Shown here one piece after another: positions 1 to 64,000 of a DNA stretch of 64,000 nucleotides. The notes under the pieces are model-generated. The model was not told the origin of the DNA, searched no databases, and saw nothing but the letters and a program-made list of their open reading frames with translations. The translations under genes were made by a program, and so were the position numbers. This stretch comes from Sediminibacterium sp. (GTDB lineage: Bacteria > Bacteroidota > Bacteroidia > B-17B0 > Aurantibacillaceae), in contig JASGCO010000003.1 of NCBI GenBank assembly GCA_030054095.1, forward strand, positions 62,001 to 126,000, read 5' to 3'. Within the stretch, counting starts at the first letter, position 1. Each line of letters begins with the position of its first letter.

Positions 1-144
1 ACAGCATTGAAGTACTCTTAAAGATATAGCATTTACCCTATTGAAAATCAAACAATTGATAAAAATCAGGGTTCTTTCCAACAATTGTTCCCAACCAAAA
101 ACATCAACTACCCTAATATTGTATTCAAATTAAAACTTTATACA

Positions 145-351
145 ATGGAAAAAAACATGGGAACTATCGACAAAGCTATCAGGATACTGATTGCTATTGC
201 AATTATTGTACTTTACTTTACCGGAGTTATTAATGGCACTATAGCAGTTATCGGCCTTGTTTTTGCTGGTGTCTTTATATTAACGAGTCTCATAGGGTCT
301 TGCCCACTATACCTTCCCTTTGGTTTATCCACCTTACGTAAAAAAAAATAA
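145..351 (+). CDS. DUF2892-type small inner-membrane protein
   Basis: A 68-residue protein starting MEKNMGTIDKAIR. After a short amphipathic N-terminus it has two hydrophobic stretches, roughly residues 10-30 and 34-52, joined by a short turn with Gly residues. It ends in a basic tail (LRKKK). This is the layout of DUF2892/YgaP-type membrane domains, which often lie beside rhodaneses, as here, 95 bp upstream of one. I chose the ATG at 145; the frame stays open upstream to a TTG at 85, but that extension is hydrophilic and would spoil the family N-terminus. A Cys-Pro pair (SCPLYLPFG) lies after the second helix, as in relatives. The molecular role is unknown; the family link is firm by pattern, not by search. 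Confidence 0.75.
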   Translation: MEKNMGTIDKAIRILIAIAIIVLYFTGVINGTIAVIGLVFAGVFILTSLIGSCPLYLPFGLSTLRKKK

Positions 352-427
352 ACCGAAAATAGTTAAAAAGTCAGTTAAAGAAACCCGATATGATACAATT
401 GTTACACTCTGAACCATAATTGTATTG

Positions 428-435
428 TAACTTTG
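428..435 (+). promoter_or_regulatory. Candidate -7 box TAACTTTG upstream of the rhodanese gene
   Basis: TAACTTTG matches the Bacteroidota TAnnTTTG -7 element and ends 10 bp before the ATG at 446, implying a very short leader. No good TTTG -33 element is seen at the usual spacing. Confidence 0.4.
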
Positions 436-445
436 CATAAAAAAC

Positions 446-766
446 ATGCTACAGACTTTAAAAAATATACTCGGAATAGGGCCTAAAGTGGACTTAGGAG
501 AACTGATTAAGGAGGGTGCGGTTATTATGGACGTTCGTTCACGCGAAGAATACGCATCAGGACATGTTAAAGGGTCCATTAATGTACCACTTAATCAGTT
601 GTCCTCCGGCCTTAAAAAATTAAAAAACAAAGATGTTGTTATTATTACCTGCTGCGCGTCTGGTATGAGAAGTGCTTCCGCTAAAGGACTATTAAAATCG
701 GAAGGGTTCAAAAATGTTCACAACGGCGGTTCATGGCTAAGCCTGAGAAAATATGAAAAAAAATAG
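446..766 (+). CDS. Single-domain rhodanese-like sulfurtransferase
   Basis: A 106-residue cytoplasmic rhodanese domain. The active-site loop is CASGMR (residues 70-75) with the catalytic Cys70 at the end of a hydrophobic strand (VVIITC), matching the CxxGxR loop of single-domain rhodaneses. The DVRSREEY motif (29-36) and GHVKGSINVP (39-48) are the other two conserved blocks. Such proteins carry persulfide sulfur on the Cys. A second Cys (69) directly precedes the catalytic one. The 3' end overlaps the next gene by 14 bp, so the two are probably translationally coupled. Neighbouring DUF2892, HMA and thioredoxin genes suggest a role in sulfur or thiol homeostasis; the substrate cannot be read from sequence. 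Confidence 0.9.
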   Translation: MLQTLKNILGIGPKVDLGELIKEGAVIMDVRSREEYASGHVKGSINVPLNQLSSGLKKLKNKDVVIITCCASGMRSASAKGLLKSEGFKNVHNGGSWLSLRKYEKK

Positions 767-1031
767 TCCACTATCATTACTGTTAAAACGTATTGGCTCA
801 AACTGGTCGTTTTTAAGAGTACTAAGATTCGTTCTTTCCTTACTTATTTTAGGAGAGTCGTACTATAGCGGAGAATGGATTTTTGCCGGTATAGGTAGTA
901 TTCTGTTTCTTCAGGCGCTCCTGAATACAGGATGTTGCTCTGCCGGGGGCTGTTACACAGACACACTAGACACTACACCATCACAACGTTCTTCCGTTAA
1001 CGAAATCGTTACATTCACCGAAATTAAATAA
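753..1031 (+). CDS. Small Cys-rich membrane protein (YgaP transmembrane-domain-like)
   Basis: A 92-residue protein with two hydrophobic segments (about residues 22-36 and 42-58). They are followed by a GCCSAGGC motif (Cys61, Cys62, Cys67). The start overlaps the rhodanese gene by 14 bp in another frame. In YgaP of other bacteria a rhodanese domain is fused to a similar two-helix membrane domain, so this pair may be the split form, with the membrane part presenting cysteines near the rhodanese. The C-terminal 25 residues are polar and unconserved-looking. Family assignment rests on topology and context; function is inferred. Confidence 0.65.
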   Translation: MKKNSPLSLLLKRIGSNWSFLRVLRFVLSLLILGESYYSGEWIFAGIGSILFLQALLNTGCCSAGGCYTDTLDTTPSQRSSVNEIVTFTEIK

Positions 1032-1036
1032 GCGAT

Positions 1037-1441
1037 ATGATCTTACCAGAAGTATTCTACTCAACCGTAGCCAATAAATGCCCGCGTTGTCATAAAGGCA
1101 AGGTATTCAGTAGCCGCAATCCATACAATTTTTCTAACGGATTACACATGAACGAACGTTGCAGTAAATGCGATCTGAAATATGAACGCGAGCCGGGCTT
1201 TTTTTATGGCGCGCTTTACGTATCCTACGCGTTAATGTCAGGCATATTTATTCTGTGGTTTGTTAGCGATTTGTTGTGGCTACACATGGAAACCACAACA
1301 CTTTTGATTTGCGTAATAACCACCATGCTTGTTTCGTTTCCTCTTATGTTCAGATGGGCACGTACTCTATGGCTTAATTTTTTTGTCCGTTACGATAAAA
1401 CGTATTCTGACAAACCACATCTTATTCAAAACAATTCATAG
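1037..1441 (+). CDS. DUF983 family membrane protein with zinc-ribbon-like N-terminus
   Basis: A 134-residue protein. Two CxxC knuckles (Cys15/Cys18 in NKCPRCHKG and Cys42/Cys45 in ERCSKCDLKYE) precede the REPGFFYGA block at about 51-59. This arrangement is diagnostic of DUF983. Two membrane helices follow (about 58-80 and 87-107), then FRWARTLWLNF. The CxxC pairs probably bind Zn or another metal on the cytoplasmic side. The gene starts 5 bp after its neighbour and continues the same transcription unit. The biochemical function of DUF983 is unknown to me. Confidence 0.85.
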   Translation: MILPEVFYSTVANKCPRCHKGKVFSSRNPYNFSNGLHMNERCSKCDLKYEREPGFFYGALYVSYALMSGIFILWFVSDLLWLHMETTTLLICVITTMLVSFPLMFRWARTLWLNFFVRYDKTYSDKPHLIQNNS

Positions 1442-1464
1442 ATCAACTTCTATTCCCCAACATC

Positions 1465-1749
1465 ATGGAAACTGCAATTTTCATTGACAATCTTAAATGT
1501 GGTGGCTGTGCCAACACTATCAAAAAAGGACTTTCGGCATTAACAGGCGTACAAAACGTTGTGGTTGATGTTGAGAAAGAACAAGTAAATGTTTCATACA
1601 CCAATGAAACCATACTTTCTGATATAAAACATAAACTCTCTCACATGGGATACCCTGAAAAAGGAAGTTTGAGCGGAATAGATAAACTGGCAGCAGGCGC
1701 AAAATCGTATGTGAGCTGCGCCATAGGTAAATTTTCTGAAAACAAATAA
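1465..1749 (+). CDS. Heavy-metal-associated (HMA) domain protein, CopZ-like
   Basis: The first 65 or so residues form an HMA ferredoxin-like fold with the metal-binding motif KCGGCANT (Cys12, Cys15). The usual MxCxxC Met is replaced by Leu-Lys. GVQNVVVDVEKEQVNVSY and IKHKLSHMGYP are typical strand and helix blocks. Small HMA proteins deliver Cu(I) or similar ions. An extra C-terminal tail of about 25 residues carries one more Cys (SYVSCAIGKF). It lies between DUF983 and thioredoxin genes with short spacers, consistent with a metal/thiol operon. The metal is not predictable from sequence alone. Confidence 0.85.
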   Translation: METAIFIDNLKCGGCANTIKKGLSALTGVQNVVVDVEKEQVNVSYTNETILSDIKHKLSHMGYPEKGSLSGIDKLAAGAKSYVSCAIGKFSENK

Positions 1750-1761
1750 TTACATGTTGTC

Positions 1762-2058
1762 ATGAGTTCATTTAAAGACCTTATTAACAGCGGAAAACCA
1801 GTTCTGGTTGACTTTTCGGCGGAATGGTGCGGCCCTTGTAAAATGATGGCTCCTATTCTGGAACAGGTGAAACACCAAATTGGAGACAAAGCGGTTGTTA
1901 TAAAAGTAGATGTGGATAAAAACCCTTCGGCCTCGGGTGCCTATGGTATCCGCAGTGTACCTACATTACTGATCATTAAAAACGGCGAAGAAAAGTGGCG
2001 TCAGGCAGGTGTTATACAAGCACCGGACTTGCTCCGTGTACTGAATCTTTACGCTTGA
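1762..2058 (+). CDS. Thioredoxin
   Basis: A complete but compact 98-residue thioredoxin. The active site is WCGPC (Cys23, Cys26) in SAEWCGPCKMMAP. The cis-proline lies in RSVPTLL (Pro67) and the buried KVDVDKNP block follows the second strand. There is no signal peptide, so it acts in the cytoplasm as a protein-disulfide reductase. It is the last gene of the small thiol/metal cluster, 12 bp after the HMA gene. Its last 10 bp overlap the 3' end of the convergent LytTR regulator gene. I leave the symbol blank because this context suggests a dedicated paralogue rather than the housekeeping trxA. Confidence 0.92.
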   Translation: MSSFKDLINSGKPVLVDFSAEWCGPCKMMAPILEQVKHQIGDKAVVIKVDVDKNPSASGAYGIRSVPTLLIIKNGEEKWRQAGVIQAPDLLRVLNLYA

Positions 2059-2774
2059 TGTCTATCAGTGTTTTCCTGACAAGATAAAGCATCAATGATA
2101 TAACGCTTAAAGGTTTTTCCAACGGGAATCGTACTATCTTTTACCGACAGAAGCATATCGCTGAATGCAGTAACGTACATTACATTAACAATATACGATT
2201 TATGTACACGGATAAGTGAAGACCCTTTAAGTTTCGCTTCCATTTCTCCGGTGGTTGAATGCACCAAAAGATTCTTTCCTTTGAGGCATAATTTCACATA
2301 ATTTCCTATACTCTGGATATAATAAATATCGTCTATTCTCACTGTATGAGACTGCCCATTGGCCCTGACTTCAATAACATCATTACCCGTTCGCTTATCG
2401 GAGTGGGAACTAACAGACAGCGATTGCTTTACTTTGGCTATAGCCTTTAAAAATCGTTCAAACCGGATAGGCTTTAACAAATAATCACATACATCCAGAT
2501 CAAAACCATTCACCGCGTAGTCCGAATAAGCTGAAGTAATTATAATCTTGGGAGGAGTACTGAACAATTTTATAAAAGTCAAACCATCCAGTTCTGGCAT
2601 ATTAATATCCAGAAAAATGAAGTCAACGGTATTCATTTCTAAAAACCGGTAAGCATCCAATGCGTTAAAAAAACGATCGGTACAAAACAGTCCTGGCACT
2701 CTGGATATATAGTTTTCAAGAACTCTGTGAGCCCCTGGCTCATCGTCAATGATTATACACGAATAGATTTTCAT
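2049..2774 (-). CDS. LytTR-family DNA-binding response regulator
   Basis: A 241-residue protein: receiver domain (about 1-120) then a LytTR DNA-binding domain (about 135-235). Receiver landmarks are the acidic pair Asp10-Asp11, phospho-acceptor Asp56 (FLDINMP) and the conserved Lys101 (DYLLKPIRF). The LytTR part shows DIYYIQSIGNYVKL and LIRVHKSYIVN, typical of the AlgR/AgrA/LytR group, which binds pairs of 9-bp direct repeats. The start codon overlaps the upstream kinase gene by 4 bp, so kinase and regulator are coupled and very likely cognate. The 3' end overlaps the convergent thioredoxin gene. Targets are unknown. Confidence 0.93.
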   Translation of the reverse strand: MKIYSCIIIDDEPGAHRVLENYISRVPGLFCTDRFFNALDAYRFLEMNTVDFIFLDINMPELDGLTFIKLFSTPPKIIITSAYSDYAVNGFDLDVCDYLLKPIRFERFLKAIAKVKQSLSVSSHSDKRTGNDVIEVRANGQSHTVRIDDIYYIQSIGNYVKLCLKGKNLLVHSTTGEMEAKLKGSSLIRVHKSYIVNVMYVTAFSDMLLSVKDSTIPVGKTFKRYIIDALSCQENTDRHQA

Positions 2775-3754
2775 GTCAGATGTAATTTCAATACCACATA
2801 ATGCATTAGACTATCCTCCTTTATTTCCAGATGATATTTATTCTCATAAAGTAAATCCAACTGACGGCGAACATTAGGTATGCCCTTTCCTGTCTTTACC
2901 AGTACCGGCTCCCGCCTAAGCGAGTTTTTAACTTCAATATAAAGCGCGTCACCTTCCAGCATCACTATAATGGCAACGTGGCTGGTTCCTATAGTATTGG
3001 TGCCATGCTTAAACGCGTTCTCTATCAGCGGAAAAAAAAGCAGTGGTGCAACTTTAAAATCTTTCCCGTTTTCTATATTAATGCTTACATCTACCTGACA
3101 GCGGTTTCCCAACCGTTCCTGTTCAAAAGCAATATAATTACGTAAAAAGATAACACTTTCTTCCAGCGTAACCTCTTTTTTATCACTACTCTCTGTAAGA
3201 TGCCGCATCAGCTCACTCAACTTCAGAATCAACTCCTTACCCTTCCCGTCTTCATTAATTAGCAGGTAACTATAAATATTATTAAGCGCGTTATATAAAA
3301 AATGCGGGTTTAGTTGCGTTTTTAACTGCGTCAGTTCCACCTCACGCTTCAATAATTGAAATTCCAGAATTTGCTGTCGTTGCTGATAATAAAGAAACGC
3401 GTAATGGAGAGCCAGCCCTAGGTAAATCATAAACACACGGTTAAGCGTATAAGATTTGGGATAAAAATTTTCCGAAAACAACCAGTATATTCCCTTTCCG
3501 ATAAACTGATCCGCAATAATAACTGCCCCCATGGCTATTAAATAGACCACCCACCATTTTTTAGAAAATAGGCGCTTAAATAAATAGAGGTTATTTAGTA
3601 AAAAGATGCTATAAAGTGTACAAAGGGAAATGAGATCTTTAAAAATAGTCTTCGCGTTTAATTCATGTTTTGAGAAAAAGAACATCAAAGCCATCCAGCC
3701 CGATAGCAATCCGGCAAAAACTAATAAATTTCGTTTAAAAATAGAATTTACCAC
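2771..3754 (-). CDS. LytS-type membrane sensor histidine kinase
   Basis: Four or so hydrophobic segments occupy the N-terminal 130 residues. They are followed by a coiled linker and a His_kinase domain with the phospho-acceptor motif QLNPHFLYNALN and the ATP-lid region IENAFKHG. There is no extracellular sensor domain, so the membrane helices are the likely input. I propose a GTG start at 3754 (VNSIFKRNLLVFAG). The frame opens upstream to a TTG at 3820, but that extension reads through a candidate TACATTTG -7 box (complement of 3762-3769), so it is unlikely to be translated. If that box is real, the leader is nearly absent. The gene overlaps the regulator by 4 bp. Confidence 0.88.
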   Translation of the reverse strand: MVNSIFKRNLLVFAGLLSGWMALMFFFSKHELNAKTIFKDLISLCTLYSIFLLNNLYLFKRLFSKKWWVVYLIAMGAVIIADQFIGKGIYWLFSENFYPKSYTLNRVFMIYLGLALHYAFLYYQQRQQILEFQLLKREVELTQLKTQLNPHFLYNALNNIYSYLLINEDGKGKELILKLSELMRHLTESSDKKEVTLEESVIFLRNYIAFEQERLGNRCQVDVSINIENGKDFKVAPLLFFPLIENAFKHGTNTIGTSHVAIIVMLEGDALYIEVKNSLRREPVLVKTGKGIPNVRRQLDLLYENKYHLEIKEDSLMHYVVLKLHLT

Positions 3755-3870
3755 TTTTACACAAATGTAAACAGATTCCGCTGAGATTATCCTAAGTGTT
3801 TGACAAAATACGTTCGTCAAAAGTTAAGTCGTCTGGCGTAAATAATAGCGAATCCCGCCCCTAATTGATC

Positions 3871-3878
3871 TAATTTTG
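3871..3878 (+). promoter_or_regulatory. Candidate -7 box TAATTTTG
   Basis: A TAnnTTTG match placed 15 bp before the ATG at 3894. It supports that start over the in-frame TTG at 3876, which lies inside the box. No clear -33 partner is seen. Confidence 0.45.
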
Positions 3879-3893
3879 AACGAAAAGCGACTT

Positions 3894-4637
3894 ATGAAAT
3901 ACATTCTTCTCCTTATTGGCTCAATACTTATTACCAATGGGTCTATTGCTCAGACGATTATTGTTCCCGGCAGCAAGCTTATCAATTATAAACTTCTGGC
4001 AAACCGGGTGCTCGATTATAAAATGCAACTGGTTACGAATAAAGACGAGGTCAAAAGTGAGTTCAAAATTCACAAAGAACAAATCATTGATACTAAAGCC
4101 AAACAAATCATTGTTGTTCAGCAATTCGATATGATGGGAGAATTAGTAACAGACTCCACATTTGCCGACTTAAAAACCATGAAACCCACCCGCATGAGTA
4201 TGACCGATGCAAAGAAAGGCAATCTGATGAAACTTAGTTTCAATGGAAAAACCATTAAAGCATTCAGTAAACGTAAAGAACCTGTTACCGACACTATACA
4301 CACTATAGAAGAGCCATACTTCGACTCCAACATTATGGATTGCCTTATTGGTGCGTTGCGATACGAAAAAGACACGCTGTTTCAAATTACTTTTTACACC
4401 TTCGAACGAAATGGCAAAGACCCGTACATCATTCGCAAAATAGGTGAAGAAAAGTTCAAACTGAACGGCAGCAGTAAAGAAATAGCCACCTGGCGCATTC
4501 AGGTACAACCTCTTGACGAGTTTAAGTCTGGCCGGAAAGCGTATGATTACTGGATAGATAAAGAACGTGGCATTTTACTGAAACAAGAATTAGTATTAAG
4601 TGCGAGAGGAAAAAGCCGGATTATACTGGTAGAATAA
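3894..4637 (+). CDS. Exported protein of unknown function
   Basis: A 247-residue protein with a clear signal peptide (MKYILLLIGSILITNGSIAQ, cleavage after the final AQ). The mature part is rich in beta-prone segments such as KMQLVTNKDEVKSEF and ERGILLKQELVLSARGKSRI. This resembles periplasmic or outer-membrane-associated DUF-type proteins of Bacteroidota that are built as a beta-sheet barrel or lipid-binding cup. I do not recognise a named family. It is transcribed divergently from the LytS kinase with 139 bp between starts, so shared regulation is possible but unproven. Start chosen at the ATG directly before the signal peptide. Confidence 0.7.
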   Translation: MKYILLLIGSILITNGSIAQTIIVPGSKLINYKLLANRVLDYKMQLVTNKDEVKSEFKIHKEQIIDTKAKQIIVVQQFDMMGELVTDSTFADLKTMKPTRMSMTDAKKGNLMKLSFNGKTIKAFSKRKEPVTDTIHTIEEPYFDSNIMDCLIGALRYEKDTLFQITFYTFERNGKDPYIIRKIGEEKFKLNGSSKEIATWRIQVQPLDEFKSGRKAYDYWIDKERGILLKQELVLSARGKSRIILVE

Positions 4638-4728
4638 ACTATTACAATTTGGCCATTGGGCGAATTGTTAACGGATTTAATAGCACACCCTTAAAGCATT
4701 AGTTCAATAAAGTACCTTTCAAAAGACG

Positions 4729-5274
4729 ATGAAGTACCCCCACTCTATTTTTAAATCGGAGGTAGTTGAAAATGCTATCAGTTGGATTATTGTGTTTGCA
4801 ATGTTCGTTTATGGAGGCGCCAAACTGATACAATTTGAGGGAGCCGTAAGCATTGATAAGACCGTTTCTGAAATGACAGGGATGCAATTGATGTGGGCTT
4901 TTTACGGGTATTCCAAATCATTTGCAATTATTCTTGGGATTCTGGAGATTACAGGAGGAATATTGATTTTGTTTCCAAGAACCAGACTAATAGGCTGTTT
5001 ATTTACTACTACATTGCTGGTGAATATTATCATTCAGGACATTGTATTTGAAGTAAACACAGGAGCATTAAAAGCCGCTATATTTTATCAGTTCTTAATT
5101 TTAATTCTCTTTTGGAGAAAGAGGAAACAACTCTTCTTAAGTATAAAAATGCTGCTAATAAAACGGAAGTTAAACCAATCACCTCAAACCGGAGTTATTC
5201 CGAAATTTCTTATTACAGTAGTTTTGTTTATGGCATTAAGAGTGCTGGAATATTACATTACAATTTTCCACTAA
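4729..5274 (+). CDS. DoxX-like integral membrane protein
   Basis: A 181-residue protein with four predicted membrane helices (about 15-32, 62-82, 88-108 and 112-128) and a fifth hydrophobic stretch near the C-terminus (ITVVLFMALRV). The segment FVYGGAKLIQF, then GILEITGGILILFPRTRLIGC, is the pattern of DoxX-like/DoxD-type proteins. Their role is unclear; some relatives interact with quinones or thiols. The C-terminal 50 residues are basic and atypical, so the family call is approximate. It stands alone between an exported protein and a decayed gene. Confidence 0.6.
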   Translation: MKYPHSIFKSEVVENAISWIIVFAMFVYGGAKLIQFEGAVSIDKTVSEMTGMQLMWAFYGYSKSFAIILGILEITGGILILFPRTRLIGCLFTTTLLVNIIIQDIVFEVNTGALKAAIFYQFLILILFWRKRKQLFLSIKMLLIKRKLNQSPQTGVIPKFLITVVLFMALRVLEYYITIFH

Positions 5275-5337
5275 TACTACCGCTGGCAGAGGCGACTGTG
5301 ACACTCTGCCGCATCACAGACTACGAATCAGTGCCAT

Positions 5338-5701
5338 AAAAATAAGACGCTGCAAATCCTGAATTCGGAACAATATGAAAATGGTAAAGCCAGCATTGAG
5401 CGCGGAATAGTTATTATCCTATTGGTTCAAATCTTGAAAATCGCATGAAAAACATAAAAGTAGTATGAAGATTAACGATACAAAATAGCGAAATATAGAT
5501 CTAAGAATATTTGCAGAAAAGGAAAGCTAAAACGCCTGATTTATTGGCCGTTCGGGAGATAACAACTCCGGTGTCTTTATTTTAGGTCCTGATGGCAAAC
5601 CAAAAATTTTAATCTATGTAGATGCAGAGGGCAAACCAAAGTTTGAGGTGATTGACAATGAAGGCAAGTCAAAAAAACATTTTAGAAGCAAACTAATCTA
5701 A
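5338..5701 (+). pseudogene. Decayed gene: two frames with multiple stops
   Basis: No intact gene fits this interval, but two protein-like stretches remain. Frame A (5338-5448) reads KNKTLQILNSEQYENGKASI, then a hydrophobic helix, then stops at 5446. Frame B (5465-5701) has stops at 5486, 5528 and 5537 and then an open, well-behaved tail from 5540 to the TAA at 5699. That tail includes SGVFILGPDGKPKILIYVDA and ends KKHFRSKLI. The pattern (coiled or membrane N-terminus, then short repeats of D(G/A)(E)GKPK) resembles small Bacteroidota proteins with 'DGxxR' beta-repeats. I read it as one gene broken by a frameshift and nonsense mutations; frame B may still be expressible as a fragment. Confidence 0.5.
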
Positions 5702-5716
5702 CAGTGAGAACTAATG

Positions 5717-6586
5717 CTAACTACACAAACTATTCAAACTTTTTTCGATAAGCGTATCTACACTTTGTTTATAATCTGAAGTAAACTCCTTCCGGACACG
5801 ATTAGCAATGATTACGCATACAGTAAGGCAATTATGCCCCAACATCTTGCCTAACCCGTAAAGAGCAGATGTTTCCATTTCAAAATTGGTAATCCGGTGC
5901 TCTCCGCAACGGAAACCGGTAAGCAGTTCGTTTAAGCCTTGCATAGATGCTTTCAAGCGTATTTGTCGCCCCTGTGGCCCGTAAAAACCAGGTGCTGTGG
6001 CCGTGATACCGCAAAAAGCCTCATTTTTAAATTTGTCAATCAGATGATCGGATGCCTTTACACAATAAGGATAGGGCAAATTGCTCAACCAGCCCGTATG
6101 CCTTATAAAATCTTCACTGATCGCGTCTTCATTTATCTCTCTCCAGTTTTCATAATAGTTTAACAATCCATCCAAACCGAGGCCGTAAGAACTGGCAACC
6201 AATCCGTTAACCGGAATATCTGCCTGCAATGCACCACTGGTACCAAGCCGGATAATGTTTAATGAACGCATCACCGGATTTAGTTCTCTCTTTACCGGGT
6301 CAATATTTACAGCGGCATCCAATTCATTTAAAACAATATCAATATTATCAGTACCAATTCCGGTACTTAATACAGTCATTCGCTTACCATTAAAAACACC
6401 GGTATGCGTAACAAACTCCCGATGCTCGGTCTTAAATTCGATTTTATCGAAATACTTCGATATCTGAGCGACCCTGTGCTGGTCGCCAACAACAATAACA
6501 TCATCGGCAATGTTTTCGGCCAGCAGGTTGATATGATAAACCCTGTTTTCAGATGTAAGTATTAATTCTGTTTCCGGAAAAAGCAT
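5717..6586 (-). CDS. Nucleoside phosphorylase (uridine-phosphorylase-like)
   Basis: A 289-residue PNP/UDP-family phosphorylase, which cleaves a nucleoside with phosphate to free base and ribose 1-phosphate. Landmarks are GDQHRVAQIS near residue 38, LSTGIGTDNI at about 75, IRLGTSGALQ at about 112 and the ribose-binding FEMETSALYG near 240. FEMET matches the YEMES site of uridine phosphorylases better than purine enzymes. The protein is some 35 residues longer than E. coli Udp, mainly at the N-terminus and in one internal loop. Start chosen at ATG 6586; an upstream TTG at 6592 adds only two residues. It is monocistronic, convergent with the decayed gene and divergent from the dehydrogenase at 6721. 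Confidence 0.85.
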   Translation of the reverse strand: MLFPETELILTSENRVYHINLLAENIADDVIVVGDQHRVAQISKYFDKIEFKTEHREFVTHTGVFNGKRMTVLSTGIGTDNIDIVLNELDAAVNIDPVKRELNPVMRSLNIIRLGTSGALQADIPVNGLVASSYGLGLDGLLNYYENWREINEDAISEDFIRHTGWLSNLPYPYCVKASDHLIDKFKNEAFCGITATAPGFYGPQGRQIRLKASMQGLNELLTGFRCGEHRITNFEMETSALYGLGKMLGHNCLTVCVIIANRVRKEFTSDYKQSVDTLIEKSLNSLCS

Positions 6587-6695
6587 ACGCAAATATAAGT
6601 TTTTTAAAAGTTTACAAACGGCTATATAACTGAAAATAAGCGCGGAAGGACATGGATAAACTGTGTTTTAATCTGCCTGTTTCAAAATTAATGAG

Positions 6696-6703
6696 TATCT
6701 TCG
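6696..6703 (+). promoter_or_regulatory. Weak -7 box candidate TATCTTCG
   Basis: One mismatch to TAnnTTTG (TATCTTCG), ending 17 bp before the ATG at 6721. Position fits a promoter for the dehydrogenase gene; no -33 element is obvious. Confidence 0.3.
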
Positions 6704-6720
6704 TGGTCTTAATTTAAACT

Positions 6721-8244
6721 ATGGAACAGTTCTTAAAAAACTTAGGAATAAAAGAAATAAACGAAGGTTGCGCTACCGGAAACAACTGGTTTTCGAACGG
6801 AGAGGTGATTGAAAGTTACAGCCCGGTTGATGGCAAACTTATCGCAAAAGTAAAAGGTGCTAATAAAGCCGATTACCAGAAAGCAATCAGCGCCGCCAGT
6901 GAAGCGTTTTTATACTGGCGTAACGTTCCCGCCCCTAAACGCGGGGAAATTGTACGTCAGTTTGGCGATAAACTCCGCGCTAAAAAAGCTGATCTGGGCA
7001 AACTGGTATCTTACGAAATGGGTAAATCGTATCAGGAAGGTTTAGGCGAAGTACAGGAAATGATTGATATCTGCGACTTTGCGGTTGGTTTGTCCCGTCA
7101 GTTATATGGTTTAACCATTCAAAGCGAAAGAGCCAATCACCGGATGATGGAACAATGGCACCCATTGGGAATTGTAGGCATTATTTCAGCGTTTAATTTC
7201 CCTGTGGCTGTGTGGAGTTGGAATACGGCTCTGGCATGGATTTGCGGCGATGTTTGCGTTTGGAAACCGTCAGAAAAAGTTCCACTGTGTTCTATTGCCT
7301 GCCAGCATATCTGGAACGAAGTGGCTAAAGAAAATAATTTACCTGAAGGCATCAGTTGCCTTGTGAATGGTGATTTTCATGTCGGGGAATATTTAACAGC
7401 CGATACCCGTGTTCCATTAATATCGGCCACAGGTTCTACCCGGATGGGTAAAATTGTAGGCAGTAAAGTAGCGGAACGTTTCGGGAAAAGTATCCTTGAA
7501 CTGGGTGGTAATAATGCTATTATTGTCAGTGAGCATGCAGACCTTAACATGACCATTATTGGGGCTGTTTTTGGGGCTGTTGGAACCGCCGGACAACGTT
7601 GTACTACTACACGCCGTTTAATTATCCACGAAAGTGTTTATGAACAAGTGAAAGAACGTCTTGTAAAAGCCTATGGCCAGTTAAAAATTGGCAATCCTCT
7701 GGATGAAACCAACCACGTGGGACCACTGATTGACAAAGACGCGGTAAAAGCATATCAGAATGCGTTAGAAAGAGTAATTGCAGAAGGCGGCAAAATTATT
7801 GTTCCCGGAGGTGTTATGGATGGTAAAGGCTACGAAAGTGGTTGTTATGTAAAACCGGCAATTGCGGAAGCCCGTAACGAAATGGAGATTGTTCAGCACG
7901 AAACATTTGCTCCCATACTTTATTTAATGAAATACAAAACCATTGAAGAGGCTATCGCGCTTCAAAATGGTGTTCCTCAAGGTTTATCAAGTGCCATTAT
8001 GACCTTGAACATACGCGAGGCAGAATTATTCCTGAGCGCATCGGGAAGTGATTGTGGTATTGCCAACGTAAACATTGGCACCAGTGGTGCTGAAATTGGC
8101 GGGGCATTTGGCGGTGAAAAAGAAACTGGTGGTGGTCGTGAAAGTGGATCAGACTCATGGAAAGCGTATATGCGCCGTCAAACAAATACAGTGAATTATG
8201 GCAGCAACCTGCCATTAGCTCAAGGTATCAAATTCGATTTATAA
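6721..8244 (+). CDS. ALDH7-type aldehyde dehydrogenase (alpha-aminoadipate semialdehyde dehydrogenase-like)
   Basis: A full-length 507-residue NAD(P)-dependent aldehyde dehydrogenase. The catalytic Cys294 sits in [10 protein letters not shown] and the general base Glu260 in LELGGNN. The C-terminal signature [20 protein letters not shown], with [12 protein letters not shown] after it, is specific to the ALDH7 (antiquitin/AmaB/Pcd) subfamily, which oxidises alpha-aminoadipic semialdehyde (piperideine-6-carboxylate) in lysine breakdown. The protein is cytoplasmic. Other lysine-catabolic genes are not adjacent; the next gene, 22 bp downstream, encodes an FKBP-type isomerase. Subfamily call is strong, physiological substrate is inference. 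Confidence 0.9.
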
Positions 8245-8266
8245 TTTAAAATAAAACAAATAACAC

Positions 8267-8779
8267 ATGAAAATTACAGAAGACATGGTAGTAAGTGTGA
8301 ATTATCACCTGACTGCTTCCATTAACGGCGGAACTGAAGAATTAGTTGAACAAACCAGCATAGAGCAACCTTTTGTATTTTTATGTGGCTTTGGCGCAGT
8401 ATTGCCCCAATTTGAAGAAAACCTGAGCGGTAAGGAAAAAGGACATCCCTTCGATTTTAAAATTGATGCGGCTAACGCTTATGGCGCCGTAGAAGCGGAT
8501 TACGTTGTCAACATCAGTAAACAGGCATTTGAAATAGATGGTAAATTTGATGAAGAACGCATCCGTGTAGGGGAAGATATACCTATGAATGACGCGGAAG
8601 GAAATCAACTGTTAGGTAAAGTTGTTGAGGTTAGTGACGCACATGTACGTATGGACTTTAATCATCCTTTGGCTGGTCACGATCTACATTTTGTTGGAGA
8701 AGTACTTGATGTTAGACCTGCTACTCAGGAAGAACTAGACCATGGTCATGTACATGGCGTAGGTGGTCACCATCATTAA
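8267..8779 (+). CDS. SlyD-like FKBP-type peptidyl-prolyl cis-trans isomerase
   Basis: A 170-residue protein. An FKBP domain is split by an insert-in-flap segment (about 75-130), as in SlyD: the N-terminal part holds FLCGFGAVLPQFEENLSG and the C-terminal part holds FNHPLAGHDLHFVGEVLDV. The end is His-rich (HGHVHGVGGHHH), like the metal-binding tail of SlyD, so it may bind Ni or Zn as well as assist protein folding. No signal peptide is present. It follows the ALDH gene by 22 bp, so the two are probably cotranscribed and end at the hairpin at 8799. I leave the symbol blank because Bacteroidota SlyD-like paralogues are common. Confidence 0.9.
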   Translation: MKITEDMVVSVNYHLTASINGGTEELVEQTSIEQPFVFLCGFGAVLPQFEENLSGKEKGHPFDFKIDAANAYGAVEADYVVNISKQAFEIDGKFDEERIRVGEDIPMNDAEGNQLLGKVVEVSDAHVRMDFNHPLAGHDLHFVGEVLDVRPATQEELDHGHVHGVGGHHH

Positions 8780-8798
8780 TCTATTCTTTTTTGATCAG

Positions 8799-8831
8799 AA
8801 GGCTGTCTCAAAAATTGAGACAGCCTTTTTT
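8799..8831 (+). terminator. Rho-independent terminator
   Basis: AAGGCTGTCTCA and TGAGACAGCCTT form a perfect 12-bp stem followed by a T run. It lies 20 bp after the FKBP stop codon. Confidence 0.9.
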
Positions 8832-8910
8832 ATATCCTTATTCCATAAAACAAGTGTTTAAAGGAATTTCCAGACAAGCCTATCAGATTACTTACCAAAA
8901 CGCACTTTGC

Positions 8911-9669
8911 TTATTTTTTAAGTCTATCTAATACCTCCGCTTTTTTCCGCCTGGCAACATCAAAAGAACAGCCTGAACTTAAGGTGATAACAAATGGGTC
9001 GCCTTTGCTGTACTCCACTATTTCCTCAGTATTTACCAGTAAACTCTTGCTAATTCTAAGCAAGGTACTGGCCTCCCCAAAAAACTCTTCAAACTCTTTA
9101 AGATTACGGGGCGTAACGTACTTACTTCCATCAAGGGTATAAATATCGCTATATCTCCCATCCCCCTCAATGTATATGATCTCATTGGCGTGTATCATCT
9201 TCACCTTATCCCCTACATGCACTGCCATACGCTTCACTGTATTTTTAAGATTATACACCAGCGTATCAATTGGTTCCCGGTTAACCAAATTTTCCCCAAT
9301 ACGTTCTACCACCTTCTTCACTGCTTGATCCAGTTCCGTTGTATCTATTGGCTTCAACAAATAATCTATCGCGTTAAATCGGATAGCGCTTATTGCATAA
9401 TGATCGTAACTCGTTACAAACACAATTTCAAAATCAATCGCCTCAAAACGTTTCAAAAGCGAAAAAGCGTCTCCTCCGGGCATTTGTATATCGAGAAAAA
9501 CCAATTGTGGTTTTAACCGGTTAATGATCTCAAACGCCTCTTCTGTGTTAGCCGCTTCGCCTATAATGGTCATTGATTCCGTATACGGCAAAAGTAGTTT
9601 TCGCAATACCTCTCTTCCGTTTCGTTCGTCATCTACCAACAAACAACTAATTGGTCCATTCATCATCAT
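8911..9669 (-). CDS. LytTR-family response regulator
   Basis: A 252-residue receiver plus LytTR protein. Receiver residues are Asp13-Asp14, phospho-acceptor Asp60 (FLDIQMPGGD) and Lys106 (YLLKPID). The LytTR domain (about 150-250) contains EIIYIEGDGRYSDIY and LLRISKSLLVN. It overlaps the upstream sensor kinase gene by 23 bp, so translation is coupled and the pair is almost certainly cognate. Three consecutive ATG codons lie at the start; the first is used here, but the third is equally possible. This is the second LytTR regulator within 10 kb, but its receiver diverges from the first at many positions, so the two are not a recent duplication. Confidence 0.93.
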   Translation of the reverse strand: MMMNGPISCLLVDDERNGREVLRKLLLPYTESMTIIGEAANTEEAFEIINRLKPQLVFLDIQMPGGDAFSLLKRFEAIDFEIVFVTSYDHYAISAIRFNAIDYLLKPIDTTELDQAVKKVVERIGENLVNREPIDTLVYNLKNTVKRMAVHVGDKVKMIHANEIIYIEGDGRYSDIYTLDGSKYVTPRNLKEFEEFFGEASTLLRISKSLLVNTEEIVEYSKGDPFVITLSSGCSFDVARRKKAEVLDRLKK

Positions 9670-12600
9670 ATTCCTCTATTTTAATCCACAATTCAACTTT
9701 TGTTCCGTTTGCTTCTCCTGCTTCATTATACTTATCCGTTATTTTTATATTACTGATTCTATTCCCCTGAAGTTTATTCACCAATTCCATACGTTCTTTT
9801 GTAATAATCATTCCCGCTGGTTTATGCGTGTTACTTGCTTTATATGCACTAGCCTTTTCTCTGCCTATTCCATTATCATCAATAACCACATACAAAAAAT
9901 AAATTTCTGATTCGCCTGATTCCGGCAAAGGCGCTGTTACATCCACAGTTACCACTAGCTCTCCTCTCCGTTCACCCTTCAGACTATTCAGTCCGTGCCA
10001 GATCGCATTTTCTACATAGGGTTGAATAATCATGGTTGGTATAAAAACACCATCCGGATATAGCTTTGGATTTACACTTTGCCTGTATTCAAAAGCGTTT
10101 TCAAAACGCAGTTGTTCCATTTCTACATATAACTGCAGGGTTTCCATTTCATCGGACAGAGATATTTTCCGCTGTCTTGAATTGTTTAATACTTTTCTGA
10201 TCAATCTGCTGAACTTAGCCAGATAGTCATAAGCCTGCTTTTCGTCTTTATCTAATATATAGTTCTGAATACTATTAATAGCATTAAATATAAAATGAGG
10301 ATTCATTTGCGACTGAAGCGCTGAAAGTTGTGAATCGGACAACCGCTTTTCCCAAAGGAATTTTTCCGCTTCGCGCCGTTTAACCCGTTTAATTACTACG
10401 CGGATAATGCCATATACCACCCCGCCACCTATAAGCATCAATAATACGATAAACCATATTTCTTTCCAAAAAGGCATTTCTATAGTTATTTCCAGACTAT
10501 ACTGATTCCGTTTACCCGTTCCGGTAAAATTTGTTGTATAAGAATAAAACAGGTATTTACCGGGTGGTAGATTCTGGTAACTGATTTTCCCATCTTTACT
10601 AAAATAAAACGCAGTATCGTATGGTTCCAGTTTATAATACATTCCTGAATAATCATCCTTCCGGAACGTAAAAATATCGAAAACCATATCTATCGTATTT
10701 TGATAGTAAGGCAAGACCAATGTATGTCCAACTTGCTTACGAGCCAGTTTATTCACACTAATACTTCTAAGACGAATGTCTGGTATATACTCCTGACTAC
10801 GGCCTCCAACAATTGAAAAGCGGAATAATCCGTTATAGGAAGACGCAAATAATACGGAGTCTGCAATAGCGATTTTGTTAATGTTACTGGATGGCAGCCC
10901 AGGCACTTTGCTTATTTGCTGAGCATTTCCGGCAGAGATATCATATTTATAAATACCATAATTACTGGCTATCCACAGCACCCCATTTTTATCTGTTGCT
11001 AAATCATTAATATCATCCGGCAGTATCTTAAACCGCTGTAAGATAACAGAGTCATTTCTGATAAAACCTAATCCTTGCCCTCTGGTAGATACCGCTATAA
11101 ATGGGCCAACTCTTTCTATCTTGGTTACCTGCACATCTATTCCAGGCAATTTCTCCGATGTACCTGTAGAAAACGTGTATTTGTAAATTCCGTTACTGCA
11201 ACCATATAGTAAATACTTATCATTTACAACATTTAAGCACCGTCCCCGGCTATTAAAGCTCGTCAGTATAGACGTTTGAAAATCCTTATCCACTTCATAA
11301 ATCGCTGATTTAGATATGCCATAAAGTTTACCATCTCTCTTATCTAAATCGTATAGCGTTACACTGGATTTTGTGTTGGGATCTTTTAAAGAGAGCTTGT
11401 AATTTAGTTGGCTATCGTAAATATCTGCAACACCCGTCATGGCTATACACAGATGATTCTCAAAAAAATCAATATCTGAATAATCTATTGCCTCCTTTTT
11501 AGATAAGCATATACGTTCTATTTTTTCTCCGTTTATAATCATCAACTCATTCCATTCAGAAGATGTATAAATTCTGCCATTTATATTCTTAATATAATAT
11601 GCTTTTTTTTCAGGCAAAACAGACTCCGGATAGCGCATAACATCAGTATTCATAGAAAAATAAACACCTTTTTCCAGAGTGGTACACCACATGTTTCCTT
11701 CCTTATCTTCACAAAAACCAGATACAGAAAGACCCGGTAATACCATTTTGGTTGGTTTTGAATGATCTATCGCCGTACCACTTTTAAAATATCTTCCTCC
11801 CTTTGTTGCCAATCCCACCCATAAACCATTACTACGATCGCCATGCAAACTAATAATTGTTGTTGGAAAAGTGGCAATTTTATAATTCAAATCGGGGTCA
11901 ATGATTAGCAATTGATTGTCAACTGCAAAAAAAGTATGATCTTTTATGTAGGCTATACGTCGAATACCTGAAGCTAACCGTGTATTATCTAAATCAACCT
12001 CTATTTTCTTTTTATTCCTGCCCTTTGTCACCTCCACCTTAACTTTCCAGTTACTCTTAGTTAATTCACGCTCAGTAAATTTATAAGGTTTGATAAAATA
12101 GGCTCCCTTATCTGTTATGTACACATTATATAAAGGTCTATCGGTATCCTTGCTCTCCTTTGTTAATCTATGAATGTTATTAGATTGTGGTTCTAACAGA
12201 TACGATGACGAACTGCCAGTAACAAATAGTTTACCATCAAGCGTCTCCTTCATCGCATACAAAATTTCAGACATGTTAGATCTAATACTCTGTAACTTAT
12301 TCTTTTCTATGATGTCATCTAACTTCGCGACTATTTCCAAAGTATCGTTTTTACCTCTTAAAATGGTACGCTTAGATGTTAAAAACAAAAGCGATGAATC
12401 TCTGGCTTTCATAATACCATAAACACCTCCATCAAAAACGCTGTTACGCGAGTTATAAGTCGTTACATTTGTTCCGGAAATTTTTAAAACGCCCCGTTCT
12501 GTCGCTATCCATATATAACCCCATTTATCCTGAACCACGTTATAGCATTCCTCTGAAGGAAGGTTTAGTTCATCACTAACATTTTTAAAATAGACTTCCT

Positions 12601-12670
12601 GCGCTTTAAAATTATAAGCCCAAATGAAAAGAAAGAAAAAGAAAATTATGCTATAAACACGCATTTTCAT
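9647..12670 (-). CDS. Large periplasmic-sensing histidine kinase (propeller + Y_Y_Y + LytS-type kinase)
   Basis: A 1007-residue protein. A signal peptide (MKMRVYSIIFFFFLFIWAYN) leads into a periplasmic region of about 700 residues. Reg_prop-type propeller motifs such as DKWGYIWIATERGVLKI and DKNGVLWIASNYGIYKY recur there. They are followed by a Y_Y_Y-like Ig domain (YKLEPYDTAFYFSKDGKISY, then LPPGKY), one membrane helix near 740-760, and a His_kinase domain with QMNPHFIFNAINS (His at about 793) and a VENAIWHG ATP site. The propeller plus Y_Y_Y layout is that of the input half of hybrid two-component systems, but here the output is a LytS-type kinase with a separate LytTR regulator. The ligand is unknown; no polysaccharide-utilisation genes lie nearby. 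Confidence 0.9.
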   Translation of the reverse strand: MKMRVYSIIFFFFLFIWAYNFKAQEVYFKNVSDELNLPSEECYNVVQDKWGYIWIATERGVLKISGTNVTTYNSRNSVFDGGVYGIMKARDSSLLFLTSKRTILRGKNDTLEIVAKLDDIIEKNKLQSIRSNMSEILYAMKETLDGKLFVTGSSSSYLLEPQSNNIHRLTKESKDTDRPLYNVYITDKGAYFIKPYKFTERELTKSNWKVKVEVTKGRNKKKIEVDLDNTRLASGIRRIAYIKDHTFFAVDNQLLIIDPDLNYKIATFPTTIISLHGDRSNGLWVGLATKGGRYFKSGTAIDHSKPTKMVLPGLSVSGFCEDKEGNMWCTTLEKGVYFSMNTDVMRYPESVLPEKKAYYIKNINGRIYTSSEWNELMIINGEKIERICLSKKEAIDYSDIDFFENHLCIAMTGVADIYDSQLNYKLSLKDPNTKSSVTLYDLDKRDGKLYGISKSAIYEVDKDFQTSILTSFNSRGRCLNVVNDKYLLYGCSNGIYKYTFSTGTSEKLPGIDVQVTKIERVGPFIAVSTRGQGLGFIRNDSVILQRFKILPDDINDLATDKNGVLWIASNYGIYKYDISAGNAQQISKVPGLPSSNINKIAIADSVLFASSYNGLFRFSIVGGRSQEYIPDIRLRSISVNKLARKQVGHTLVLPYYQNTIDMVFDIFTFRKDDYSGMYYKLEPYDTAFYFSKDGKISYQNLPPGKYLFYSYTTNFTGTGKRNQYSLEITIEMPFWKEIWFIVLLMLIGGGVVYGIIRVVIKRVKRREAEKFLWEKRLSDSQLSALQSQMNPHFIFNAINSIQNYILDKDEKQAYDYLAKFSRLIRKVLNNSRQRKISLSDEMETLQLYVEMEQLRFENAFEYRQSVNPKLYPDGVFIPTMIIQPYVENAIWHGLNSLKGERRGELVVTVDVTAPLPESGESEIYFLYVVIDDNGIGREKASAYKASNTHKPAGMIITKERMELVNKLQGNRISNIKITDKYNEAGEANGTKVELWIKIEEYDDEWTN

Positions 12671-12864
12671 ACCTGCATAAAAATAACACTATCCCGATTA
12701 AATACATTAAAAACCTTATGCTCACGGGCTAAAAATGTTGTAAGCGGTTGGAATTGCTTCCCACTAACAAATAGCACACCACTAGTCTCCTATAAAAAAG
12801 TGTTTAACCGTAAGTAGCAGTAACTCTCCACATACAGCAAACAGTGTTTATACAAAACAATGTC

Positions 12865-14148
12865 TCAGGTAACTGGCAAGGATCCAGTTTTGTAATTGAG
12901 CAGGCATTTATAGATATAATCCAATTCCCCATCGGTAATACAATAAGGAGGAATAAGATAAAGTGCATTTCCCAACGGCCGTAATAAAATTCCCTCCCGC
13001 TGAAACCATTGTGCTACACCTTCCGAAGCGGCATTCAGATAGTGCTTTACCTCATCGGTCTTTAGATCCAAAGCAAGAATAGTTCCGGTTACTCTTACAT
13101 TTTCAAATAACGGGTGCTGTTTCAACATTCTTTTAGCGTTGAGGTGCCTGTCCCCGATTCGCTTAATAGCCTGCCAGGTAGCCGCTTGTTCCATCAGATC
13201 AAGACTTGCCAATGCTGCCGAACAGGCAGTTGGATTAGCCGTATAACTATGTCCGTGGAAAAATGTTTTTGTTTTATCGTTACTCAGATAGGCATCGTAA
13301 ATAAACTGTGCGCAGGAGGTAACACCCAAAGGCATATAACCACCGGTTAATCCTTTACTGAGACACATAATATCCGGTTTAATGGTCGTATAATCACTTG
13401 CAAAAAAACGACCGGTGCGTCCGAATCCTGTCATTACTTCATCCGCAATACAAATAACATGTTCCGCTTTACAAATAGACAGTAAAGCATCGAGGTGCTC
13501 GACCTCATACATGGCCATTCCAGCTGCGCCCTGAACCAGTGGTTCATAAATAAAAGCAGCTACCGTCCCGGTTGCAATTAACGACTTTAATATTTTACTA
13601 ACGCTTTCCAGATTTTCAGCAGTTGGTAAAGGGATATGCTTAACATCAAATAGAAACTGATTGAATGCCTGATTAAATACATTTCTGGCCCCCACGCTCA
13701 TGCCTCCGAAGGTATCGCCATGATACGCGTTTTCAAAAGCGATAAACGTGCACTTTTTCTGTCCAAGATTATCGGCATACTGAATAGCCATCTTTAAAGC
13801 AACCTCGACTGCTGTACTGCCGTTATCGCTATAAAACACTTTGGATTGGTTTGGCGGCAGGTGATTTAGTAAACGTTCCGCTAAGGTAACAGCTGGCTGA
13901 TGCGTATAATCACTAAACATACTGTGTTCTAACACCTGCAACTGTTCGGCTACTTTTTCGGAAATATAAGGATGGCAATGCCCGTGCAGGTTAACCCACC
14001 AACTACTGATGGCGTCCATATATCGCTTCCCTGCATCATCAGTAAAGTACAACCCTTCGCCTTTTACAATATTAACCGGTGGGACTGCTGCTGCCTGATG
14101 GGTAAACGGATGCCATACAAACGCTTTATCTTTTTCCTGAAGTGTCAT
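12865..14148 (-). CDS. bioA: Adenosylmethionine-8-amino-7-oxononanoate aminotransferase
   Basis: A 427-residue class-III PLP aminotransferase that converts 7-keto-8-aminopelargonate (KAPA) to diaminopelargonate (DAPA) using S-adenosylmethionine as amino donor. The PLP Lys is at residue 265 in LSKGLTGGYMPLG, and DEVMTGFGRTG is the cofactor-binding Asp motif. The N-terminal VWHPFTHQ and SSWWVNLHGH blocks are BioA-specific. Length is normal. It is the last gene of the bioB-bioF-bioD-bioA operon, 30 bp after bioD. Confidence 0.97.
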   Translation of the reverse strand: MTLQEKDKAFVWHPFTHQAAAVPPVNIVKGEGLYFTDDAGKRYMDAISSWWVNLHGHCHPYISEKVAEQLQVLEHSMFSDYTHQPAVTLAERLLNHLPPNQSKVFYSDNGSTAVEVALKMAIQYADNLGQKKCTFIAFENAYHGDTFGGMSVGARNVFNQAFNQFLFDVKHIPLPTAENLESVSKILKSLIATGTVAAFIYEPLVQGAAGMAMYEVEHLDALLSICKAEHVICIADEVMTGFGRTGRFFASDYTTIKPDIMCLSKGLTGGYMPLGVTSCAQFIYDAYLSNDKTKTFFHGHSYTANPTACSAALASLDLMEQAATWQAIKRIGDRHLNAKRMLKQHPLFENVRVTGTILALDLKTDEVKHYLNAASEGVAQWFQREGILLRPLGNALYLIPPYCITDGELDYIYKCLLNYKTGSLPVT

Positions 14149-14178
14149 ATTATGAAGATTGTACTTTACGATTTATGT

Positions 14179-14802
14179 TTATTCAAACAAAACTGTATTA
14201 ATATGTTGAGATGCTGTCCATACACTCAATTTACTGATCTCTGCCAGTTCTTCTATCTCTGCCAATATGGGAACAGGGCACTTTGCCAGAATCGCTCGTT
14301 TTACAGGAGCATCAAAACGTCCATTCAGTATAATCCCTTTAAATGGTATTTTCTTTGCTTCTAAATAAGCTATACTCAATAAGGAATGGTTAATGCAACC
14401 TAAATAATTACTGCAAACTAAAATTACCTCCGCATCAGTTTTTAACGCCAGATCAATCACATCGGTTGTTTCATTCAGCGGAACCAATATACCACCGGCT
14501 CCTTCAATAATAAGCGTATTCGTTGTTTCAGGCACAACGATTTTTCCCATTTCTATTTCGGCATTCTCTAACTGTGCTGCTATGTTAGGCGAAAGAGGCG
14601 CTTCGAAACAATACGCTTCGTTAAAACACGTTGTTTCTGAATTGCTGATTAAAGCAGATACCATTTGCCGGTCGGTTCCCTCTGTGCTTCCGCTCTGAAC
14701 GGGTTTCCAGTAATCAGCTTTAAGTGCCTCGGTTAATACAGCCGACACAACTGTTTTTCCTACATTGGTACCAATGCCGGTAATAAAATAACGTTTAGCC
14801 AT
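14179..14802 (-). CDS. bioD: Dethiobiotin synthetase
   Basis: A 207-residue ATP-dependent carboxylase that makes dethiobiotin from DAPA and CO2. The P-loop GIGTNVGKT lies at residues 9-17, and KPVQSGSTEGTD and IEGAGGILVPLN are the conserved BioD blocks. Its start overlaps the 3' end of bioF by 8 bp. Length is typical. Confidence 0.96.
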   Translation of the reverse strand: MAKRYFITGIGTNVGKTVVSAVLTEALKADYWKPVQSGSTEGTDRQMVSALISNSETTCFNEAYCFEAPLSPNIAAQLENAEIEMGKIVVPETTNTLIIEGAGGILVPLNETTDVIDLALKTDAEVILVCSNYLGCINHSLLSIAYLEAKKIPFKGIILNGRFDAPVKRAILAKCPVPILAEIEELAEISKLSVWTASQHINTVLFE

Positions 14803-15928
14803 GTATCCATTTTATTAAAAGATCCAATTCAGATTGAGTATTAAACGCGTGAAGGCAAAACCGTATGCGTTCACTACCTTCTTTAACTGTCGGGCTCTTT
14901 ATGGCCTTTGCATAAATACCATTTTTGGCCAGTTTCTGTTCCATGTCATCTACTGCTCCATTGCTGCCCAATACCAGACATTGAATAGAACTATTACTGG
15001 TAATAAACCCGGGTATATCAATTGTTGCCTGTTTAAAATACGCTATATTACTCAGCAACTGCTGGCGCTGCGTTTCACTCTGAACTAGTAACAACTGATA
15101 GGCTGCCATAATATTTTCCACACTATGCAATGGCAAAGCTGTTGTATAAATAAACGAACGCGAAAAGTTAATGAGGTAATCTTTCAATAAACGGCTTCCT
15201 GCAATCGCAGCGCCATGTACGCCCATTGCTTTTCCGTAGGTATAAATGCGGGCAAAACACATTGGCTCAATAGCCAACTGCTCACAAAGTCCACGCCCCT
15301 CTTTACCAAATACACCAATAGCATGCGCTTCATCTACGATCAGAAAACTATTTTCCTGTTCATTTAAAAGCGTGGTTATTGCTTTCAGGGGCGCTTCGTC
15401 TCCATCCATGGAATAAATACTTTCCACCACCACATAAATACTCCGGAAGCCCGATTGATGACGATTGAGCAAAGCGGCCAAATCGGTGATAGAATTATGC
15501 TTGAATTTATATGATGTAGCGTGAGACAAACGAATGCCATCGTATAATGACGCGTGAATGAGTTCATCGTACAAAATAAGATCGCCTTTTTGTGGCACAC
15601 AGGATAATAGTCCCACATTGGCATCGTAACCTGAGTTATACAACAAAGCTGCTTCGGCATGATGAAATGTAGCGATATACGCTTCTGTTTCTTCTGTAAA
15701 AACTGTATTACCGCTTATTAAGCGGGATCCTCCGGAACCAGAGCGGAACGAGGATGACTTTCCTTTAGCTACATAATCTGAAATAGATCCCTGAGTCGAA
15801 AAACCAAGATAATCGTTACTACAAAAATCTACTGGTGGAAAATCACGCGTCAGTTTCCTTAAAGATCCCTTTTCCGCGCGTTCCCGCAGGGCTTTTACTA
15901 AATGCGGAGGATGTTTTTCATCGGCCAT
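14795..15928 (-). CDS. bioF: 8-amino-7-oxononanoate synthase
   Basis: A 377-residue alpha-oxoamine synthase that joins pimeloyl-thioester and alanine to form KAPA. FCSNDYLGFS is the N-terminal signature, the PLP Lys is Lys233 (YTYGKAMGVHG), and DEAHAIGVFGKEGRG is the cofactor Asp block. The gene starts 9 bp after bioB and overlaps bioD. The family overlaps with KBL and related enzymes, but the operon context settles the call as BioF. Confidence 0.95.
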   Translation of the reverse strand: MADEKHPPHLVKALRERAEKGSLRKLTRDFPPVDFCSNDYLGFSTQGSISDYVAKGKSSSFRSGSGGSRLISGNTVFTEETEAYIATFHHAEAALLYNSGYDANVGLLSCVPQKGDLILYDELIHASLYDGIRLSHATSYKFKHNSITDLAALLNRHQSGFRSIYVVVESIYSMDGDEAPLKAITTLLNEQENSFLIVDEAHAIGVFGKEGRGLCEQLAIEPMCFARIYTYGKAMGVHGAAIAGSRLLKDYLINFSRSFIYTTALPLHSVENIMAAYQLLLVQSETQRQQLLSNIAYFKQATIDIPGFITSNSSIQCLVLGSNGAVDDMEQKLAKNGIYAKAIKSPTVKEGSERIRFCLHAFNTQSELDLLIKWIHG

Positions 15929-15937
15929 TGGCAGGCA

Positions 15938-16912
15938 TTACACCAACTCTTCCTTTAACTTATCGGCAAAGGCTTTTTTGGGCGTTAAGCCCAATATGTT
16001 AAACATTTCCATATCCTGATTGTATTCTGGATTGGGAGTGGTTAATAATTTATCACCGGCAAAAATAGAATTGGCTCCGGCCAAAAAACAAAGTGCCTGA
16101 CCTTCCATACTCATGCTTAAACGACCGGCACTTAAACGTACGGCCGTTTTGGGAAGAACGATCCGAGCGGTTGCTATCATTCGTACCATATCCCAGATGG
16201 GAACCGGTGGCTGCTCTTCCATGGGCGTGCCTTCTACTGCTACTAAAGCGTTAATAGGTACACTTTCAGGCTGTGGGCGCAATAAACTCAAAGTATAAAG
16301 CATACCCACACGATCGTTTACGCTTTCGCCCATACCTATAATTCCGCCACTGCAAACGGTCAAGCCTGCTTTGCGCACATTTTTCAATGTGTTTAAGCGA
16401 TCATCATAGTTACGGGTGGTAATAATATTATTGTAATTTTCTTCAGAAGTATCCAGATTATGATTATAGGCGTACAAACCTGCTTCGGCCAAACGCTTAG
16501 CCTGATCCTCAGTCACCATACCCAAAGTAGCGCATACCTCAAGTCCTTTACTGTTGATGGTTTTCACCATATCCAACACCTTTTCAAAGTCGCGGTTATC
16601 ACGTACTTCGCGCCAGGCAGCCCCCAAACACATACGACTGGCTCCTCCGGCTTTGGCGTTATCCGCACAAGCACTCACTTCCGCCACATCCATCAACTTA
16701 TGCACTTTCACTTCTGTATTGTAACGTGCTGCCTGCGGGCAATACGCGCAATCCTCCGGGCAACCGCCTGTTTTAATGGAGAGCAGTGAACTTACCTGCA
16801 CTTCTCCGGTTTTATGATGGGTCTTATGAACTTCTGCAGCTTTTGCTATTAATTCCAGCAAAGGTGTGTTATACACATCCAGAATCTCTTCTTTTGTCCA
16901 GTCTTTAATCAT
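15938..16912 (-). CDS. bioB: Biotin synthase
   Basis: A 324-residue radical-SAM enzyme that inserts sulfur into dethiobiotin. The CxxxCxxC cluster motif is Cys51-Cys55-Cys58 ([12 protein letters not shown]), and residues such as [12 protein letters not shown] and GGIIGMGES are BioB-specific. First gene of the operon, so transcription starts upstream, where a perfect inverted repeat overlaps a -7-like box (16936-16970). No gene for making the pimeloyl precursor (bioC, bioH, bioW) is in the window. Confidence 0.98.
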
Positions 16913-16935
16913 GCTTTTGTTACTGAGTAATTATT

Positions 16936-16970
16936 AAAGATAAATAAAGTCAGTTTATCTTTCAAATTTA
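16936..16970 (-). promoter_or_regulatory. bioB promoter with perfect inverted-repeat operator candidate
   Basis: Read on the coding strand, TAAATTTG (16970-16963) matches TAnnTTTG and is followed at once by AAAGATAAA, 9 bp, TTTATCTTT (16962-16936). The 9-bp arms are perfectly complementary. A repressor bound here would cover the transcription start. The sequence is not the E. coli BirA operator (TTGTAACC-type). An ATATCT-atc-AGATAT mini-palindrome lies at 16984-16998 near the end of rny. Confidence 0.55.
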
Positions 16971-17001
16971 TTCATACTTACTGATATCTATCAGATATGG
17001 C

Positions 17002-18552
17002 TTACTTGGCATAACTTGTAGCCCGTGTTTCGCGGATTACGGTTACTTTTACCTGACCGGGATACGTCATTTCGGTCTGTATTTTTTGCGAAATCTCGAA
17101 TGCCAGTTGTTCCGCACGTCCGTCGTTTACCTTATCGCTTGATACGATAACCCGTAGCTCACGCCCAGCCTGAATGGCATAGGTTTTTTCTACCCCATCG
17201 TAACTTTGCGCCAATGCTTCCAAGTCTTTCAGACGCTTCATGTATTGCTCTGCAATTTCGCGGCGGGCACCAGGACGGGCCCCACTGATAGCATCACAAA
17301 CCTGAATGATAGGTGCATACAAGGTGGTCATTTCAATTTCATCGTGGTGGGCGCCAATAGCATTACAAACCTCCGGTTTTTCCTTGAATTTTTCGGCCAG
17401 TTTCATCCCCAAAATAGCGTGTGGTAATTCTGGTTCCTCATCAGGTACTTTTCCAATATCGTGTAATAAGCCGGCGCGTTTGGCTATTTTAGGATTGAGT
17501 CCCATTTCACTGGCCATAATAGCACAAAGATTGGCTACTTCGCGAGAGTGCTGGAGCAGATTTTGTCCATACGAAGAACGGTATTTCATACGCCCTACCA
17601 TACGGATCAGTTCAGGATGTAACCCATGAATACCCAAATCAATACATGTACGTTTTCCGGTTTCAATGATCTCTTCTTCGATCATTTTCTTGGTTTTTTC
17701 CACCACCTCTTCAATACGGGCCGGATGGATACGGCCATCTGTTACCAATTGATGCAGGGCCAAACGGCAAATTTCGCGGCGAATCGAATCAAAACAACTC
17801 AGGGTAATGGCATCCGGTGTATCATCTACAATAATCTCTACACCTGTGGCTGCTTCCAAAGCACGGATATTACGTCCTTCACGGCCAATGATACGTCCTT
17901 TCATTTCATCGCCATCAATATGGAAAACAGATACAGAGTTCTCGATTGCTGTTTCCGTTGCCACTCTTTGAATGGTTTGAATAACTATTTTTTTAGCTTC
18001 TTTATTGGCAGATATTTTGGCTTCCTCCATAATATCTTTGATATACGCCATAGCCTGTGTTTTAGCTTCCCCTTTAATACTCTCCACCAACTGCGTCTTC
18101 GCTTCATCGGCCTTTAAACCACTCACCTTTTCTAGCATTTCCACCTGTTTACGGTGACTCTTTTCGATTTCTTCGTTACGTTGCTTGTAAAGTTCAATCT
18201 GCTGATTAGCCTGGTTCTTGGCATTTTCCAGTTCCTTTTCGCGGCGGTTATTCTCTTCTATTTTTTTAGAGAGTTCGTTATCTTTTTGCTTTATCTTATT
18301 CTCTGCCGAAACCAGTGTACTATTCCGTTCAGATACTGCTTTATCGTGCTCCGCTTTTAATTGAAGGAATTTCTCCTTAGCCTGCAATATTTTTTCCTGT
18401 TTAATAGCTTCCGATTTTACTTCTGCCTCCTTAATAAGGTTCTCTTTTTCTTTTTGCGCCCCGGCATTCAAACGGCTGTTGGCTATTAAAAAACCAACCA
18501 CTACCCCTGCTATCAGGGCCACCACAATAAATATAATGGCACTCGTTCCCAT
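17002..18552 (-). CDS. rny: Ribonuclease Y
   Basis: A 516-residue endoribonuclease that initiates mRNA decay at the membrane. Order of parts: N-terminal membrane helix (about 5-24), long charged coiled coil (about 30-190), KH domain (about 205-270, [19 protein letters not shown]), HD domain (about 330-420, with HSREVAN and [12 protein letters not shown]) and C-terminal region (to 516). Length is standard for the family. It lies 97 bp downstream of zapA, across an apparent terminator-like hairpin, so it may have its own promoter or be fed by read-through. Confidence 0.97.
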
Positions 18553-18572
18553 AGTTTATATATCTGTTTATA

Positions 18573-18622
18573 AAATAAAAAACGCACAATAGTTTTAAGG
18601 TTTACTTAAAAGCATTGTGCGT
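18573..18622 (-). terminator. Rho-independent terminator in the zapA-rny spacer
   Basis: On the minus strand ACGCACAAT pairs with ATTGTGCGT (18622-18582) around an inner CTTTTAAG/CTTAAAA pairing, and a T-rich tract follows. A second, short stem-loop, CAGGGA-AAG-TCCCTG, lies just upstream at 18632-18646. Confidence 0.7.
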
Positions 18623-18648
18623 GTACATCAACAGGGACTTTCCCTGCT

Positions 18649-18957
18649 TTAGTTCTCTATATTACTGATGTCAGACTGATGCTGTTTAAGCATACGTTCC
18701 ACATCATTTAATAATTGTTTTAAATCGCTTAATTCTTTTTCACTGGCATTTAGCTTTTTGTACAGGTAAGATACCAATTGTATCATTACCATAGCTAAAA
18801 CATCCTTTTTATCTTTTATCACGTAGTTTTTTTCAAACTCCGCGATCTTTGAATTAATTAAATTAACTGCTTCCTTAATGCTTTCCTCATCATTTGCATC
18901 TACCTTAAGCGGGTAAATGCCTCCTGATATCTCTACCTTTATACTGACTTCAGCCAT
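18649..18957 (-). CDS. zapA: Cell division protein ZapA
   Basis: A 102-residue protein with the ZapA fold: an N-terminal beta-hairpin (VSIKVEISGGIYPLKVDANDE is the opening stretch) and a long C-terminal helix (LVSYLYKKLNASEKELSDL). ZapA cross-links FtsZ protofilaments at the septum. Position between a coiled-coil gene and rny is the common Bacteroidota order. It starts 17 bp after the coiled-coil gene. Confidence 0.85.
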   Translation of the reverse strand: MAEVSIKVEISGGIYPLKVDANDEESIKEAVNLINSKIAEFEKNYVIKDKKDVLAMVMIQLVSYLYKKLNASEKELSDLKQLLNDVERMLKQHQSDISNIEN

Positions 18958-18974
18958 TAAGAAAGCGCGTTAAA

Positions 18975-21542
18975 TTAAGCACTTAATAACGCGATACACT
19001 TATCAATTTCACGCAACAATTCGTTTATTTGCGTCTTCATCTGGCGGCGTTCATCATTACCACTTTCCGAAGACGACGCTAAGATAACATTTTTCCGGTG
19101 ATTGTTCAAATCTAAAACATTAATATTCTGACTATCAACCTCTTGCGACAAACCACTCACCACATCATTCATTTTTAACAATTGAGTCGCCATTGCTTCC
19201 TTTTCATTCAGCAAGGTTAAACGCTCATCGTTCAACACATCTATTTGTTTGAACAAACGATCTATAAACGCGTCCTGCTCCGCTTCTGATTTAGAATTAA
19301 CCGTCTGGTTCTCAGAATTACTAACCTCTGACAAGCGATTATTTAATGCACTAATCTCTTGTTCATAAGTATTGATTTTATCGTTAAGCCCGAAAATTGT
19401 TTCATTCAAATTACTGATACTGCCATGAAGGTCGTTAATCTGAGACAATAACGTTTGCTTTTCCTTTAACAAGACATCGTAATTATGCTGAAGAGCCGTT
19501 AACTGATCGTTACCCTGTAAAGCCATTGTTAACTGAATATTCAAATTACTGACCTCCTGTTTCAGCGCTTCCGATTCTGCCTGAAATGCCGCATTATTAG
19601 CCTGCAAGGTTGTAATTTCAAAATTCTTCAGGTTCAGGGTTTCCCTCAGATCATTTACACGCCCTTCACCTTTTGCCCGCAATTCCTCCAGTTCTGACTT
19701 TAACAATAGAATTTCATTTTCCTGCACATCAATTTTATCCTGAGCAACATCTATCTCATTAATCAGGTTAGTGTTTTCGGCTAATAATTTCTGGAATTCG
19801 ATTTCCTTTTCTTTCAGTAACTGACTGTTACTAACCTCTTGCTCCTCTTTAAATACGTTCCATTGCTCTTCCTTTGCACTTAACTCAGCACTATACTGAT
19901 TATTGATGTCGTTTAACAGCGCTTCCTTAGTGCGTAATTCACTATGCACTGTTTCCAGATTTGTTTCCAACTCTGTAACCTTTATCAGTAAATCATTCAC
20001 TTCCTGAGAACGACTATCATATTTATTTTCTGCTTCAGCCAATTGATGCGTTGCATGTTCAAGATTAGCTGTAATTGCGGTTAATTCCTTATTAAGCGTT
20101 TCAATTTCTCCACGCAGATTCCGTAGTGTTTCTCCTTCCGTTTCATTAGCAGCTAAACGAAACGCGTCAAACTCATTTTGAATGGCACTCATTTCATGCA
20201 ACTTTCCCTCCATTTCTATTTGCATAGAAGCCAATTCCTGAGACAATGCCGCAAATTGTTCATTCTGATTATCAATATGTATAACCATTTCGCGGATCTT
20301 TTCCTTAAAATGATCATTCTCCAGTTGCACTTTGCTTAATTCCTCTGTTAATCTGGTGTTTTGTGAATTGGAGTGAATTAAGGTGTTCGATAGTTTTTCT
20401 TCATAACCCGCCACAATTTCATCCAGTTGTTTCGATGATCCGTTTTGCGCGTCGCTTAACTGTTGTTCAAGTCCTGAACGTAAAGCCTGTATATGCGCAT
20501 CTGATTCTGTTTTCAGGTTCAATATCTTCTGTTCATAATCCGCTTCGAGTGTCTGCTTTTCCATAACAGCAGTACTCTTCAGACTCTCTATTTCCTCTGA
20601 ATAACGGTTAACCAGTGTTTCTGTAGCTGCTTTATGCAAAGCATTCTGCTCTTCGAGCTTACCTTCGTAATACCCTTTAAGTTCCTGCTCCTTTAAACGC
20701 GCTTGTTCCATCAGAGCATTCAATTCATCGCGCAGCGCGCTTACAGAGCCGTTGCGCTGCTCTTCCAACTCCAGTTTAAGCGCCGTTAAAGCATTCCGGT
20801 GATTGTATTCCAGCGTCTCTGTTTTCTGATTAAACTGTTCTTCCATCTGAAGTACCGTCTGCTCATGCTGATTTTTAATAGCTGCTAACTCTGTTGTATA
20901 TGAAGCAGATGTTTCCGTTTGGTATGTTTCGAATCTGGTCTTCAATTCAGCTATCTCTGTTTCGTAGCGTTGCGTTAAGTTTTGTATCGCTTCCTGATGT
21001 TGATTTTGCAATGTCTGTTCCTTCTCTGCAGCCGATTGACTAATACTCAGTAATCTGTTTTCGTACTCCTCGCGAATGCCCATTTCCTTGTAGTGCGTTC
21101 CTGAACGCAGTTCTCCAAGCTGTGTGTCGTATTCAGCTTTGAGTTGCGATAACGTTTGGGCCGACTCTTCCCTTAATTGATCAATTTTAGTTTCATATCC
21201 CGATGCAATCCCCGACAATTCTGTTTTCAACTGTTCTATTTCCAGAAGGCGCGCATCAATCTCGTCTTGTTTTGCCTGTAATTGCTCTTTAATACTTCCG
21301 CGTAATTCTTTAAATGACTGCAACTCGCCTTTGTAAGTGGTATTATCGCGTTCCATTACCACCAACTTAGTGTTTAATACATCAATGGTTACCTGCAAAC
21401 GTTTGCAGTCCTCATCTCGCATAATCAGTTGGTTACGGTAATCACTCAACGAGCGTTTTAACTCATTGAATTCTTTACGCAGAGCTAAATCACTATTTAG
21501 CACTTGTTGTAAATCATTTTTAAGATTTTCAGCATTCATCAC
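18975..21542 (-). CDS. Very long coiled-coil protein upstream of zapA
   Basis: An 855-residue protein that is nearly all heptad-type coiled coil with no signal peptide and no membrane helix. Degenerate internal repeats around Y-E-(T/E/N)-(K/E/R)-(I/L) occur roughly every 30-50 residues in the first half (YETKIDQL, YENRLLSI, YETEIAEL, YEQKILNL, YEEKLSNTL). The last 15 residues (INELLREIDKCIALLSA) resemble the end of the short (about 100-residue) coiled-coil protein that I associate with this zapA-adjacent slot in many Bacteroidota. If that is right, this is an expanded version and may be a division or cell-shape scaffold. No enzymatic domain is visible. Start uses the first of two adjacent ATGs. 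Confidence 0.8.
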   Translation of the reverse strand: MMNAENLKNDLQQVLNSDLALRKEFNELKRSLSDYRNQLIMRDEDCKRLQVTIDVLNTKLVVMERDNTTYKGELQSFKELRGSIKEQLQAKQDEIDARLLEIEQLKTELSGIASGYETKIDQLREESAQTLSQLKAEYDTQLGELRSGTHYKEMGIREEYENRLLSISQSAAEKEQTLQNQHQEAIQNLTQRYETEIAELKTRFETYQTETSASYTTELAAIKNQHEQTVLQMEEQFNQKTETLEYNHRNALTALKLELEEQRNGSVSALRDELNALMEQARLKEQELKGYYEGKLEEQNALHKAATETLVNRYSEEIESLKSTAVMEKQTLEADYEQKILNLKTESDAHIQALRSGLEQQLSDAQNGSSKQLDEIVAGYEEKLSNTLIHSNSQNTRLTEELSKVQLENDHFKEKIREMVIHIDNQNEQFAALSQELASMQIEMEGKLHEMSAIQNEFDAFRLAANETEGETLRNLRGEIETLNKELTAITANLEHATHQLAEAENKYDSRSQEVNDLLIKVTELETNLETVHSELRTKEALLNDINNQYSAELSAKEEQWNVFKEEQEVSNSQLLKEKEIEFQKLLAENTNLINEIDVAQDKIDVQENEILLLKSELEELRAKGEGRVNDLRETLNLKNFEITTLQANNAAFQAESEALKQEVSNLNIQLTMALQGNDQLTALQHNYDVLLKEKQTLLSQINDLHGSISNLNETIFGLNDKINTYEQEISALNNRLSEVSNSENQTVNSKSEAEQDAFIDRLFKQIDVLNDERLTLLNEKEAMATQLLKMNDVVSGLSQEVDSQNINVLDLNNHRKNVILASSSESGNDERRQMKTQINELLREIDKCIALLSA

Positions 21543-21699
21543 GACACAGTATTAGTACTGCTAAAAATACCGATTGGTCGAATGGGTAAAACAACCCCGC
21601 ACAATTTAAATTACACAATGAAATGTTGATGAAACAAGCCGTTATTAAACAGGCATTGTTAATAACAGGAGCGTGTTGTAAAACCGACTACAAACGTTA

Positions 21700-22860
21700 T
21701 TATCCTTTTTTGCGTCTTGTTTTTTCTTTGATGATCAAACTTAATTCCCGTCCGGTTTGGCCTTTTACACTGGTGTTTTCCTGAGCCCGGCGAATCAGGT
21801 AAGGCATTACTTCTTTAATAGGGCCATAAGGCACATATTTCACCACATTATACCCGGCCTTTGCCAGGTTGTACGAAATATGATCACTCATCCCCAGTAA
21901 TTGCGAAAAATAAACACGCGTATCGTTATGCGCCAACCCCTTTTGTTCCATTAACTGCGTTAACAGCAAACTACTTTTTTCGTTATGCGTTCCCGCGCAA
22001 ATAGCCATGCGATCAATGTGCGCCATGCACACATTCAACGCCGCGTCATAATCACGGTCGCTGTCTGCTTTAGTGGCGTTTATAGGCGAAGCATAATTCA
22101 TCTCTACCGCGCGTAAGCGCTCTTTCTCCATATAGGCGCCTCTTACCAGTTTCGCACCTACTTTAAATCCTTTGGCTGTTGCCGTTTCCAGCGTTTGCTG
22201 TAAATACGCCACCCTGTCGTGGCGATACAATTGATACGTATTATAAACAATAACCGATTCCCGGTTAAAACGTTCCATGTTGGTATTGGCCAACTCATCA
22301 ATAGCAGGCTGAATCCAGCTCTCTTCCGCGTCAATAAAAACAGGTTGTTTGGCCTCATGCGCTGCTTTACAGATTTTTGCCACACGGTCTTTTACCGTAT
22401 CCCATTCATTTTGTTCCTGTGCACTTAGTCCCTTACCCGCGCTTACATTTACCAGTAAATCAAACCGCGCCAAACCCGTTACTTTAAACACACAAAACGG
22501 AATATGAGGGTTTCCTTTAGCTTTGGCTATGGTTTGCAGGGTTTCTTCCACACAATGGTTAAAATCCGCCTCACTTTCTTTACCCTCTACACTATAATCC
22601 AGTATGGTTCCAATTCTGAATTTGCCTAACTCCTGTATGGTACGTTCGCAATCCGCAATGTCTTCGCCTCCCACAAATTGCTTAAAAATGGTGCGTTTAA
22701 ATAAGCCTTTAAATCCCAGATTCAGTGCCAGCGGAGCCATTTGCGCGCCCATTTTCACCAATCCAGGATTACTGATCAACTTAAACAACCAATACGAACG
22801 GTTTAAATCCGCCTTGCTTTTCGACTGAAACGCAATCTCTGTATTATCAAACGAAATCAT
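21700..22860 (-). CDS. Proline dehydrogenase (monofunctional)
   Basis: A 386-residue FAD-dependent ProDH that oxidises L-proline to pyrroline-5-carboxylate. Conserved blocks are FIDAEESWIQP (about 215), YNTYQLYRHD, KLVRGAYMEKER (about 258), AGTHNEKSS, FSQLLGMSDHIS and the C-terminal YLIRRAQENTSVKGQ. There is no fused aldehyde dehydrogenase domain, so the second step is supplied by PruA, encoded separately at 33193. Monocistronic-looking, 27 bp after pdhB on the same strand, so the two may be cotranscribed. Confidence 0.94.
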   Translation of the reverse strand: MISFDNTEIAFQSKSKADLNRSYWLFKLISNPGLVKMGAQMAPLALNLGFKGLFKRTIFKQFVGGEDIADCERTIQELGKFRIGTILDYSVEGKESEADFNHCVEETLQTIAKAKGNPHIPFCVFKVTGLARFDLLVNVSAGKGLSAQEQNEWDTVKDRVAKICKAAHEAKQPVFIDAEESWIQPAIDELANTNMERFNRESVIVYNTYQLYRHDRVAYLQQTLETATAKGFKVGAKLVRGAYMEKERLRAVEMNYASPINATKADSDRDYDAALNVCMAHIDRMAICAGTHNEKSSLLLTQLMEQKGLAHNDTRVYFSQLLGMSDHISYNLAKAGYNVVKYVPYGPIKEVMPYLIRRAQENTSVKGQTGRELSLIIKEKTRRKKG

Positions 22861-22887
22861 TTCCTGTAAAGAAATTTTAAAACACGG

Positions 22888-23865
22888 TTAACGGTACATC
22901 ACTTCTTTTACCGCCTTAATCACCCGTGCCGCATTTGGCAAACTGGCATCAATTAAGGTTGGCGCGTAAGGAAGCGGTGTATCGGCTGTGGTTACCGCTT
23001 TTACAGGCGCGTCTAAATAATCAAACGCGTCTTTTTGTACTTTATATGCAATTTCGCGGCTGATACTGGCTAAAGGCCAGGCCTCTTCCACCACTACCAA
23101 ACGGTTGGTTTTCTTAACCGAATTAATAACTGTATAGTAATCAATAGGACGAACGGTTCTTAAATCCACTACCTCCACACTAATACCTTCCTTCTCTAAT
23201 TCCTGAGCCGCCGCCATGGCTACTTTCATAATTTTCCCAAAACTCACAATGGTCACATCCGTTCCGGCACGTTTAATGTCCGCTACGCCTAATGGAATGT
23301 AATACTCCTCTTCGGGCACTTCCATTTTATCGCCATACATCTGCTCACTTTCCATAAACACCACCGGATCATTATCACGGATGGCAGACTTCAACAAGCC
23401 TTTGGCATCGTACCCGTTGCTGGGCACCACCACTTTTAAACCCGGACAGTTCGCGTACCAGTTTTCAAATGCCTGAGAGTGCTGCGAACTCAACATCCCC
23501 GCGCTTGCTGTAGGACCACGGAATACGATCGGCACATTGTATTGGCCGCCACTCATACTGTACATTTTAGCGGCACTGTTAATCACCTGATCAATAGCCA
23601 CCAGACTAAAATTAAACGTCATAAACTCTATAATAGGACGTAAGCCATTGGATGCCGCTCCAACACCAATACCGGCAAAACCCAGTTCGGCAATAGGCGT
23701 ATCAATCACACGCTTTGGCCCAAACTCGGCCAGCATGCCTTTGCTCACTTTATAAGCGCCGTTATATTCGGCTACTTCTTCACCCATTAAAAAAATGGTA
23801 GGGTCTTTACGCATTTCTTCGCTCATAGCTTCGCGTAAAGCTTCTCTGAATTCAATTACTCGCAT
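22888..23865 (-). CDS. pdhB: Pyruvate dehydrogenase E1 component, beta subunit
   Basis: A 325-residue transketolase-like protein. FLMGEEVAEYNGAYKVSKG, DTPIAELGFAGIGVGAA and the C-terminal RLVVVEEAWPLASIS are hallmarks of the E1-beta half of 2-oxoacid dehydrogenases. With E1-alpha it decarboxylates pyruvate using thiamine diphosphate. The ATG at 23865 (MRVIEFREALREAM) is preferred over an upstream in-frame TTG at 23886. The E1-alpha and E2 genes are not in the window. Close relatives act on branched-chain oxoacids, but the sequence looks like the pyruvate type. Confidence 0.88.
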   Translation of the reverse strand: MRVIEFREALREAMSEEMRKDPTIFLMGEEVAEYNGAYKVSKGMLAEFGPKRVIDTPIAELGFAGIGVGAASNGLRPIIEFMTFNFSLVAIDQVINSAAKMYSMSGGQYNVPIVFRGPTASAGMLSSQHSQAFENWYANCPGLKVVVPSNGYDAKGLLKSAIRDNDPVVFMESEQMYGDKMEVPEEEYYIPLGVADIKRAGTDVTIVSFGKIMKVAMAAAQELEKEGISVEVVDLRTVRPIDYYTVINSVKKTNRLVVVEEAWPLASISREIAYKVQKDAFDYLDAPVKAVTTADTPLPYAPTLIDASLPNAARVIKAVKEVMYR

Positions 23866-24019
23866 AAGGGAATGAATAACGTGCAAAAATAAGATTATTT
23901 ATTCAATAAAAGGGGTCTGTTCAAAAGAGGTATTACTATTCGCGTTCCTCAAAAAACAAGCTCAGTTCATTTTCTTTTCAAAATAGCGCCAGGCTTCATT
24001 CAAACATTCAGGCGCATCC

Positions 24020-24240
24020 ACGTTTCCACCCACACCTTTTCCAAAGTTTCAAAACTTTGGAAAAGGTTTACCACCCCACGTGGCCGGGCTTTCCGCTATA
24101 GCCTGCTGGCCCTTTGCTGCTTTTGCTGCGGCTCCGGGGTCTTCGTACCTCAGCCGCCTCGCCCGCGCAAAATCACGCAAAGCGCTGCGCAGGGCTGCCG
24201 CTTCAATCCCTATGCGAACAGGGGATATCGTACGTAATCA
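24020..24240. repeat. G+C-rich structured intergenic element
   Basis: A stretch clearly richer in G+C than its surroundings. It opens with a perfect 15-bp hairpin, CCTTTTCCAAAGTTT-ca-AAACTTTGGAAAAGG (24035-24066). Then comes GGCCGGGCTTTCCGCTATAG (24081-24100), a variable middle that pairs with itself (GCCCTTTGC/GCGCAGGGC-like arms), and GCTGCCGCTTCAATCCCTA (24206-24224). I recall a similar frame, GGGCTTTCCGCTATA to TGCCGCTTCAATCCCTA, from intergenic regions of other Flavobacteriia; this is from memory and unverified. There are short open frames across it, but none looks like a real protein. Confidence 0.5.
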
Positions 24241-24243
24241 GGC

Positions 24244-24428
24244 TTAACCGTAAAACAGACAGTAGGATTTCTATTACGCACCAAAATTTGCGGCGGCGTT
24301 TGAGAATGCTCAACTTTCCGGTCTTCAAAATATCGTTAGATATTCTTACAGTCCTCAAGTTTGCGCTCCTCAAACCCATTGCAACTTTTGGCGCTCATTA
24401 CAAAATCTACTGTCTGTTTACGGTTTAA
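24244..24428. repeat. 185-bp imperfect palindrome
   Basis: The left arm starting TTAACCGTAAAACAGACAGT and the reverse complement of the right end, TTAAACCGTAAACAGACAGT, match over the whole element with scattered mismatches and 1-bp gaps. The fold centre is AATATC-gtta-GATATT at 24329-24344. The inner pairing includes GTTTGAGAATGC with GTTTGAGGAGCGC. It sits between the 3' end of the ABC-transporter gene and the start of pdhB. A transcript would form one long hairpin. AGTAGGATTTCTATTACGCA in its left arm resembles the right arm of the palindrome at 42992. Confidence 0.7.
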
Positions 24429-24475
24429 CTAAAAATGAGATACTACCTTTCCCGCAGCCCCGGAACTGACAAGAA

Positions 24476-26323
24476 TCAGGCCGTTGCCAGATCAAACTGC
24501 ATTTTGCTCAGCTTATAATAAAAGCCCGATGGATCCGCAATCAGTTGCTGATGCGTGCCACTTTCCACAACCTGCCCTTTATCTAAAACAAGAATGCGAT
24601 CCGCGTTACGGATAGTGGATAAACGGTGCGCGATTACTAAACTCGTACGTCCCTGCATCAAGGTATCCAATGCCTCCTGTACCAGTTGTTCGCTTTCGCT
24701 GTCCAGACTACTCGTTGCTTCATCCAGAATTAACACCGCCGGATTTTTAAGAATAGCGCGGGCAATAGCAATACGCTGACGTTGTCCGCCCGATAACTGA
24801 ATACCCCTTTCACCCACCAGTGTATTAAACTGATCGGGAAACGACTCTATAAACTGCAGGGCATTGGCTTTACGCGCCGCCTCCGCAATCTCAGTGTCGC
24901 TGGCTCCCGGCTTGCCATAAGCAATATTATCCTTAATGGTACCCGCAAACAAAATTACATCCTGAGGCACCAGCGCCATTTGTTCACGCCAGTCGGTTAA
25001 CGCACATTCATCGCTGGTTTTCCCGTTCAGGGTAATGGTACCACTTTGTGGCTGATAAAACCGTAAAATAAGCGAGGCAATGGTGGATTTTCCTGATCCG
25101 CTCGACCCTACCAGTGCAATGGTTTGCCCGTGGGCCGCTTTAAACGAAATACCATTCAGCACTTTAAAATCAGGCCGCGAGGGGTAATTAAAATGTACAT
25201 CCGTAAATTCGATTTCCCCTCCCTGCATTGCCCCTTTATACCGGTTCTGTTCCTGCATCGAAATGGTTTCGGTTTCCCCGTCAATCAGTTCAAACACCCG
25301 ATCGGTAGCTCCCAGCGCTTTTTGAATAGCCCCAATCTGATCAGGCAAAGCCCCCAGCGACGCCGCCACAAAAAGTGAAAGCATTAAAAACCGGCCAAAA
25401 TCTTCCGCTTCCAGCTTTTTCTCTATTTTCAGCTTAATCATTAAATAGAGGATAAAAAACACTGCCCCAAAAATAAACGCGATCACAAAAGCAAAAAAAG
25501 TGCCCCTGAAAATGCCGTATTTTTTACCAAAATGCCGTATTTCCTCTGTCTTATTCTGGTACTTATCAAATGTTTGCTTTTCATTCGTAAACACTTTCAC
25601 ATTTACAATGCCGGTAATGGTCTCTCCCACCAGAACACTTAATTCGGCCAGCTTATCCTGAAACTGCTTACTGTAAAAACGAATCCGCTTGGCAAACACA
25701 ATGGTTACTACCGTAATAACCGGAATTACCGCCAAAAACCAGATCCAGATATCGGGTGGAATAAGCACAATCATTAATACCAATCCCCCAATCCCAACCA
25801 CCGTTTGGCGAATCAACTCCGCTATATTAAAAGTAAACGCGTCCGAAATCACATTAATATCTGTAGCCATACGGCTGCTGAGCTCTGCCGACTGATTTTT
25901 AGAGAAGAAACTCATCGGCATTTGAATAATGCGCTTAAACACATCATCGCGAAGGTTTTTAAGCAAACTTTCCGTTACCATCGAGAAAAAATACACCCTT
26001 CCGAACGAAAAAAACGACTGAACCGCCAGCAACACAATAAGCCCTAACCCAACCTGTGCCAATAACGCCTTTTGGTCTTCAACAGGCCGTGTATCATCGG
26101 CGCCCACAAACCCCAGTAAAGATCCGGCCTTTAATGGAAACAACAATCCTACCACTGCTGTTCCTATCAAACACAAAAAACCAAATATAAACTGCCATTT
26201 ATTTCTGCTCAGATACTGAAACAAGCGTCCTGATTTTTTAAGGTTAGCCCACGTCAGTTTCACCTTTGGTAAATCTTGTGTATCTGTCCCCGTAGGACCT
26301 CTTCCTCCGCCTCTTTTTGCCAT
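24476..26323 (-). CDS. ABC transporter, fused permease/ATPase (MsbA/lipid-exporter type)
   Basis: A 615-residue half-transporter: six membrane helices (about 35-320) followed by a nucleotide-binding domain (about 365-605). Walker A is GSSGSGKST, the signature is LSGGQRQRIAIARA, Walker B is AVLILDEATSSLD and the switch His is in VIAHRLST. It would work as a homodimeric exporter of lipid, drug or peptide. A Gly-rich N-terminus (MAKRGGGRGPTGTD) precedes the first helix. Substrate cannot be told from sequence. Monocistronic, ending next to the palindrome at 24428. Confidence 0.92.
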   Translation of the reverse strand: MAKRGGGRGPTGTDTQDLPKVKLTWANLKKSGRLFQYLSRNKWQFIFGFLCLIGTAVVGLLFPLKAGSLLGFVGADDTRPVEDQKALLAQVGLGLIVLLAVQSFFSFGRVYFFSMVTESLLKNLRDDVFKRIIQMPMSFFSKNQSAELSSRMATDINVISDAFTFNIAELIRQTVVGIGGLVLMIVLIPPDIWIWFLAVIPVITVVTIVFAKRIRFYSKQFQDKLAELSVLVGETITGIVNVKVFTNEKQTFDKYQNKTEEIRHFGKKYGIFRGTFFAFVIAFIFGAVFFILYLMIKLKIEKKLEAEDFGRFLMLSLFVAASLGALPDQIGAIQKALGATDRVFELIDGETETISMQEQNRYKGAMQGGEIEFTDVHFNYPSRPDFKVLNGISFKAAHGQTIALVGSSGSGKSTIASLILRFYQPQSGTITLNGKTSDECALTDWREQMALVPQDVILFAGTIKDNIAYGKPGASDTEIAEAARKANALQFIESFPDQFNTLVGERGIQLSGGQRQRIAIARAILKNPAVLILDEATSSLDSESEQLVQEALDTLMQGRTSLVIAHRLSTIRNADRILVLDKGQVVESGTHQQLIADPSGFYYKLSKMQFDLATA

Positions 26324-26434
26324 AATCTTAAATGTGTTAAGGGCTCAAAATTAGGCTTTTATAGAGCGGCTCGTGTCATAATAATGTAATTAAACACAAG
26401 GTTTTTGGCTTTTTTAAAGAGTTTTTAAATAAAA

Positions 26435-26465
26435 TTTGTGGATTAATAAAAATACTGTATCTTTG
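26435..26465 (+). promoter_or_regulatory. rpmH promoter, full Bacteroidota consensus
   Basis: TTTG at 26435-26438, a 19-bp spacer, then TATCTTTG at 26458-26465. This is an exact fit to the TTTG-N19-TAnnTTTG consensus, 39 bp before the rpmH start codon. Confidence 0.85.
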
Positions 26466-26504
26466 CAATCCAATTTTAAAATTAACATTATAAAATAGTA
26501 TATC

Positions 26505-26660
26505 ATGAAACGTACATTTCAGCCATCGCGCCGCAAGAGAACAAATAAACACGGGTTCAGATTACGTATGAGTACGCCAAATGGTCGTCGTGTATTGGCT
26601 GCCCGCCGTAAAAGAGGACGTAAAAAACTAACTGTAAGTTGCGAAAAAACGCATAAATAA
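26505..26660 (+). CDS. rpmH: 50S ribosomal protein L34
   Basis: A 51-residue, highly basic protein: [19 protein letters not shown] opens the sequence and [19 protein letters not shown] follows. This is an unmistakable bL34 with a short C-terminal extension (CEKTHK). It is a structural protein of the large ribosomal subunit. It has its own strong promoter (26435) and terminator (26702). No rnpA or dnaA lies next to it, unlike the arrangement in many bacteria. Confidence 0.98.
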
Positions 26661-26701
26661 ACTAATTTTTCGTTTTTAACGATTTAAATAAAATAGTTAT
26701 A

Positions 26702-26742
26702 AAAGAACCGAATTGTTAAAAACAGTTCGGTTCTTTGTTTTA
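26702..26742 (+). terminator. Rho-independent terminator of rpmH
   Basis: AAAGAACCGAA pairs with TTCGGTTCTTT around a short loop, and a T-rich tail follows. Confidence 0.88.
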
Positions 26743-26780
26743 ATAATATTAGGTCATAACTTTATATAAAATAGAAATCT

Positions 26781-28901
26781 ATGAAGAAAATTGTACTACT
26801 CATACTCCCCTTTTTACTGAAAGTTTCGGTAACTACAGCTCAACAGGGTGCTGTTAAACCTTGTTACACAGATGAAGCAATAGAAGAACACTTCAGAGCC
26901 AATCCTGAGGCCAGAGCCCGTTACGAACAAACAAAACGCCAGTTTAATCAGGACTACGCTAATTTTATTCTTAAACAAAATCAGCAACAAGGTAAATCGG
27001 CGGCTAGCGCGGCACCGGTTTATACTATCCCGGTTGTGTTTCACATATTACACATTGGTGGTGCTGAGAACATCAGCGACGCGCAAATTTTAAATCAAAT
27101 GCAGGTGTTAAACGAAGATTACGCTAAACTGAATGCCGACATCGTTAATACCGTAGCCTCATTCACCGGTATTGCCGCCGATGCCCAGATTGTTTTTAAG
27201 TTAGCCACCCTTGATCCGAATGGAAACTGTACCAATGGTATCGTCCGTCATTACGATGTAAATACCGACTGGACACGGAATATGTCGCATTATGTTTATA
27301 CCTGGAATCCTCAACGTTACATGAACGTATATGTTGTAAAATCAATTACTAACAATGCTGCCGGATACACGTTTAAACCAGGAACAGCTCCAACCACGGC
27401 TGCCGATTGTATTGTTATGCTTTACAACTACGTAGGCGCTATTGGTACATCGAACGCCAATAATGCCAATACACTTACTCACGAAGCCGGTCACTGGTTC
27501 AATTTATCTCATACCTGGGGAAATACCAATAATCCGGGAGTAGCCTGCGGCGACGATGGCATTACCGATACCCCAATTACGAAAGGTTACACTTCCTGCG
27601 CTTTAGCCAGTTCTTCGGTATGTAACGCTGGGATTGCGGAAAACGTTCAGAACTACATGGATTATTCATACTGTTCTACCATGTTTACAGACGGACAAAA
27701 AACCTATATGCACGCTGCCCTTAACAGCGCTATTGCCGGGCGTAATAACTTATCCACGCCAGCCAATCTAGCACTTACGGGGGCGCTTGGAACCGCTAAC
27801 TGCGCTCCAATTGCCGATTTTATTCCAAATCCTCCCGGATCCTTTACTATCTGCTCCGGCCAAACCATTACGATGCGCGATTTCTCATATAATGGTACCA
27901 TTTCCAGCTATTCATGGGCCAGTTCAGCAGTAAACACTATTGCTACTCCTAATAACAGCATCACAAACATTACCTTCCCGAATCCCGGAACTTATAGCGT
28001 TTCGCTTACAGTCAGCAATTCTCAAGGAAGTAACACGGTTGTAAAAAATGTTACGGTATTAAATGGTGTTCCTAACTTTACCACTACCTATAGTGAAAGT
28101 TTCGAAAACGCTACCTTACCTCCTAACTGGACTGTTCTTAATATGGGGGGTGGAACAACCTGGCAACGGGTTTCAGGACCAGCCTCTGACGGCACGTTCA
28201 GCTATAAATTAGATGGTACTATCAGTGCCCCCAACCAGGTAGATATTTTGGAAACCGGTTCCTATGATTTCCTGAATAACCAGGGAGCTATTTACACCTT
28301 TAAGTACGCATACGCCCGTTACAGTGCAGCTGCCGCTAATGCCGACGTATTTAAGGTACAGGGGAGCAGTGATTGTGGCGGAACCTGGAAAGATATTTAT
28401 ACACCTACTTCCAGCGCCTTATCAACCGGATCAGGTGGTGTAATGACAAGTCCGTTTACACCAACATCTACCGCTCAGTGGAAACTCTTTACGTTAACCA
28501 ATCACCCGGCATTTGTGTTCTTTGGTAACTCTAACGTAAAATTCCGTTTTTATTTTCAGGAATCGCCTAATGGCTTTGCCAATAACATGTATCTGGATGA
28601 AATCAATTTTACAGGCAGCATAGGTGTTAATGAATTAACCAAAGATTATGGTTTTGCCTTATTACCTAACCCGGCAAATAATAGCGCCACCCTCAAATTA
28701 ACGTTAAGCACCGCCACAGATGTAAAAGTGAAGATTATGGATTTGAGCGGACGTATTTTAAATGAACAACACTATGGTAGCCTGATGGGAGAACAAACAC
28801 TGCAACTGAATCAACTCGATCGTTTAAGTTCAGGTGTTTATTTAGTGCAAGCCAGTGTTAACGGGGCTATCCTTAATAAAAAACTAATTATAGAGCATTA
28901 A
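26781..28901 (+). CDS. T9SS-secreted M43-family zinc metalloprotease
   Basis: A 706-residue protein. After a signal peptide (ending TTAQQ) and a propeptide-like region comes an M43 (cytophagalysin/pappalysin) catalytic domain with HEAGHWFNLSH (His234, His238, His244; Glu235 catalytic) and a downstream Met-turn (NYMDYSYCSTMFT). Next is a PKD-like Ig domain (about 350-430), then a jelly-roll-like domain beginning SFENATLPPNW (about 445-615), and a type A T9SS sorting domain at the end (LLPNPANNSATLKL to SSGVYLVQ to NKKLIIEH). It is exported by Sec, then carried over the outer membrane by T9SS and cleaved or anchored. It has its own terminator at 28926. Confidence 0.92.
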   Translation: MKKIVLLILPFLLKVSVTTAQQGAVKPCYTDEAIEEHFRANPEARARYEQTKRQFNQDYANFILKQNQQQGKSAASAAPVYTIPVVFHILHIGGAENISDAQILNQMQVLNEDYAKLNADIVNTVASFTGIAADAQIVFKLATLDPNGNCTNGIVRHYDVNTDWTRNMSHYVYTWNPQRYMNVYVVKSITNNAAGYTFKPGTAPTTAADCIVMLYNYVGAIGTSNANNANTLTHEAGHWFNLSHTWGNTNNPGVACGDDGITDTPITKGYTSCALASSSVCNAGIAENVQNYMDYSYCSTMFTDGQKTYMHAALNSAIAGRNNLSTPANLALTGALGTANCAPIADFIPNPPGSFTICSGQTITMRDFSYNGTISSYSWASSAVNTIATPNNSITNITFPNPGTYSVSLTVSNSQGSNTVVKNVTVLNGVPNFTTTYSESFENATLPPNWTVLNMGGGTTWQRVSGPASDGTFSYKLDGTISAPNQVDILETGSYDFLNNQGAIYTFKYAYARYSAAAANADVFKVQGSSDCGGTWKDIYTPTSSALSTGSGGVMTSPFTPTSTAQWKLFTLTNHPAFVFFGNSNVKFRFYFQESPNGFANNMYLDEINFTGSIGVNELTKDYGFALLPNPANNSATLKLTLSTATDVKVKIMDLSGRILNEQHYGSLMGEQTLQLNQLDRLSSGVYLVQASVNGAILNKKLIIEH

Positions 28902-28925
28902 GCTTTATCCTCTTTCTTTATACTC

Positions 28926-28966
28926 AAAGAGCGGAAGAACATAACAGTCTTCCGCTCTTTTATTTT
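28926..28966 (+). terminator. Rho-independent terminator of the M43 protease gene
   Basis: AAAGAGCGGAAGA and TCTTCCGCTCTTT form a perfect 13-bp stem around a 9-nt loop, followed by TATTTT. Confidence 0.9.
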
Positions 28967-29014
28967 CAATGGTTCCCGTGTAACTCCATATAATAGCTTT
29001 TGGAAAGTGATGTT

Positions 29015-29233
29015 GGTTTTAAACCCGGATTATGCAATAGGCATCGTAGCAAGAGGTGAAAGCCCAATAAAACAGGCCATTTGGCGAGTGAGGCACGGCA
29101 ATAACGCAGTGCGTTATTGAGCGGGGCAGTGGGCAAGCACCTCTATAGTAAAGGAGCCAAACGGACGAAGTTTACTGTTTTGAAGGGATTTCGCCTCGTA
29201 GTAGATGTTCTATTACATAATCCGGGTTAAACC
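29015..29233. repeat. 219-bp imperfect palindrome, copy of the CCCrGATT family
   Basis: The left arm GGTTTTAAACCCGGATTATG mirrors the right end, whose reverse complement begins GGTTTAACCCGGATTATG. Pairing continues inward through CAATAG/TAATAG and GAGGTGAAA/GAGGCGAAA. An inner perfect hairpin, CAATAACGCAGTGCGTTATTG, sits at 29099-29119. The right arm abuts the stop codon (29235-29237) of the minus-strand membrane-protein gene. It shares arm sequence with the palindrome at 42992-43169. There is no credible coding region on either strand inside. With the terminator at 28926 it fills the 333-bp gap between the protease gene and the membrane-protein gene. Confidence 0.75.
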
Positions 29234-29234
29234 T

Positions 29235-29834
29235 TCAACTGTTCAATTGCGCCATTATGCTATCCAGATGTTGCAGTTCCCGTTTTATCTCCCTGCGTTT
29301 AATATAAAACGTATAAAAAGAGGCCCATGCCAGATAGGACAGCATAACCAGATAAACTACGTACTCCCGGTCTGGATCAGTATAAACCATTTTTTCAAAA
29401 ACAGGCTGCAGATACAAGTAAACGCCAACACTCAACACAGAGGAATAGAGCCACTCCGCATACATCAAAACATACTGCCTGAAACGCCGCGATGCTTTCA
29501 CCTTACGGACAGTTTCTGTAACGCTATCCGACAAACGTATTGTTTGCAAACGCGCTAACAGAAATAATTTAAGAAAAACGTAATACAAAGCACAGCCCAA
29601 CAAGATGTAATATCCTGCTTTTGAGGTAGAAATTACACCTGTAATACTTCTATCTACCAGCATAATAGCAAAGAGGGTTATCAGGTATAAAACAAACTGT
29701 TTCACCTGTGCTTGCTTCATTCGTCTGATTAACCGGCCTGCATCATCCGGCAGGTGCTTATTAACTTTTACACTTACGGTATTTAACGTACGGTTCTGCC
29801 ATTCGGCCCGATACATTTCCAGATCAAATTCCAT
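29235..29834 (-). CDS. Four-helix membrane protein coupled to an ECF sigma factor
   Basis: A 199-residue protein with four hydrophobic segments (about 46-63, 72-90, 124-143 and 155-173). The N-terminal 40 residues (EFDLEMYRAEWQNRT) are polar and would be cytoplasmic. The gene overlaps the 3' end of the sigma-factor gene by 11 bp. That position is usually taken by an anti-sigma factor, so this is a plausible membrane anti-sigma or signalling partner, but no zinc-binding or FecR domain is seen. I do not recognise the family. Confidence 0.75.
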   Translation of the reverse strand: MEFDLEMYRAEWQNRTLNTVSVKVNKHLPDDAGRLIRRMKQAQVKQFVLYLITLFAIMLVDRSITGVISTSKAGYYILLGCALYYVFLKLFLLARLQTIRLSDSVTETVRKVKASRRFRQYVLMYAEWLYSSVLSVGVYLYLQPVFEKMVYTDPDREYVVYLVMLSYLAWASFYTFYIKRREIKRELQHLDSIMAQLNS

Positions 29835-30312
29835 ATTCTATTCGTTTTTTAAGTTGTACTTTAATACGCTGTACTTTTACACCAATATTGTTTTCGGTCA
29901 TTCCCATCACCGTACCTATATCGCGGTAAGACATATTTTCCAGAACCATAGATATTATCGCACGATCCACATCATTAAGTTGCTGAATGGCTCTGTGTAA
30001 AACAGTAACACGCTCTTCCCTGCTATGCTCCTCCTCTTCTGTAATGCGATCAGCCTCGTGCCCTAACTGAACAGTCGTAATTTTTGCTTTCCGCCGATAC
30101 AACAAACAATTATTTACCGCAATACGGTAAATCCATGTGCCAATGGCCGATTCGTGCCGGAATGTTCCCAGATTTTGCCACACCTTAATAAAACAATCCT
30201 GTGTTAAATCAAGAGCCAGCGTTTCATCGTGCGTATAAAGACAACATAACCTGAAAATCTGATCTTTATACGTTTCGTACAAATCTGTAAATGTCAGTTC
30301 CTGCGTTTTCAT
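29824..30312 (-). CDS. ECF (sigma-70 family) RNA polymerase sigma factor
   Basis: A 162-residue sigma factor. Region 2 includes DQIFRLCCLYTHDETLALDL, then DCFIKVWQNLGTFR and WIYRIAVNNCLLYRRK. Region 4 includes LNDVDRAIISMVLENMSYRD and MTENNIGVKVQRIKVQLKKR. I choose the ATG at 30312, which overlaps the stop of the hydrolase gene as ATGA; the frame also opens 12 codons further upstream, but inside that gene. It is the central gene of a three-gene overlapping set (hydrolase, sigma, membrane protein), implying joint expression. Confidence 0.93.
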   Translation of the reverse strand: MKTQELTFTDLYETYKDQIFRLCCLYTHDETLALDLTQDCFIKVWQNLGTFRHESAIGTWIYRIAVNNCLLYRRKAKITTVQLGHEADRITEEEEHSREERVTVLHRAIQQLNDVDRAIISMVLENMSYRDIGTVMGMTENNIGVKVQRIKVQLKKRIEYGI

Positions 30313-31178
30313 TTTTCCAGAAAGGCATTCACTGTTTTTATAAACCACAAGGGCTGGTCAGAAGCTATAAAATCTTTGGCTTCTTCTGTAACGGCGTAAG
30401 TCACTGACCGCGCTTTCCCGAACATTTTTCTGATAACCGGTTCAGATTCGGAAACCGGCATTTTTTTATACGTTTTTGCAAAATACCATGTTGACACTGA
30501 TAGTATTGGTATGTTTGCGCTCTTTAAAGCCGGGATAAGATCATCTTCCATCTGTTCGCATAAGGTACCCGCCAGAGTTTTGCGATCGGAATGGCATTGC
30601 CAGTTAACAAACCTACTGATGTGCAATGTATCCATAAAGTTCATACTCTGCGCCAGATATTTCTGGCTTTTCCGGAACGTTTCCCTATCACTATCCACAG
30701 TAGTTGCAATAATGGATTTTTTAATGGCTTTCCATTTTCCGGCACTCATGGCTGTATCTAAAACCATGCTTAATTTCGGATAAAAATCGGAGGCTACCAC
30801 ACATTTAATATTTCCCGGAAGACGCTCTGCCAGTTTAACTCCTACGTAAGCACCATAGTTTTGCCCTATCACCACTACCTGCTTTAATTTCTCTTTTTCA
30901 ATAAATGCAACCAATGCTTCCACATATTTGGGAGTATATGCCGAGTCTATCGCCGGCATTTTGTAAAATCCCGCAAAATCAACCTGATAACAGGTGTAGT
31001 ATTTACTGTAATGCGCTACTATCGGGGCCCACATCTCCGATGAACAACCAATATGAGGTAAAAACACCAAGGGGTTTCCTGATCCTGTTTTCTGTATGGC
31101 AATGGCCTGCTGCGCCCGCAATCCAAAACCGGTAAATCCACAAACTAAAAGCAATGTTAGAAATTTCTCTATTTTCAT
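30309..31178 (-). CDS. Exported alpha/beta-hydrolase fold protein lacking the nucleophile Ser
   Basis: A 289-residue protein with an N-terminal signal-like helix (MKIEKFLTLLLVCGFTGFG). The fold landmarks are FLPHIGCSSEMW (oxyanion-hole region near residue 41) and the elbow GQNYG at 105-109. The usual GxSxG nucleophile is replaced by Asn107, so hydrolase activity by the normal mechanism is unlikely. The final helix motif QPLWFIKTVNAFLEK is canonical. The gene is the first of the overlapping operon with the sigma factor. A role as a sensor or binding protein is inference. The ATG at 31178 is preferred over an upstream GTG at 31196. Confidence 0.75.
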   Translation of the reverse strand: MKIEKFLTLLLVCGFTGFGLRAQQAIAIQKTGSGNPLVFLPHIGCSSEMWAPIVAHYSKYYTCYQVDFAGFYKMPAIDSAYTPKYVEALVAFIEKEKLKQVVVIGQNYGAYVGVKLAERLPGNIKCVVASDFYPKLSMVLDTAMSAGKWKAIKKSIIATTVDSDRETFRKSQKYLAQSMNFMDTLHISRFVNWQCHSDRKTLAGTLCEQMEDDLIPALKSANIPILSVSTWYFAKTYKKMPVSESEPVIRKMFGKARSVTYAVTEEAKDFIASDQPLWFIKTVNAFLEK

Positions 31179-31262
31179 ATATCTATACGTTTTCACTTTA
31201 GATACACTTTATCTGTAAATCTTACACCTTAACAGCTATTTTTTTATTTCCACCGTTTTAAA

Positions 31263-31297
31263 ACAAAAAAGCCGGATTATTTAACTAGTCCGGCCTT
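31263..31297 (-). terminator. Rho-independent terminator of the M28 peptidase gene
   Basis: On the minus strand GGCCGGACT and TCCGGC arms (core TCCGGC/GCCGGA) form a hairpin with an A/T-rich loop, followed by TTTTTTG. It lies 23 bp after the stop codon at 31320. Confidence 0.8.
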
Positions 31298-31319
31298 TAG
31301 TGTTTAGCTGTAAGAATTT

Positions 31320-32324
31320 TTACTGATTATAAATTACTTCCAAAAGCGTTTGTCCCACTGCTTTAAGCGTGTTCTTGTCTATAGTACTTAAATCGTCGGA
31401 ATTTTTATGATGGTGTGGAAAAAACGCGCCACGATTCATGTCATAATGTAAAATATCTATACAGGGAATCTGGGCAATCTTATTGATGTAGTAGTGATCA
31501 TCGGTAATTTCTCCGTAAGTAGCATCCATAAAATAATTACTATACCCGGCCGTTTTAGCAGACTTCCAAACCATATTTAACACATCCCCTGCAAAAAACG
31601 CTGAAAATCCCTCTTTGGGAAACTGAGCGTCTTTAGCGCCTACCATATCTAACAAAATACCATATTTGGCCCTATATCCCTGCTTGTGAGGCGTTCGTGA
31701 CCAGTACTGAGACCCTAAACACCAGGTTGTTTCATCCTCAGGCGATCCAAAAGGCTTTCCATAATCTTCCAGATCAAATAAGATAATATCTACTCCTATG
31801 TTTGGGCTTTTCGTTTGCAAAATACGCGCAACTTCTAACAGCACACCTACCCCACTGGCACCATCATTTACCCCGGGACAAGGCTTTTCCTTCAATAAAG
31901 CATCCGTTTCCTTTTCGCAAAACGGACGACTGTCGAAGTGAGCCGAAAGCAAAATACGCTCCGTTGCCGACGGGTTTATTTCTCCGATTACATTTGATAG
32001 CGTCCAGGCTTTTCCATCAAATGAGGTAGCCGGGCCATTCTGGATATAAACCTTTGCCCCATATTTTTCCAGCTGCGCCTTATAATAAGCGACCGCCTTT
32101 TTGTGAGCGGCGCTACCGGGTACTCTGGGGCCCATATCCGCCTGGGCTTTCACAAACGCATAAGCGCTGTCGGCATTAAAATCGGGGGGAACCACACGCG
32201 GTTTGGTAACTGTCTCTTTAGGCTTCTCATCAGACGTAGCCGGTTTATCAGTGGTTTCTGGTCCGCACGCTGCTAATGCAAGCGAAAGTAAAAGACCTAA
32301 ATAGAAATTAGTTTTCTGTATCAT
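31320..32324 (-). CDS. M28-family peptidase / glutaminyl-cyclase-like lipoprotein
   Basis: A 334-residue lipoprotein with lipobox LALAAC (Cys20). A Pro/Thr/Lys-rich linker (about 21-45) leads to an M28 zinc-peptidase domain. Zn ligands and catalytic residues are visible in LLSAHFDSRPF, GVNDGASGVGVLLEV, LEDYG and HYDMNRGAFFPHHH. This set is typical of the glutaminyl-peptide cyclotransferase-like branch that converts N-terminal Gln to pyroglutamate. It is anchored in the inner or outer membrane, facing the periplasm or outside. The catalytic choice between aminopeptidase and cyclase cannot be settled by eye. Confidence 0.85.
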   Translation of the reverse strand: MIQKTNFYLGLLLSLALAACGPETTDKPATSDEKPKETVTKPRVVPPDFNADSAYAFVKAQADMGPRVPGSAAHKKAVAYYKAQLEKYGAKVYIQNGPATSFDGKAWTLSNVIGEINPSATERILLSAHFDSRPFCEKETDALLKEKPCPGVNDGASGVGVLLEVARILQTKSPNIGVDIILFDLEDYGKPFGSPEDETTWCLGSQYWSRTPHKQGYRAKYGILLDMVGAKDAQFPKEGFSAFFAGDVLNMVWKSAKTAGYSNYFMDATYGEITDDHYYINKIAQIPCIDILHYDMNRGAFFPHHHKNSDDLSTIDKNTLKAVGQTLLEVIYNQ

Positions 32325-32341
32325 TGACTAAGGAAATCTTC

Positions 32342-32872
32342 TTAATTCATAGGCTCAAGGGCATTTACCATCTCGAACAATTCACGCTCGGTTTTAGGAT
32401 CCATTGCCAGATTATTTTCCTGCCAGGTGTAAATAATATAGGTTATTTTTTCTGGCCTTGCCATATAACGAATAGCATCACACGCCTTTTTACCTTTTTT
32501 TACATCTGTAAAAACAGACACCCGCTTTTCGAAAGAAAAGACTTTATTCGTTGTTTTGAAATACTTCTCTACTTTTTCGAAGTGCAAATCGCCAACCCTG
32601 TTTCGCTTGGTAGAATCTAACCCGGAAACCGTACTGGGGTAAACCATTACTTTTAACGCCCCATTGGAATGCTGTTTAGTAAACAATATACCGGCACAAT
32701 TACAATATACCGATTGCGCTTTTTCCCAGGGTTCTTCAACCGCAAACACCTCGGCTACCCATCCCTCAGGCAAGGCATACTTTAATTTTAAAGCTTGTAC
32801 CTTTACTGTTTTTTGAGCCAATCCGGCTACCAGGTTTACTACGAATAGCGCTATCAGAAATTGTTTCTTCAT
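32342..32872 (-). CDS. Exported protein of unknown function
   Basis: A 176-residue protein with a signal peptide (MKKQFLIALFVVNLVAGLAQ, cleavage after AQ). The mature domain holds mixed alpha/beta segments such as YALPEGWVAEVF and ITYIIYTWQENN and one CNCAG motif. The gene ends 17 bp upstream of the M28 peptidase gene and is transcribed in the same direction, so the two may form an operon. No family is recognised. Start chosen at the ATG at 32872; the frame is open further upstream but that part is not signal-peptide-like. Confidence 0.7.
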   Translation of the reverse strand: MKKQFLIALFVVNLVAGLAQKTVKVQALKLKYALPEGWVAEVFAVEEPWEKAQSVYCNCAGILFTKQHSNGALKVMVYPSTVSGLDSTKRNRVGDLHFEKVEKYFKTTNKVFSFEKRVSVFTDVKKGKKACDAIRYMARPEKITYIIYTWQENNLAMDPKTERELFEMVNALEPMN

Positions 32873-32996
32873 ATTTACAGTCGAAAGATACAAATACTTT
32901 TGATTCGGCCATTGGGGGATAGAATACGTTCGATACAATAAATCCTAAAAATCCTTAGTCCGTTTAACATGTGCGTCATGAATTGGTATAGGGTCG

Positions 32997-33036
32997 GATG
33001 TTGCAGGTATAATAGGACTAAAATGCTTGCAACATC
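32997..33036. other. Isolated intergenic hairpin
   Basis: GATGTTGCA and TGCAACATC form a perfect 9-bp stem around a 22-nt A/T-rich loop. It lies in the 320-bp gap between the exported protein and pruA. No T run follows on either strand, so it is not a standard terminator. Nothing else in this gap is recognised apart from the pruA -7 box. Confidence 0.4.
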
Positions 33037-33155
33037 TATAAACGGCCCCCTCTGGCGGAACCAAGTGGATGGTGGCATGAAACCCAAAAGATGCCCGGTA
33101 GAGCAATCAGATAAAATTTAAACAAGCTCGTAGAACGCTATTACTTAAATAGCCT

Positions 33156-33163
33156 TATCTTTG
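33156..33163 (+). promoter_or_regulatory. pruA -7 box TATCTTTG
   Basis: An exact TAnnTTTG match ending 29 bp before the pruA ATG. No clear -33 TTTG is found at 19-bp spacing. Confidence 0.5.
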
Positions 33164-33192
33164 TTATTCTGAAATTTAAAATTTAACTGGAT

Positions 33193-34824
33193 ATGCCAAA
33201 AGGAATTTATAAAGTGCCGGTGCCGGTAAACGAGCCGGTAAAATCGTATGCGCCCGGAAGCGCTGAAAGAAAAGAATTACAGGCCATGCTGGCTCATTTA
33301 CGTGCTCAGGAGTTAGATATTCCGATGTATATTGGCGGGCAGGAAATACGAAGCAATGTAGTAGCGCGTATTCATCCGCCACACGATCATCAGCATACGT
33401 TAGGGCATTTCCACAAAAGCGATAAAACACATATTCAGCAAGCTATTGACGCGGCTCTGGCTGCAAAAGAAAAATGGGCTAATTTGAGTTGGGAGCACCG
33501 GGCAAGCATTTTTCTGAAAGCCGCGGATCTTATTGCCGGACCTTACCGCGCCAGGCTAAACGCGGCTACCATGCTGGGCCAAAGCAAAAACGCGTTTCAG
33601 GCCGAGATTGATAGTGCCTGCGAGATCATTGACTTTTTGCGCTTTAATGTGCACTTCATGACAGAGATATATGCCGAGCAGCCACAAAGTGCGCCTGGTA
33701 TGTGGAACCGTTTGGAATGGAGACCACTGGAAGGCTTTATTTATGCTTTAACACCATTTAATTTCACGGCCATTGCTGGGAATTTACCAACCAGTTGTGC
33801 CATGATGGGAAATGTGGTAGTTTGGAAACCCAGTAACACTCAAGTTTACAGCGCCAATGTGTTAATGGAAATATTTAAAAAAGCCGGGGTTCCCGATGGT
33901 GTCATTAATCTTATTTACCCAAGTGGTCCTGATGCAGCGGAAGTTATTTTTAACCATACTGATTTTGCTGGGATTCACTTTACCGGTAGTACCGAAGTTT
34001 TCCAGAACATCTGGCAATCTATCGGAAATAATATTCACAAATATAAATCGTATCCTAAAATTGTTGGTGAAACCGGAGGTAAAGATTTCGTCATGGTTCA
34101 CAAAAGCGCCAACGCCAAAGAAGTTGCTGTTGCTTTAGTAAGAGGAGCGTTTGAATACCAGGGGCAAAAATGCTCCGCTGCCTCCAGAGCTTACATTCCT
34201 TCTAACTTGTGGGAAGAGGTAAAAGCGTACATGATTACCGATCTTAAAACCATGAAAATGGGACCAACAGAAGACTTCACGAATTTTATCAACGCCGTCA
34301 TTGACGAGAAAAGTTTTGATAAACTTTCAAAATACATCAACGCGGCAAAAGTTGATAAAGACGTGGAATTAGTATATGGCGGCACCTGCGATAAAAGCAC
34401 GGGGTATTTTATAGAACCTACTGTTCTACGCGTAAACAATCCGCATTATACTACCATGTGCGAGGAATTATTTGGTCCTGTACTCAGCCTGTATGTTTAT
34501 GATGAAAATAAGTTTGAAGAAACACTGGACATCGTGGACAAAACCAGTATTTACGCTTTAACAGGATCTATTATTTCTAACGACCGGTACGCCATTGAGC
34601 TAGCCACTAAGAAATTAGTAAACGCTGCCGGCAATTTTTACATCAACGATAAACCGACCGGTGCTGTTGTTGGTCAACAGCCATTTGGTGGCGCCAGAGG
34701 TAGTGGCACAAATGATAAAGCGGGTGCTAAAGTTAACTTACTGCGTTGGGTGAGCCCAAGAACAATTAAGGAGACCTGGGTACCTCCTACCGATTATCGT
34801 TACCCGTTTTTACAGGCTGATTAA
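33193..34824 (+). CDS. pruA: L-glutamate gamma-semialdehyde (P5C) dehydrogenase
   Basis: A 543-residue aldehyde dehydrogenase of the P5C type. Catalytic Cys327 lies in YQGQKCSAASRAY, general base Glu293 in KIVGETGGKDF, and INDKPTGAVVGQQPFGGARG near the C-terminus is the P5CDH signature. It completes proline breakdown to glutamate after ProDH, encoded at 21700 on the other strand. Length matches the monofunctional family. It has its own promoter and terminator. Confidence 0.95.
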   Translation: MPKGIYKVPVPVNEPVKSYAPGSAERKELQAMLAHLRAQELDIPMYIGGQEIRSNVVARIHPPHDHQHTLGHFHKSDKTHIQQAIDAALAAKEKWANLSWEHRASIFLKAADLIAGPYRARLNAATMLGQSKNAFQAEIDSACEIIDFLRFNVHFMTEIYAEQPQSAPGMWNRLEWRPLEGFIYALTPFNFTAIAGNLPTSCAMMGNVVVWKPSNTQVYSANVLMEIFKKAGVPDGVINLIYPSGPDAAEVIFNHTDFAGIHFTGSTEVFQNIWQSIGNNIHKYKSYPKIVGETGGKDFVMVHKSANAKEVAVALVRGAFEYQGQKCSAASRAYIPSNLWEEVKAYMITDLKTMKMGPTEDFTNFINAVIDEKSFDKLSKYINAAKVDKDVELVYGGTCDKSTGYFIEPTVLRVNNPHYTTMCEELFGPVLSLYVYDENKFEETLDIVDKTSIYALTGSIISNDRYAIELATKKLVNAAGNFYINDKPTGAVVGQQPFGGARGSGTNDKAGAKVNLLRWVSPRTIKETWVPPTDYRYPFLQAD

Positions 34825-34843
34825 TACTCATTTTTATTACACT

Positions 34844-34876
34844 AAAAGGTACGGAAGATTTTTCCGTACCTTTTTT
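34844..34876 (+). terminator. Rho-independent terminator of pruA
   Basis: AAGGTACGGAA pairs with TTCCGTACCTT around GATTT and is followed by a T run. Confidence 0.9.
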
Positions 34877-34900
34877 ATGCACTCATTCCTGAAATCCATT

Positions 34901-34922
34901 AAGTAGATTTTTACATCTACTT
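34901..34922. other. Small intergenic hairpin
   Basis: AAGTAGAT-ttttac-ATCTACTT, a perfect 8-bp stem, 25 bp after the pruA terminator. It has no T tail; it could be an operator or chance. Confidence 0.3.
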
Positions 34923-35087
34923 GCCCACGTAAAACGTAACCACCTGCCAACCACAGGGACATACTGCAAATACTCGCGTCTTTAGTTTACCAACTTCAAC
35001 TAAAAATCTTCGTTTTATCTGTGTTCGTCGAATAAGCGCATATTTCACCTTTGTTTTTTCTAATTTGCTATTTCAAAGCCAGATTTT

Positions 35088-35963
35088 ATGCTTAAACAAC
35101 CATTACATTCATTTGTACACTTTCTCTATAGTTCAAATAGACGGCAGCGTTCCGGGATATTGATTCTTGTTATCCTTATTCTAGCTATCTGTATAGTAAG
35201 AATCATCCTTAAATATTACAACACTTCCCGCGACACATCTTATGCCGCAAGCTATATTGACTTTTCGCGATTACCGTATCCTGCATCAAACAACACAGAT
35301 ACACGTGGCAAACAACTGTTCGTTTTTGATCCAAATCAGGTAACTTTTGAACAGCTTGTTCAACTTGGCGTATCAGAACGGGTAGCAAAAACATTTCTTA
35401 ATTACAGAAAAAGCGGAGCTGTATTTTATAGAAAAACGGATATAAAAAAGGTTTTCGGATTTAATGATGCCATTTATAAAAAACTAGAGCCCTATATCAT
35501 CATTGAAAAAAGAAAACAACTGAATTATCTGACAAAGAAAGTGAATACTACTTTTAAAGCACATCGCATTCAAAAAGAGCAGATAGAACTAAATTCTGCG
35601 GACAGTTCAGTATTAGTTGCTTTGCCGGCTATTGGACCCTCATTTGCCAGAAGAATACTGAAATACAGAAGTTTATTAGGTGGTTATAGCAATACAGAAC
35701 AACTAAAAGAAGTTTATGGATTTACCGACAGTATGTTTTGTATTGTTAAACCCCTTGTTAAAGTTGATGATAGTAAAATTAATAAACTCTCCATCAATAC
35801 TTGTGAATTTAAACCACTCTGTAAGCATCCTTACATTGGCTATGAGTTGTGTAAACGTATTTTTGACTGGAGGAAAAAGACGGTAATAACCCCGGTAAAT
35901 TTTAAACATATTCTAGATAATGATGTACTCTATGAAAAACTTGTACCTTATCTTCTTTTCTGA
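35088..35963 (+). CDS. Membrane-anchored helix-hairpin-helix (ComEA-like) protein
   Basis: A 291-residue protein with one membrane helix (about 22-44, SGILILVILILAICIVRIIL) and three helix-hairpin-helix (HhH) repeats in the rest. They lie at about 83-143 (QLGVSERVAKTFLNYRKSG), 165-224 (LPAIGPSFARRILKYRSLLG, the best match) and 228-291 (IGYELCKRIFDWRKK). HhH units bind DNA without sequence specificity, and this layout is that of the ComEA-like proteins of Bacteroidota. It could help capture incoming DNA or act in DNA repair at the membrane. It stands alone upstream of the tandem secreted paralogues. Confidence 0.8.
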   Translation: MLKQPLHSFVHFLYSSNRRQRSGILILVILILAICIVRIILKYYNTSRDTSYAASYIDFSRLPYPASNNTDTRGKQLFVFDPNQVTFEQLVQLGVSERVAKTFLNYRKSGAVFYRKTDIKKVFGFNDAIYKKLEPYIIIEKRKQLNYLTKKVNTTFKAHRIQKEQIELNSADSSVLVALPAIGPSFARRILKYRSLLGGYSNTEQLKEVYGFTDSMFCIVKPLVKVDDSKINKLSINTCEFKPLCKHPYIGYELCKRIFDWRKKTVITPVNFKHILDNDVLYEKLVPYLLF

Positions 35964-36095
35964 CGGCAAGGATTAGGCGGCACCTTCAATAATTGTCATT
36001 GTATTGTCAATTAAAACACGATTCTTCCCATCCATCACATAAGACCTAACATTTAATTCATCTAACTTGTCAAATTAACTTTTATTAATTACTTT

Positions 36096-36103
36096 TACTT
36101 TTG
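36096..36103 (+). promoter_or_regulatory. Candidate -7 box TACTTTTG of tandem paralogue 1
   Basis: TAnnTTTG match ending 21 bp before the ATG at 36125. Its position supports that ATG over the in-frame TTG at 36101, which lies within the box. Confidence 0.45.
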
Positions 36104-36124
36104 TTATTATACTATACTAAACAC

Positions 36125-38224
36125 ATGAATAAACATTTACTATTAGGGAGTGCGCTTTTAGCAGCTATCAGTGCGTATCCACAAAATGGCAGAAAGCCTA
36201 AGCCAACGGGTATTACAAACATGGCAGAACGTTTAGCCACCCGTTTTAATGTAATAGACGAAGAAACACCTTCGAATGTTACAACTGTAAAAAACGAAAC
36301 AGCTTCTAACTCTGAAGCCGCTGTAACAAGCAACGCAAAATCAAGCGCTGCGGTAACAGTAACTCGTCTTTCCGGTTCAATGAACATTTTTGGTATGTTG
36401 GTTAGCCAGTCTAAACCTCTACAATGGAATGACAATGTAAATGCAGTTTCTTTTATTCACCGTAAAAGTGCAACTTATAGCGCAGCTCCTGTAAGCAACT
36501 CAGGTGCTATTGTGGCTATGTTATCAACTAATATGGGTACTACCTGGGACAGTACCTGTGTATGGTCTAACAGTACTAACTTAGGCCGTTACCCACAAGG
36601 AGGCGTTTACAGCGCTCCTGGTAACACTAATTATAACAATGCAGTTGTAGTTGCTACTGGTCCGGTTACAGGTGGTAGCGGCTGGTTAGGTAACTTCTAC
36701 GCCAGCAAATCGGTTACTGCTACGCCTAAAAATACAGCAGGATCTGATCAACAGTTTTTCTCAAATGCAGGACCTTTTACTCCGGTTGGGAAACATGATT
36801 TTTCACGCTATTCCTTCTCTACAACGGATGACGGTTTAGTTCGTTCTTTAGGTTCTATCTATTTCGATGCCAATGGTTCTACAGCCGCAGCTCAGTTATT
36901 CAGAGGCGCTCAGGTGGTTAAAGGTTCTTTTAACGCCGGTGCATTTGTATGGACTTCTGACTCTTTAATTCCTCCTATGGTTGTTCAGTCAGGCGGTAAT
37001 GTTCAGGGCTGGAGCCAGCCAGTAATGGCATGGAATGAGCAAGGTACAGTAGGTTATGTTATGTTTATCGGTGCCCGTACGGGTCAAACCCTTTCTAATC
37101 AGGGATGGCAGCCAATTGTTTACAAAACTACAAACAGTGGTGCATCATGGTCTTTACTGAACGGCATAGACTTCAACAGTCCTTCTATGCAATTTGTAAA
37201 AAATTCATTACAAGGTGTTAACACCAATACTAATTTGGAAATTCCTTTCTTTAACGTTAGCGAAGGATATGATGCGATTGTTGACGGTAACAACAATTTA
37301 CACATTGTTGCTACTGTTGTAGGTACTGCGCGTCAGCATCCTGATTCTTTAGGTTATACTTTTCAATTTGGTTCTGCTAACACATCATGGCCTTATGGCG
37401 TTGGCGCATGGCCTTATATTTACGATTTCGTAGGAGATGGTTCAGGTCCTTGGAAAGCATTCACCATTGATTCTATGCAAACAGAAGGTCCTAGCGGCAC
37501 CAGCGGACAACCTGGATTTAACGAAAATCCTTGGGATATTGATGCTAACGGTAGTAAAGTTACTTCTGATTCACGTATCCAATTATCAAGAAGTGTAACC
37601 GGTGACCGTATTGCTGTAATTTGGGCAGAAGGCGATACCAGCTTAACCAGCAGCAAATGGTTACAATTTCCTGATCTGAAAGCACGTCTAATTTGTGCGT
37701 CTAACGGCACGATCAGTGTTGACCCTAACAAAACAAATATCACTTCTACTTTGCCAGCCTCTGCCATAAATAACCGTGTAAAAGGAAAAGCATATTTCCA
37801 TTATGTTTCTCCAAAAATGCGTTTAAATGGTAACTTATTCGAATTACCAGTTACTGTATCTAACAGTTCTCCTTTATCTAATGCTACTTCTAATGATCAC
37901 TTCTATATTTCTGCAGAAATCAATAACTTTACCTGTCTGGTAAATATTGATGAAACTAAAACAGAAAACAATGGTGTTAATTATGCCATATTACCAAATC
38001 CAGCAAAAGGTAATGCCACTGTTAATGTTAAATTGATAAATGCAGGCGCTATTGATGTAGCTATTTACAACATGGTTGGTCAGGTTGCCAAAACCATTAA
38101 AACTAACGGTGAAGTTGGTGAAAATACTGTTAACTTAAACCTTGAAGGTCTTTCTTCAGGTGTTTACATGGTTAAAGTTGCCGTTAACGGTAAAGTAACT
38201 ACTAAAAAATTAATCGTAGAATAA
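36125..38224 (+). CDS. Tandem paralogue 1: T9SS-secreted Asp-box (sialidase-fold-like) protein
   Basis: A 699-residue protein with a signal peptide (MNKHLLLGSALLAAISAYPQ). A low-complexity linker (about 22-75) leads to a large beta-rich region with Asp-box-like motifs TNMGTTWDST (about 134-143) and TNSGASWSLL (about 335-344), the S/T-x-(D/N)-x-G-x-(T/S)-W pattern of sialidase-type propellers. The C-terminus is a type A T9SS sorting domain (ILPNPAKGNATVNVKLI to SSGVYMVKV to TTKKLIVE). It should be secreted to the surface or medium. No catalytic Arg triad or FRIP motif was identified, so an enzyme activity cannot be claimed. It is the first of four co-directional relatives. Confidence 0.85.
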   Translation: MNKHLLLGSALLAAISAYPQNGRKPKPTGITNMAERLATRFNVIDEETPSNVTTVKNETASNSEAAVTSNAKSSAAVTVTRLSGSMNIFGMLVSQSKPLQWNDNVNAVSFIHRKSATYSAAPVSNSGAIVAMLSTNMGTTWDSTCVWSNSTNLGRYPQGGVYSAPGNTNYNNAVVVATGPVTGGSGWLGNFYASKSVTATPKNTAGSDQQFFSNAGPFTPVGKHDFSRYSFSTTDDGLVRSLGSIYFDANGSTAAAQLFRGAQVVKGSFNAGAFVWTSDSLIPPMVVQSGGNVQGWSQPVMAWNEQGTVGYVMFIGARTGQTLSNQGWQPIVYKTTNSGASWSLLNGIDFNSPSMQFVKNSLQGVNTNTNLEIPFFNVSEGYDAIVDGNNNLHIVATVVGTARQHPDSLGYTFQFGSANTSWPYGVGAWPYIYDFVGDGSGPWKAFTIDSMQTEGPSGTSGQPGFNENPWDIDANGSKVTSDSRIQLSRSVTGDRIAVIWAEGDTSLTSSKWLQFPDLKARLICASNGTISVDPNKTNITSTLPASAINNRVKGKAYFHYVSPKMRLNGNLFELPVTVSNSSPLSNATSNDHFYISAEINNFTCLVNIDETKTENNGVNYAILPNPAKGNATVNVKLINAGAIDVAIYNMVGQVAKTIKTNGEVGENTVNLNLEGLSSGVYMVKVAVNGKVTTKKLIVE

Positions 38225-38240
38225 TACGGTTCTATACTCT

Positions 38241-38276
38241 AAAAAAAGCCGCTTTTAATAAAAGCGGCTTTTTTTG
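38241..38276 (+). terminator. Terminator of tandem paralogue 1
   Basis: AAAGCCGCTTTTA pairs with TAAAAGCGGCTTT and a T run follows. The AAGCCGC/GCGGCTT core recurs after paralogues 2 and 4 (with one mismatch in the last). Confidence 0.9.
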
Positions 38277-38405
38277 TTATTTTATGTACATTTTCAATAA
38301 ACTCCCTTTTTCAAATCCCCCAAAAAACGAACAGGTCTTTGTATACCTTTCACCTCATAATAACTTATAAAAGCGCCAGATATACACCCAAAATCAAAAT
38401 ATTTA

Positions 38406-38456
38406 ACCAGTTATTGTTAAATATCTACCAGTTATAACCAAAATTCGACCAGAAAT
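38406..38456 (+). promoter_or_regulatory. Three phased direct repeats, LytTR-operator-like
   Basis: ACCAGTTAT at 38406, ACCAGTTAT at 38427 and ACCAGAAAT at 38448, exactly 21 bp apart. The third ends 89 bp before the start codon at 38546. LytTR regulators bind 9-bp direct repeats with a 12-bp spacer, which is a 21-bp period, and the CAGTTA core matches AgrA-type sites (ACAGTTAAG). A perfect inverted repeat, TATTTAAC-N8-GTTAAATA (38400-38423), overlaps the first copy. The rest of this 321-bp gap is A/T-rich with no gene. Confidence 0.5.
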
Positions 38457-38545
38457 TAAATAAGAGTTTATTTTTACAAAAGAGTTTTTTAATTTTATAG
38501 ACATACATCCCACCTTTATTTTAATAATCTAAAAATAATTAAGAA

Positions 38546-40651
38546 ATGAGAAGATCTTTTTTACTTGGAAGCGCGCTATTAGCAACAATCAGTGCCTATC
38601 CGCAAAATGGAAGAAAACCCATTGTAACAGGAATTACCAATATGGCCGATAGAATGGCCAGTCGGTTTAATGTAATAGAAAACGAGGAGCGTTCAAATAG
38701 AGTGGCTAAAAGCGAAACCTCTTCAAACTCCGAAACTCCTGTAATGGGTAATGCCAAATCCAGTGCTGCTGTAACAGTAAACCGGATTTCTGGTTCTATG
38801 AATATTTATGGTATGCTGGTTAGCACTTCTAAACCGTTACAATGGAACGATAACGTGAATGCCATTTCCTTTATCCACCGTAAAAGTTCAACGTATAGCG
38901 CAGCACCTGTGAGTAACTCCGGCGCTATTGTAGCTATGTTATCAAACAATATGGGAAGTACATGGGATAGCACCTGTATCTGGTCAAATAGTACTAATCT
39001 GGCCCGTTACCCGCAAGGTGGCATATACAGTCCTCCAGGTAATACGAACTACAATAACGCGGTTGTAGTTGGTTCTGGTCCTGCTACAGGTGGTAGCGGT
39101 TGGTTAGGTAACTGGTACGCCAGCAAATCCGTTACAGCTACTCCTAAAAATACAGCAGGATCGGATCAGCAGTTTTTCTCAAACGCAGGCCCTTTTACCC
39201 CTGTTGGAAAAACTGATTTTTCACGTTACTCATTTACCTCGACCGATGATGGTATTGTACGCTCTTTAGGCGGTATTTACTTTGATGCCAATGGTACTAC
39301 CCTTGCCGCACAGCAATTTCGTGGAGCACAAATTGTAAAAGGTACATTTAATGCCGGCGCTTTTGCATGGTCGTCTGACTCATTAATTCCTGTTACACAA
39401 GTTAATCCGGGCGGATCATACAAATACCTTTCGAGCCAGCCAATTATGGCATGGAACGAACAGGGTACTGTTGGGTATGTTGTATTTACTGGTGCCCGTA
39501 CCAGCCAAACATTATCAAATACAGGTTACCAGCCGATTATTTACAAAACAACAAATAGCGGAGCTTCTTGGTCTTTACTGAATGGCATTGATTTTAACGC
39601 GCCAGCCATGCAGTTTATCTTAGATCCATTACTGGGAACAAAAAGTAATACAAATATTATCGTTCCGTTCTTTAATACAGGAGAAGGTTATGATGCTGTA
39701 GTAGATGGAAATAATAACCTGCACCTTGTTTCAACAATTGTAAGTGGCTACAGTCAACACATTGACTCTTTAGGCTACACTTACAATTTTGGTACTGCAA
39801 ACACCAGTTGGCCATTTGTTCAAGGTTCATGGCCTTTTATTTATGATTTTGTAGGAGATGGTTCGTCCGCTTGGAAAGCCTATGCTATTGATTCTATGCA
39901 AACAGAAGGTCCTAGCAGCACAAGCGGACAGGGAGGTTATTCAGAAAATCCATGGGATGCAGATCCTTCTAATAGCAACGCTAAAGTAACCTCTGATGCG
40001 CGTATTCAATTATCAAGAAGTGTAAGCGGTGACCGTATTGCTGTAATTTGGGCAGAAGGCGATACCAGCTTAACCAGCAGCAAATGGTTACAGTTCCCTG
40101 ATCTGAAAGCACGTTTAATTTGTGCTTCTAACGGTACCATCAGTATTGACCCTAACAAAACAAATATCACTTCTACTTTACCTGCCTCTGCAATCAATAA
40201 CCGCGTAAAAGGTAAAGCGTATTTCCACTACGTATCACCGAAAATGCGTTTAAATGGTAACTTGTTCGAAGTTCCGGTTACAGTTACCAACAGTTCGCCT
40301 TTATCTCAGTTAACTGCTAACGATCACTTTTATGTTTCTGCCGAAATTAACAACTTTACCTGTCTGGTAAATATTGACGAAACTAAAGCCGATAATAATG
40401 GTGTTAGCTATGGTTTAATACCAAATCCGGCTAAAGGAAACGCTACTGTTAATGTTAAGTTGATCAATGCAGGCACTATTGATGTAGCTATCTACAACAT
40501 GGTTGGTCAAGTTGCTAAAACTATTAAGACTAACGGTGAAGTTGGTGAAAACACCATCAATGTAAATCTTGAAGGGCTTTCTTCAGGCGTTTATATGGTT
40601 AAAGTTGCCGTTAACGGTAAAGTAACTACTAAAAAATTAATCGTAGAATAA
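38546..40651 (+). CDS. Tandem paralogue 2: T9SS-secreted Asp-box-like protein
   Basis: A 701-residue close relative of paralogue 1 along its full length, starting MRRSFLLGSALLATISAYPQ. It has the same Asp-box-like motifs (NNMGSTWDST and TNSGASWSLL), the same NKTNITSTLPASAINNRVKG block and the same T9SS type A tail. The last 50 or so bases of the coding region and the bases just after the stop are identical to paralogue 1, so duplication or conversion between the two is recent. Differences concentrate in the linker (about 40-75) and in the middle around residues 290-310 and 360-420. It alone has the 21-bp phased repeats upstream. Confidence 0.85.
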   Translation: MRRSFLLGSALLATISAYPQNGRKPIVTGITNMADRMASRFNVIENEERSNRVAKSETSSNSETPVMGNAKSSAAVTVNRISGSMNIYGMLVSTSKPLQWNDNVNAISFIHRKSSTYSAAPVSNSGAIVAMLSNNMGSTWDSTCIWSNSTNLARYPQGGIYSPPGNTNYNNAVVVGSGPATGGSGWLGNWYASKSVTATPKNTAGSDQQFFSNAGPFTPVGKTDFSRYSFTSTDDGIVRSLGGIYFDANGTTLAAQQFRGAQIVKGTFNAGAFAWSSDSLIPVTQVNPGGSYKYLSSQPIMAWNEQGTVGYVVFTGARTSQTLSNTGYQPIIYKTTNSGASWSLLNGIDFNAPAMQFILDPLLGTKSNTNIIVPFFNTGEGYDAVVDGNNNLHLVSTIVSGYSQHIDSLGYTYNFGTANTSWPFVQGSWPFIYDFVGDGSSAWKAYAIDSMQTEGPSSTSGQGGYSENPWDADPSNSNAKVTSDARIQLSRSVSGDRIAVIWAEGDTSLTSSKWLQFPDLKARLICASNGTISIDPNKTNITSTLPASAINNRVKGKAYFHYVSPKMRLNGNLFEVPVTVTNSSPLSQLTANDHFYVSAEINNFTCLVNIDETKADNNGVSYGLIPNPAKGNATVNVKLINAGTIDVAIYNMVGQVAKTIKTNGEVGENTINVNLEGLSSGVYMVKVAVNGKVTTKKLIVE

Positions 40652-40672
40652 TACGGTACACAGACTTTACAT

Positions 40673-40707
40673 TAAAGCCGCTTTGTTAAAGAGCGGCTTT
40701 TTCATTT
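40673..40707 (+). terminator. Terminator of tandem paralogue 2
   Basis: AAAGCCGCTTTG and AGAGCGGCTTT pair, then TTTTC; same core stem as the terminator of paralogue 1. Confidence 0.85.
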
Positions 40708-40819
40708 TAAATCCATTTATTCATCTATAAAAAAACGCATTTGAGCAAATTTTTTACCATCTAATTGCATTTAGTTTTGATAATTTATATATTTATTGAT
40801 AATTTAAATTTTAATTTAT

Positions 40820-42904
40820 ATGAAAAAAACTCTATTAATTAGCAGTTCTTTGCTGTTAGCTATTAGTGCTTATCCACAAAACGGGCGGAAATTTGAGCCT
40901 TCGGGGTGCATTAATGTTGCAGAAGAACTTAAACAACGATTTAAAGTATTGGACACGGAGATGCCTAAGCCTTCAAATCCAATCAATACAAACACTACAC
41001 CTGAAGGTGTTCCTGTTACTACTAACGCTAAAGTGGCCACTGTAACGGTAACCAAATTTTCAGGTTCAATGAATATCTACGGTATGCTTATCAGCCATTC
41101 TAAAACACTTAATTGGAATGATAATGTAAACGCCGTATCGTTTATCCACCGTAAAAGCGCTACTTATGTATCTTCGCCGGTCAGCAATTCCGGTTCAATT
41201 GTAATGATGCTGTCGAATAACATGGGCGCAACCTGGGATAGTACCTGTATCTGGACAAACAGTACCAATCTGGCTCGTTACCCTCAGGGTGGCGTGTATA
41301 GCGCACCAGGCAACACCAATTACAATAACACTTACGCTGTAGGTATGGGGCCTGCCACAGGTGGCAGCGGGTGGACCGGTAACTGGTATGCCAGTAAACC
41401 GGTAACTCTGACTCCTAAAAACACGCCAGGCGCTGACCAGCAATTTTTCAACAATACTGGAGCAAACGGCCCTTTAGGTAAGCACGATTTCGCGCGTGTA
41501 GGATTTAGTGTAACAGATGATGGTATTGTTCATGGTTTGGGTAATATTTTTACTGATATTAACGCTACTTCAGATGGTTTACGTGGCGGCCAAGTTATTA
41601 AAGGTACTTTTAACGCTGGTGCTTTTGTTTGGTCTTCCGATTCACTTATTCCACCAGTTGTAACCGAATCAGGAGGTGACAAATCGTTAGCCTTTAACCC
41701 GTTTATGGCATGGAATGAATCCGGAACAGTAGGATATGCCATGTTTATAGGCTCCAGACTTGGTGCTACAGGCTCCAACGTAGGATGGCAACCACTTGTT
41801 TACAAAACAAGCAATAGTGGTGCTTCGTGGGCCTTATTAAGCGGTATTGATTTCAACAGCCCTGCCATGCAGATTGTTAAAGACCGGATTGGAGGTGTAA
41901 CCACTAATACTAATCTTGAAGTGCCTTTCTTTAACATTGGAGAAGGAATTGATTTAACCGTAGATGGTAATAATAATCTGCATATTGGTTGCTTGATTAA
42001 TACAAGTTTTAGTAATCATCCTGACTCTGCCTCATATTCTACTATATATGGTTCTGCGCAAACACGTTATATTTACTCTAATGGCGGATGGCCTTACATT
42101 TACGATTTTGTTGGAGACGGTAGCGCACCCTGGAAAGTTTTCACAATTGATTCGCTACCTACAGAAGCTCCGGGAGGAGGATCCTCATCACCAAGTTTTT
42201 CAGTAAACCCATGGAATGCAGATGCTAACGGCGACAAAGTTGTTTCAAGTAACCGCTTACAATTATCAAGAAGTGTAAATGGCGATCGCATCGCTTTCAT
42301 TTGGGCTGAAACGGATACCAATCTTACCTCATCCAAATTTAATCAGTTCCCTGATTTAAAAGCACGTTTGGCCTGTGTAGCAAACGGAACTGTTACCATT
42401 GACCCTAATAAAACCAATATTACTTCTACACTTCCTGCTTCAGCAGTTAACAACCGTGTTAAAGGGAAAGCATACTTCCATTATGTTTCCCCTAAAATGC
42501 GTTTAAATGGCAACTTATTTGAAGTACCGGTAACCGTTACCAATAGTACTCCATTAGATCAGTTAGGCGCAAATGATAACTTTTATATCTCTGCTGAGAT
42601 TACAAATTTCACATGCCTTGTTAATATCAACGAAACCAAAGCCGGACTTAACGAGTCAGGTTATGCTATGATGCCTAACCCTGCAAAAGGGAACGTATCG
42701 GTTAATGTAAAATTAATCAACAGTGGCACCATTGATGTAGCTGTTTACAACCTGATTGGTCAGGTTGCTAAATCTGTTAAAGCGAATGGTGAAGTTGGCG
42801 AAAACACCATCAATGTAAACCTGAATGATCTTTCTTCTGGTGTTTATATGGTGAAAGTGACCGTTAACGGAAAAGTGACTACTAAAAAATTGGTTGTAGA
42901 ATAA
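40820..42904 (+). CDS. Tandem paralogue 3: T9SS-secreted Asp-box-like protein
   Basis: A 694-residue paralogue with signal peptide MKKTLLISSSLLLAISAYPQ. The Asp-box-like motifs read NNMGATWDST and SNSGASWALL. The NKTNITSTLPASAVNNRVKG block and the T9SS tail (MMPNPAKGNVSVNVKLI, SSGVYMVKV, TTKKLVVE) are retained. It is more distant from 1 and 2 than they are from each other: the linker is Thr/Pro-rich and a GCINVAEEL motif replaces GITNMAERL. Its terminator has a different stem. Function is unknown, as for the others. Confidence 0.85.
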   Translation: MKKTLLISSSLLLAISAYPQNGRKFEPSGCINVAEELKQRFKVLDTEMPKPSNPINTNTTPEGVPVTTNAKVATVTVTKFSGSMNIYGMLISHSKTLNWNDNVNAVSFIHRKSATYVSSPVSNSGSIVMMLSNNMGATWDSTCIWTNSTNLARYPQGGVYSAPGNTNYNNTYAVGMGPATGGSGWTGNWYASKPVTLTPKNTPGADQQFFNNTGANGPLGKHDFARVGFSVTDDGIVHGLGNIFTDINATSDGLRGGQVIKGTFNAGAFVWSSDSLIPPVVTESGGDKSLAFNPFMAWNESGTVGYAMFIGSRLGATGSNVGWQPLVYKTSNSGASWALLSGIDFNSPAMQIVKDRIGGVTTNTNLEVPFFNIGEGIDLTVDGNNNLHIGCLINTSFSNHPDSASYSTIYGSAQTRYIYSNGGWPYIYDFVGDGSAPWKVFTIDSLPTEAPGGGSSSPSFSVNPWNADANGDKVVSSNRLQLSRSVNGDRIAFIWAETDTNLTSSKFNQFPDLKARLACVANGTVTIDPNKTNITSTLPASAVNNRVKGKAYFHYVSPKMRLNGNLFEVPVTVTNSTPLDQLGANDNFYISAEITNFTCLVNINETKAGLNESGYAMMPNPAKGNVSVNVKLINSGTIDVAVYNLIGQVAKSVKANGEVGENTINVNLNDLSSGVYMVKVTVNGKVTTKKLVVE

Positions 42905-42927
42905 TCTTGTTTTAATATTTTTTCATT

Positions 42928-42961
42928 AAAGAGGCAGTTCAAAAAAACTGCCTCTTTTTTT
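42928..42961 (+). terminator. Terminator of tandem paralogue 3
   Basis: AAAGAGGCAGTT pairs with AACTGCCTCTTT around a loop of A residues, followed by a T run. Confidence 0.9.
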
Positions 42962-42991
42962 ATGCGTATTATCCACAACAAACAAGATGTC

Positions 42992-43169
42992 TATTATCCC
43001 AGATTGTGCATTAGAAATTTGTAGTGAGAGCAAAAAGGCCTATAAAATCTGAACTTTTGCGATTGAGTCATAGTCACCACTATGGTGAATGAGCAAAAGT
43101 TGCGAAGCTTCAGATTTTGAAGGACGTTTTGTTCGTAGTAGGATTTCTAATACACAATCTGGGATTATA
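42992..43169. repeat. 178-bp imperfect palindrome, copy of the CCCrGATT family
   Basis: The left arm TATTATCCCAGATTGTGCAT mirrors the right end, whose reverse complement is TATAATCCCAGATTGTGTAT. Inner blocks also pair (AAAATCTGAA, CAACTTTTGC/GAACTTTTGC) and the centre is TCACCA-cta-TGGTGA (43074-43088). The right arm shares TCGTAGTAG, CTAaTACA and AATCtGGG with the element at 29015-29233. It lies between tandem paralogues 3 and 4 and fills most of the 399-bp gap. No coding region inside is credible. Confidence 0.78.
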
Positions 43170-43303
43170 CCACTTATATCAAAAACACCACCAATTGTAA
43201 ATAAAACATCACCTTACATCAAGTTACTTTCCATGCATAAAATTCATTCGCTAATTTTGTGCCACCTCCCTTTGTTTAACACCACTTTTTACAGTTAAAT
43301 CAC

Positions 43304-45427
43304 ATGAAAAAACAATTACTACTAAGTAGTGTATTGATAGCTTCTATCGGTACCTACGCGCAAAACAACAAAAACAGACAACCCGTTGGTTGCTTAAATG
43401 TAGCCAAAGAATTAGCGCATCGGTTCCAGGTAAATGAATCGGGTAATACTGTTTTACAAACAAACTCCGTTGCAAAACAAAACGAAGGCGATCAACCTGC
43501 GGATAATAATCCGGGAGCCAAATCGGTAGCCGCTATTACCGTTACTAAGATCAGTAGTTCCATGAATGCTTTTGGCATGCTTGAAAGCAGTACAAAGCTT
43601 TTAACCTGGAATGATAATGTGGACGCGGTCACGTTTACCCATCGCAAAAGCCCCACCTATGTCGCCTCTCCGGTTAGTAATTCCGGATCCATTATTTCCA
43701 TGATATCAAGTGACATGGGAGTCACCTGGGACAGTACGTGTATATGGACTAACGCTAATGCCGGACGTTTTCCGCAAGCTGGTATTTTCCAGCCAACTGG
43801 AAATACCGGCCTTAACAATTCCTATTTGGTGGGTATGGGGCCCACAGTAAATAATAATGCCTTTACCGGTGTATGGTGTGCCAGTAAACAAGTTAGCCTT
43901 ACACCCAAAAATGCACCGGGGAACGATCAACAATTTTTCTCTAATGCTGCAGCCACTCCTCCTATGGGAAAAATGGATTATATACGAACCGGGTTCGATA
44001 TCACGAATGATGGCGTAGTTCATGGTATGGGGCTTCATTTTACCGACATCAATAATAGCACAAGCAGTGGATTAAGTGGCGGATACGCGGTTAAAGGCAC
44101 CTTTAACCCTGGTACTGCTGATTTTTCATGGACGTCCGTCCTACTTTCACCCCCTGTTACGTCAGATGCCAGTGGGGAAAAAAACTTATCCTCTACACCA
44201 TATATGGCATGGAATGAAGCTGGCAATATTGGATACGCTATGTTTATTGGTGTAAGTCAGGGTGCTACCGGATCTAATCAGGGCTTACAACCTATCATTT
44301 ACAAAACGACAAACAGCGGCAATTCGTGGTCTTTATTAAATGGTATCGATTTTAATAGCTCATCTATGAAAATTGTAACGGACAGGCTTTTTACATTACC
44401 ATCAAATACCAATCTTGCTGTCCCGTTTTTTGATGTTGGAGAAGGTATAGATATCACCGTTGACGCTTATGATAATCTTCATATAGGTTGTCTTATTGCC
44501 TCCGCTAATAGCATTCATCCTGATTCTGCATTTTTCTTAAGCCTTACCCCGCCTGCTTTAGGCAGAACAAAACATGAGTACGTAAATGGCGGATGGCCCT
44601 ATATCTACGATTTTATGGGGGATGGTAACAGTCCATGGAAAGTATTTACTATTGACTCATTGCCCACTGAAGCGCCAAGTGGTAATTCCGCGTCTTCCAG
44701 TTTTTCAGTTAATCCTATTACTGACGTTGATCCCAACAGCGGAAATAAACAGGTTTCCAGTACCCGCCTGCAACTTTCCCGTAATATTAACGGCGACCGT
44801 ATTGCCTTCATCTGGGCCGAAGGAGATACCAATCTCACCAATTCCAAATTTTTACAATTTCCTGACCTAAAGGCACGTATGGCCTGTGTTGCTAATGGGA
44901 CTATTACAGTGGATGTTACTAAAACAAACTTCACCTCTAATTTAGCTAACATACCTATCAATAATAAAGTGAAAAGTAAAGCCTACTTCCATGCAGTGTC
45001 TCCGAAAATGAAAGTTGTTTCTACCGGACCAGCATCATCCATATTTCAAATACCTCTTACCGTTACCAACAGTGCGCCACTGGTTTCGCAGGGAGCAAAT
45101 GATCATTACTATATTTCGGGAGAGATTACAAATTTTGCCTGTTTTACCGGTCTTGATGAACAAAGTGCAACCAGTATGGTATCTCACGGATTACTTCCAA
45201 ATCCTGCCAAAGGAAACGTAACAGCAAGGGTTAATCTATCTCAACCCGGGGCTATTGAGATTGCCGTTTATAATACCGTTGGTCAGGAAGTAAAAACCAT
45301 TAAAACCAATGGTAACAGCGGAGATAATGATATCAATATTTCCCTGCAGAATATATCTTCCGGTATTTACATTGTAAAAATAACCGCTCAGGGCAAAATC
45401 ACCAGTAAAAAGTTAATAGTGGAATAA
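43304..45427 (+). CDS. Tandem paralogue 4: T9SS-secreted Asp-box-like protein
   Basis: A 707-residue paralogue, the most divergent of the four. Signal peptide MKKQLLLSSVLIASIGTYAQ. Asp-box-like motifs are SDMGVTWDST and TNSGNSWSLL. The block equivalent to NKTNITSTLPA has become TKTNFTSNLANIPINNKVKS, and the T9SS tail reads LLPNPAKGNVTARVNL, SSGIYIVKI, TSKKLIVE. It is the last of the array, behind the palindrome at 42992. The terminator resembles those of paralogues 1 and 2. Function is unknown. Confidence 0.85.
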   Translation: MKKQLLLSSVLIASIGTYAQNNKNRQPVGCLNVAKELAHRFQVNESGNTVLQTNSVAKQNEGDQPADNNPGAKSVAAITVTKISSSMNAFGMLESSTKLLTWNDNVDAVTFTHRKSPTYVASPVSNSGSIISMISSDMGVTWDSTCIWTNANAGRFPQAGIFQPTGNTGLNNSYLVGMGPTVNNNAFTGVWCASKQVSLTPKNAPGNDQQFFSNAAATPPMGKMDYIRTGFDITNDGVVHGMGLHFTDINNSTSSGLSGGYAVKGTFNPGTADFSWTSVLLSPPVTSDASGEKNLSSTPYMAWNEAGNIGYAMFIGVSQGATGSNQGLQPIIYKTTNSGNSWSLLNGIDFNSSSMKIVTDRLFTLPSNTNLAVPFFDVGEGIDITVDAYDNLHIGCLIASANSIHPDSAFFLSLTPPALGRTKHEYVNGGWPYIYDFMGDGNSPWKVFTIDSLPTEAPSGNSASSSFSVNPITDVDPNSGNKQVSSTRLQLSRNINGDRIAFIWAEGDTNLTNSKFLQFPDLKARMACVANGTITVDVTKTNFTSNLANIPINNKVKSKAYFHAVSPKMKVVSTGPASSIFQIPLTVTNSAPLVSQGANDHYYISGEITNFACFTGLDEQSATSMVSHGLLPNPAKGNVTARVNLSQPGAIEIAVYNTVGQEVKTIKTNGNSGDNDINISLQNISSGIYIVKITAQGKITSKKLIVE

Positions 45428-45452
45428 AACTAGTTTTTATTCTGACTATTGA

Positions 45453-45483
45453 AAAAGCCGCTGTCTTCTCAGGCGGCTTTTTT
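45453..45483 (+). terminator. Terminator of tandem paralogue 4
   Basis: AAAAGCCGCTG and CAGGCGGCTTTT pair with one bulge, then a T run. Confidence 0.85.
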
Positions 45484-45574
45484 ATGACCTTATACCAATA
45501 ACACTTCTAAAAATTACCATTAAACCCAAGGATTACGCAAGGATAAATTCTCACTTCTGTAAAGTGAAGAAAGA

Positions 45575-46153
45575 CTAGAATCCGGCTATAATCCCAACAT
45601 AAATATTAGGATTCATATAAGGTGATAGTTCCGTTTGATTAAGATTATACAAAACACTTAATTGAAGGGCTGCATTGGAACCCAACATCTGACGGTATCC
45701 GCCCCCGATCCAATAATTTTCAACATTTACCCTGCTATTTGGGTTGCGTGAATTGGGGTTGTTTCTGTTAATAAAATCATAGCCTACCTGTCCGAATAAT
45801 TGTGGCCAAAAAAAATACTGCGCCTGCACACGGGCACCGTACATATTTACTGAATACAAAAAATTCCGCGCCTCATATCTGTAATACGTATAGATGCCTC
45901 CAATAGACGGCACAAATTTATCGGTAACCTTAATCCCTATTAAAGGTGACAAATCCACATAGGTTACAGTTCCGAACGACAATCCAAAATTGCCTCCAAA
46001 TACCAGACGTTCCCGCCAGTTGAATACCTTTTCCTTTTTTTCCTGTGTTCTGGGCTTTGGCTGCGGATTTCCTGTATAAACACTGTCTGTCTGTGCCGGT
46101 ATAGTAGTAATACATACCATCCAAATGACTAAAACAAACAAAACTTTCTTCAT
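45575..46153 (-). CDS. Probable small outer-membrane beta-barrel protein
   Basis: A 192-residue protein with a signal peptide (MKKVLFVLVIWMVCITTIPAQ). A Pro/Lys/Glu-rich linker (about 25-45) precedes alternating beta-strand stretches rich in aromatic residues (FGGNFGLSFGTVTYVDLSPL, YTYYRYEARNFLYSVNMYG, YWIGGGYRQML). The last residue is Phe, as in many outer-membrane barrels. No specific family is recognised. It is divergent from the SDR gene at 46197, with promoters sharing a 43-bp spacer. Start at the ATG before the signal peptide; upstream in-frame codons are not signal-like. Confidence 0.7.
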   Translation of the reverse strand: MKKVLFVLVIWMVCITTIPAQTDSVYTGNPQPKPRTQEKKEKVFNWRERLVFGGNFGLSFGTVTYVDLSPLIGIKVTDKFVPSIGGIYTYYRYEARNFLYSVNMYGARVQAQYFFWPQLFGQVGYDFINRNNPNSRNPNSRVNVENYWIGGGYRQMLGSNAALQLSVLYNLNQTELSPYMNPNIYVGIIAGF

Positions 46154-46172
46154 TACCATAAAATTAATCATT

Positions 46173-46180
46173 TACCTTTG
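46173..46180 (+). promoter_or_regulatory. -7 box TACCTTTG of the SDR gene
   Basis: An exact TAnnTTTG match ending 16 bp before the ATG at 46197. It confirms that start over an in-frame start at 46125, which would lie within the divergent gene. Confidence 0.5.
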
Positions 46181-46196
46181 CCCTAAAAAATTTATT

Positions 46197-46895
46197 ATGC
46201 TTTTGCTGATAACCGGCACATCTAAGGGAATAGGATTTGAACTGCTTAAACAATTGGCCAGTGACGAAAATAATACCATTATTGCTGTTTCACGAAAATC
46301 GGATTCGGTTCTTAAATTGAAAAAACAATACGGTTTTACTAACATTATTCCCGTTTCGGCGGATATTACCAAAACCGGCGGGCGAAAAAAAATAGCGGAT
46401 ATTGTAAAAAAACAAAAACAGCCACTCGCTATTTTGGTAAACAATGCCGGACAAATCGTTAACAAACCATTTGAAAAAATAAATGCCAGAGAATTAACCG
46501 AGGTCTATCAAACCAACGTTTTTTCGCCCTTTTTGCTTATTCAGGCGCTGTTGCCGTTTATGGGAAATAAACACAAGTCCCACATTGTAAACATTAGTAG
46601 TATGGGTGGGTTTCAGGGAACCGCTAAATTTCCCGGGCTAAGCGCATACAGCAGCAGTAAAGCCGCTATTACCGGTTTAACAGAGTGTCTGGCCGAAGAA
46701 TTTAAACCCAAAAATATAGTTGTAAATTGTCTGGCTATAGGTGCGGTTCAAACTGAAATGCTTACAAAAGCGTTTCCCGGATACAAAGCACCATTGCAAC
46801 CATCAGAAATGGCATCATTTATAGGCAATTTCATTTTAACCGGTCATCAGTACTTTAATGGTAAAATTATTCCTGTATCTTCAACCACTCCTTAA
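46197..46895 (+). CDS. Short-chain dehydrogenase/reductase
   Basis: A 232-residue classical SDR. Cofactor motif is TGTSKGIG near the N-terminus (about 6-13), NNAG lies at about 82-85, and the catalytic YSSSK is at about 152-156 with Ser in NISSMGG (about 136-142). Probably NAD(P)H-dependent, but substrate is not predictable. It ends 8 bp before the nucleotidyltransferase gene, so the two are cotranscribed. The chosen ATG at 46197 puts the Rossmann strand at the very N-terminus, as usual. Confidence 0.88.
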   Translation: MLLLITGTSKGIGFELLKQLASDENNTIIAVSRKSDSVLKLKKQYGFTNIIPVSADITKTGGRKKIADIVKKQKQPLAILVNNAGQIVNKPFEKINARELTEVYQTNVFSPFLLIQALLPFMGNKHKSHIVNISSMGGFQGTAKFPGLSAYSSSKAAITGLTECLAEEFKPKNIVVNCLAIGAVQTEMLTKAFPGYKAPLQPSEMASFIGNFILTGHQYFNGKIIPVSSTTP

Positions 46896-46903
46896 CACGG
46901 GTT

Positions 46904-48307
46904 ATGTACGATTTTTTAAAACAGGATATTTTTCAACTCATTGGCCGTTGTGCTACCGAATTGCAAACCGATGCCTACGTAATAGGAGGGTTTGTGAGGG
47001 ATATTTTTTTACAAAGGCCCAGTAAGGATATTGATGTGGTTACCATAGGCAAGGGTATTGATCTGGCTACCAAAGTGTACCAGACACTGGGAGAAAACGC
47101 CCACCTCACTACCTTTAAAAACTTTGGAACCGCTCAGGTTAAATTTAATGACCTGGAAGTAGAATTTGTTGGCGCCCGTAAAGAAAGTTATAACCGCCAT
47201 TCCCGCAAACCCATAGTAGAAGACGGAACCTTGCAGGATGATCAGAATCGCCGTGATTTTACCATTAACGCGCTGGCTATTTGTATCAGTGGCGAGAACT
47301 TTGGAAAATTACTGGATCCGTTTGAGGGTATTCAGGATCTGGAAAATAAAATCATACGTACACCACTCGATCCGGACATTACGTATAGCGATGATCCGCT
47401 TCGTATGATGCGTGCTATCCGTTTTGCTTCTCAGCTTGGCTTTACTATAGAAGAACGATCGTTTGCAGCTATTAGTAAAAACAAAGAACGCATCGGCATT
47501 GTTAGTCGCGAACGGATTGCTGACGAGCTAAATAAAATCATTCTTTCGCCACAACCCTCTTACGGGTTTAAACTCCTGTTCGATACAGGTCTGTTGGCTC
47601 TTATCTTTCCGGATATGGCACGACTTCAGGGAACTGAAACCATAAAAGGGCTGTCGCATAAAGATAATTTTTACCACACCCTCGAAGTGCTGGATAATGT
47701 AGCAAAAAAAAGCGACAACCTATGGCTACGGTGGGCTGCCATTTTACATGATATTGCCAAGCCTGCCACTAAACGATTCGAAGAAGGGCATGGATTTACC
47801 TTTCATGGACACGAAGACAAAGGCGCACGCATGGTACCTAAAATATTCGATAGTTTAAAATTACCATTGAACGAAAAAATGCGGTATGTGCAAAAACTTG
47901 TCCTCCTGCATTTACGCCCTATTGTACTGGCCAAAACAGAAGTTACAGATAGTGCCGTGCGACGTGTACTATTTGAAGCCGGAGAAGATATAGACGATTT
48001 AATGGCCCTGTGTGAAGCAGACATTACAACCAAAAATCCGAATAAGGTAAAACGCTACCTCGCCAATTTCGAAATTGTAAGAAAAAAATTGGTTGAAATT
48101 GAAGAGAAAGACAAAATCCGTAACTGGCAACCACCCATTAGTGGCGAAATGATTATGCAGTTTTATAATCTTCCTCCAAGCAAAATGGTAGGCATTCTTA
48201 AAGATTCATTGAAAGATGCTATACTGGATGGCATAGTTGCCAATGATTTTGAAGAAGCAAAGGTCTTCCTTGATAAAAAATATAACGAGCTGCAGGAAAA
48301 AAAATAG
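46904..48307 (+). CDS. CCA-adding-type tRNA nucleotidyltransferase with HD domain
   Basis: A 467-residue class-II nucleotidyltransferase. The head holds VIGGFVRDIF (28-36) and the metal Asp pair DID (42-44, KDIDVV), followed by RRDFTINALA and DPLRMMRAIRFA, all hallmarks of CCA-adding and related poly(A) polymerases. An HD domain follows (LHDIAKP near 290, FHGHEDKGA). It would repair or add the CCA end of tRNA in the cytoplasm. The family also contains separate A- and CC-adding enzymes, so I do not give a symbol. Cotranscribed with the SDR. Confidence 0.92.
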   Translation: MYDFLKQDIFQLIGRCATELQTDAYVIGGFVRDIFLQRPSKDIDVVTIGKGIDLATKVYQTLGENAHLTTFKNFGTAQVKFNDLEVEFVGARKESYNRHSRKPIVEDGTLQDDQNRRDFTINALAICISGENFGKLLDPFEGIQDLENKIIRTPLDPDITYSDDPLRMMRAIRFASQLGFTIEERSFAAISKNKERIGIVSRERIADELNKIILSPQPSYGFKLLFDTGLLALIFPDMARLQGTETIKGLSHKDNFYHTLEVLDNVAKKSDNLWLRWAAILHDIAKPATKRFEEGHGFTFHGHEDKGARMVPKIFDSLKLPLNEKMRYVQKLVLLHLRPIVLAKTEVTDSAVRRVLFEAGEDIDDLMALCEADITTKNPNKVKRYLANFEIVRKKLVEIEEKDKIRNWQPPISGEMIMQFYNLPPSKMVGILKDSLKDAILDGIVANDFEEAKVFLDKKYNELQEKK

Positions 48308-48340
48308 CGGGAATCTTTCAGGCTTCCCGCTATTTTTCGC
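48300..48340 (+). terminator. Rho-independent terminator after the nucleotidyltransferase gene
   Basis: AAATAGCGGGAA and TTCCCGCTATTT form a 12-bp stem followed by TT. The stem overlaps the stop codon and may serve the convergent OmpA gene as well. Confidence 0.85.
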
Positions 48341-48363
48341 TTAATTGTTTTTTACTCACATCA

Positions 48364-50562
48364 TTATTTCAACTTCACAATAATAAACTCTGTCCGGCGG
48401 TTCTTTTGATGTTCCTCTTCAGAACAGGTCGGCTTCACTTTGCCTTCGCAGGCGCATCCATTCAGCAATTTCGATTCACCATACCCCTTACCATAAATAC
48501 GGGCCTTTTCAACACCTTTCGATACAATATAGGCCGCACTGGCTTTTGCTCGTTTATCGGATAACTTCAGGTTAGAGGCAGCACTGCTCCGGCAATCGGT
48601 ATGTGATCCCAATTCTACAACCATATTAGGGTATTGCTTCATTACCGCTACCACTTTATCCAGTTCCATAGCCGCGTCTTTCCTAATCTTGAATTTACCG
48701 AGATCGAAGTAAATTGGTTTAATATCAATCATCTTGGCCAGATCCATTCCTACTTCCACTTTACCCAATGTTAGAGAGATGGAGTTATTCATTAACACTT
48801 CCCCTTCCTGCTTCAGATCATACGTAAAGTTTACCATTTTCGATAAATACCCCTCCTTCTCAAGTTTAATTTCATAAATCAGTTTATCGCCTATTTTTTT
48901 ACCCATTAAAGGCTTCTTATATTCACCATTTACCGGTGTAACATAACTATCAAATGGTGCATTGGCATAAAGATCTTTGATGGTTACTTTAACGCCCTCC
49001 AGAGCTTTATTGGTTTTGGCATCTGTTACAAAAGCGAGCAACGAAAAATTAGGGATTTTTTCCAAAAGTAATTCCTTTGTAAAATCATCATCCGGTGAAC
49101 TTAAAGTGGTAACCGAATCCTTAAGATCCGTATATTTTTCGCGCTTAGCCGTCAATAGGTATTTTGTATCTTCTTCTATAACCATTTCGTATTCACCCTT
49201 CTCATTAGTGGTAAATGTCTCACCATTTATTGTTATACTGGTGTTTGGTAAAATATCCCCTTTACCTTTTTCCTTGGTTATCAGTTTTACGCCTTTACCC
49301 CGCTTCACTTCGCGTAATATACTTACACTATACACATCATCATTTAAACCGCCCTTTTCGCGGTTCGAACTCAGGTAACCAAACTTTCCATCTGCACCTA
49401 ATGTATAAGAGAAATCATCGTCCTTGCTATTTACCGGTGTTCCCATGTTATACACACGAGTAGCTTTATCATTTTTGATCTTCGTTTCATAAATATCCAA
49501 TCCTCCAAGTCCTTCATGTCCATTGGAAGAAAAATACAACAGATTTGTTTCTGTTATATGCGGGAAAATTTCATTACCTGATGTATTCACTTTATCTCCC
49601 AGATTCTCTGGTTTCCCCCATTTACCATCTCCTGATTTTCTGCATACCCAAATATCCATTCCTCCCACTCCGCCTGGCATATCCGACGAAAAATAAAGCA
49701 AGCTGCCGTCAGCCGACACACTTGGGTGCGCACAATTATAGTCCGCGCTATTAAAAGGAAACTCTGTTACCTTCTCGAAACCATTTGCATTGAGTTTAGC
49801 TTCCAGAATCCTCAGTTTGTAGGTACCGTCCTTAGCTCTGACTGCACTCTTTGCACCATTCCGTGTAAAATAAACCGTATTAAAATCTTTACTGAAACAC
49901 ACCGGCCCGTCATTGTACTTCGATTGCAGATCTTTCATAAATAGTTGGGGTGGAATGTAAGAACCTACAGGATTTTTACGGGTCACAAACAAATTAAGGT
50001 ATTGATTGTTTGTCCACCCGTGCTCACGGTTGATCCATTTTGTCTTTTTCCGGTTAGACGCGAAAACAATATTATTATCTCTGTAAAAGACAGCCGAAAA
50101 ATCGTTCTGTTCCGAATTAAATCCTTCTTTACTTACTTTATAGGCATCTTCATTTTTAGAGAACCGCTTAAGATCCGTCAATCCTTTGGCCAGACTTTTT
50201 CCTCTTGCATCAGCAGCGTAATCCTCCATAAACGTCTTTGCGCGTTCGTACTCATTATTTGCCATCAGAGCCTGTCCCATATACAACTTGTGAATAGATT
50301 CCGCTTTGCCTGTTCTGATGAGTCTGTTGTAACACAACAACTGCCCTTTTGTATTATTCGTGTAACGGTAACAATCTCCAAGATTAGATAAGATCAGTTT
50401 ATTATTACTGTCGTTCCGGATCGCCTTCTCGTAAAAAGGAATGGCTTCTGCATAAGCCTGCGCCCCATAATACTTATTTGCTTTTACCAAAGCCGTAGAT
50501 TGTGCACAAAGAAAACCTGCTAATGCAACACCAATTATTGTAAAAATTCTGCTTTGTTTCAT
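48364..50562 (-). CDS. TPR / PD40 / carboxypeptidase-regulatory-like / OmpA protein
   Basis: A 732-residue envelope protein. Signal peptide (MKQSRIFTIIGVALAGFLCA), TPR-like helices (about 25-125), PD40 propeller-like repeats with DGSLLYFSSDMPGG and LLYFSSNGHEGLGG (about 175-405), carboxypeptidase-regulatory-like beta domain(s) (about 430-590), and a C-terminal OmpA peptidoglycan-binding domain (about 610-732, ELGSHTDCRSSAASNLKLSD and NRRTEFII). PorE-like proteins of the T9SS have the same order, but PorE is a lipoprotein and no lipobox is clear here. It lies 5 bp after the PorP/SprF gene, so it probably forms a surface complex with that protein and the giant adhesin. Confidence 0.88.
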   Translation of the reverse strand: MKQSRIFTIIGVALAGFLCAQSTALVKANKYYGAQAYAEAIPFYEKAIRNDSNNKLILSNLGDCYRYTNNTKGQLLCYNRLIRTGKAESIHKLYMGQALMANNEYERAKTFMEDYAADARGKSLAKGLTDLKRFSKNEDAYKVSKEGFNSEQNDFSAVFYRDNNIVFASNRKKTKWINREHGWTNNQYLNLFVTRKNPVGSYIPPQLFMKDLQSKYNDGPVCFSKDFNTVYFTRNGAKSAVRAKDGTYKLRILEAKLNANGFEKVTEFPFNSADYNCAHPSVSADGSLLYFSSDMPGGVGGMDIWVCRKSGDGKWGKPENLGDKVNTSGNEIFPHITETNLLYFSSNGHEGLGGLDIYETKIKNDKATRVYNMGTPVNSKDDDFSYTLGADGKFGYLSSNREKGGLNDDVYSVSILREVKRGKGVKLITKEKGKGDILPNTSITINGETFTTNEKGEYEMVIEEDTKYLLTAKREKYTDLKDSVTTLSSPDDDFTKELLLEKIPNFSLLAFVTDAKTNKALEGVKVTIKDLYANAPFDSYVTPVNGEYKKPLMGKKIGDKLIYEIKLEKEGYLSKMVNFTYDLKQEGEVLMNNSISLTLGKVEVGMDLAKMIDIKPIYFDLGKFKIRKDAAMELDKVVAVMKQYPNMVVELGSHTDCRSSAASNLKLSDKRAKASAAYIVSKGVEKARIYGKGYGESKLLNGCACEGKVKPTCSEEEHQKNRRTEFIIVKLK

Positions 50563-50567
50563 ACAAA

Positions 50568-51521
50568 TTAAAAATAACGTGGACTGATAACTTTACGACC
50601 TTTAAATGCAAAAAGATAGCTAATAGCCAATTCATGCGATCCCTGTGAATACTTCTGTATGCTGTTTAATCCGTAATCATAAGAGTACGACGCCATCAAC
50701 TGAGGTGTAATCTGTGCTCCCAATAAACCAATAGCGCTGCTGTTACTGCGGTATCCCAAGCCTGCCCATATTCTGTCCACGATCAGTACATTTACATTAA
50801 CATCGTATTGAAACGGTGCATTTTGTACCGCCTTTACCATGGCCTGTGGTTTTATCTTTACCGATTCGCCTGCACTAAATACATAACCTAATGTTAAATA
50901 GTAATGAAAACGTGAAGGATCTACATTAATATTCTGAACAGCATTACCTTTTGCGTCAAACGTCGTGCGATCGTCTATCATACGTGGCACTGAAAATCCG
51001 GCATAGAGCTTATCCGTATTAAAATAAATCCCCGTTCCAAAATTTGGCGCCAGGGTACTTGGCGAATTTTGAGAAACCTGAACATCCCCAATATCAGTAG
51101 TTTTTAAATCTGCAAACCGGTTTACCTGATTGTGAATACCAGCCATGACACCAAACGCCAAACGTCCTTTAGCTGATGTTTTAATCCGGTAAGCATAATC
51201 CGCATAAATCAGGTTACGATTTAATACCCCAATCTTTTCATTCAGAACACTGAGCCCTAATCCCATTTTTTGTTCCATTAAGGGGCCATGCAACGAAAAG
51301 CTGGTAGTTACAGGACGTCCCGGGAAATTAAGCCATTGCTGACGGTGTAACGCTGTTACACTCATCGCCTCCTTACTTCCGGCGTAAGCAGGATTGATAA
51401 ACATCTCATTAAACATGTATTGCGTAAACATCGCATCATACTGCGCATTTACCTTACCTGAAAGGCAAAACAGCAATCCTACTGCCAGCAACACATGCCA
51501 TCTTTTAGTGTATAGTTTCAT
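50568..51521 (-). CDS. PorP/SprF family outer-membrane protein
   Basis: A 317-residue protein with a signal peptide (VLLAVGLLFCLSGKVNAQ). The N-terminal block DAMFTQYMFNEMFINPAYAG, with LHRQQWLNFPGRPVTTSFSL soon after, is the signature of the PorP/SprF family. Members are outer-membrane barrels that pair with a specific T9SS type B CTD protein and help its secretion or anchoring. The partner here is the 2594-residue adhesin, whose stop lies 20 bp upstream. Confidence 0.92.
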   Translation of the reverse strand: MKLYTKRWHVLLAVGLLFCLSGKVNAQYDAMFTQYMFNEMFINPAYAGSKEAMSVTALHRQQWLNFPGRPVTTSFSLHGPLMEQKMGLGLSVLNEKIGVLNRNLIYADYAYRIKTSAKGRLAFGVMAGIHNQVNRFADLKTTDIGDVQVSQNSPSTLAPNFGTGIYFNTDKLYAGFSVPRMIDDRTTFDAKGNAVQNINVDPSRFHYYLTLGYVFSAGESVKIKPQAMVKAVQNAPFQYDVNVNVLIVDRIWAGLGYRSNSSAIGLLGAQITPQLMASYSYDYGLNSIQKYSQGSHELAISYLFAFKGRKVISPRYF

Positions 51522-51541
51522 GTTTCCGAACTTTAATTAAA

Positions 51542-54500
51542 TTAATACTGTATTACAACAAATCCCGTTACCGGCTTCGTGCCATCTTTTATTTCAAATA
51601 TATAGTAGTAAGTTCCCTGAGGTAACTTTTGTCCGCCAAGTGTACCGCTAACATTTGGCGTACCATCCCATGTATTGTCATAGTTTGGTTTTTCGTACAC
51701 TTTATTACCCCAACGGTTATAAACGGTAAGATTGTTATCTATGTTAGATTTTAATCCTTTGATAACAAAGAAATCATTTTTACCGTCTCCTTCCGGTGTA
51801 AATGCCTGAGGAATAAATAAATCATTTGGCTTAATAACTAAAACAGTTGGTTGATTATCTACTGTCTCATTCCATATACCATTACTATTCGTATCCGGAT
51901 TATTACCTGTATTAGAGGTATCGGATACCGCTATACTTCCGGTACCCAAAGCGCTGCCATACGCGCTGTTGCGGTAAATGGTAACTGTATCAGGAACGAT
52001 ATTAATTGTAAATACAATACGTTCCGTACTGAATGGTGCTATTTTACTGCTTCCCGGTAAAATTAAATTAATATCAGAACGACCGTTAAATGCCGGATTA
52101 GAGATCAGGAATCCGGAAGTTAAAGGTCCATTTTTAACTGAATAATTGGCCGGTATTTTCACTGTTGTCTGATAAAGACTGTCCTTAATCGTAACGTTTC
52201 GCAGAGTGTCATTTCCTTTGTTATGAACGGTGATAGTATAAGTGACATCATAAGTACCGTCCGTTAAGCGTTCACCAACACTACCCTCTTTGGTTATCCC
52301 AAAGAAACGGAAAGGATCCAATAACAGAACGGTAGGCTGATTATTATCAGAGAAATCAAAATCAGAATCACTGTCTGGTATCATACCTGTTTGCGAAGTA
52401 TCCCTGATCGTATTCGTACCCGACAGAACAGAACCTGTAACACTATTATTAAATGGACCAAATACACCATTAGGTACAATATTTAATTGAAACACTATGG
52501 TATCTTTAGATATAGCACTCATTGAACTGGTTGGTAGTGTAAGGGCTACCTGAACACTTCCGTCAAAAGCCGGATTCAGCGCCAGGCCACTATTGGTGTT
52601 AGTCAATACTGGCGGAGCTATAATGCTGAAGGTTGATGGTGCCGGAAAAGTAGTACTTAATGGCTCCAGTAATACAACGTTATTCAGTACGCCACTGGTA
52701 GCATTTTGCGCTACAACAGAATAGGTAACATTATAGGTACCATTTGCCTGAAGCGATGGTGTACTAACCGCTTTAGCCAATCCAAACTCCAGATTAGGCG
52801 GCAAACAATAAGTGGGCGTTAATGTAAATGTTATATCGCCTGTACATCCATTGCTATCAAATACTCTTACCGTATAAGCCACAGTTGTACTTGGGTTAGC
52901 CAGTGTATTGGTTATCACACCTCCAAGTGGAATGGTTGTAGCCGAAGTATATGTAACGGCTCCTGTGTAACTGGTTCCTGCAACCAAATCGTAACGATCG
53001 GATGGTGAAAACCCACTCAATTGGATGCTCGCATCATTGTTAGCTACCGTACCTGAACAGGATGCTGGTGTAATCGTTCCTGAAACAGGAATTGCCGTAT
53101 AACCACCAATAGTAATAACTGTTGATGCCCTGCAACTATTATCCAGATTAGTAACCGTTAAAGAATAAACACCCCCTGCACTCACGGTGATACTAGCAGT
53201 TGATGCTGTAAACGAACCTGGACCATTCCAACTGAATGCCGCGTTTGTAACGTTGGTAACTGCTGAAAGTGATACTGTTAGTGTATTACAGGTTAAACTT
53301 CCGCTGGTTGTAACCGTTAATTGAGGGACAGAAGGATCTATTGTAACCGTTGTTACCGCAGTTCCGGTGCAACCACTTGTTATATCTGTTACCGTAACGG
53401 TATAATCACCGGGAACGGCTATACCCGTTGGGCTCTGAACCGATGAGGTATAAGACCCAGGACCACTCCAGCTAAAGTTAATGTTTGTTGCGCTGGTAAT
53501 TGCACTTAAACTAACTGCGGCTAATGAACAACTAATTGGTCCATCATTAGAGGCAGTTACTACCGGCGCTGTTCCGGTAGAAACCTGAATGGTTCCTGAT
53601 CCGGCACAACCATTCGCATCCGTTCCGCTAACAGTATAAAGTGTTGTTGCCGTTGGTGTTACAACCACACTGGATCCGTTTATACCTAAAGGCTGCCAGG
53701 TATACGTTTGCGCACCAGACACCGTTAATGTTGAAGAATTTCCACTACAGATAAGACTCGGTGTAGCCGCCACTGTAAGTGCCGGTAAAGCGTTAACCAC
53801 AACCGTCTCTGTTGCCAGAGTAGTACAGGTACCATTAGAACCAATAACCGAATAGGTTGTAGTAACCGTTGGCGATACAGGCAAAGAAGATACGGTTATA
53901 CCAAAAGGTATCCAGGTATAACTGGTAGCTCCGCTTACATTTAGTGTTGTTGAAGCATCCGCACAAATAGTCAATGATGGAGCCGTAATGGTTAAAGATG
54001 GGGCTGGTGTTACAGTTACCGTTGTAAATGCGCTACCTGTACATCCTGTTCCATTGTCACCAGTTACTGTGTACGTAGTAGTAACAGAAGGTGTAACCGC
54101 TAACGTTGTGGCAGTAACTCCACCCGGATTCCAGGTATAAGTAGCAGCTCCTCCTGCGGTTAATGTTACTGTTGTATTCGCGCATACTGCAGCTGTTCCT
54201 GAAGAACTGGCTATTGTAACCGAAGCGGATGGTTGAACAGACAAAGTTATCACACTCTGATTAGAACATAATCCGTTTTCGCCAACCAATGTGTAAGAAC
54301 TGGTCACTGTTGGTGTCACGACTTCCAATGTTGCTGTGTTACCACCTGGCAACCAGGTATAGCTGGTAGCGCCTGAGGCCGTTAAACTCACTGATGTACC
54401 AGCACATACCGCCGTGGCGGTTGCTGCAATAGTGACACTTGGCAAAGGTGTTACCGAAACTGTAACCACATCCACATTACTGACACAACCAACTGTACTG

Positions 54501-57500
54501 GTTCCCTGAAGGCTATATGATGTTGTAACGGTGGGCGTAACAACCACAGATGTTCCTGAAATACTTCCCGGAGTCCAGGTGTATGTTCCGGCACCACTTG
54601 CGGTTAAAGTAACACTGCTTCCACTGCAAATATCTGTAGATGAAGCCACCGCCGTAACTGTTGGATTAGGGTCAACCGTAATTGTAATCGTTTGAAGAGA
54701 TTCACAACCGCCGTCTTCACCCGTTAGTGTATAGATGGTTGTTGCTGTAGGATTATCGGCAAGTACAGAACCGGTGCTGGCGCCCGGAGTCCATGTATAA
54801 GCAGTTGCACCGGTTGCCGTAAGCGTCACCTGACTTCCTGAGCATACTGTGGAAGAGGAAGGAGAAATAGTTAAAGATGGTAAAGGAACAACCGTTATTG
54901 TTAACGTTTCGGTCTTCACGCATCCTGCGGCCGATTCGCCGGTTACTGTATAAGTTTGTGTGCCAGATGGTGTATCGGTTACGGTAGCATTTGTCAGTCC
55001 TAAAGGTTGCCAGGTATAAGAAGCCGCGCCACTAGCCGTTAAGGTAACATTACTTCCGGCACAGATACTGTTCGCAGGAGCTGCCGTTACTGTTAATACA
55101 GGCAACGCGTTAACGGTTACAGCTACCGTGTTAGTTCCTACACAACCGTTCACATTTGTTCCGCTTACGGTAAATACAGAAGATGTGCTTAGAGAAGTCG
55201 TAATCACCGAACCATTCTGTGTGCCCGGAAGCCAGGTATAGGTTAAGGCGCCAGTTGCCGTTAACGTTGTTGTGCTTCCTTCGCAAATTACAGAAGGCGA
55301 GGCTAAAGCGGAAACATTTGGATTAGGAACAACAAAAACGGGTACGGATAAGGTACGGGTACAAACGCCATTGGCACCTGTAACTGTATAATTTATTGTT
55401 GAACTTGGTGTTACAACAGCCACAGCAGAGTTTATTCCGCCAGGGTTCCAGGTAAAGGAAGTAGCGCCAACAGCGGTAAGGGTAACACTATTCCCTGCAC
55501 AAACAGGTGTTGGAGAGGCTGTGGCATTAATGGAAGGTGTCGGTGTTACAAAAACCGCAACAGTGCCATTACCTGTACAACCCAAACTACTTGTTGCTAC
55601 AACTGAAAAAACGGTGGACGTTGAAGGTGTAGCCGTTACACTTGCGCCATTCAATGCACCAGGGAACCAGGTATAAGACGTTGCTCCAGTAACGCTTAAA
55701 GTCGTGGTAGCACCGCTACAAATGGCAGTAGGTGATGCGGATGCAGAAACAACCGGATTAGAATTTACAACCAGATTAACCGTTGAACTACCTGAACAGC
55801 CCAGCGCGCTGGTACCAGTTACAGTATAAAGCGTTGATACAGTTGGGCTAACTGTTACAGATGCGCCATTCAATGCCCCGGGAATCCAGGTATAAGTTAT
55901 AGCGCCATTGGCAGATAATGTGGCCGTTGCCCCATTACAAATTGCCGTAGGCGAAACAGAGGCTAAAATTACAGGCTGCGGATTTACAACAACATTTAAG
56001 GTGCTGGTAGTTGAACACACGCCATTGGCTCCCGTTACAGTATAGGTAGTAGATACAGTAGGCGATACAACAATACTACTTCCTGTAATTCCCCCCGGAT
56101 TCCAGGTGAAGGAAGGAGCGCCAATAGCAGTTAATGTTGTGCTATTCCCGGGACAAATGGCAGTAGGTGAAGCTGATGCTAAAACAGTTGGCGTGGACTG
56201 AACAAATAAGGCAACTGTAGTACTTGCCGTACAACCTGATCCGTTAGTACCTGTTACACTGTATATGGTTGAAGTAGCCGGGGTTACAGCAACACTTGCC
56301 CCAATAAGTGATCCTGGATTCCAGGTATAGGATGTAGCGCCTGTAGCTGACAACGTAGCACTGTTACCACTACAGATAGAAGTTGGTGAAGAAGACGCTG
56401 CCAGAACCGGAAGCGCGTTTACCGTTACAGGAACTGTTACCGAACTGGTACAGGCACCATTTACAGCCACGACTGTATAAATTGTGGAGATAGTTGGTGT
56501 AACTACCACTGTTGTTCCGGTTAGTCCTCCGGGGGTCCAGGTAAAACCTGATGATCCGGTAGCTGTAAGCGTTGAAGAACCTCCTAAACAAATAGCGGAA
56601 GGACTGGGGCTTGCATTAATAACAGGTGGAGTATCTACGGTTACTGTAACAATTGCCGTGTTGGTACATCCACTTGACGCTGTACCACTAACAGTAAAAG
56701 AAGTAGTAGCAGAAATACTACTTGTAACGGCACTACCGGTTAAGTTTCCGGGATTCCAGGTATAAGTTGAGGCACCGGAAGCTGAAAGTGTTACATTTCC
56801 GGAACTACATAAAGCTGTTGGTGTCACTGTTGCCGAAATAACTGGTAATGGATTAACAGTAATGGTCAGCGTTGCTGTGGACGAACAATTCGCGCCATTT
56901 TCACCGGTCACAGTATAGATCGTTGTAACCGTTGGATTTACGGCTACTGCACTTCCGGTAAAAGCGCCCGGATTCCAGGTATAAGATAAAGCACCGGTGG
57001 CTGACAAAGTTGTTGCTGCGCCAAGACAAATGGCAGAAGATGATGCCGACGTATTTACAGTAGGGGTCGGATTAACATTTACAGTAACCGTCTCCGTTCC
57101 AATACAACCATTTGTCTCTCCGGTTACAGTGTAAGTAGTGGTCGTTCCGGGACTCACCACAACAGAAGAAAGAGGAATATTTCCCGGATTCCAGGTATAA
57201 CTGTTGGCCCCAGACGCATTAAGCGTAGCCGTTCCGCCAACACAAATCGCAGTTGATGTTCCAGCGGTAGAAATTACGGGATTCGTATTTACAACAACAT
57301 CTACCGTTTCGGTACTAACGCATCCAAGCGCATTGGTTCCGGAAACACTATACGTAGTTGTTACTGTTGGTGTAACACTTACAGATGCCGTGTTAAAACC
57401 ACCGGGAATCCATGTATAAGTTAAAGCTCCTCCCACAGTTAAGGTTGAACTATTACCTGAACATACCGCGGTTGGCGATGCCACAGGATTCAGTACCGGT

Positions 57501-59326
57501 GCACTCAGCGTGGTAATAGTGGATGTGGCACTATTGGTACAGGTTCCGTTCGATGCTATAACTGTGTAGATGGTAGTAGCCGTTGGTGTTACAGTAATAG
57601 TAGGCGTAAAAAGATTAACCGGCAACCATGTATAATTAATAGCCGCGGCAGACGCAAACAAATTAACAGGTGTATTAGGACACACCGTTGCGGAAGATGG
57701 ATTTATAACAACAGGAAATAAAGGTAATACCGTAACCGTAGTACTGGCAGTAGCCGTACAGCCTCCACCCGAACTACCTGTTGCGGTAAAAACAGAAGTA
57801 ACAGTTGGACTTACTACAATGGCTGTTCCCGTTCCACCTGTACTCCATGTGTAAGAGGAGGCTCCCGATGCTGTCAGCGTGGCACTTGATCCCGAACATA
57901 AAGGGTTAGGATTAACATTAATACCAACAACAGGAGGGCTAACTACTGTTACCGTTGAGGTTACACTGGATGTACATCCTGCAAGATCGGTACCAGACAG
58001 AGTATAAACAGTGGTTGCTACTGGCGTTACAATAACGGATGACGCATTTGAACCAACAGGTTGCCAGGTATACGTAACACCTCCACTTGCAGATAACGTG
58101 GAAGAAGAACCCGCGCATAAACTAGGAGAAGTATTACCGATAACTAATGCCGGACCAGGTAAAACAGTTACCGTGACCTGGGCAGAGTTTGTACAAGATC
58201 CGGCTCCGGTACCAATGACTGTATATGTTGTAGTTACTGTTGGGTTCACCGTAACAGTACCACCTGTAATATTTCCCGGATTCCAGGTATAAGTATTAGC
58301 GCCAGATGCATTAAGCGACACGGCGTTTCCGGAGCAAACGGTAGTTGTTGATGATCCGGCTGTAATCGTAGGAACTGGCGTAACAGATACCTGAACAGTA
58401 CTGGTAAACGTATTAGTTGCTCCGTTACATTGCGTTACCACCATAGATGAAGTATATGTACCTGTGGACGTTGGACAAACCGTTGCCGTTAAGCCTGTAC
58501 CCACCACTCCCGAAGGTCCACTCCAGGTAATGGCTGTTGCAGAAGCGCCATTTGGCCTAAATAACCATCCTTCATTAATAGCCGTCCATGCACCCGGAAA
58601 GTTACGGGCTGGCGCGGCAGTGGCAATTGTACCATTGTTATTCTGTATACCCACAATACCAGCACCACCGCTGTTAGCATTACACGCTGTATGATTATTG
58701 ATAAATACCTGTATATCGTTAGTTGTTTCATTTAAAACAATTTGAAACGTTGTCGTCGGAATGCCAGCGCATCCTCCCCCCCAATGTGGTACACCCGACC
58801 AATACGCTACAAAACGACGGCATGGCGCCGTTCCAGTCACATAGGTTCTTACTACCCCACCCTGCGAAGGATCGATATCCCTAAAAGGGCCACATATCGT
58901 ATTTCCGGGAACATTTACCGTACTGGGAATAGCAGTAGTTATCGTAAACGTATTGGGCTGACCAGCCAATGCTGTATTAAATGTAATTTGCCCGTTAGAC
59001 CCCACCAGACATTGAGTGAAGGTATTACCGAAATAACAAAAGTTAAAACCGATATTGATAGGCTGACTCCAGATATCATCGGTAGCAAAGGCAAATGCAT
59101 TTGTTCCGCCGGTATATGGTAAAGGTGAATGCGCGATAGAAGACACAGTATAAGCAGTGGTAGCCCTTACCGATTGCGACAGTACCGCGCTGAGATTTGC
59201 ACAAGCCCCTGAACAAACAGTGGTGTTTGATCCGGCACTAATAGTTAAACAACTTTGTGAATACCCTGCATAGGATACAATCACAAAGAGCAAAACAAAA
59301 AAACGGGAGCGTATAGATAAATTCAT
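51542..59326 (-). CDS. Giant repetitive surface adhesin with gliding-motility-type C-terminal domain
   Basis: A 2594-residue protein. Order: signal peptide (about 1-24); a Cys-rich globular domain (about 60-255) with aromatic and Gly motifs resembling a nidogen-like or lectin-like module; about 22 repeats of some 75-80 residues (about 315-1920) built on ICsGnSxTLtAsGAxxYTWxPG; two diverged repeats with YTWxP replaced by FSW(S/N)GPGS; a Cys-containing region; two DUF11-like domains (about 2190-2480, FGLAKAV and FGITKEGSVG starts); and a type B T9SS CTD beginning IPQAFTPEGDGKNDFF and ending GFVVIQY. Each repeat has two Cys, likely an intradomain disulfide. It is an SprB-like adhesin in layout; length variation by repeat number is expected. 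Confidence 0.9.
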   Translation of the reverse strand: MNLSIRSRFFVLLFVIVSYAGYSQSCLTISAGSNTTVCSGACANLSAVLSQSVRATTAYTVSSIAHSPLPYTGGTNAFAFATDDIWSQPINIGFNFCYFGNTFTQCLVGSNGQITFNTALAGQPNTFTITTAIPSTVNVPGNTICGPFRDIDPSQGGVVRTYVTGTAPCRRFVAYWSGVPHWGGGCAGIPTTTFQIVLNETTNDIQVFINNHTACNANSGGAGIVGIQNNNGTIATAAPARNFPGAWTAINEGWLFRPNGASATAITWSGPSGVVGTGLTATVCPTSTGTYTSSMVVTQCNGATNTFTSTVQVSVTPVPTITAGSSTTTVCSGNAVSLNASGANTYTWNPGNITGGTVTVNPTVTTTYTVIGTGAGSCTNSAQVTVTVLPGPALVIGNTSPSLCAGSSSTLSASGGVTYTWQPVGSNASSVIVTPVATTVYTLSGTDLAGCTSSVTSTVTVVSPPVVGINVNPNPLCSGSSATLTASGASSYTWSTGGTGTAIVVSPTVTSVFTATGSSGGGCTATASTTVTVLPLFPVVINPSSATVCPNTPVNLFASAAAINYTWLPVNLFTPTITVTPTATTIYTVIASNGTCTNSATSTITTLSAPVLNPVASPTAVCSGNSSTLTVGGALTYTWIPGGFNTASVSVTPTVTTTYSVSGTNALGCVSTETVDVVVNTNPVISTAGTSTAICVGGTATLNASGANSYTWNPGNIPLSSVVVSPGTTTTYTVTGETNGCIGTETVTVNVNPTPTVNTSASSSAICLGAATTLSATGALSYTWNPGAFTGSAVAVNPTVTTIYTVTGENGANCSSTATLTITVNPLPVISATVTPTALCSSGNVTLSASGASTYTWNPGNLTGSAVTSSISATTSFTVSGTASSGCTNTAIVTVTVDTPPVINASPSPSAICLGGSSTLTATGSSGFTWTPGGLTGTTVVVTPTISTIYTVVAVNGACTSSVTVPVTVNALPVLAASSSPTSICSGNSATLSATGATSYTWNPGSLIGASVAVTPATSTIYSVTGTNGSGCTASTTVALFVQSTPTVLASASPTAICPGNSTTLTAIGAPSFTWNPGGITGSSIVVSPTVSTTYTVTGANGVCSTTSTLNVVVNPQPVILASVSPTAICNGATATLSANGAITYTWIPGALNGASVTVSPTVSTLYTVTGTSALGCSGSSTVNLVVNSNPVVSASASPTAICSGATTTLSVTGATSYTWFPGALNGASVTATPSTSTVFSVVATSSLGCTGNGTVAVFVTPTPSINATASPTPVCAGNSVTLTAVGATSFTWNPGGINSAVAVVTPSSTINYTVTGANGVCTRTLSVPVFVVPNPNVSALASPSVICEGSTTTLTATGALTYTWLPGTQNGSVITTSLSTSSVFTVSGTNVNGCVGTNTVAVTVNALPVLTVTAAPANSICAGSNVTLTASGAASYTWQPLGLTNATVTDTPSGTQTYTVTGESAAGCVKTETLTITVVPLPSLTISPSSSTVCSGSQVTLTATGATAYTWTPGASTGSVLADNPTATTIYTLTGEDGGCESLQTITITVDPNPTVTAVASSTDICSGSSVTLTASGAGTYTWTPGSISGTSVVVTPTVTTSYSLQGTSTVGCVSNVDVVTVSVTPLPSVTIAATATAVCAGTSVSLTASGATSYTWLPGGNTATLEVVTPTVTSSYTLVGENGLCSNQSVITLSVQPSASVTIASSSGTAAVCANTTVTLTAGGAATYTWNPGGVTATTLAVTPSVTTTYTVTGDNGTGCTGSAFTTVTVTPAPSLTITAPSLTICADASTTLNVSGATSYTWIPFGITVSSLPVSPTVTTTYSVIGSNGTCTTLATETVVVNALPALTVAATPSLICSGNSSTLTVSGAQTYTWQPLGINGSSVVVTPTATTLYTVSGTDANGCAGSGTIQVSTGTAPVVTASNDGPISCSLAAVSLSAITSATNINFSWSGPGSYTSSVQSPTGIAVPGDYTVTVTDITSGCTGTAVTTVTIDPSVPQLTVTTSGSLTCNTLTVSLSAVTNVTNAAFSWNGPGSFTASTASITVSAGGVYSLTVTNLDNSCRASTVITIGGYTAIPVSGTITPASCSGTVANNDASIQLSGFSPSDRYDLVAGTSYTGAVTYTSATTIPLGGVITNTLANPSTTVAYTVRVFDSNGCTGDITFTLTPTYCLPPNLEFGLAKAVSTPSLQANGTYNVTYSVVAQNATSGVLNNVVLLEPLSTTFPAPSTFSIIAPPVLTNTNSGLALNPAFDGSVQVALTLPTSSMSAISKDTIVFQLNIVPNGVFGPFNNSVTGSVLSGTNTIRDTSQTGMIPDSDSDFDFSDNNQPTVLLLDPFRFFGITKEGSVGERLTDGTYDVTYTITVHNKGNDTLRNVTIKDSLYQTTVKIPANYSVKNGPLTSGFLISNPAFNGRSDINLILPGSSKIAPFSTERIVFTINIVPDTVTIYRNSAYGSALGTGSIAVSDTSNTGNNPDTNSNGIWNETVDNQPTVLVIKPNDLFIPQAFTPEGDGKNDFFVIKGLKSNIDNNLTVYNRWGNKVYEKPNYDNTWDGTPNVSGTLGGQKLPQGTYYYIFEIKDGTKPVTGFVVIQY
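53560..58385 (-). repeat. Tandem protein-coding repeat array of the giant adhesin
   Basis: About 22 units of some 225-240 bp, each encoding one Cys/YTW-type Ig-like domain. Units differ by many substitutions, so the array is old rather than recently expanded. Long antisense open frames inside it are side effects of the repeated sequence. Confidence 0.85.
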
Positions 59327-59330
59327 ACTA

Positions 59331-59795
59331 TTATTTTAAAATTTGAAGGCTAAAAACAGAAGTTTCCGTTGCGTTTAAAACATTACAATCAGCCAGTCGT
59401 TTCATTTGTGAGGCGTCAAGCTGAGCATTGGGCTTAAAGGATTGCTTCCTCGTAAAAAACTTCGCTTCAAACGTTTCGATAAGCGTTTCTTTCGGTATTC
59501 TCACACCTATTCGCGTAAGCAAATTCATAGCTTTTTCACGGGCCGCGTAGCTGTAATCAAGTGCTTCCTCCATTTTCCCCAAATGAAATAATTCAATGGC
59601 ATAAAGCTGGCTTTTATACGCTTCCTTCAGTTCAGGTGCGTACTGTGTAGCCGACCGGTAGTTTAACTCCTTCTGAGCTTTCCAGATGGAGATGGGTGAT
59701 TTATTAATAAAATTCCTTACTTCATCCTGAGTTTGAGCAAAAGAAGTGAATACAAGTCCAAGGAAAATTGAAACCATAATAAAAAACTTATTCAT
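59331..59795 (-). CDS. Small exported protein leading the adhesin operon
   Basis: A 154-residue protein with a signal peptide (MNKFFIMVSIFLGLVFTSFAQ). The mature part is helical (DEVRNFINKSPISIWKAQKE, AIELFHLGKMEEALDYSY) and may form a TPR-like helical bundle. It begins the four-gene unit and its stop is 4 bp before the giant adhesin start, so it is cotranscribed. I know no family for it; position suggests a chaperone or adaptor for adhesin export, which is inference. Confidence 0.72.
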   Translation of the reverse strand: MNKFFIMVSIFLGLVFTSFAQTQDEVRNFINKSPISIWKAQKELNYRSATQYAPELKEAYKSQLYAIELFHLGKMEEALDYSYAAREKAMNLLTRIGVRIPKETLIETFEAKFFTRKQSFKPNAQLDASQMKRLADCNVLNATETSVFSLQILK

Positions 59796-60033
59796 ATTTT
59801 TTTAGAAAATTCATTCAATATTATACATTATTTTTCAACAAAATACCAGTTGAATTTATATCCATTTACCCCAAAAGCATATTCAACTGATTAACAAGCT
59901 ATTAAAACTGTTAAAAACTAACAGCCATTGTTAATAACTCTATTAAACGAATAAAAAACGTTAAAGGTTTCAATTTTTAAGCGATGTGTACCGTCACAAG
60001 AGCTGCATAAACTATTAAAAGATGGTTTTTGAG

Positions 60034-60041
60034 TACATTTG
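60034..60041 (+). promoter_or_regulatory. mutL -7 box TACATTTG
   Basis: An exact TAnnTTTG match ending 11 bp before the mutL ATG. No clear -33 element is seen at 19-bp spacing. Confidence 0.5.
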
Positions 60042-60052
60042 CAGAGTAAGAT

Positions 60053-61885
60053 ATGAGTAATGTTATTTCGTTATTGCCAGAGAATGTAGCCAATCAAATT
60101 GCGGCAGGAGAAGTTGTACAAAGGCCAGCCAGTGTTGTTAAGGAACTACTCGAAAACGCTATTGATGCCGGAGCCAGTCAGATAAAACTTATTGTAAAAG
60201 ATGCGGGGCGTACACTCATCCAGGTGGTGGATAACGGAAGTGGCATGAATCCTGCTGATGCGAGGTTGTGTTTTGAACGACACGCTACCAGTAAGATAAA
60301 AATTGCCGATGACCTTTTTAAATTGACCACAAAAGGATTCAGGGGAGAGGCTTTGGCCAGTATAGCAGCTATTGCTCAGGTTGAACTAAAAACACGATTG
60401 CAATCTGAAACAGTAGGAAGACAAATTGTAATAGAGGGGGGCAAACTTATAACAGATGAAGATTGCCAAAATCCTGTAGGAAGTAGTTTTAGCGTAAAAA
60501 ACCTGTTTTTTAACATTCCTGCCCGTAGAAATTTCCTGAAAGACGACAGCATTGAACTCAAACATATCATTGACGAATTTGAAAGGGTTGCTCTGCCCCA
60601 TCCGGGAATAGCCTTCAGTTTGCACTCTAACGGAAACGAGGTATTTCAGCTACCGGCCGGGAACCTTATTCAAAGATTAAACGGATTATTTGGGAATAGT
60701 CTGTCTGCGCGTTTGGTGCCAGTGAAAGAAGAAACACCTTTTATGAAAATTACCGGCTATATCGGGAAACCTGATGCAGCCCGTAAAAAAAGGGGGAATC
60801 AATACCTTTTCGTTAATAACCGGTTCATTAAAAGTGCCTACCTGAACCACTGCATCTATGAAGCATACCGTGAGCTGATAGGTTCCGATTCCCATCCTGC
60901 GTATTATGTTTTTCTGGAACTGGCTCCTAAAACAATAGACATTAACATTCATCCTACCAAAACGGAAATTAAATTTACCGACGACAGAACGGTTTATGCG
61001 CTCCTGTTAAGCACCGTTAAACGGGCTCTTGGAAAAGCCGGAGCCGGTCCCAGCCTCGAATTCAACGTCGAATCAGGATTTTCAGATACCTATTTTCCCG
61101 CTGACAAACTTCCCGTTCAACCTTCAATTCAGGTAAATACCGATTACAATCCCTTTAACACCACGGGCACAACATCATCGTATGCCAGGTCTGAGAACAG
61201 CTTACAAAACAGTAACCAGAAAAACTGGGAACGACTTTTTGACGGATTCCGCCAGGAAGAAAATAACCAGACCGATACGTTTCAACAAAACGTTGTTCAG
61301 GAAATAAAAACACAATCGGAAGATTATCCCGTTTTCCAATTTCTGAATAAATACCTGATTACACAATCGGAAACAGGCATTGTAATAATAGATCAGCAAC
61401 GGGCACACGAACGGGTGCTTTACGAACATTATCTGTCCAGTAATCAGCAAAGGCAACAAGCTTCGCAACAACTACTTTTTCCAGAACATGTTGAACTCAG
61501 CACAAACGACTTTATACTGGTAGAAAAACTATTGGAGGATTTTAAAAACCTTGGATTTGACGTGGAATTATTTGGCAAAAATAACATCGTTGTAAACGGT
61601 ACTCCGGCAGATCTGGCTGAGTTTAATGTACAACAAACAATCGAAAGTATCCTGGAAGGGTATAAACTCAACATAATTGATACCAAACTTGATCCACACG
61701 ACAATCTTTGCCGGGCACTGGCTAAAAGCGTAAGTGTAAAATACGGCAAATCATTAACGGAAGCGGAAATGAAACTACTCGTATCTAACATTATGAACTG
61801 TGAAAATCCTGTTTATACCGCAAATGGTAAAGTTATTAGTATGGAAGTGGAAAAGGAGCAAATTGATAAATTTTTTAAACGTTAA
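60053..61885 (+). CDS. mutL: DNA mismatch repair protein MutL
   Basis: A 610-residue MutL. The N-terminal GHKL ATPase shows VKELLENAIDAGA, VVDNGSGM and TKGFRGEALASI; the transducer ends near residue 330 (IDINIHPTKTEIKF). A Gln/Asn-rich linker follows (about 345-430). The C-terminal dimerisation domain has DQQRAHERVLYE starting at Asp447, where MutL endonucleases usually carry DQHAxxExxxxE: here the His and Ala are Gln and Arg but both Glu remain. It couples MutS mismatch recognition to repair. First of three genes with tight spacing (rhomboid gene starts 2 bp after the stop). Confidence 0.95.
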   Translation: MSNVISLLPENVANQIAAGEVVQRPASVVKELLENAIDAGASQIKLIVKDAGRTLIQVVDNGSGMNPADARLCFERHATSKIKIADDLFKLTTKGFRGEALASIAAIAQVELKTRLQSETVGRQIVIEGGKLITDEDCQNPVGSSFSVKNLFFNIPARRNFLKDDSIELKHIIDEFERVALPHPGIAFSLHSNGNEVFQLPAGNLIQRLNGLFGNSLSARLVPVKEETPFMKITGYIGKPDAARKKRGNQYLFVNNRFIKSAYLNHCIYEAYRELIGSDSHPAYYVFLELAPKTIDINIHPTKTEIKFTDDRTVYALLLSTVKRALGKAGAGPSLEFNVESGFSDTYFPADKLPVQPSIQVNTDYNPFNTTGTTSSYARSENSLQNSNQKNWERLFDGFRQEENNQTDTFQQNVVQEIKTQSEDYPVFQFLNKYLITQSETGIVIIDQQRAHERVLYEHYLSSNQQRQQASQQLLFPEHVELSTNDFILVEKLLEDFKNLGFDVELFGKNNIVVNGTPADLAEFNVQQTIESILEGYKLNIIDTKLDPHDNLCRALAKSVSVKYGKSLTEAEMKLLVSNIMNCENPVYTANGKVISMEVEKEQIDKFFKR

Positions 61886-61887
61886 CA

Positions 61888-62622
61888 GTGAATTACAATC
61901 AGCCATATCGCCCGGGTGGATTCTCGTTTTTACCGCCGGTTACAAAAAATATCATTATTATTTCTTTTATTCTTTTTGCGGCCAAAGCCCTCCTGAATGG
62001 GGTTCAGCATCTGGATCTGGACAGATATCTGGGGCTTCATGATCATCTGGCTCCCGATTTCAGGCCATACCAGTTTGTTACTTATATTTTTATGCACGCC
62101 GATTTCACACATATTTTAATGAATATGATAGGCGTATTTATTTTCGGGCAGGTGCTAGAACAAACCTGGGGCGGAAAACGCTATCTTATTTTTTACATAT
62201 TAACTGGGTTGGGCGCCGCTATCACACAATACATTATTAATCATATTGAACTGGTTCAGATATTGGAAAGAGTCAATGCGGAATTAAATGCCCCCAATAA
62301 ACTGACTATTGAAAGCAAGGCGGAGTTAATGCGGCAAAAATACGAATTCCTGAATAGTCGTATTATTGTCGGAGCCTCTGGTTCCCTGTTCGGTCTTTTA
62401 GGTGCTTTCGGCATTTTATATCCTAATCGCTTGTTATATTTATATTTCTTTGTTCCGGTTAAAGCCAAGTGGCTGGTTATTGGTTATGGATTACTGGAAC
62501 TTTATCTGGGCCTGCAAAATAACCCCAATGATAATGTTGCTCATTTTGCACATCTTGGCGGTCTGGTCGTGGGCATCATCATTGTTCTGTTTTGGAGACG
62601 TCACTCTAATCACTTCTATTAA
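61888..62622 (+). CDS. Rhomboid-family intramembrane serine protease (first of two)
   Basis: A 244-residue rhomboid with six membrane helices. The catalytic Ser164 is in VGASGSLFGLLGAFG and the His222 in HFAHLGGLVVG; HADFTHILMNM is the L1/TM2 signature. A TM2-TM4 interval of some 40 extra residues (about 113-150, NAELNAPNKLTIESKAELM) is unusual. It cleaves membrane protein segments in the inner membrane. The start is a GTG at 61888, 2 bp after the mutL stop, because no ATG fits before the first helix. Confidence 0.9.
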   Translation: MNYNQPYRPGGFSFLPPVTKNIIIISFILFAAKALLNGVQHLDLDRYLGLHDHLAPDFRPYQFVTYIFMHADFTHILMNMIGVFIFGQVLEQTWGGKRYLIFYILTGLGAAITQYIINHIELVQILERVNAELNAPNKLTIESKAELMRQKYEFLNSRIIVGASGSLFGLLGAFGILYPNRLLYLYFFVPVKAKWLVIGYGLLELYLGLQNNPNDNVAHFAHLGGLVVGIIIVLFWRRHSNHFY

Positions 62623-62628
62623 GCTTGT

Positions 62629-63453
62629 ATGAATACCTGGCAAACTATCAGAAACAAATTTGAAGCACAAAGCACGATGACAAAAATTATTGTTATTAAT
62701 GTTGCTGTTTTCCTTGTTTTAAACCTTGTCGCTAATCTTTCTCATCTTGATTTATTAAGATATATGGGATTACCGGTTGGTGGCTTTGATTTCCTGAGCA
62801 AATTCTGGACATTGTTCACGTATATGTTTTCACATGTACAACTGGGGCATCTGTTTTTTAACATGTTACTTTTCTTTTTTACAGCGCAAACCTACTATCA
62901 GATTATAGGGGAAAAAACCTTGCTGTATGTGTATGTTATGTCAGGGCTGAGCGGCGGACTCCTTCTTGTACTTTTGGGGATTCTCTTTCCTCAGGCATTT
63001 GCCGGCAGTATTCTGATAGGCGCCTCGGCATCGGTTTTGGGCGTAATTATGGTTCTGGCCATTTATGCCCCGAATTTACCGGTAAGTTTATGGGGCGTAT
63101 TTCAAATGCGCTATAAACACTTCGCTATTATGATGTTTGTATTAAGCACAATCATAGATTTAGCTATTAATACAGGCGGAAAAATTGCACATGTGGGCGG
63201 TGCCGCATTTGGGTTGATTTACGGCTATAATCTGAAAAGAGGGCGCGATCTTTTCAATTTTGCATTTTTTGAAAGAAAAAAAACAAAGTTAAAAGTGGTC
63301 AGTTATCAAACCATTGATGATGCATATAACACTAAAAAAGTCAATGAAGAAGAAGAACTAAACGCACTTTTAGATAAAATTTCTAAAAGTGGATACGATA
63401 GTTTAACAAAAAAAGAAAAAGAAACCCTTTTCAAAGCTTCGCAAAAAAAATAA
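62629..63453 (+). CDS. Rhomboid-family protease (second of two) with C-terminal extension
   Basis: A 274-residue rhomboid. Six helices, L1/TM2 motif HVQLGHLFFNM, catalytic Ser133 in IGASASVLG (GASA instead of the common GASG) and His188 in AHVGGAAFG. A cytoplasmic C-terminal tail (about 215-274) contains a short helical domain, DDAYNTKKVNEEEELNALLD, with SGYDSLTKKEKETL after it, which is common in Bacteroidota rhomboids. The gene starts 6 bp after the first rhomboid gene. The two are different subfamilies rather than a duplicate. Confidence 0.9.
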   Translation: MNTWQTIRNKFEAQSTMTKIIVINVAVFLVLNLVANLSHLDLLRYMGLPVGGFDFLSKFWTLFTYMFSHVQLGHLFFNMLLFFFTAQTYYQIIGEKTLLYVYVMSGLSGGLLLVLLGILFPQAFAGSILIGASASVLGVIMVLAIYAPNLPVSLWGVFQMRYKHFAIMMFVLSTIIDLAINTGGKIAHVGGAAFGLIYGYNLKRGRDLFNFAFFERKKTKLKVVSYQTIDDAYNTKKVNEEEELNALLDKISKSGYDSLTKKEKETLFKASQKK

Positions 63454-63496
63454 TTGGATTTTGATTAAATTTTGCTAAATTGTTCAATTAATTTGA

Positions 63497-64000
63497 ATGA
63501 AAAAGAAGCAGAATACTATCATCCTACTGATGTGCGTTTTGATGCTATCCCTTAGCGCTCAAACTTCCAGTAAACCCTCTAAAAAAATAGACATTGATGT
63601 GGCCAATGAACATTTTGATCACAACAATTTTCTGTATGCTTATCCTATCTATAAAGAACTATTGAAATGGGAGCCGGATAACAAGAAAATAAAATACAAG
63701 CTGGCTATTTGCTATCTTAACACTTGTGTTAATCGGCAGGAAGCAGTAAAACTGCTTGAAATACTAAGCAAGGAACCCAAGTGTGACGAAGAGGTTTGGT
63801 TTCAGCTTGGCAGAGCCTATTTGCTAACCGAAAAACTGGAGGCGGCCGAAGAAGCATTTACGAAATATAAAAATCTTACTAAAAAAACGGGAGACATAGA
63901 CATTCAATTAGGCTATGTTAAAAATGCCAAGCAACTGATCAGTAACCCGGTCAATGTTACTTTCACCAATTTAGGAAAAGAAGTAAATAGTGATGAACCC
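63497..64000 (+). CDS. TPR-containing exported protein, 5' part (runs off the window)
   Basis: An open frame of 168 codons to the window edge without a stop. Signal peptide MKKKQNTIILLMCVLMLSLS, then TPR-like helical pairs (NEHFDHNNFLYAYPIYKELL and WFQLGRAYLLTEKLEAAEEA), then VTFTNLGKEVNSDEP at the edge. That last block is how PD40/OmpA-type TPR proteins of Bacteroidota begin their propeller, so this is likely a relative of the protein at 48364-50562. The missing 3' part would show whether an OmpA domain is present. Confidence 0.75.
   Translation, partial: MKKKQNTIILLMCVLMLSLSAQTSSKPSKKIDIDVANEHFDHNNFLYAYPIYKELLKWEPDNKKIKYKLAICYLNTCVNRQEAVKLLEILSKEPKCDEEVWFQLGRAYLLTEKLEAAEEAFTKYKNLTKKTGDIDIQLGYVKNAKQLISNPVNVTFTNLGKEVNSDEP

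Follow-up and report, generated by a model that had tools for sequence, protein, structure and literature searches.

A palindrome beside a sigma factor-linked gene of Sediminibacterium is very probably a non-autonomous snap-back MITE with IS1380-type ends

The palindrome at 29015–29233 of the window, the 64,000-nucleotide stretch of Sediminibacterium sp. DNA analysed here, is very probably a non-autonomous snap-back MITE of IS1380 type, with a hairpin that would be tied to its mobile life and not to the adjoining gene. The element is shorter than about 300 bp, has no transposase frame, occurs in many copies with shared ends and is flanked by a 5-bp duplication; for one family member, in Algoriphagus, an empty site was found. 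MITEs are usually seen as short-lived by-products of one insertion sequence (IS) in one lineage. The present family is ordinary as a kind, being a MITE, and unusual in the depth of its fold conservation.

Borders and fold of the element

The inverted repeat at 29015–29233 has 57-nt arms that are 72% complementary. Folded alone as RNA, the palindrome reached -88 kcal/mol (z = -7.8), and none of 200 shuffled sequences folded equally well. The 219-bp palindrome described in an earlier note on this DNA is therefore real, but its borders are not those of the element, which is a 203-bp copy of the A-type subfamily at 29024–29226 (plus strand) with ends CCCGGATTATGCAATAG and CTATTACATAATCCGGG; the rest is flank and target-site duplication. 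The duplication, TTAAA, stands as a direct repeat at 29019–29023 on the left and 29227–29231 on the right. Folded as DNA, the element gave a z of -6.9. The family covariance model matched it over its full length (120.5 bits, E 3e-28); this model was built from 32 family members, with both window copies outside its alignment and close sister copies inside it. Rfam gave no match at gathering score anywhere in the window, and no intrinsic terminator (GC-rich stem plus T tract) was called in 28850–29300.

Alignment with copies from the same genome delimited an extra loop segment of 38 bp at 29100–29137 (plus strand), which has a small hairpin of its own, AATAACGCA...TGCGTTATT. The same segment is found in L006, L008, two copies of another subfamily, and its occurrence in two subfamilies suggests recombination between copies. 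Small palindromes also differ between the loops of other elements, for example CCGCCGCGGCGG, TTCCGATAGCTATCGGAA and CATAAACCCACTGGCTTTATG (L036, L024, L143, L160, L191, L210, L226), a pattern that would suit preferential acquisition of small inserts at the hairpin tip.

Copies in the genus and target-site duplications

A second copy, 166 bp long and of the B-type subfamily, lies at 42998–43163 (plus strand; z -11.8) between direct repeats of ATTAT at 42993–42997 and 43164–43168, and the covariance model matched it at full length with 159.4 bits (E 5e-38). The earlier note had proposed that the two palindromes share arm sequence, and they do: the right-arm letters CTACTACGA and CTTCAAAA are present in both, and a local alignment of the two copies gave 70% over 89 bp (E = 5e-8). 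Calling the element a second copy of one family was correct as to kinship and too narrow as to number, since the window holds a third, related palindrome (24248–24423) and both copies retrieve dozens of relatives in the host genome. No strong match to the model besides these three was found in the window.

A scan for the 19-bp end motif AACCCRGATTATGCAWTAG, with 3 mismatches allowed, returned 66 sites in the host genome (G000), 136 in G027 and 16 in G010, compared to 1–3 for the reversed control. Eleven of 60 genomes were counted as matching, all of them within the genus, and most other genomes of the genus had no detectable relative. Elements range from 165 to 203 bp. When copies were aligned together with their flanks, similarity stopped at CCC...GGG and the next five bases formed a direct repeat. 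Exact 5-bp direct repeats were present at 58 of 103 de-duplicated elements from many genomes, whereas permutation gave a mean of 17.4 and, over 10,000 permutations, a maximum of 33; exact direct repeats at element flanks never extended to 6 bp. Two thirds of the flanking 5-mers (139 of 206) read TTNAA, the target. These direct repeats are the mark of a 5-bp staggered insertion. A duplication that is merely an extension of the palindrome was considered and rejected: the outer 5 bp were exact as a direct repeat in 64 cases and as an inverted repeat in 4, and because the outer repeat is direct and not inverted (TTTAA with TTTAA, TTAAA with TTAAA), palindrome extension is ruled out.

Distribution across Bacteroidota and an empty site

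Searched in one genome per species, the exact end motif marked at least 117 stretches, mostly from Bacteroidota and some from other phyla. Many of these are about 166 bp long and have the same inner architecture (Algoriphagus, Echinicola, Aquimarina, Maribacter, Dokdonia, Galbibacter, Labilibacter, Saprospiraceae, Cyclobacteriaceae), and relatives in Cytophagales, Flavobacteriia, Saprospiraceae and Labilibacter keep the same fold at a length of 165–167 bp. A. algorifonticola and the MAG KLAP24 contributed at least 36 matches each. In a model-based survey of the phylum at least 5 of 247 genomes carried the family, a lower bound because filters were strict and scoring was limited to 11 candidates per genome. 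With such a count the family is widespread but patchy, and thus a mobile element and not a core feature.

Outside this range, loci in Chitinivibrionales (L125, L129, L131), Calditrichota (L128, L152, L159) and Opitutales (L136, L179) have the same ends and an inner sequence that is weakly or not similar. Many of them are about 164 bp long, a common length that could reflect a size constraint of the transposition machinery. Among viral contigs, four stretches carry the end sequence of the family and one carries that of a sister family.

In A. formosus, an element (L164:6622–6786) follows closely on a terminator-like stretch and precedes the next gene, within a gene pair whose products, judged by their translations, are putatively a TonB-type receptor and a cation-ATPase-like protein. 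Both neighbours and the terminator-like stretch are also present in A. zhangzhouensis and A. algorifonticola, but the element is missing there, which makes this an empty site. Insertion, as the earlier note had supposed, is thus supported by the 5-bp duplications and by empty sites in two relatives at one locus, in Algoriphagus. For the window locus, the gene at 29235–29834 had no relative in the 39 other genomes of the genus that were searched.

Ends shared with an IS1380-family insertion sequence

The terminal inverted repeats of the element match the ends of an IS1380-family IS found within the genus. A genus-wide search for the IS1380-type DDE domain turned up, in genome G036 (L114), an intact IS with a 437-aa transposase (NF033539 IS1380, 268 bits against a cut-off of 180; PF13701, 181 bits), ends CCCAAATTATGCATTAGG and CCCAGATTATGCATTAGAA, and a duplication, TTGAA, of 5 bp as in the element. 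ISEcp1, the best-known member of IS1380, likewise makes 5-bp duplications (PMC2887853). The same ends accompany the IS in G027, G024 and others; in G027 it is broken in two places, with a matching end motif beside each fragment. More widely, IS1380 copies or fragments of several genomes carry the same terminal repeat just outside the transposase frame, and it stands beside such a frame in Algoriphagus algorifonticola and Aquimarina muelleri. Beyond the ends of ~17–20 bp, no similarity between element and IS was seen. With only the ends in common, the element is not an IS that merely lost its interior.

No convincing IS1380 transposase (PF13701) was found in the host genome, where the best E was 0.007, and 7 of the 12 other carrier genomes examined, several being drafts, gave none either. 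Some host copies lie at contig ends. Because the host has no convincing transposase, its copies are probably now stranded, or the IS sits in an assembly gap; IS1380 ends without a detectable host transposase are also the reason for calling the element non-autonomous, or MITE-like. These absences count against the MITE reading, in which we infer mobilisation in trans in the host, and so does the conservation of the inner sequence (165–167 bp in several classes), which is deeper than in a typical short-lived MITE. We propose that an IS1380-family transposase would have cut and pasted the element in trans by binding its ~17-bp ends, CCCRGATTATGCAWTAG, and that this enzyme, of which congeners have an intact (G036) or a broken (G027) version, may now be lost or unsampled in the host. 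The hairpin would matter for, or result from, mobile life, for example through end synapsis, a folded single-strand substrate or extrusion at replication time.

At one place in G027 (L121 1000–1735, G027:C91), a miniature element interrupts an IS1380 copy and a RAYT-type REP lies inside a longer left end of that copy, so that three kinds of repeat are nested.

Covariation of the fold and decay of resident copies

Among 32 representatives, 33 of the 43 consensus pairs had changed on both sides in some sequences. The set left out the same-end loci of Calditrichota, Chitinivibrionales and Opitutales. Paired cells amounted to 93.0%, compared to 79.4% after shuffling, a percentage that is favoured by the derivation of the structure from the same alignment; double changes and the arm swap do not depend on the choice of consensus alone. 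There were 207 double-change cells, compared to 60.6 in shuffled alignments and 24–43 when slid, and the covariation score of 0.437 fell to at most 0.089 with partners slid by 1–3 columns. In the arm-swap test, own arms averaged -58.4 kcal/mol and arms of other elements -39.9 kcal/mol, and the own arm was the best partner in 20 of 32 elements.

Two asymmetric features were also kept. One is an AAT/GAA internal loop beside the ATAAAA/TTTTGAAG block to which the earlier note had pointed. The other is found in the right arm, where a bulged mini-hairpin of seven bases (GCRAAGC type) has GC as its outer pair in 24 cases, AU in 4 and GU in 2. As single-stranded DNA, the hairpin d(GCGAAGC) is known for unusual stability, and given the resemblance of GCRAAGC to it, the mini-hairpin may have a role at the DNA level.

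A different pattern was seen in changes private to a single copy, compared inside the subfamilies of one genome. In subfamily A, 59 of 90 changed pairs were broken, 13 went to G-U, 7 were compensated and 11 were double and broken; the corresponding figures for the 42 pairs of G027 were 20, 19, 2 and 1. Subfamily B was intermediate (31 breaking, 13 G-U, 8 compensated, 0 double and broken), and several of its compensated changes were probably inherited, since they are common to several copies. The small subfamily C was mixed (10 breaking, 10 G-U, 14 compensated, 6 double and broken), seemingly because it contains two lineages. Within one genome, the frequency of change was similar at stem and at unpaired positions. 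The earlier claim that the structure is maintained is consequently supported for the family, where compensatory changes are found, but not for the single locus, where private stem changes mostly break pairs. Given this mostly uncompensated decay, the fold appears, as far as sequence comparison can tell, to be upheld along the line of active elements and not for the neighbouring gene, while landed copies drift. Such decay makes it less likely that each resident copy serves a host gene, and more likely that the fold has a role in transposition or is a by-product of it.

Position relative to genes

The gene beside the element (29235–29834, minus strand) encodes 199 aa with no Pfam family and had been called the sigma-linked membrane gene; it lies downstream of an ECF-type sigma factor gene (29824–30348, minus strand; sigma-70 region 2/4, PF04542 and PF08281). 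On the other side, a convergent gene (26781–28901, plus strand) encodes a secreted M43 peptidase with a secretion-system C-terminal sorting domain (PF05572, PF18962). The adjacency to a stop codon described in the earlier note was confirmed, with the stop at 29235–29237 on the minus strand 3 bp beyond the right duplication, and an mRNA from the sigma-linked operon that extends beyond this codon would include the hairpin. A role for it at the mRNA end of this gene was not supported, as resident copies decay mostly without compensation.

Several copies lie 0–11 bp from a stop codon. ORFs were present on either side of 91 elements; they were co-directional for 54 elements, convergent for 26 and divergent for 11 (convergent versus divergent, p = 0.02). 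The AT-rich target TTNAA, common at AT-rich gene ends, is enough to explain insertions 0–11 bp from stops: closeness to stop codons, including that at the window locus, follows from the stop trinucleotide TAA within TTNAA together with an intergenic bias. Placement near stops would then be passive, the product of an AT-rich, TAA-containing target and of selection against insertion into genes or between divergent genes.

Alternative explanations

We considered whether the hairpin is a structured RNA or DNA domesticated by the host, which would stabilise or terminate mRNAs at their 3' ends and whose copies would be kept for that reason. The strong fold of both window copies, the covariation of the family, the scarcity between divergent genes and the several copies close to stop codons would all agree with such a function. 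However, no Rfam family matches, no terminator with a T tract was called around 29024–29226, pairs in resident copies are lost about as fast as unpaired positions change, congeners differ in copy number, with values between 0 and over 60, and the target duplications and empty site show insertion, so that we regard domestication as very unlikely. Movement as REP/BIME-type repeats by a RAYT (a Y1 tyrosine transposase) is almost certainly not the explanation. The elements are indeed palindromic, intergenic and multi-copy, and RAYT-like genes exist in the genus, one of them in G027 at ~180 bp from a copy. This RAYT, however, is flanked by its own, unrelated repeats, the element flanks none of the three RAYT-like genes of the host, neither 5-bp duplications nor DDE-type terminal repeats agree with such an enzyme, and 165–203 bp exceeds the 20–40 bp given for REPs in PMC3733652. 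A RAYT/REP origin was rejected, as the RAYT-like genes carry other repeats. In G027 (L108 1800–2850), the gene for a RAYT-like Y1 transposase has REP-like repeats of its own on both sides (CTCGTCCTTGTTTAGCG...AACGCGGACGTTT).

A further alternative concerns the conservation of the fold and not the mobility. Template switching between arms, or quasi-palindrome correction, is a known process in bacterial quasi-palindromes and would yield double changes without selection. Compensated private changes are nevertheless few (7 of 90 in subfamily A, 2 of 42 in G027), which makes correction infrequent on that time scale, and the AAT/GAA loop and the one-sided GCRAAGC mini-hairpin persist across genera without being corrected away; we consider a purely mutational origin of the covariation unlikely. 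Within the preferred reading, a mobile MITE with IS1380-type ends, the conserved fold might itself be the transposition substrate, a single strand folding so that its ends pair as one double-stranded terminal repeat; this is quite unlikely, in our estimate. There is a similarly slim chance that the GCRAAGC-type mini-hairpin marks strand or side and that the folded strand is what an IS1380-type transposase works on, much as integron attC sites serve as folded DNA. If a folded strand were the substrate, a relative of DDE transposons would have been kept through the history of the phylum as a folded-strand parasite.

Relation to known elements

Like the element, the IS1380-family sequences ISEcp1, ISPme1 and ISAsp4 have a terminal repeat starting with CC and a 5-bp duplication; they differ in having a transposase gene, and the ends alone are in common. 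MITECca01 of Cardinium, also in Bacteroidota (~240 bp; PMC9769881), is likewise short, transposase-less and multi-copy and has the ends of a (resident) IS, but it is derived from IS982 and is lineage-specific, whereas the present family has IS1380 ends, a fold over its whole length and a range of several classes of the phylum. In Anabaena sp. 90, type II MITEs (PMC3542288) resemble the element in size (100–300 bp), folding and intergenic position; no IS with the same ends was found for them, in contrast to the partner IS identified here. REP/BIME repeats with their RAYT are intergenic palindromes too, but differ in size, ends, duplication and enzyme. No earlier description of the family was found in the literature searched, a scope that most subscription journals and ISfinder fell outside. 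A 166-bp palindrome that keeps its length, fold and co-varying arms across classes of Bacteroidota, where a match to the transposase is needed only at the ends, would allow selection on a transposon's folded form to be put to the test. It is also an unannotated source of strong gene-end hairpins and assembly breaks in many Bacteroidota genomes.

Related palindromes in the window

The third palindrome, at 24248–24423 (minus strand; 62.6 bits, E 7e-14; RNA fold z -11.1), has other ends, CCGTAAACAGACAGTAG, the same subterminal stem and the flanks CTTAA / TTTAA. Its sister family (L270–L292) occupies about 10 related places in the genome, three of which are 96–100% identical over the whole length; no transposase was found for it. 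Sister-family members end in CCGTAAAYAGACAGTAG, with duplications TTTAA or TTAAA in L271 and L272, and keep the subterminal stem of the main family, GTAATGAGCGCCAAAAG ... TTTTGGTGCGTAATAG. The ends seem to have been exchanged and the inner stem kept.

A second palindromic repeat family, GC-rich, beginning with GAAGCGGCAGCCC and having an end stretch of the GCTATAGCGGAAAGCCCGG type, is present at about 24060–24205 of the window and in L009, L015, L022 and L121. Repeats of this GAAGCGGCAGCCC family often adjoin copies of the IS1380-ended element.
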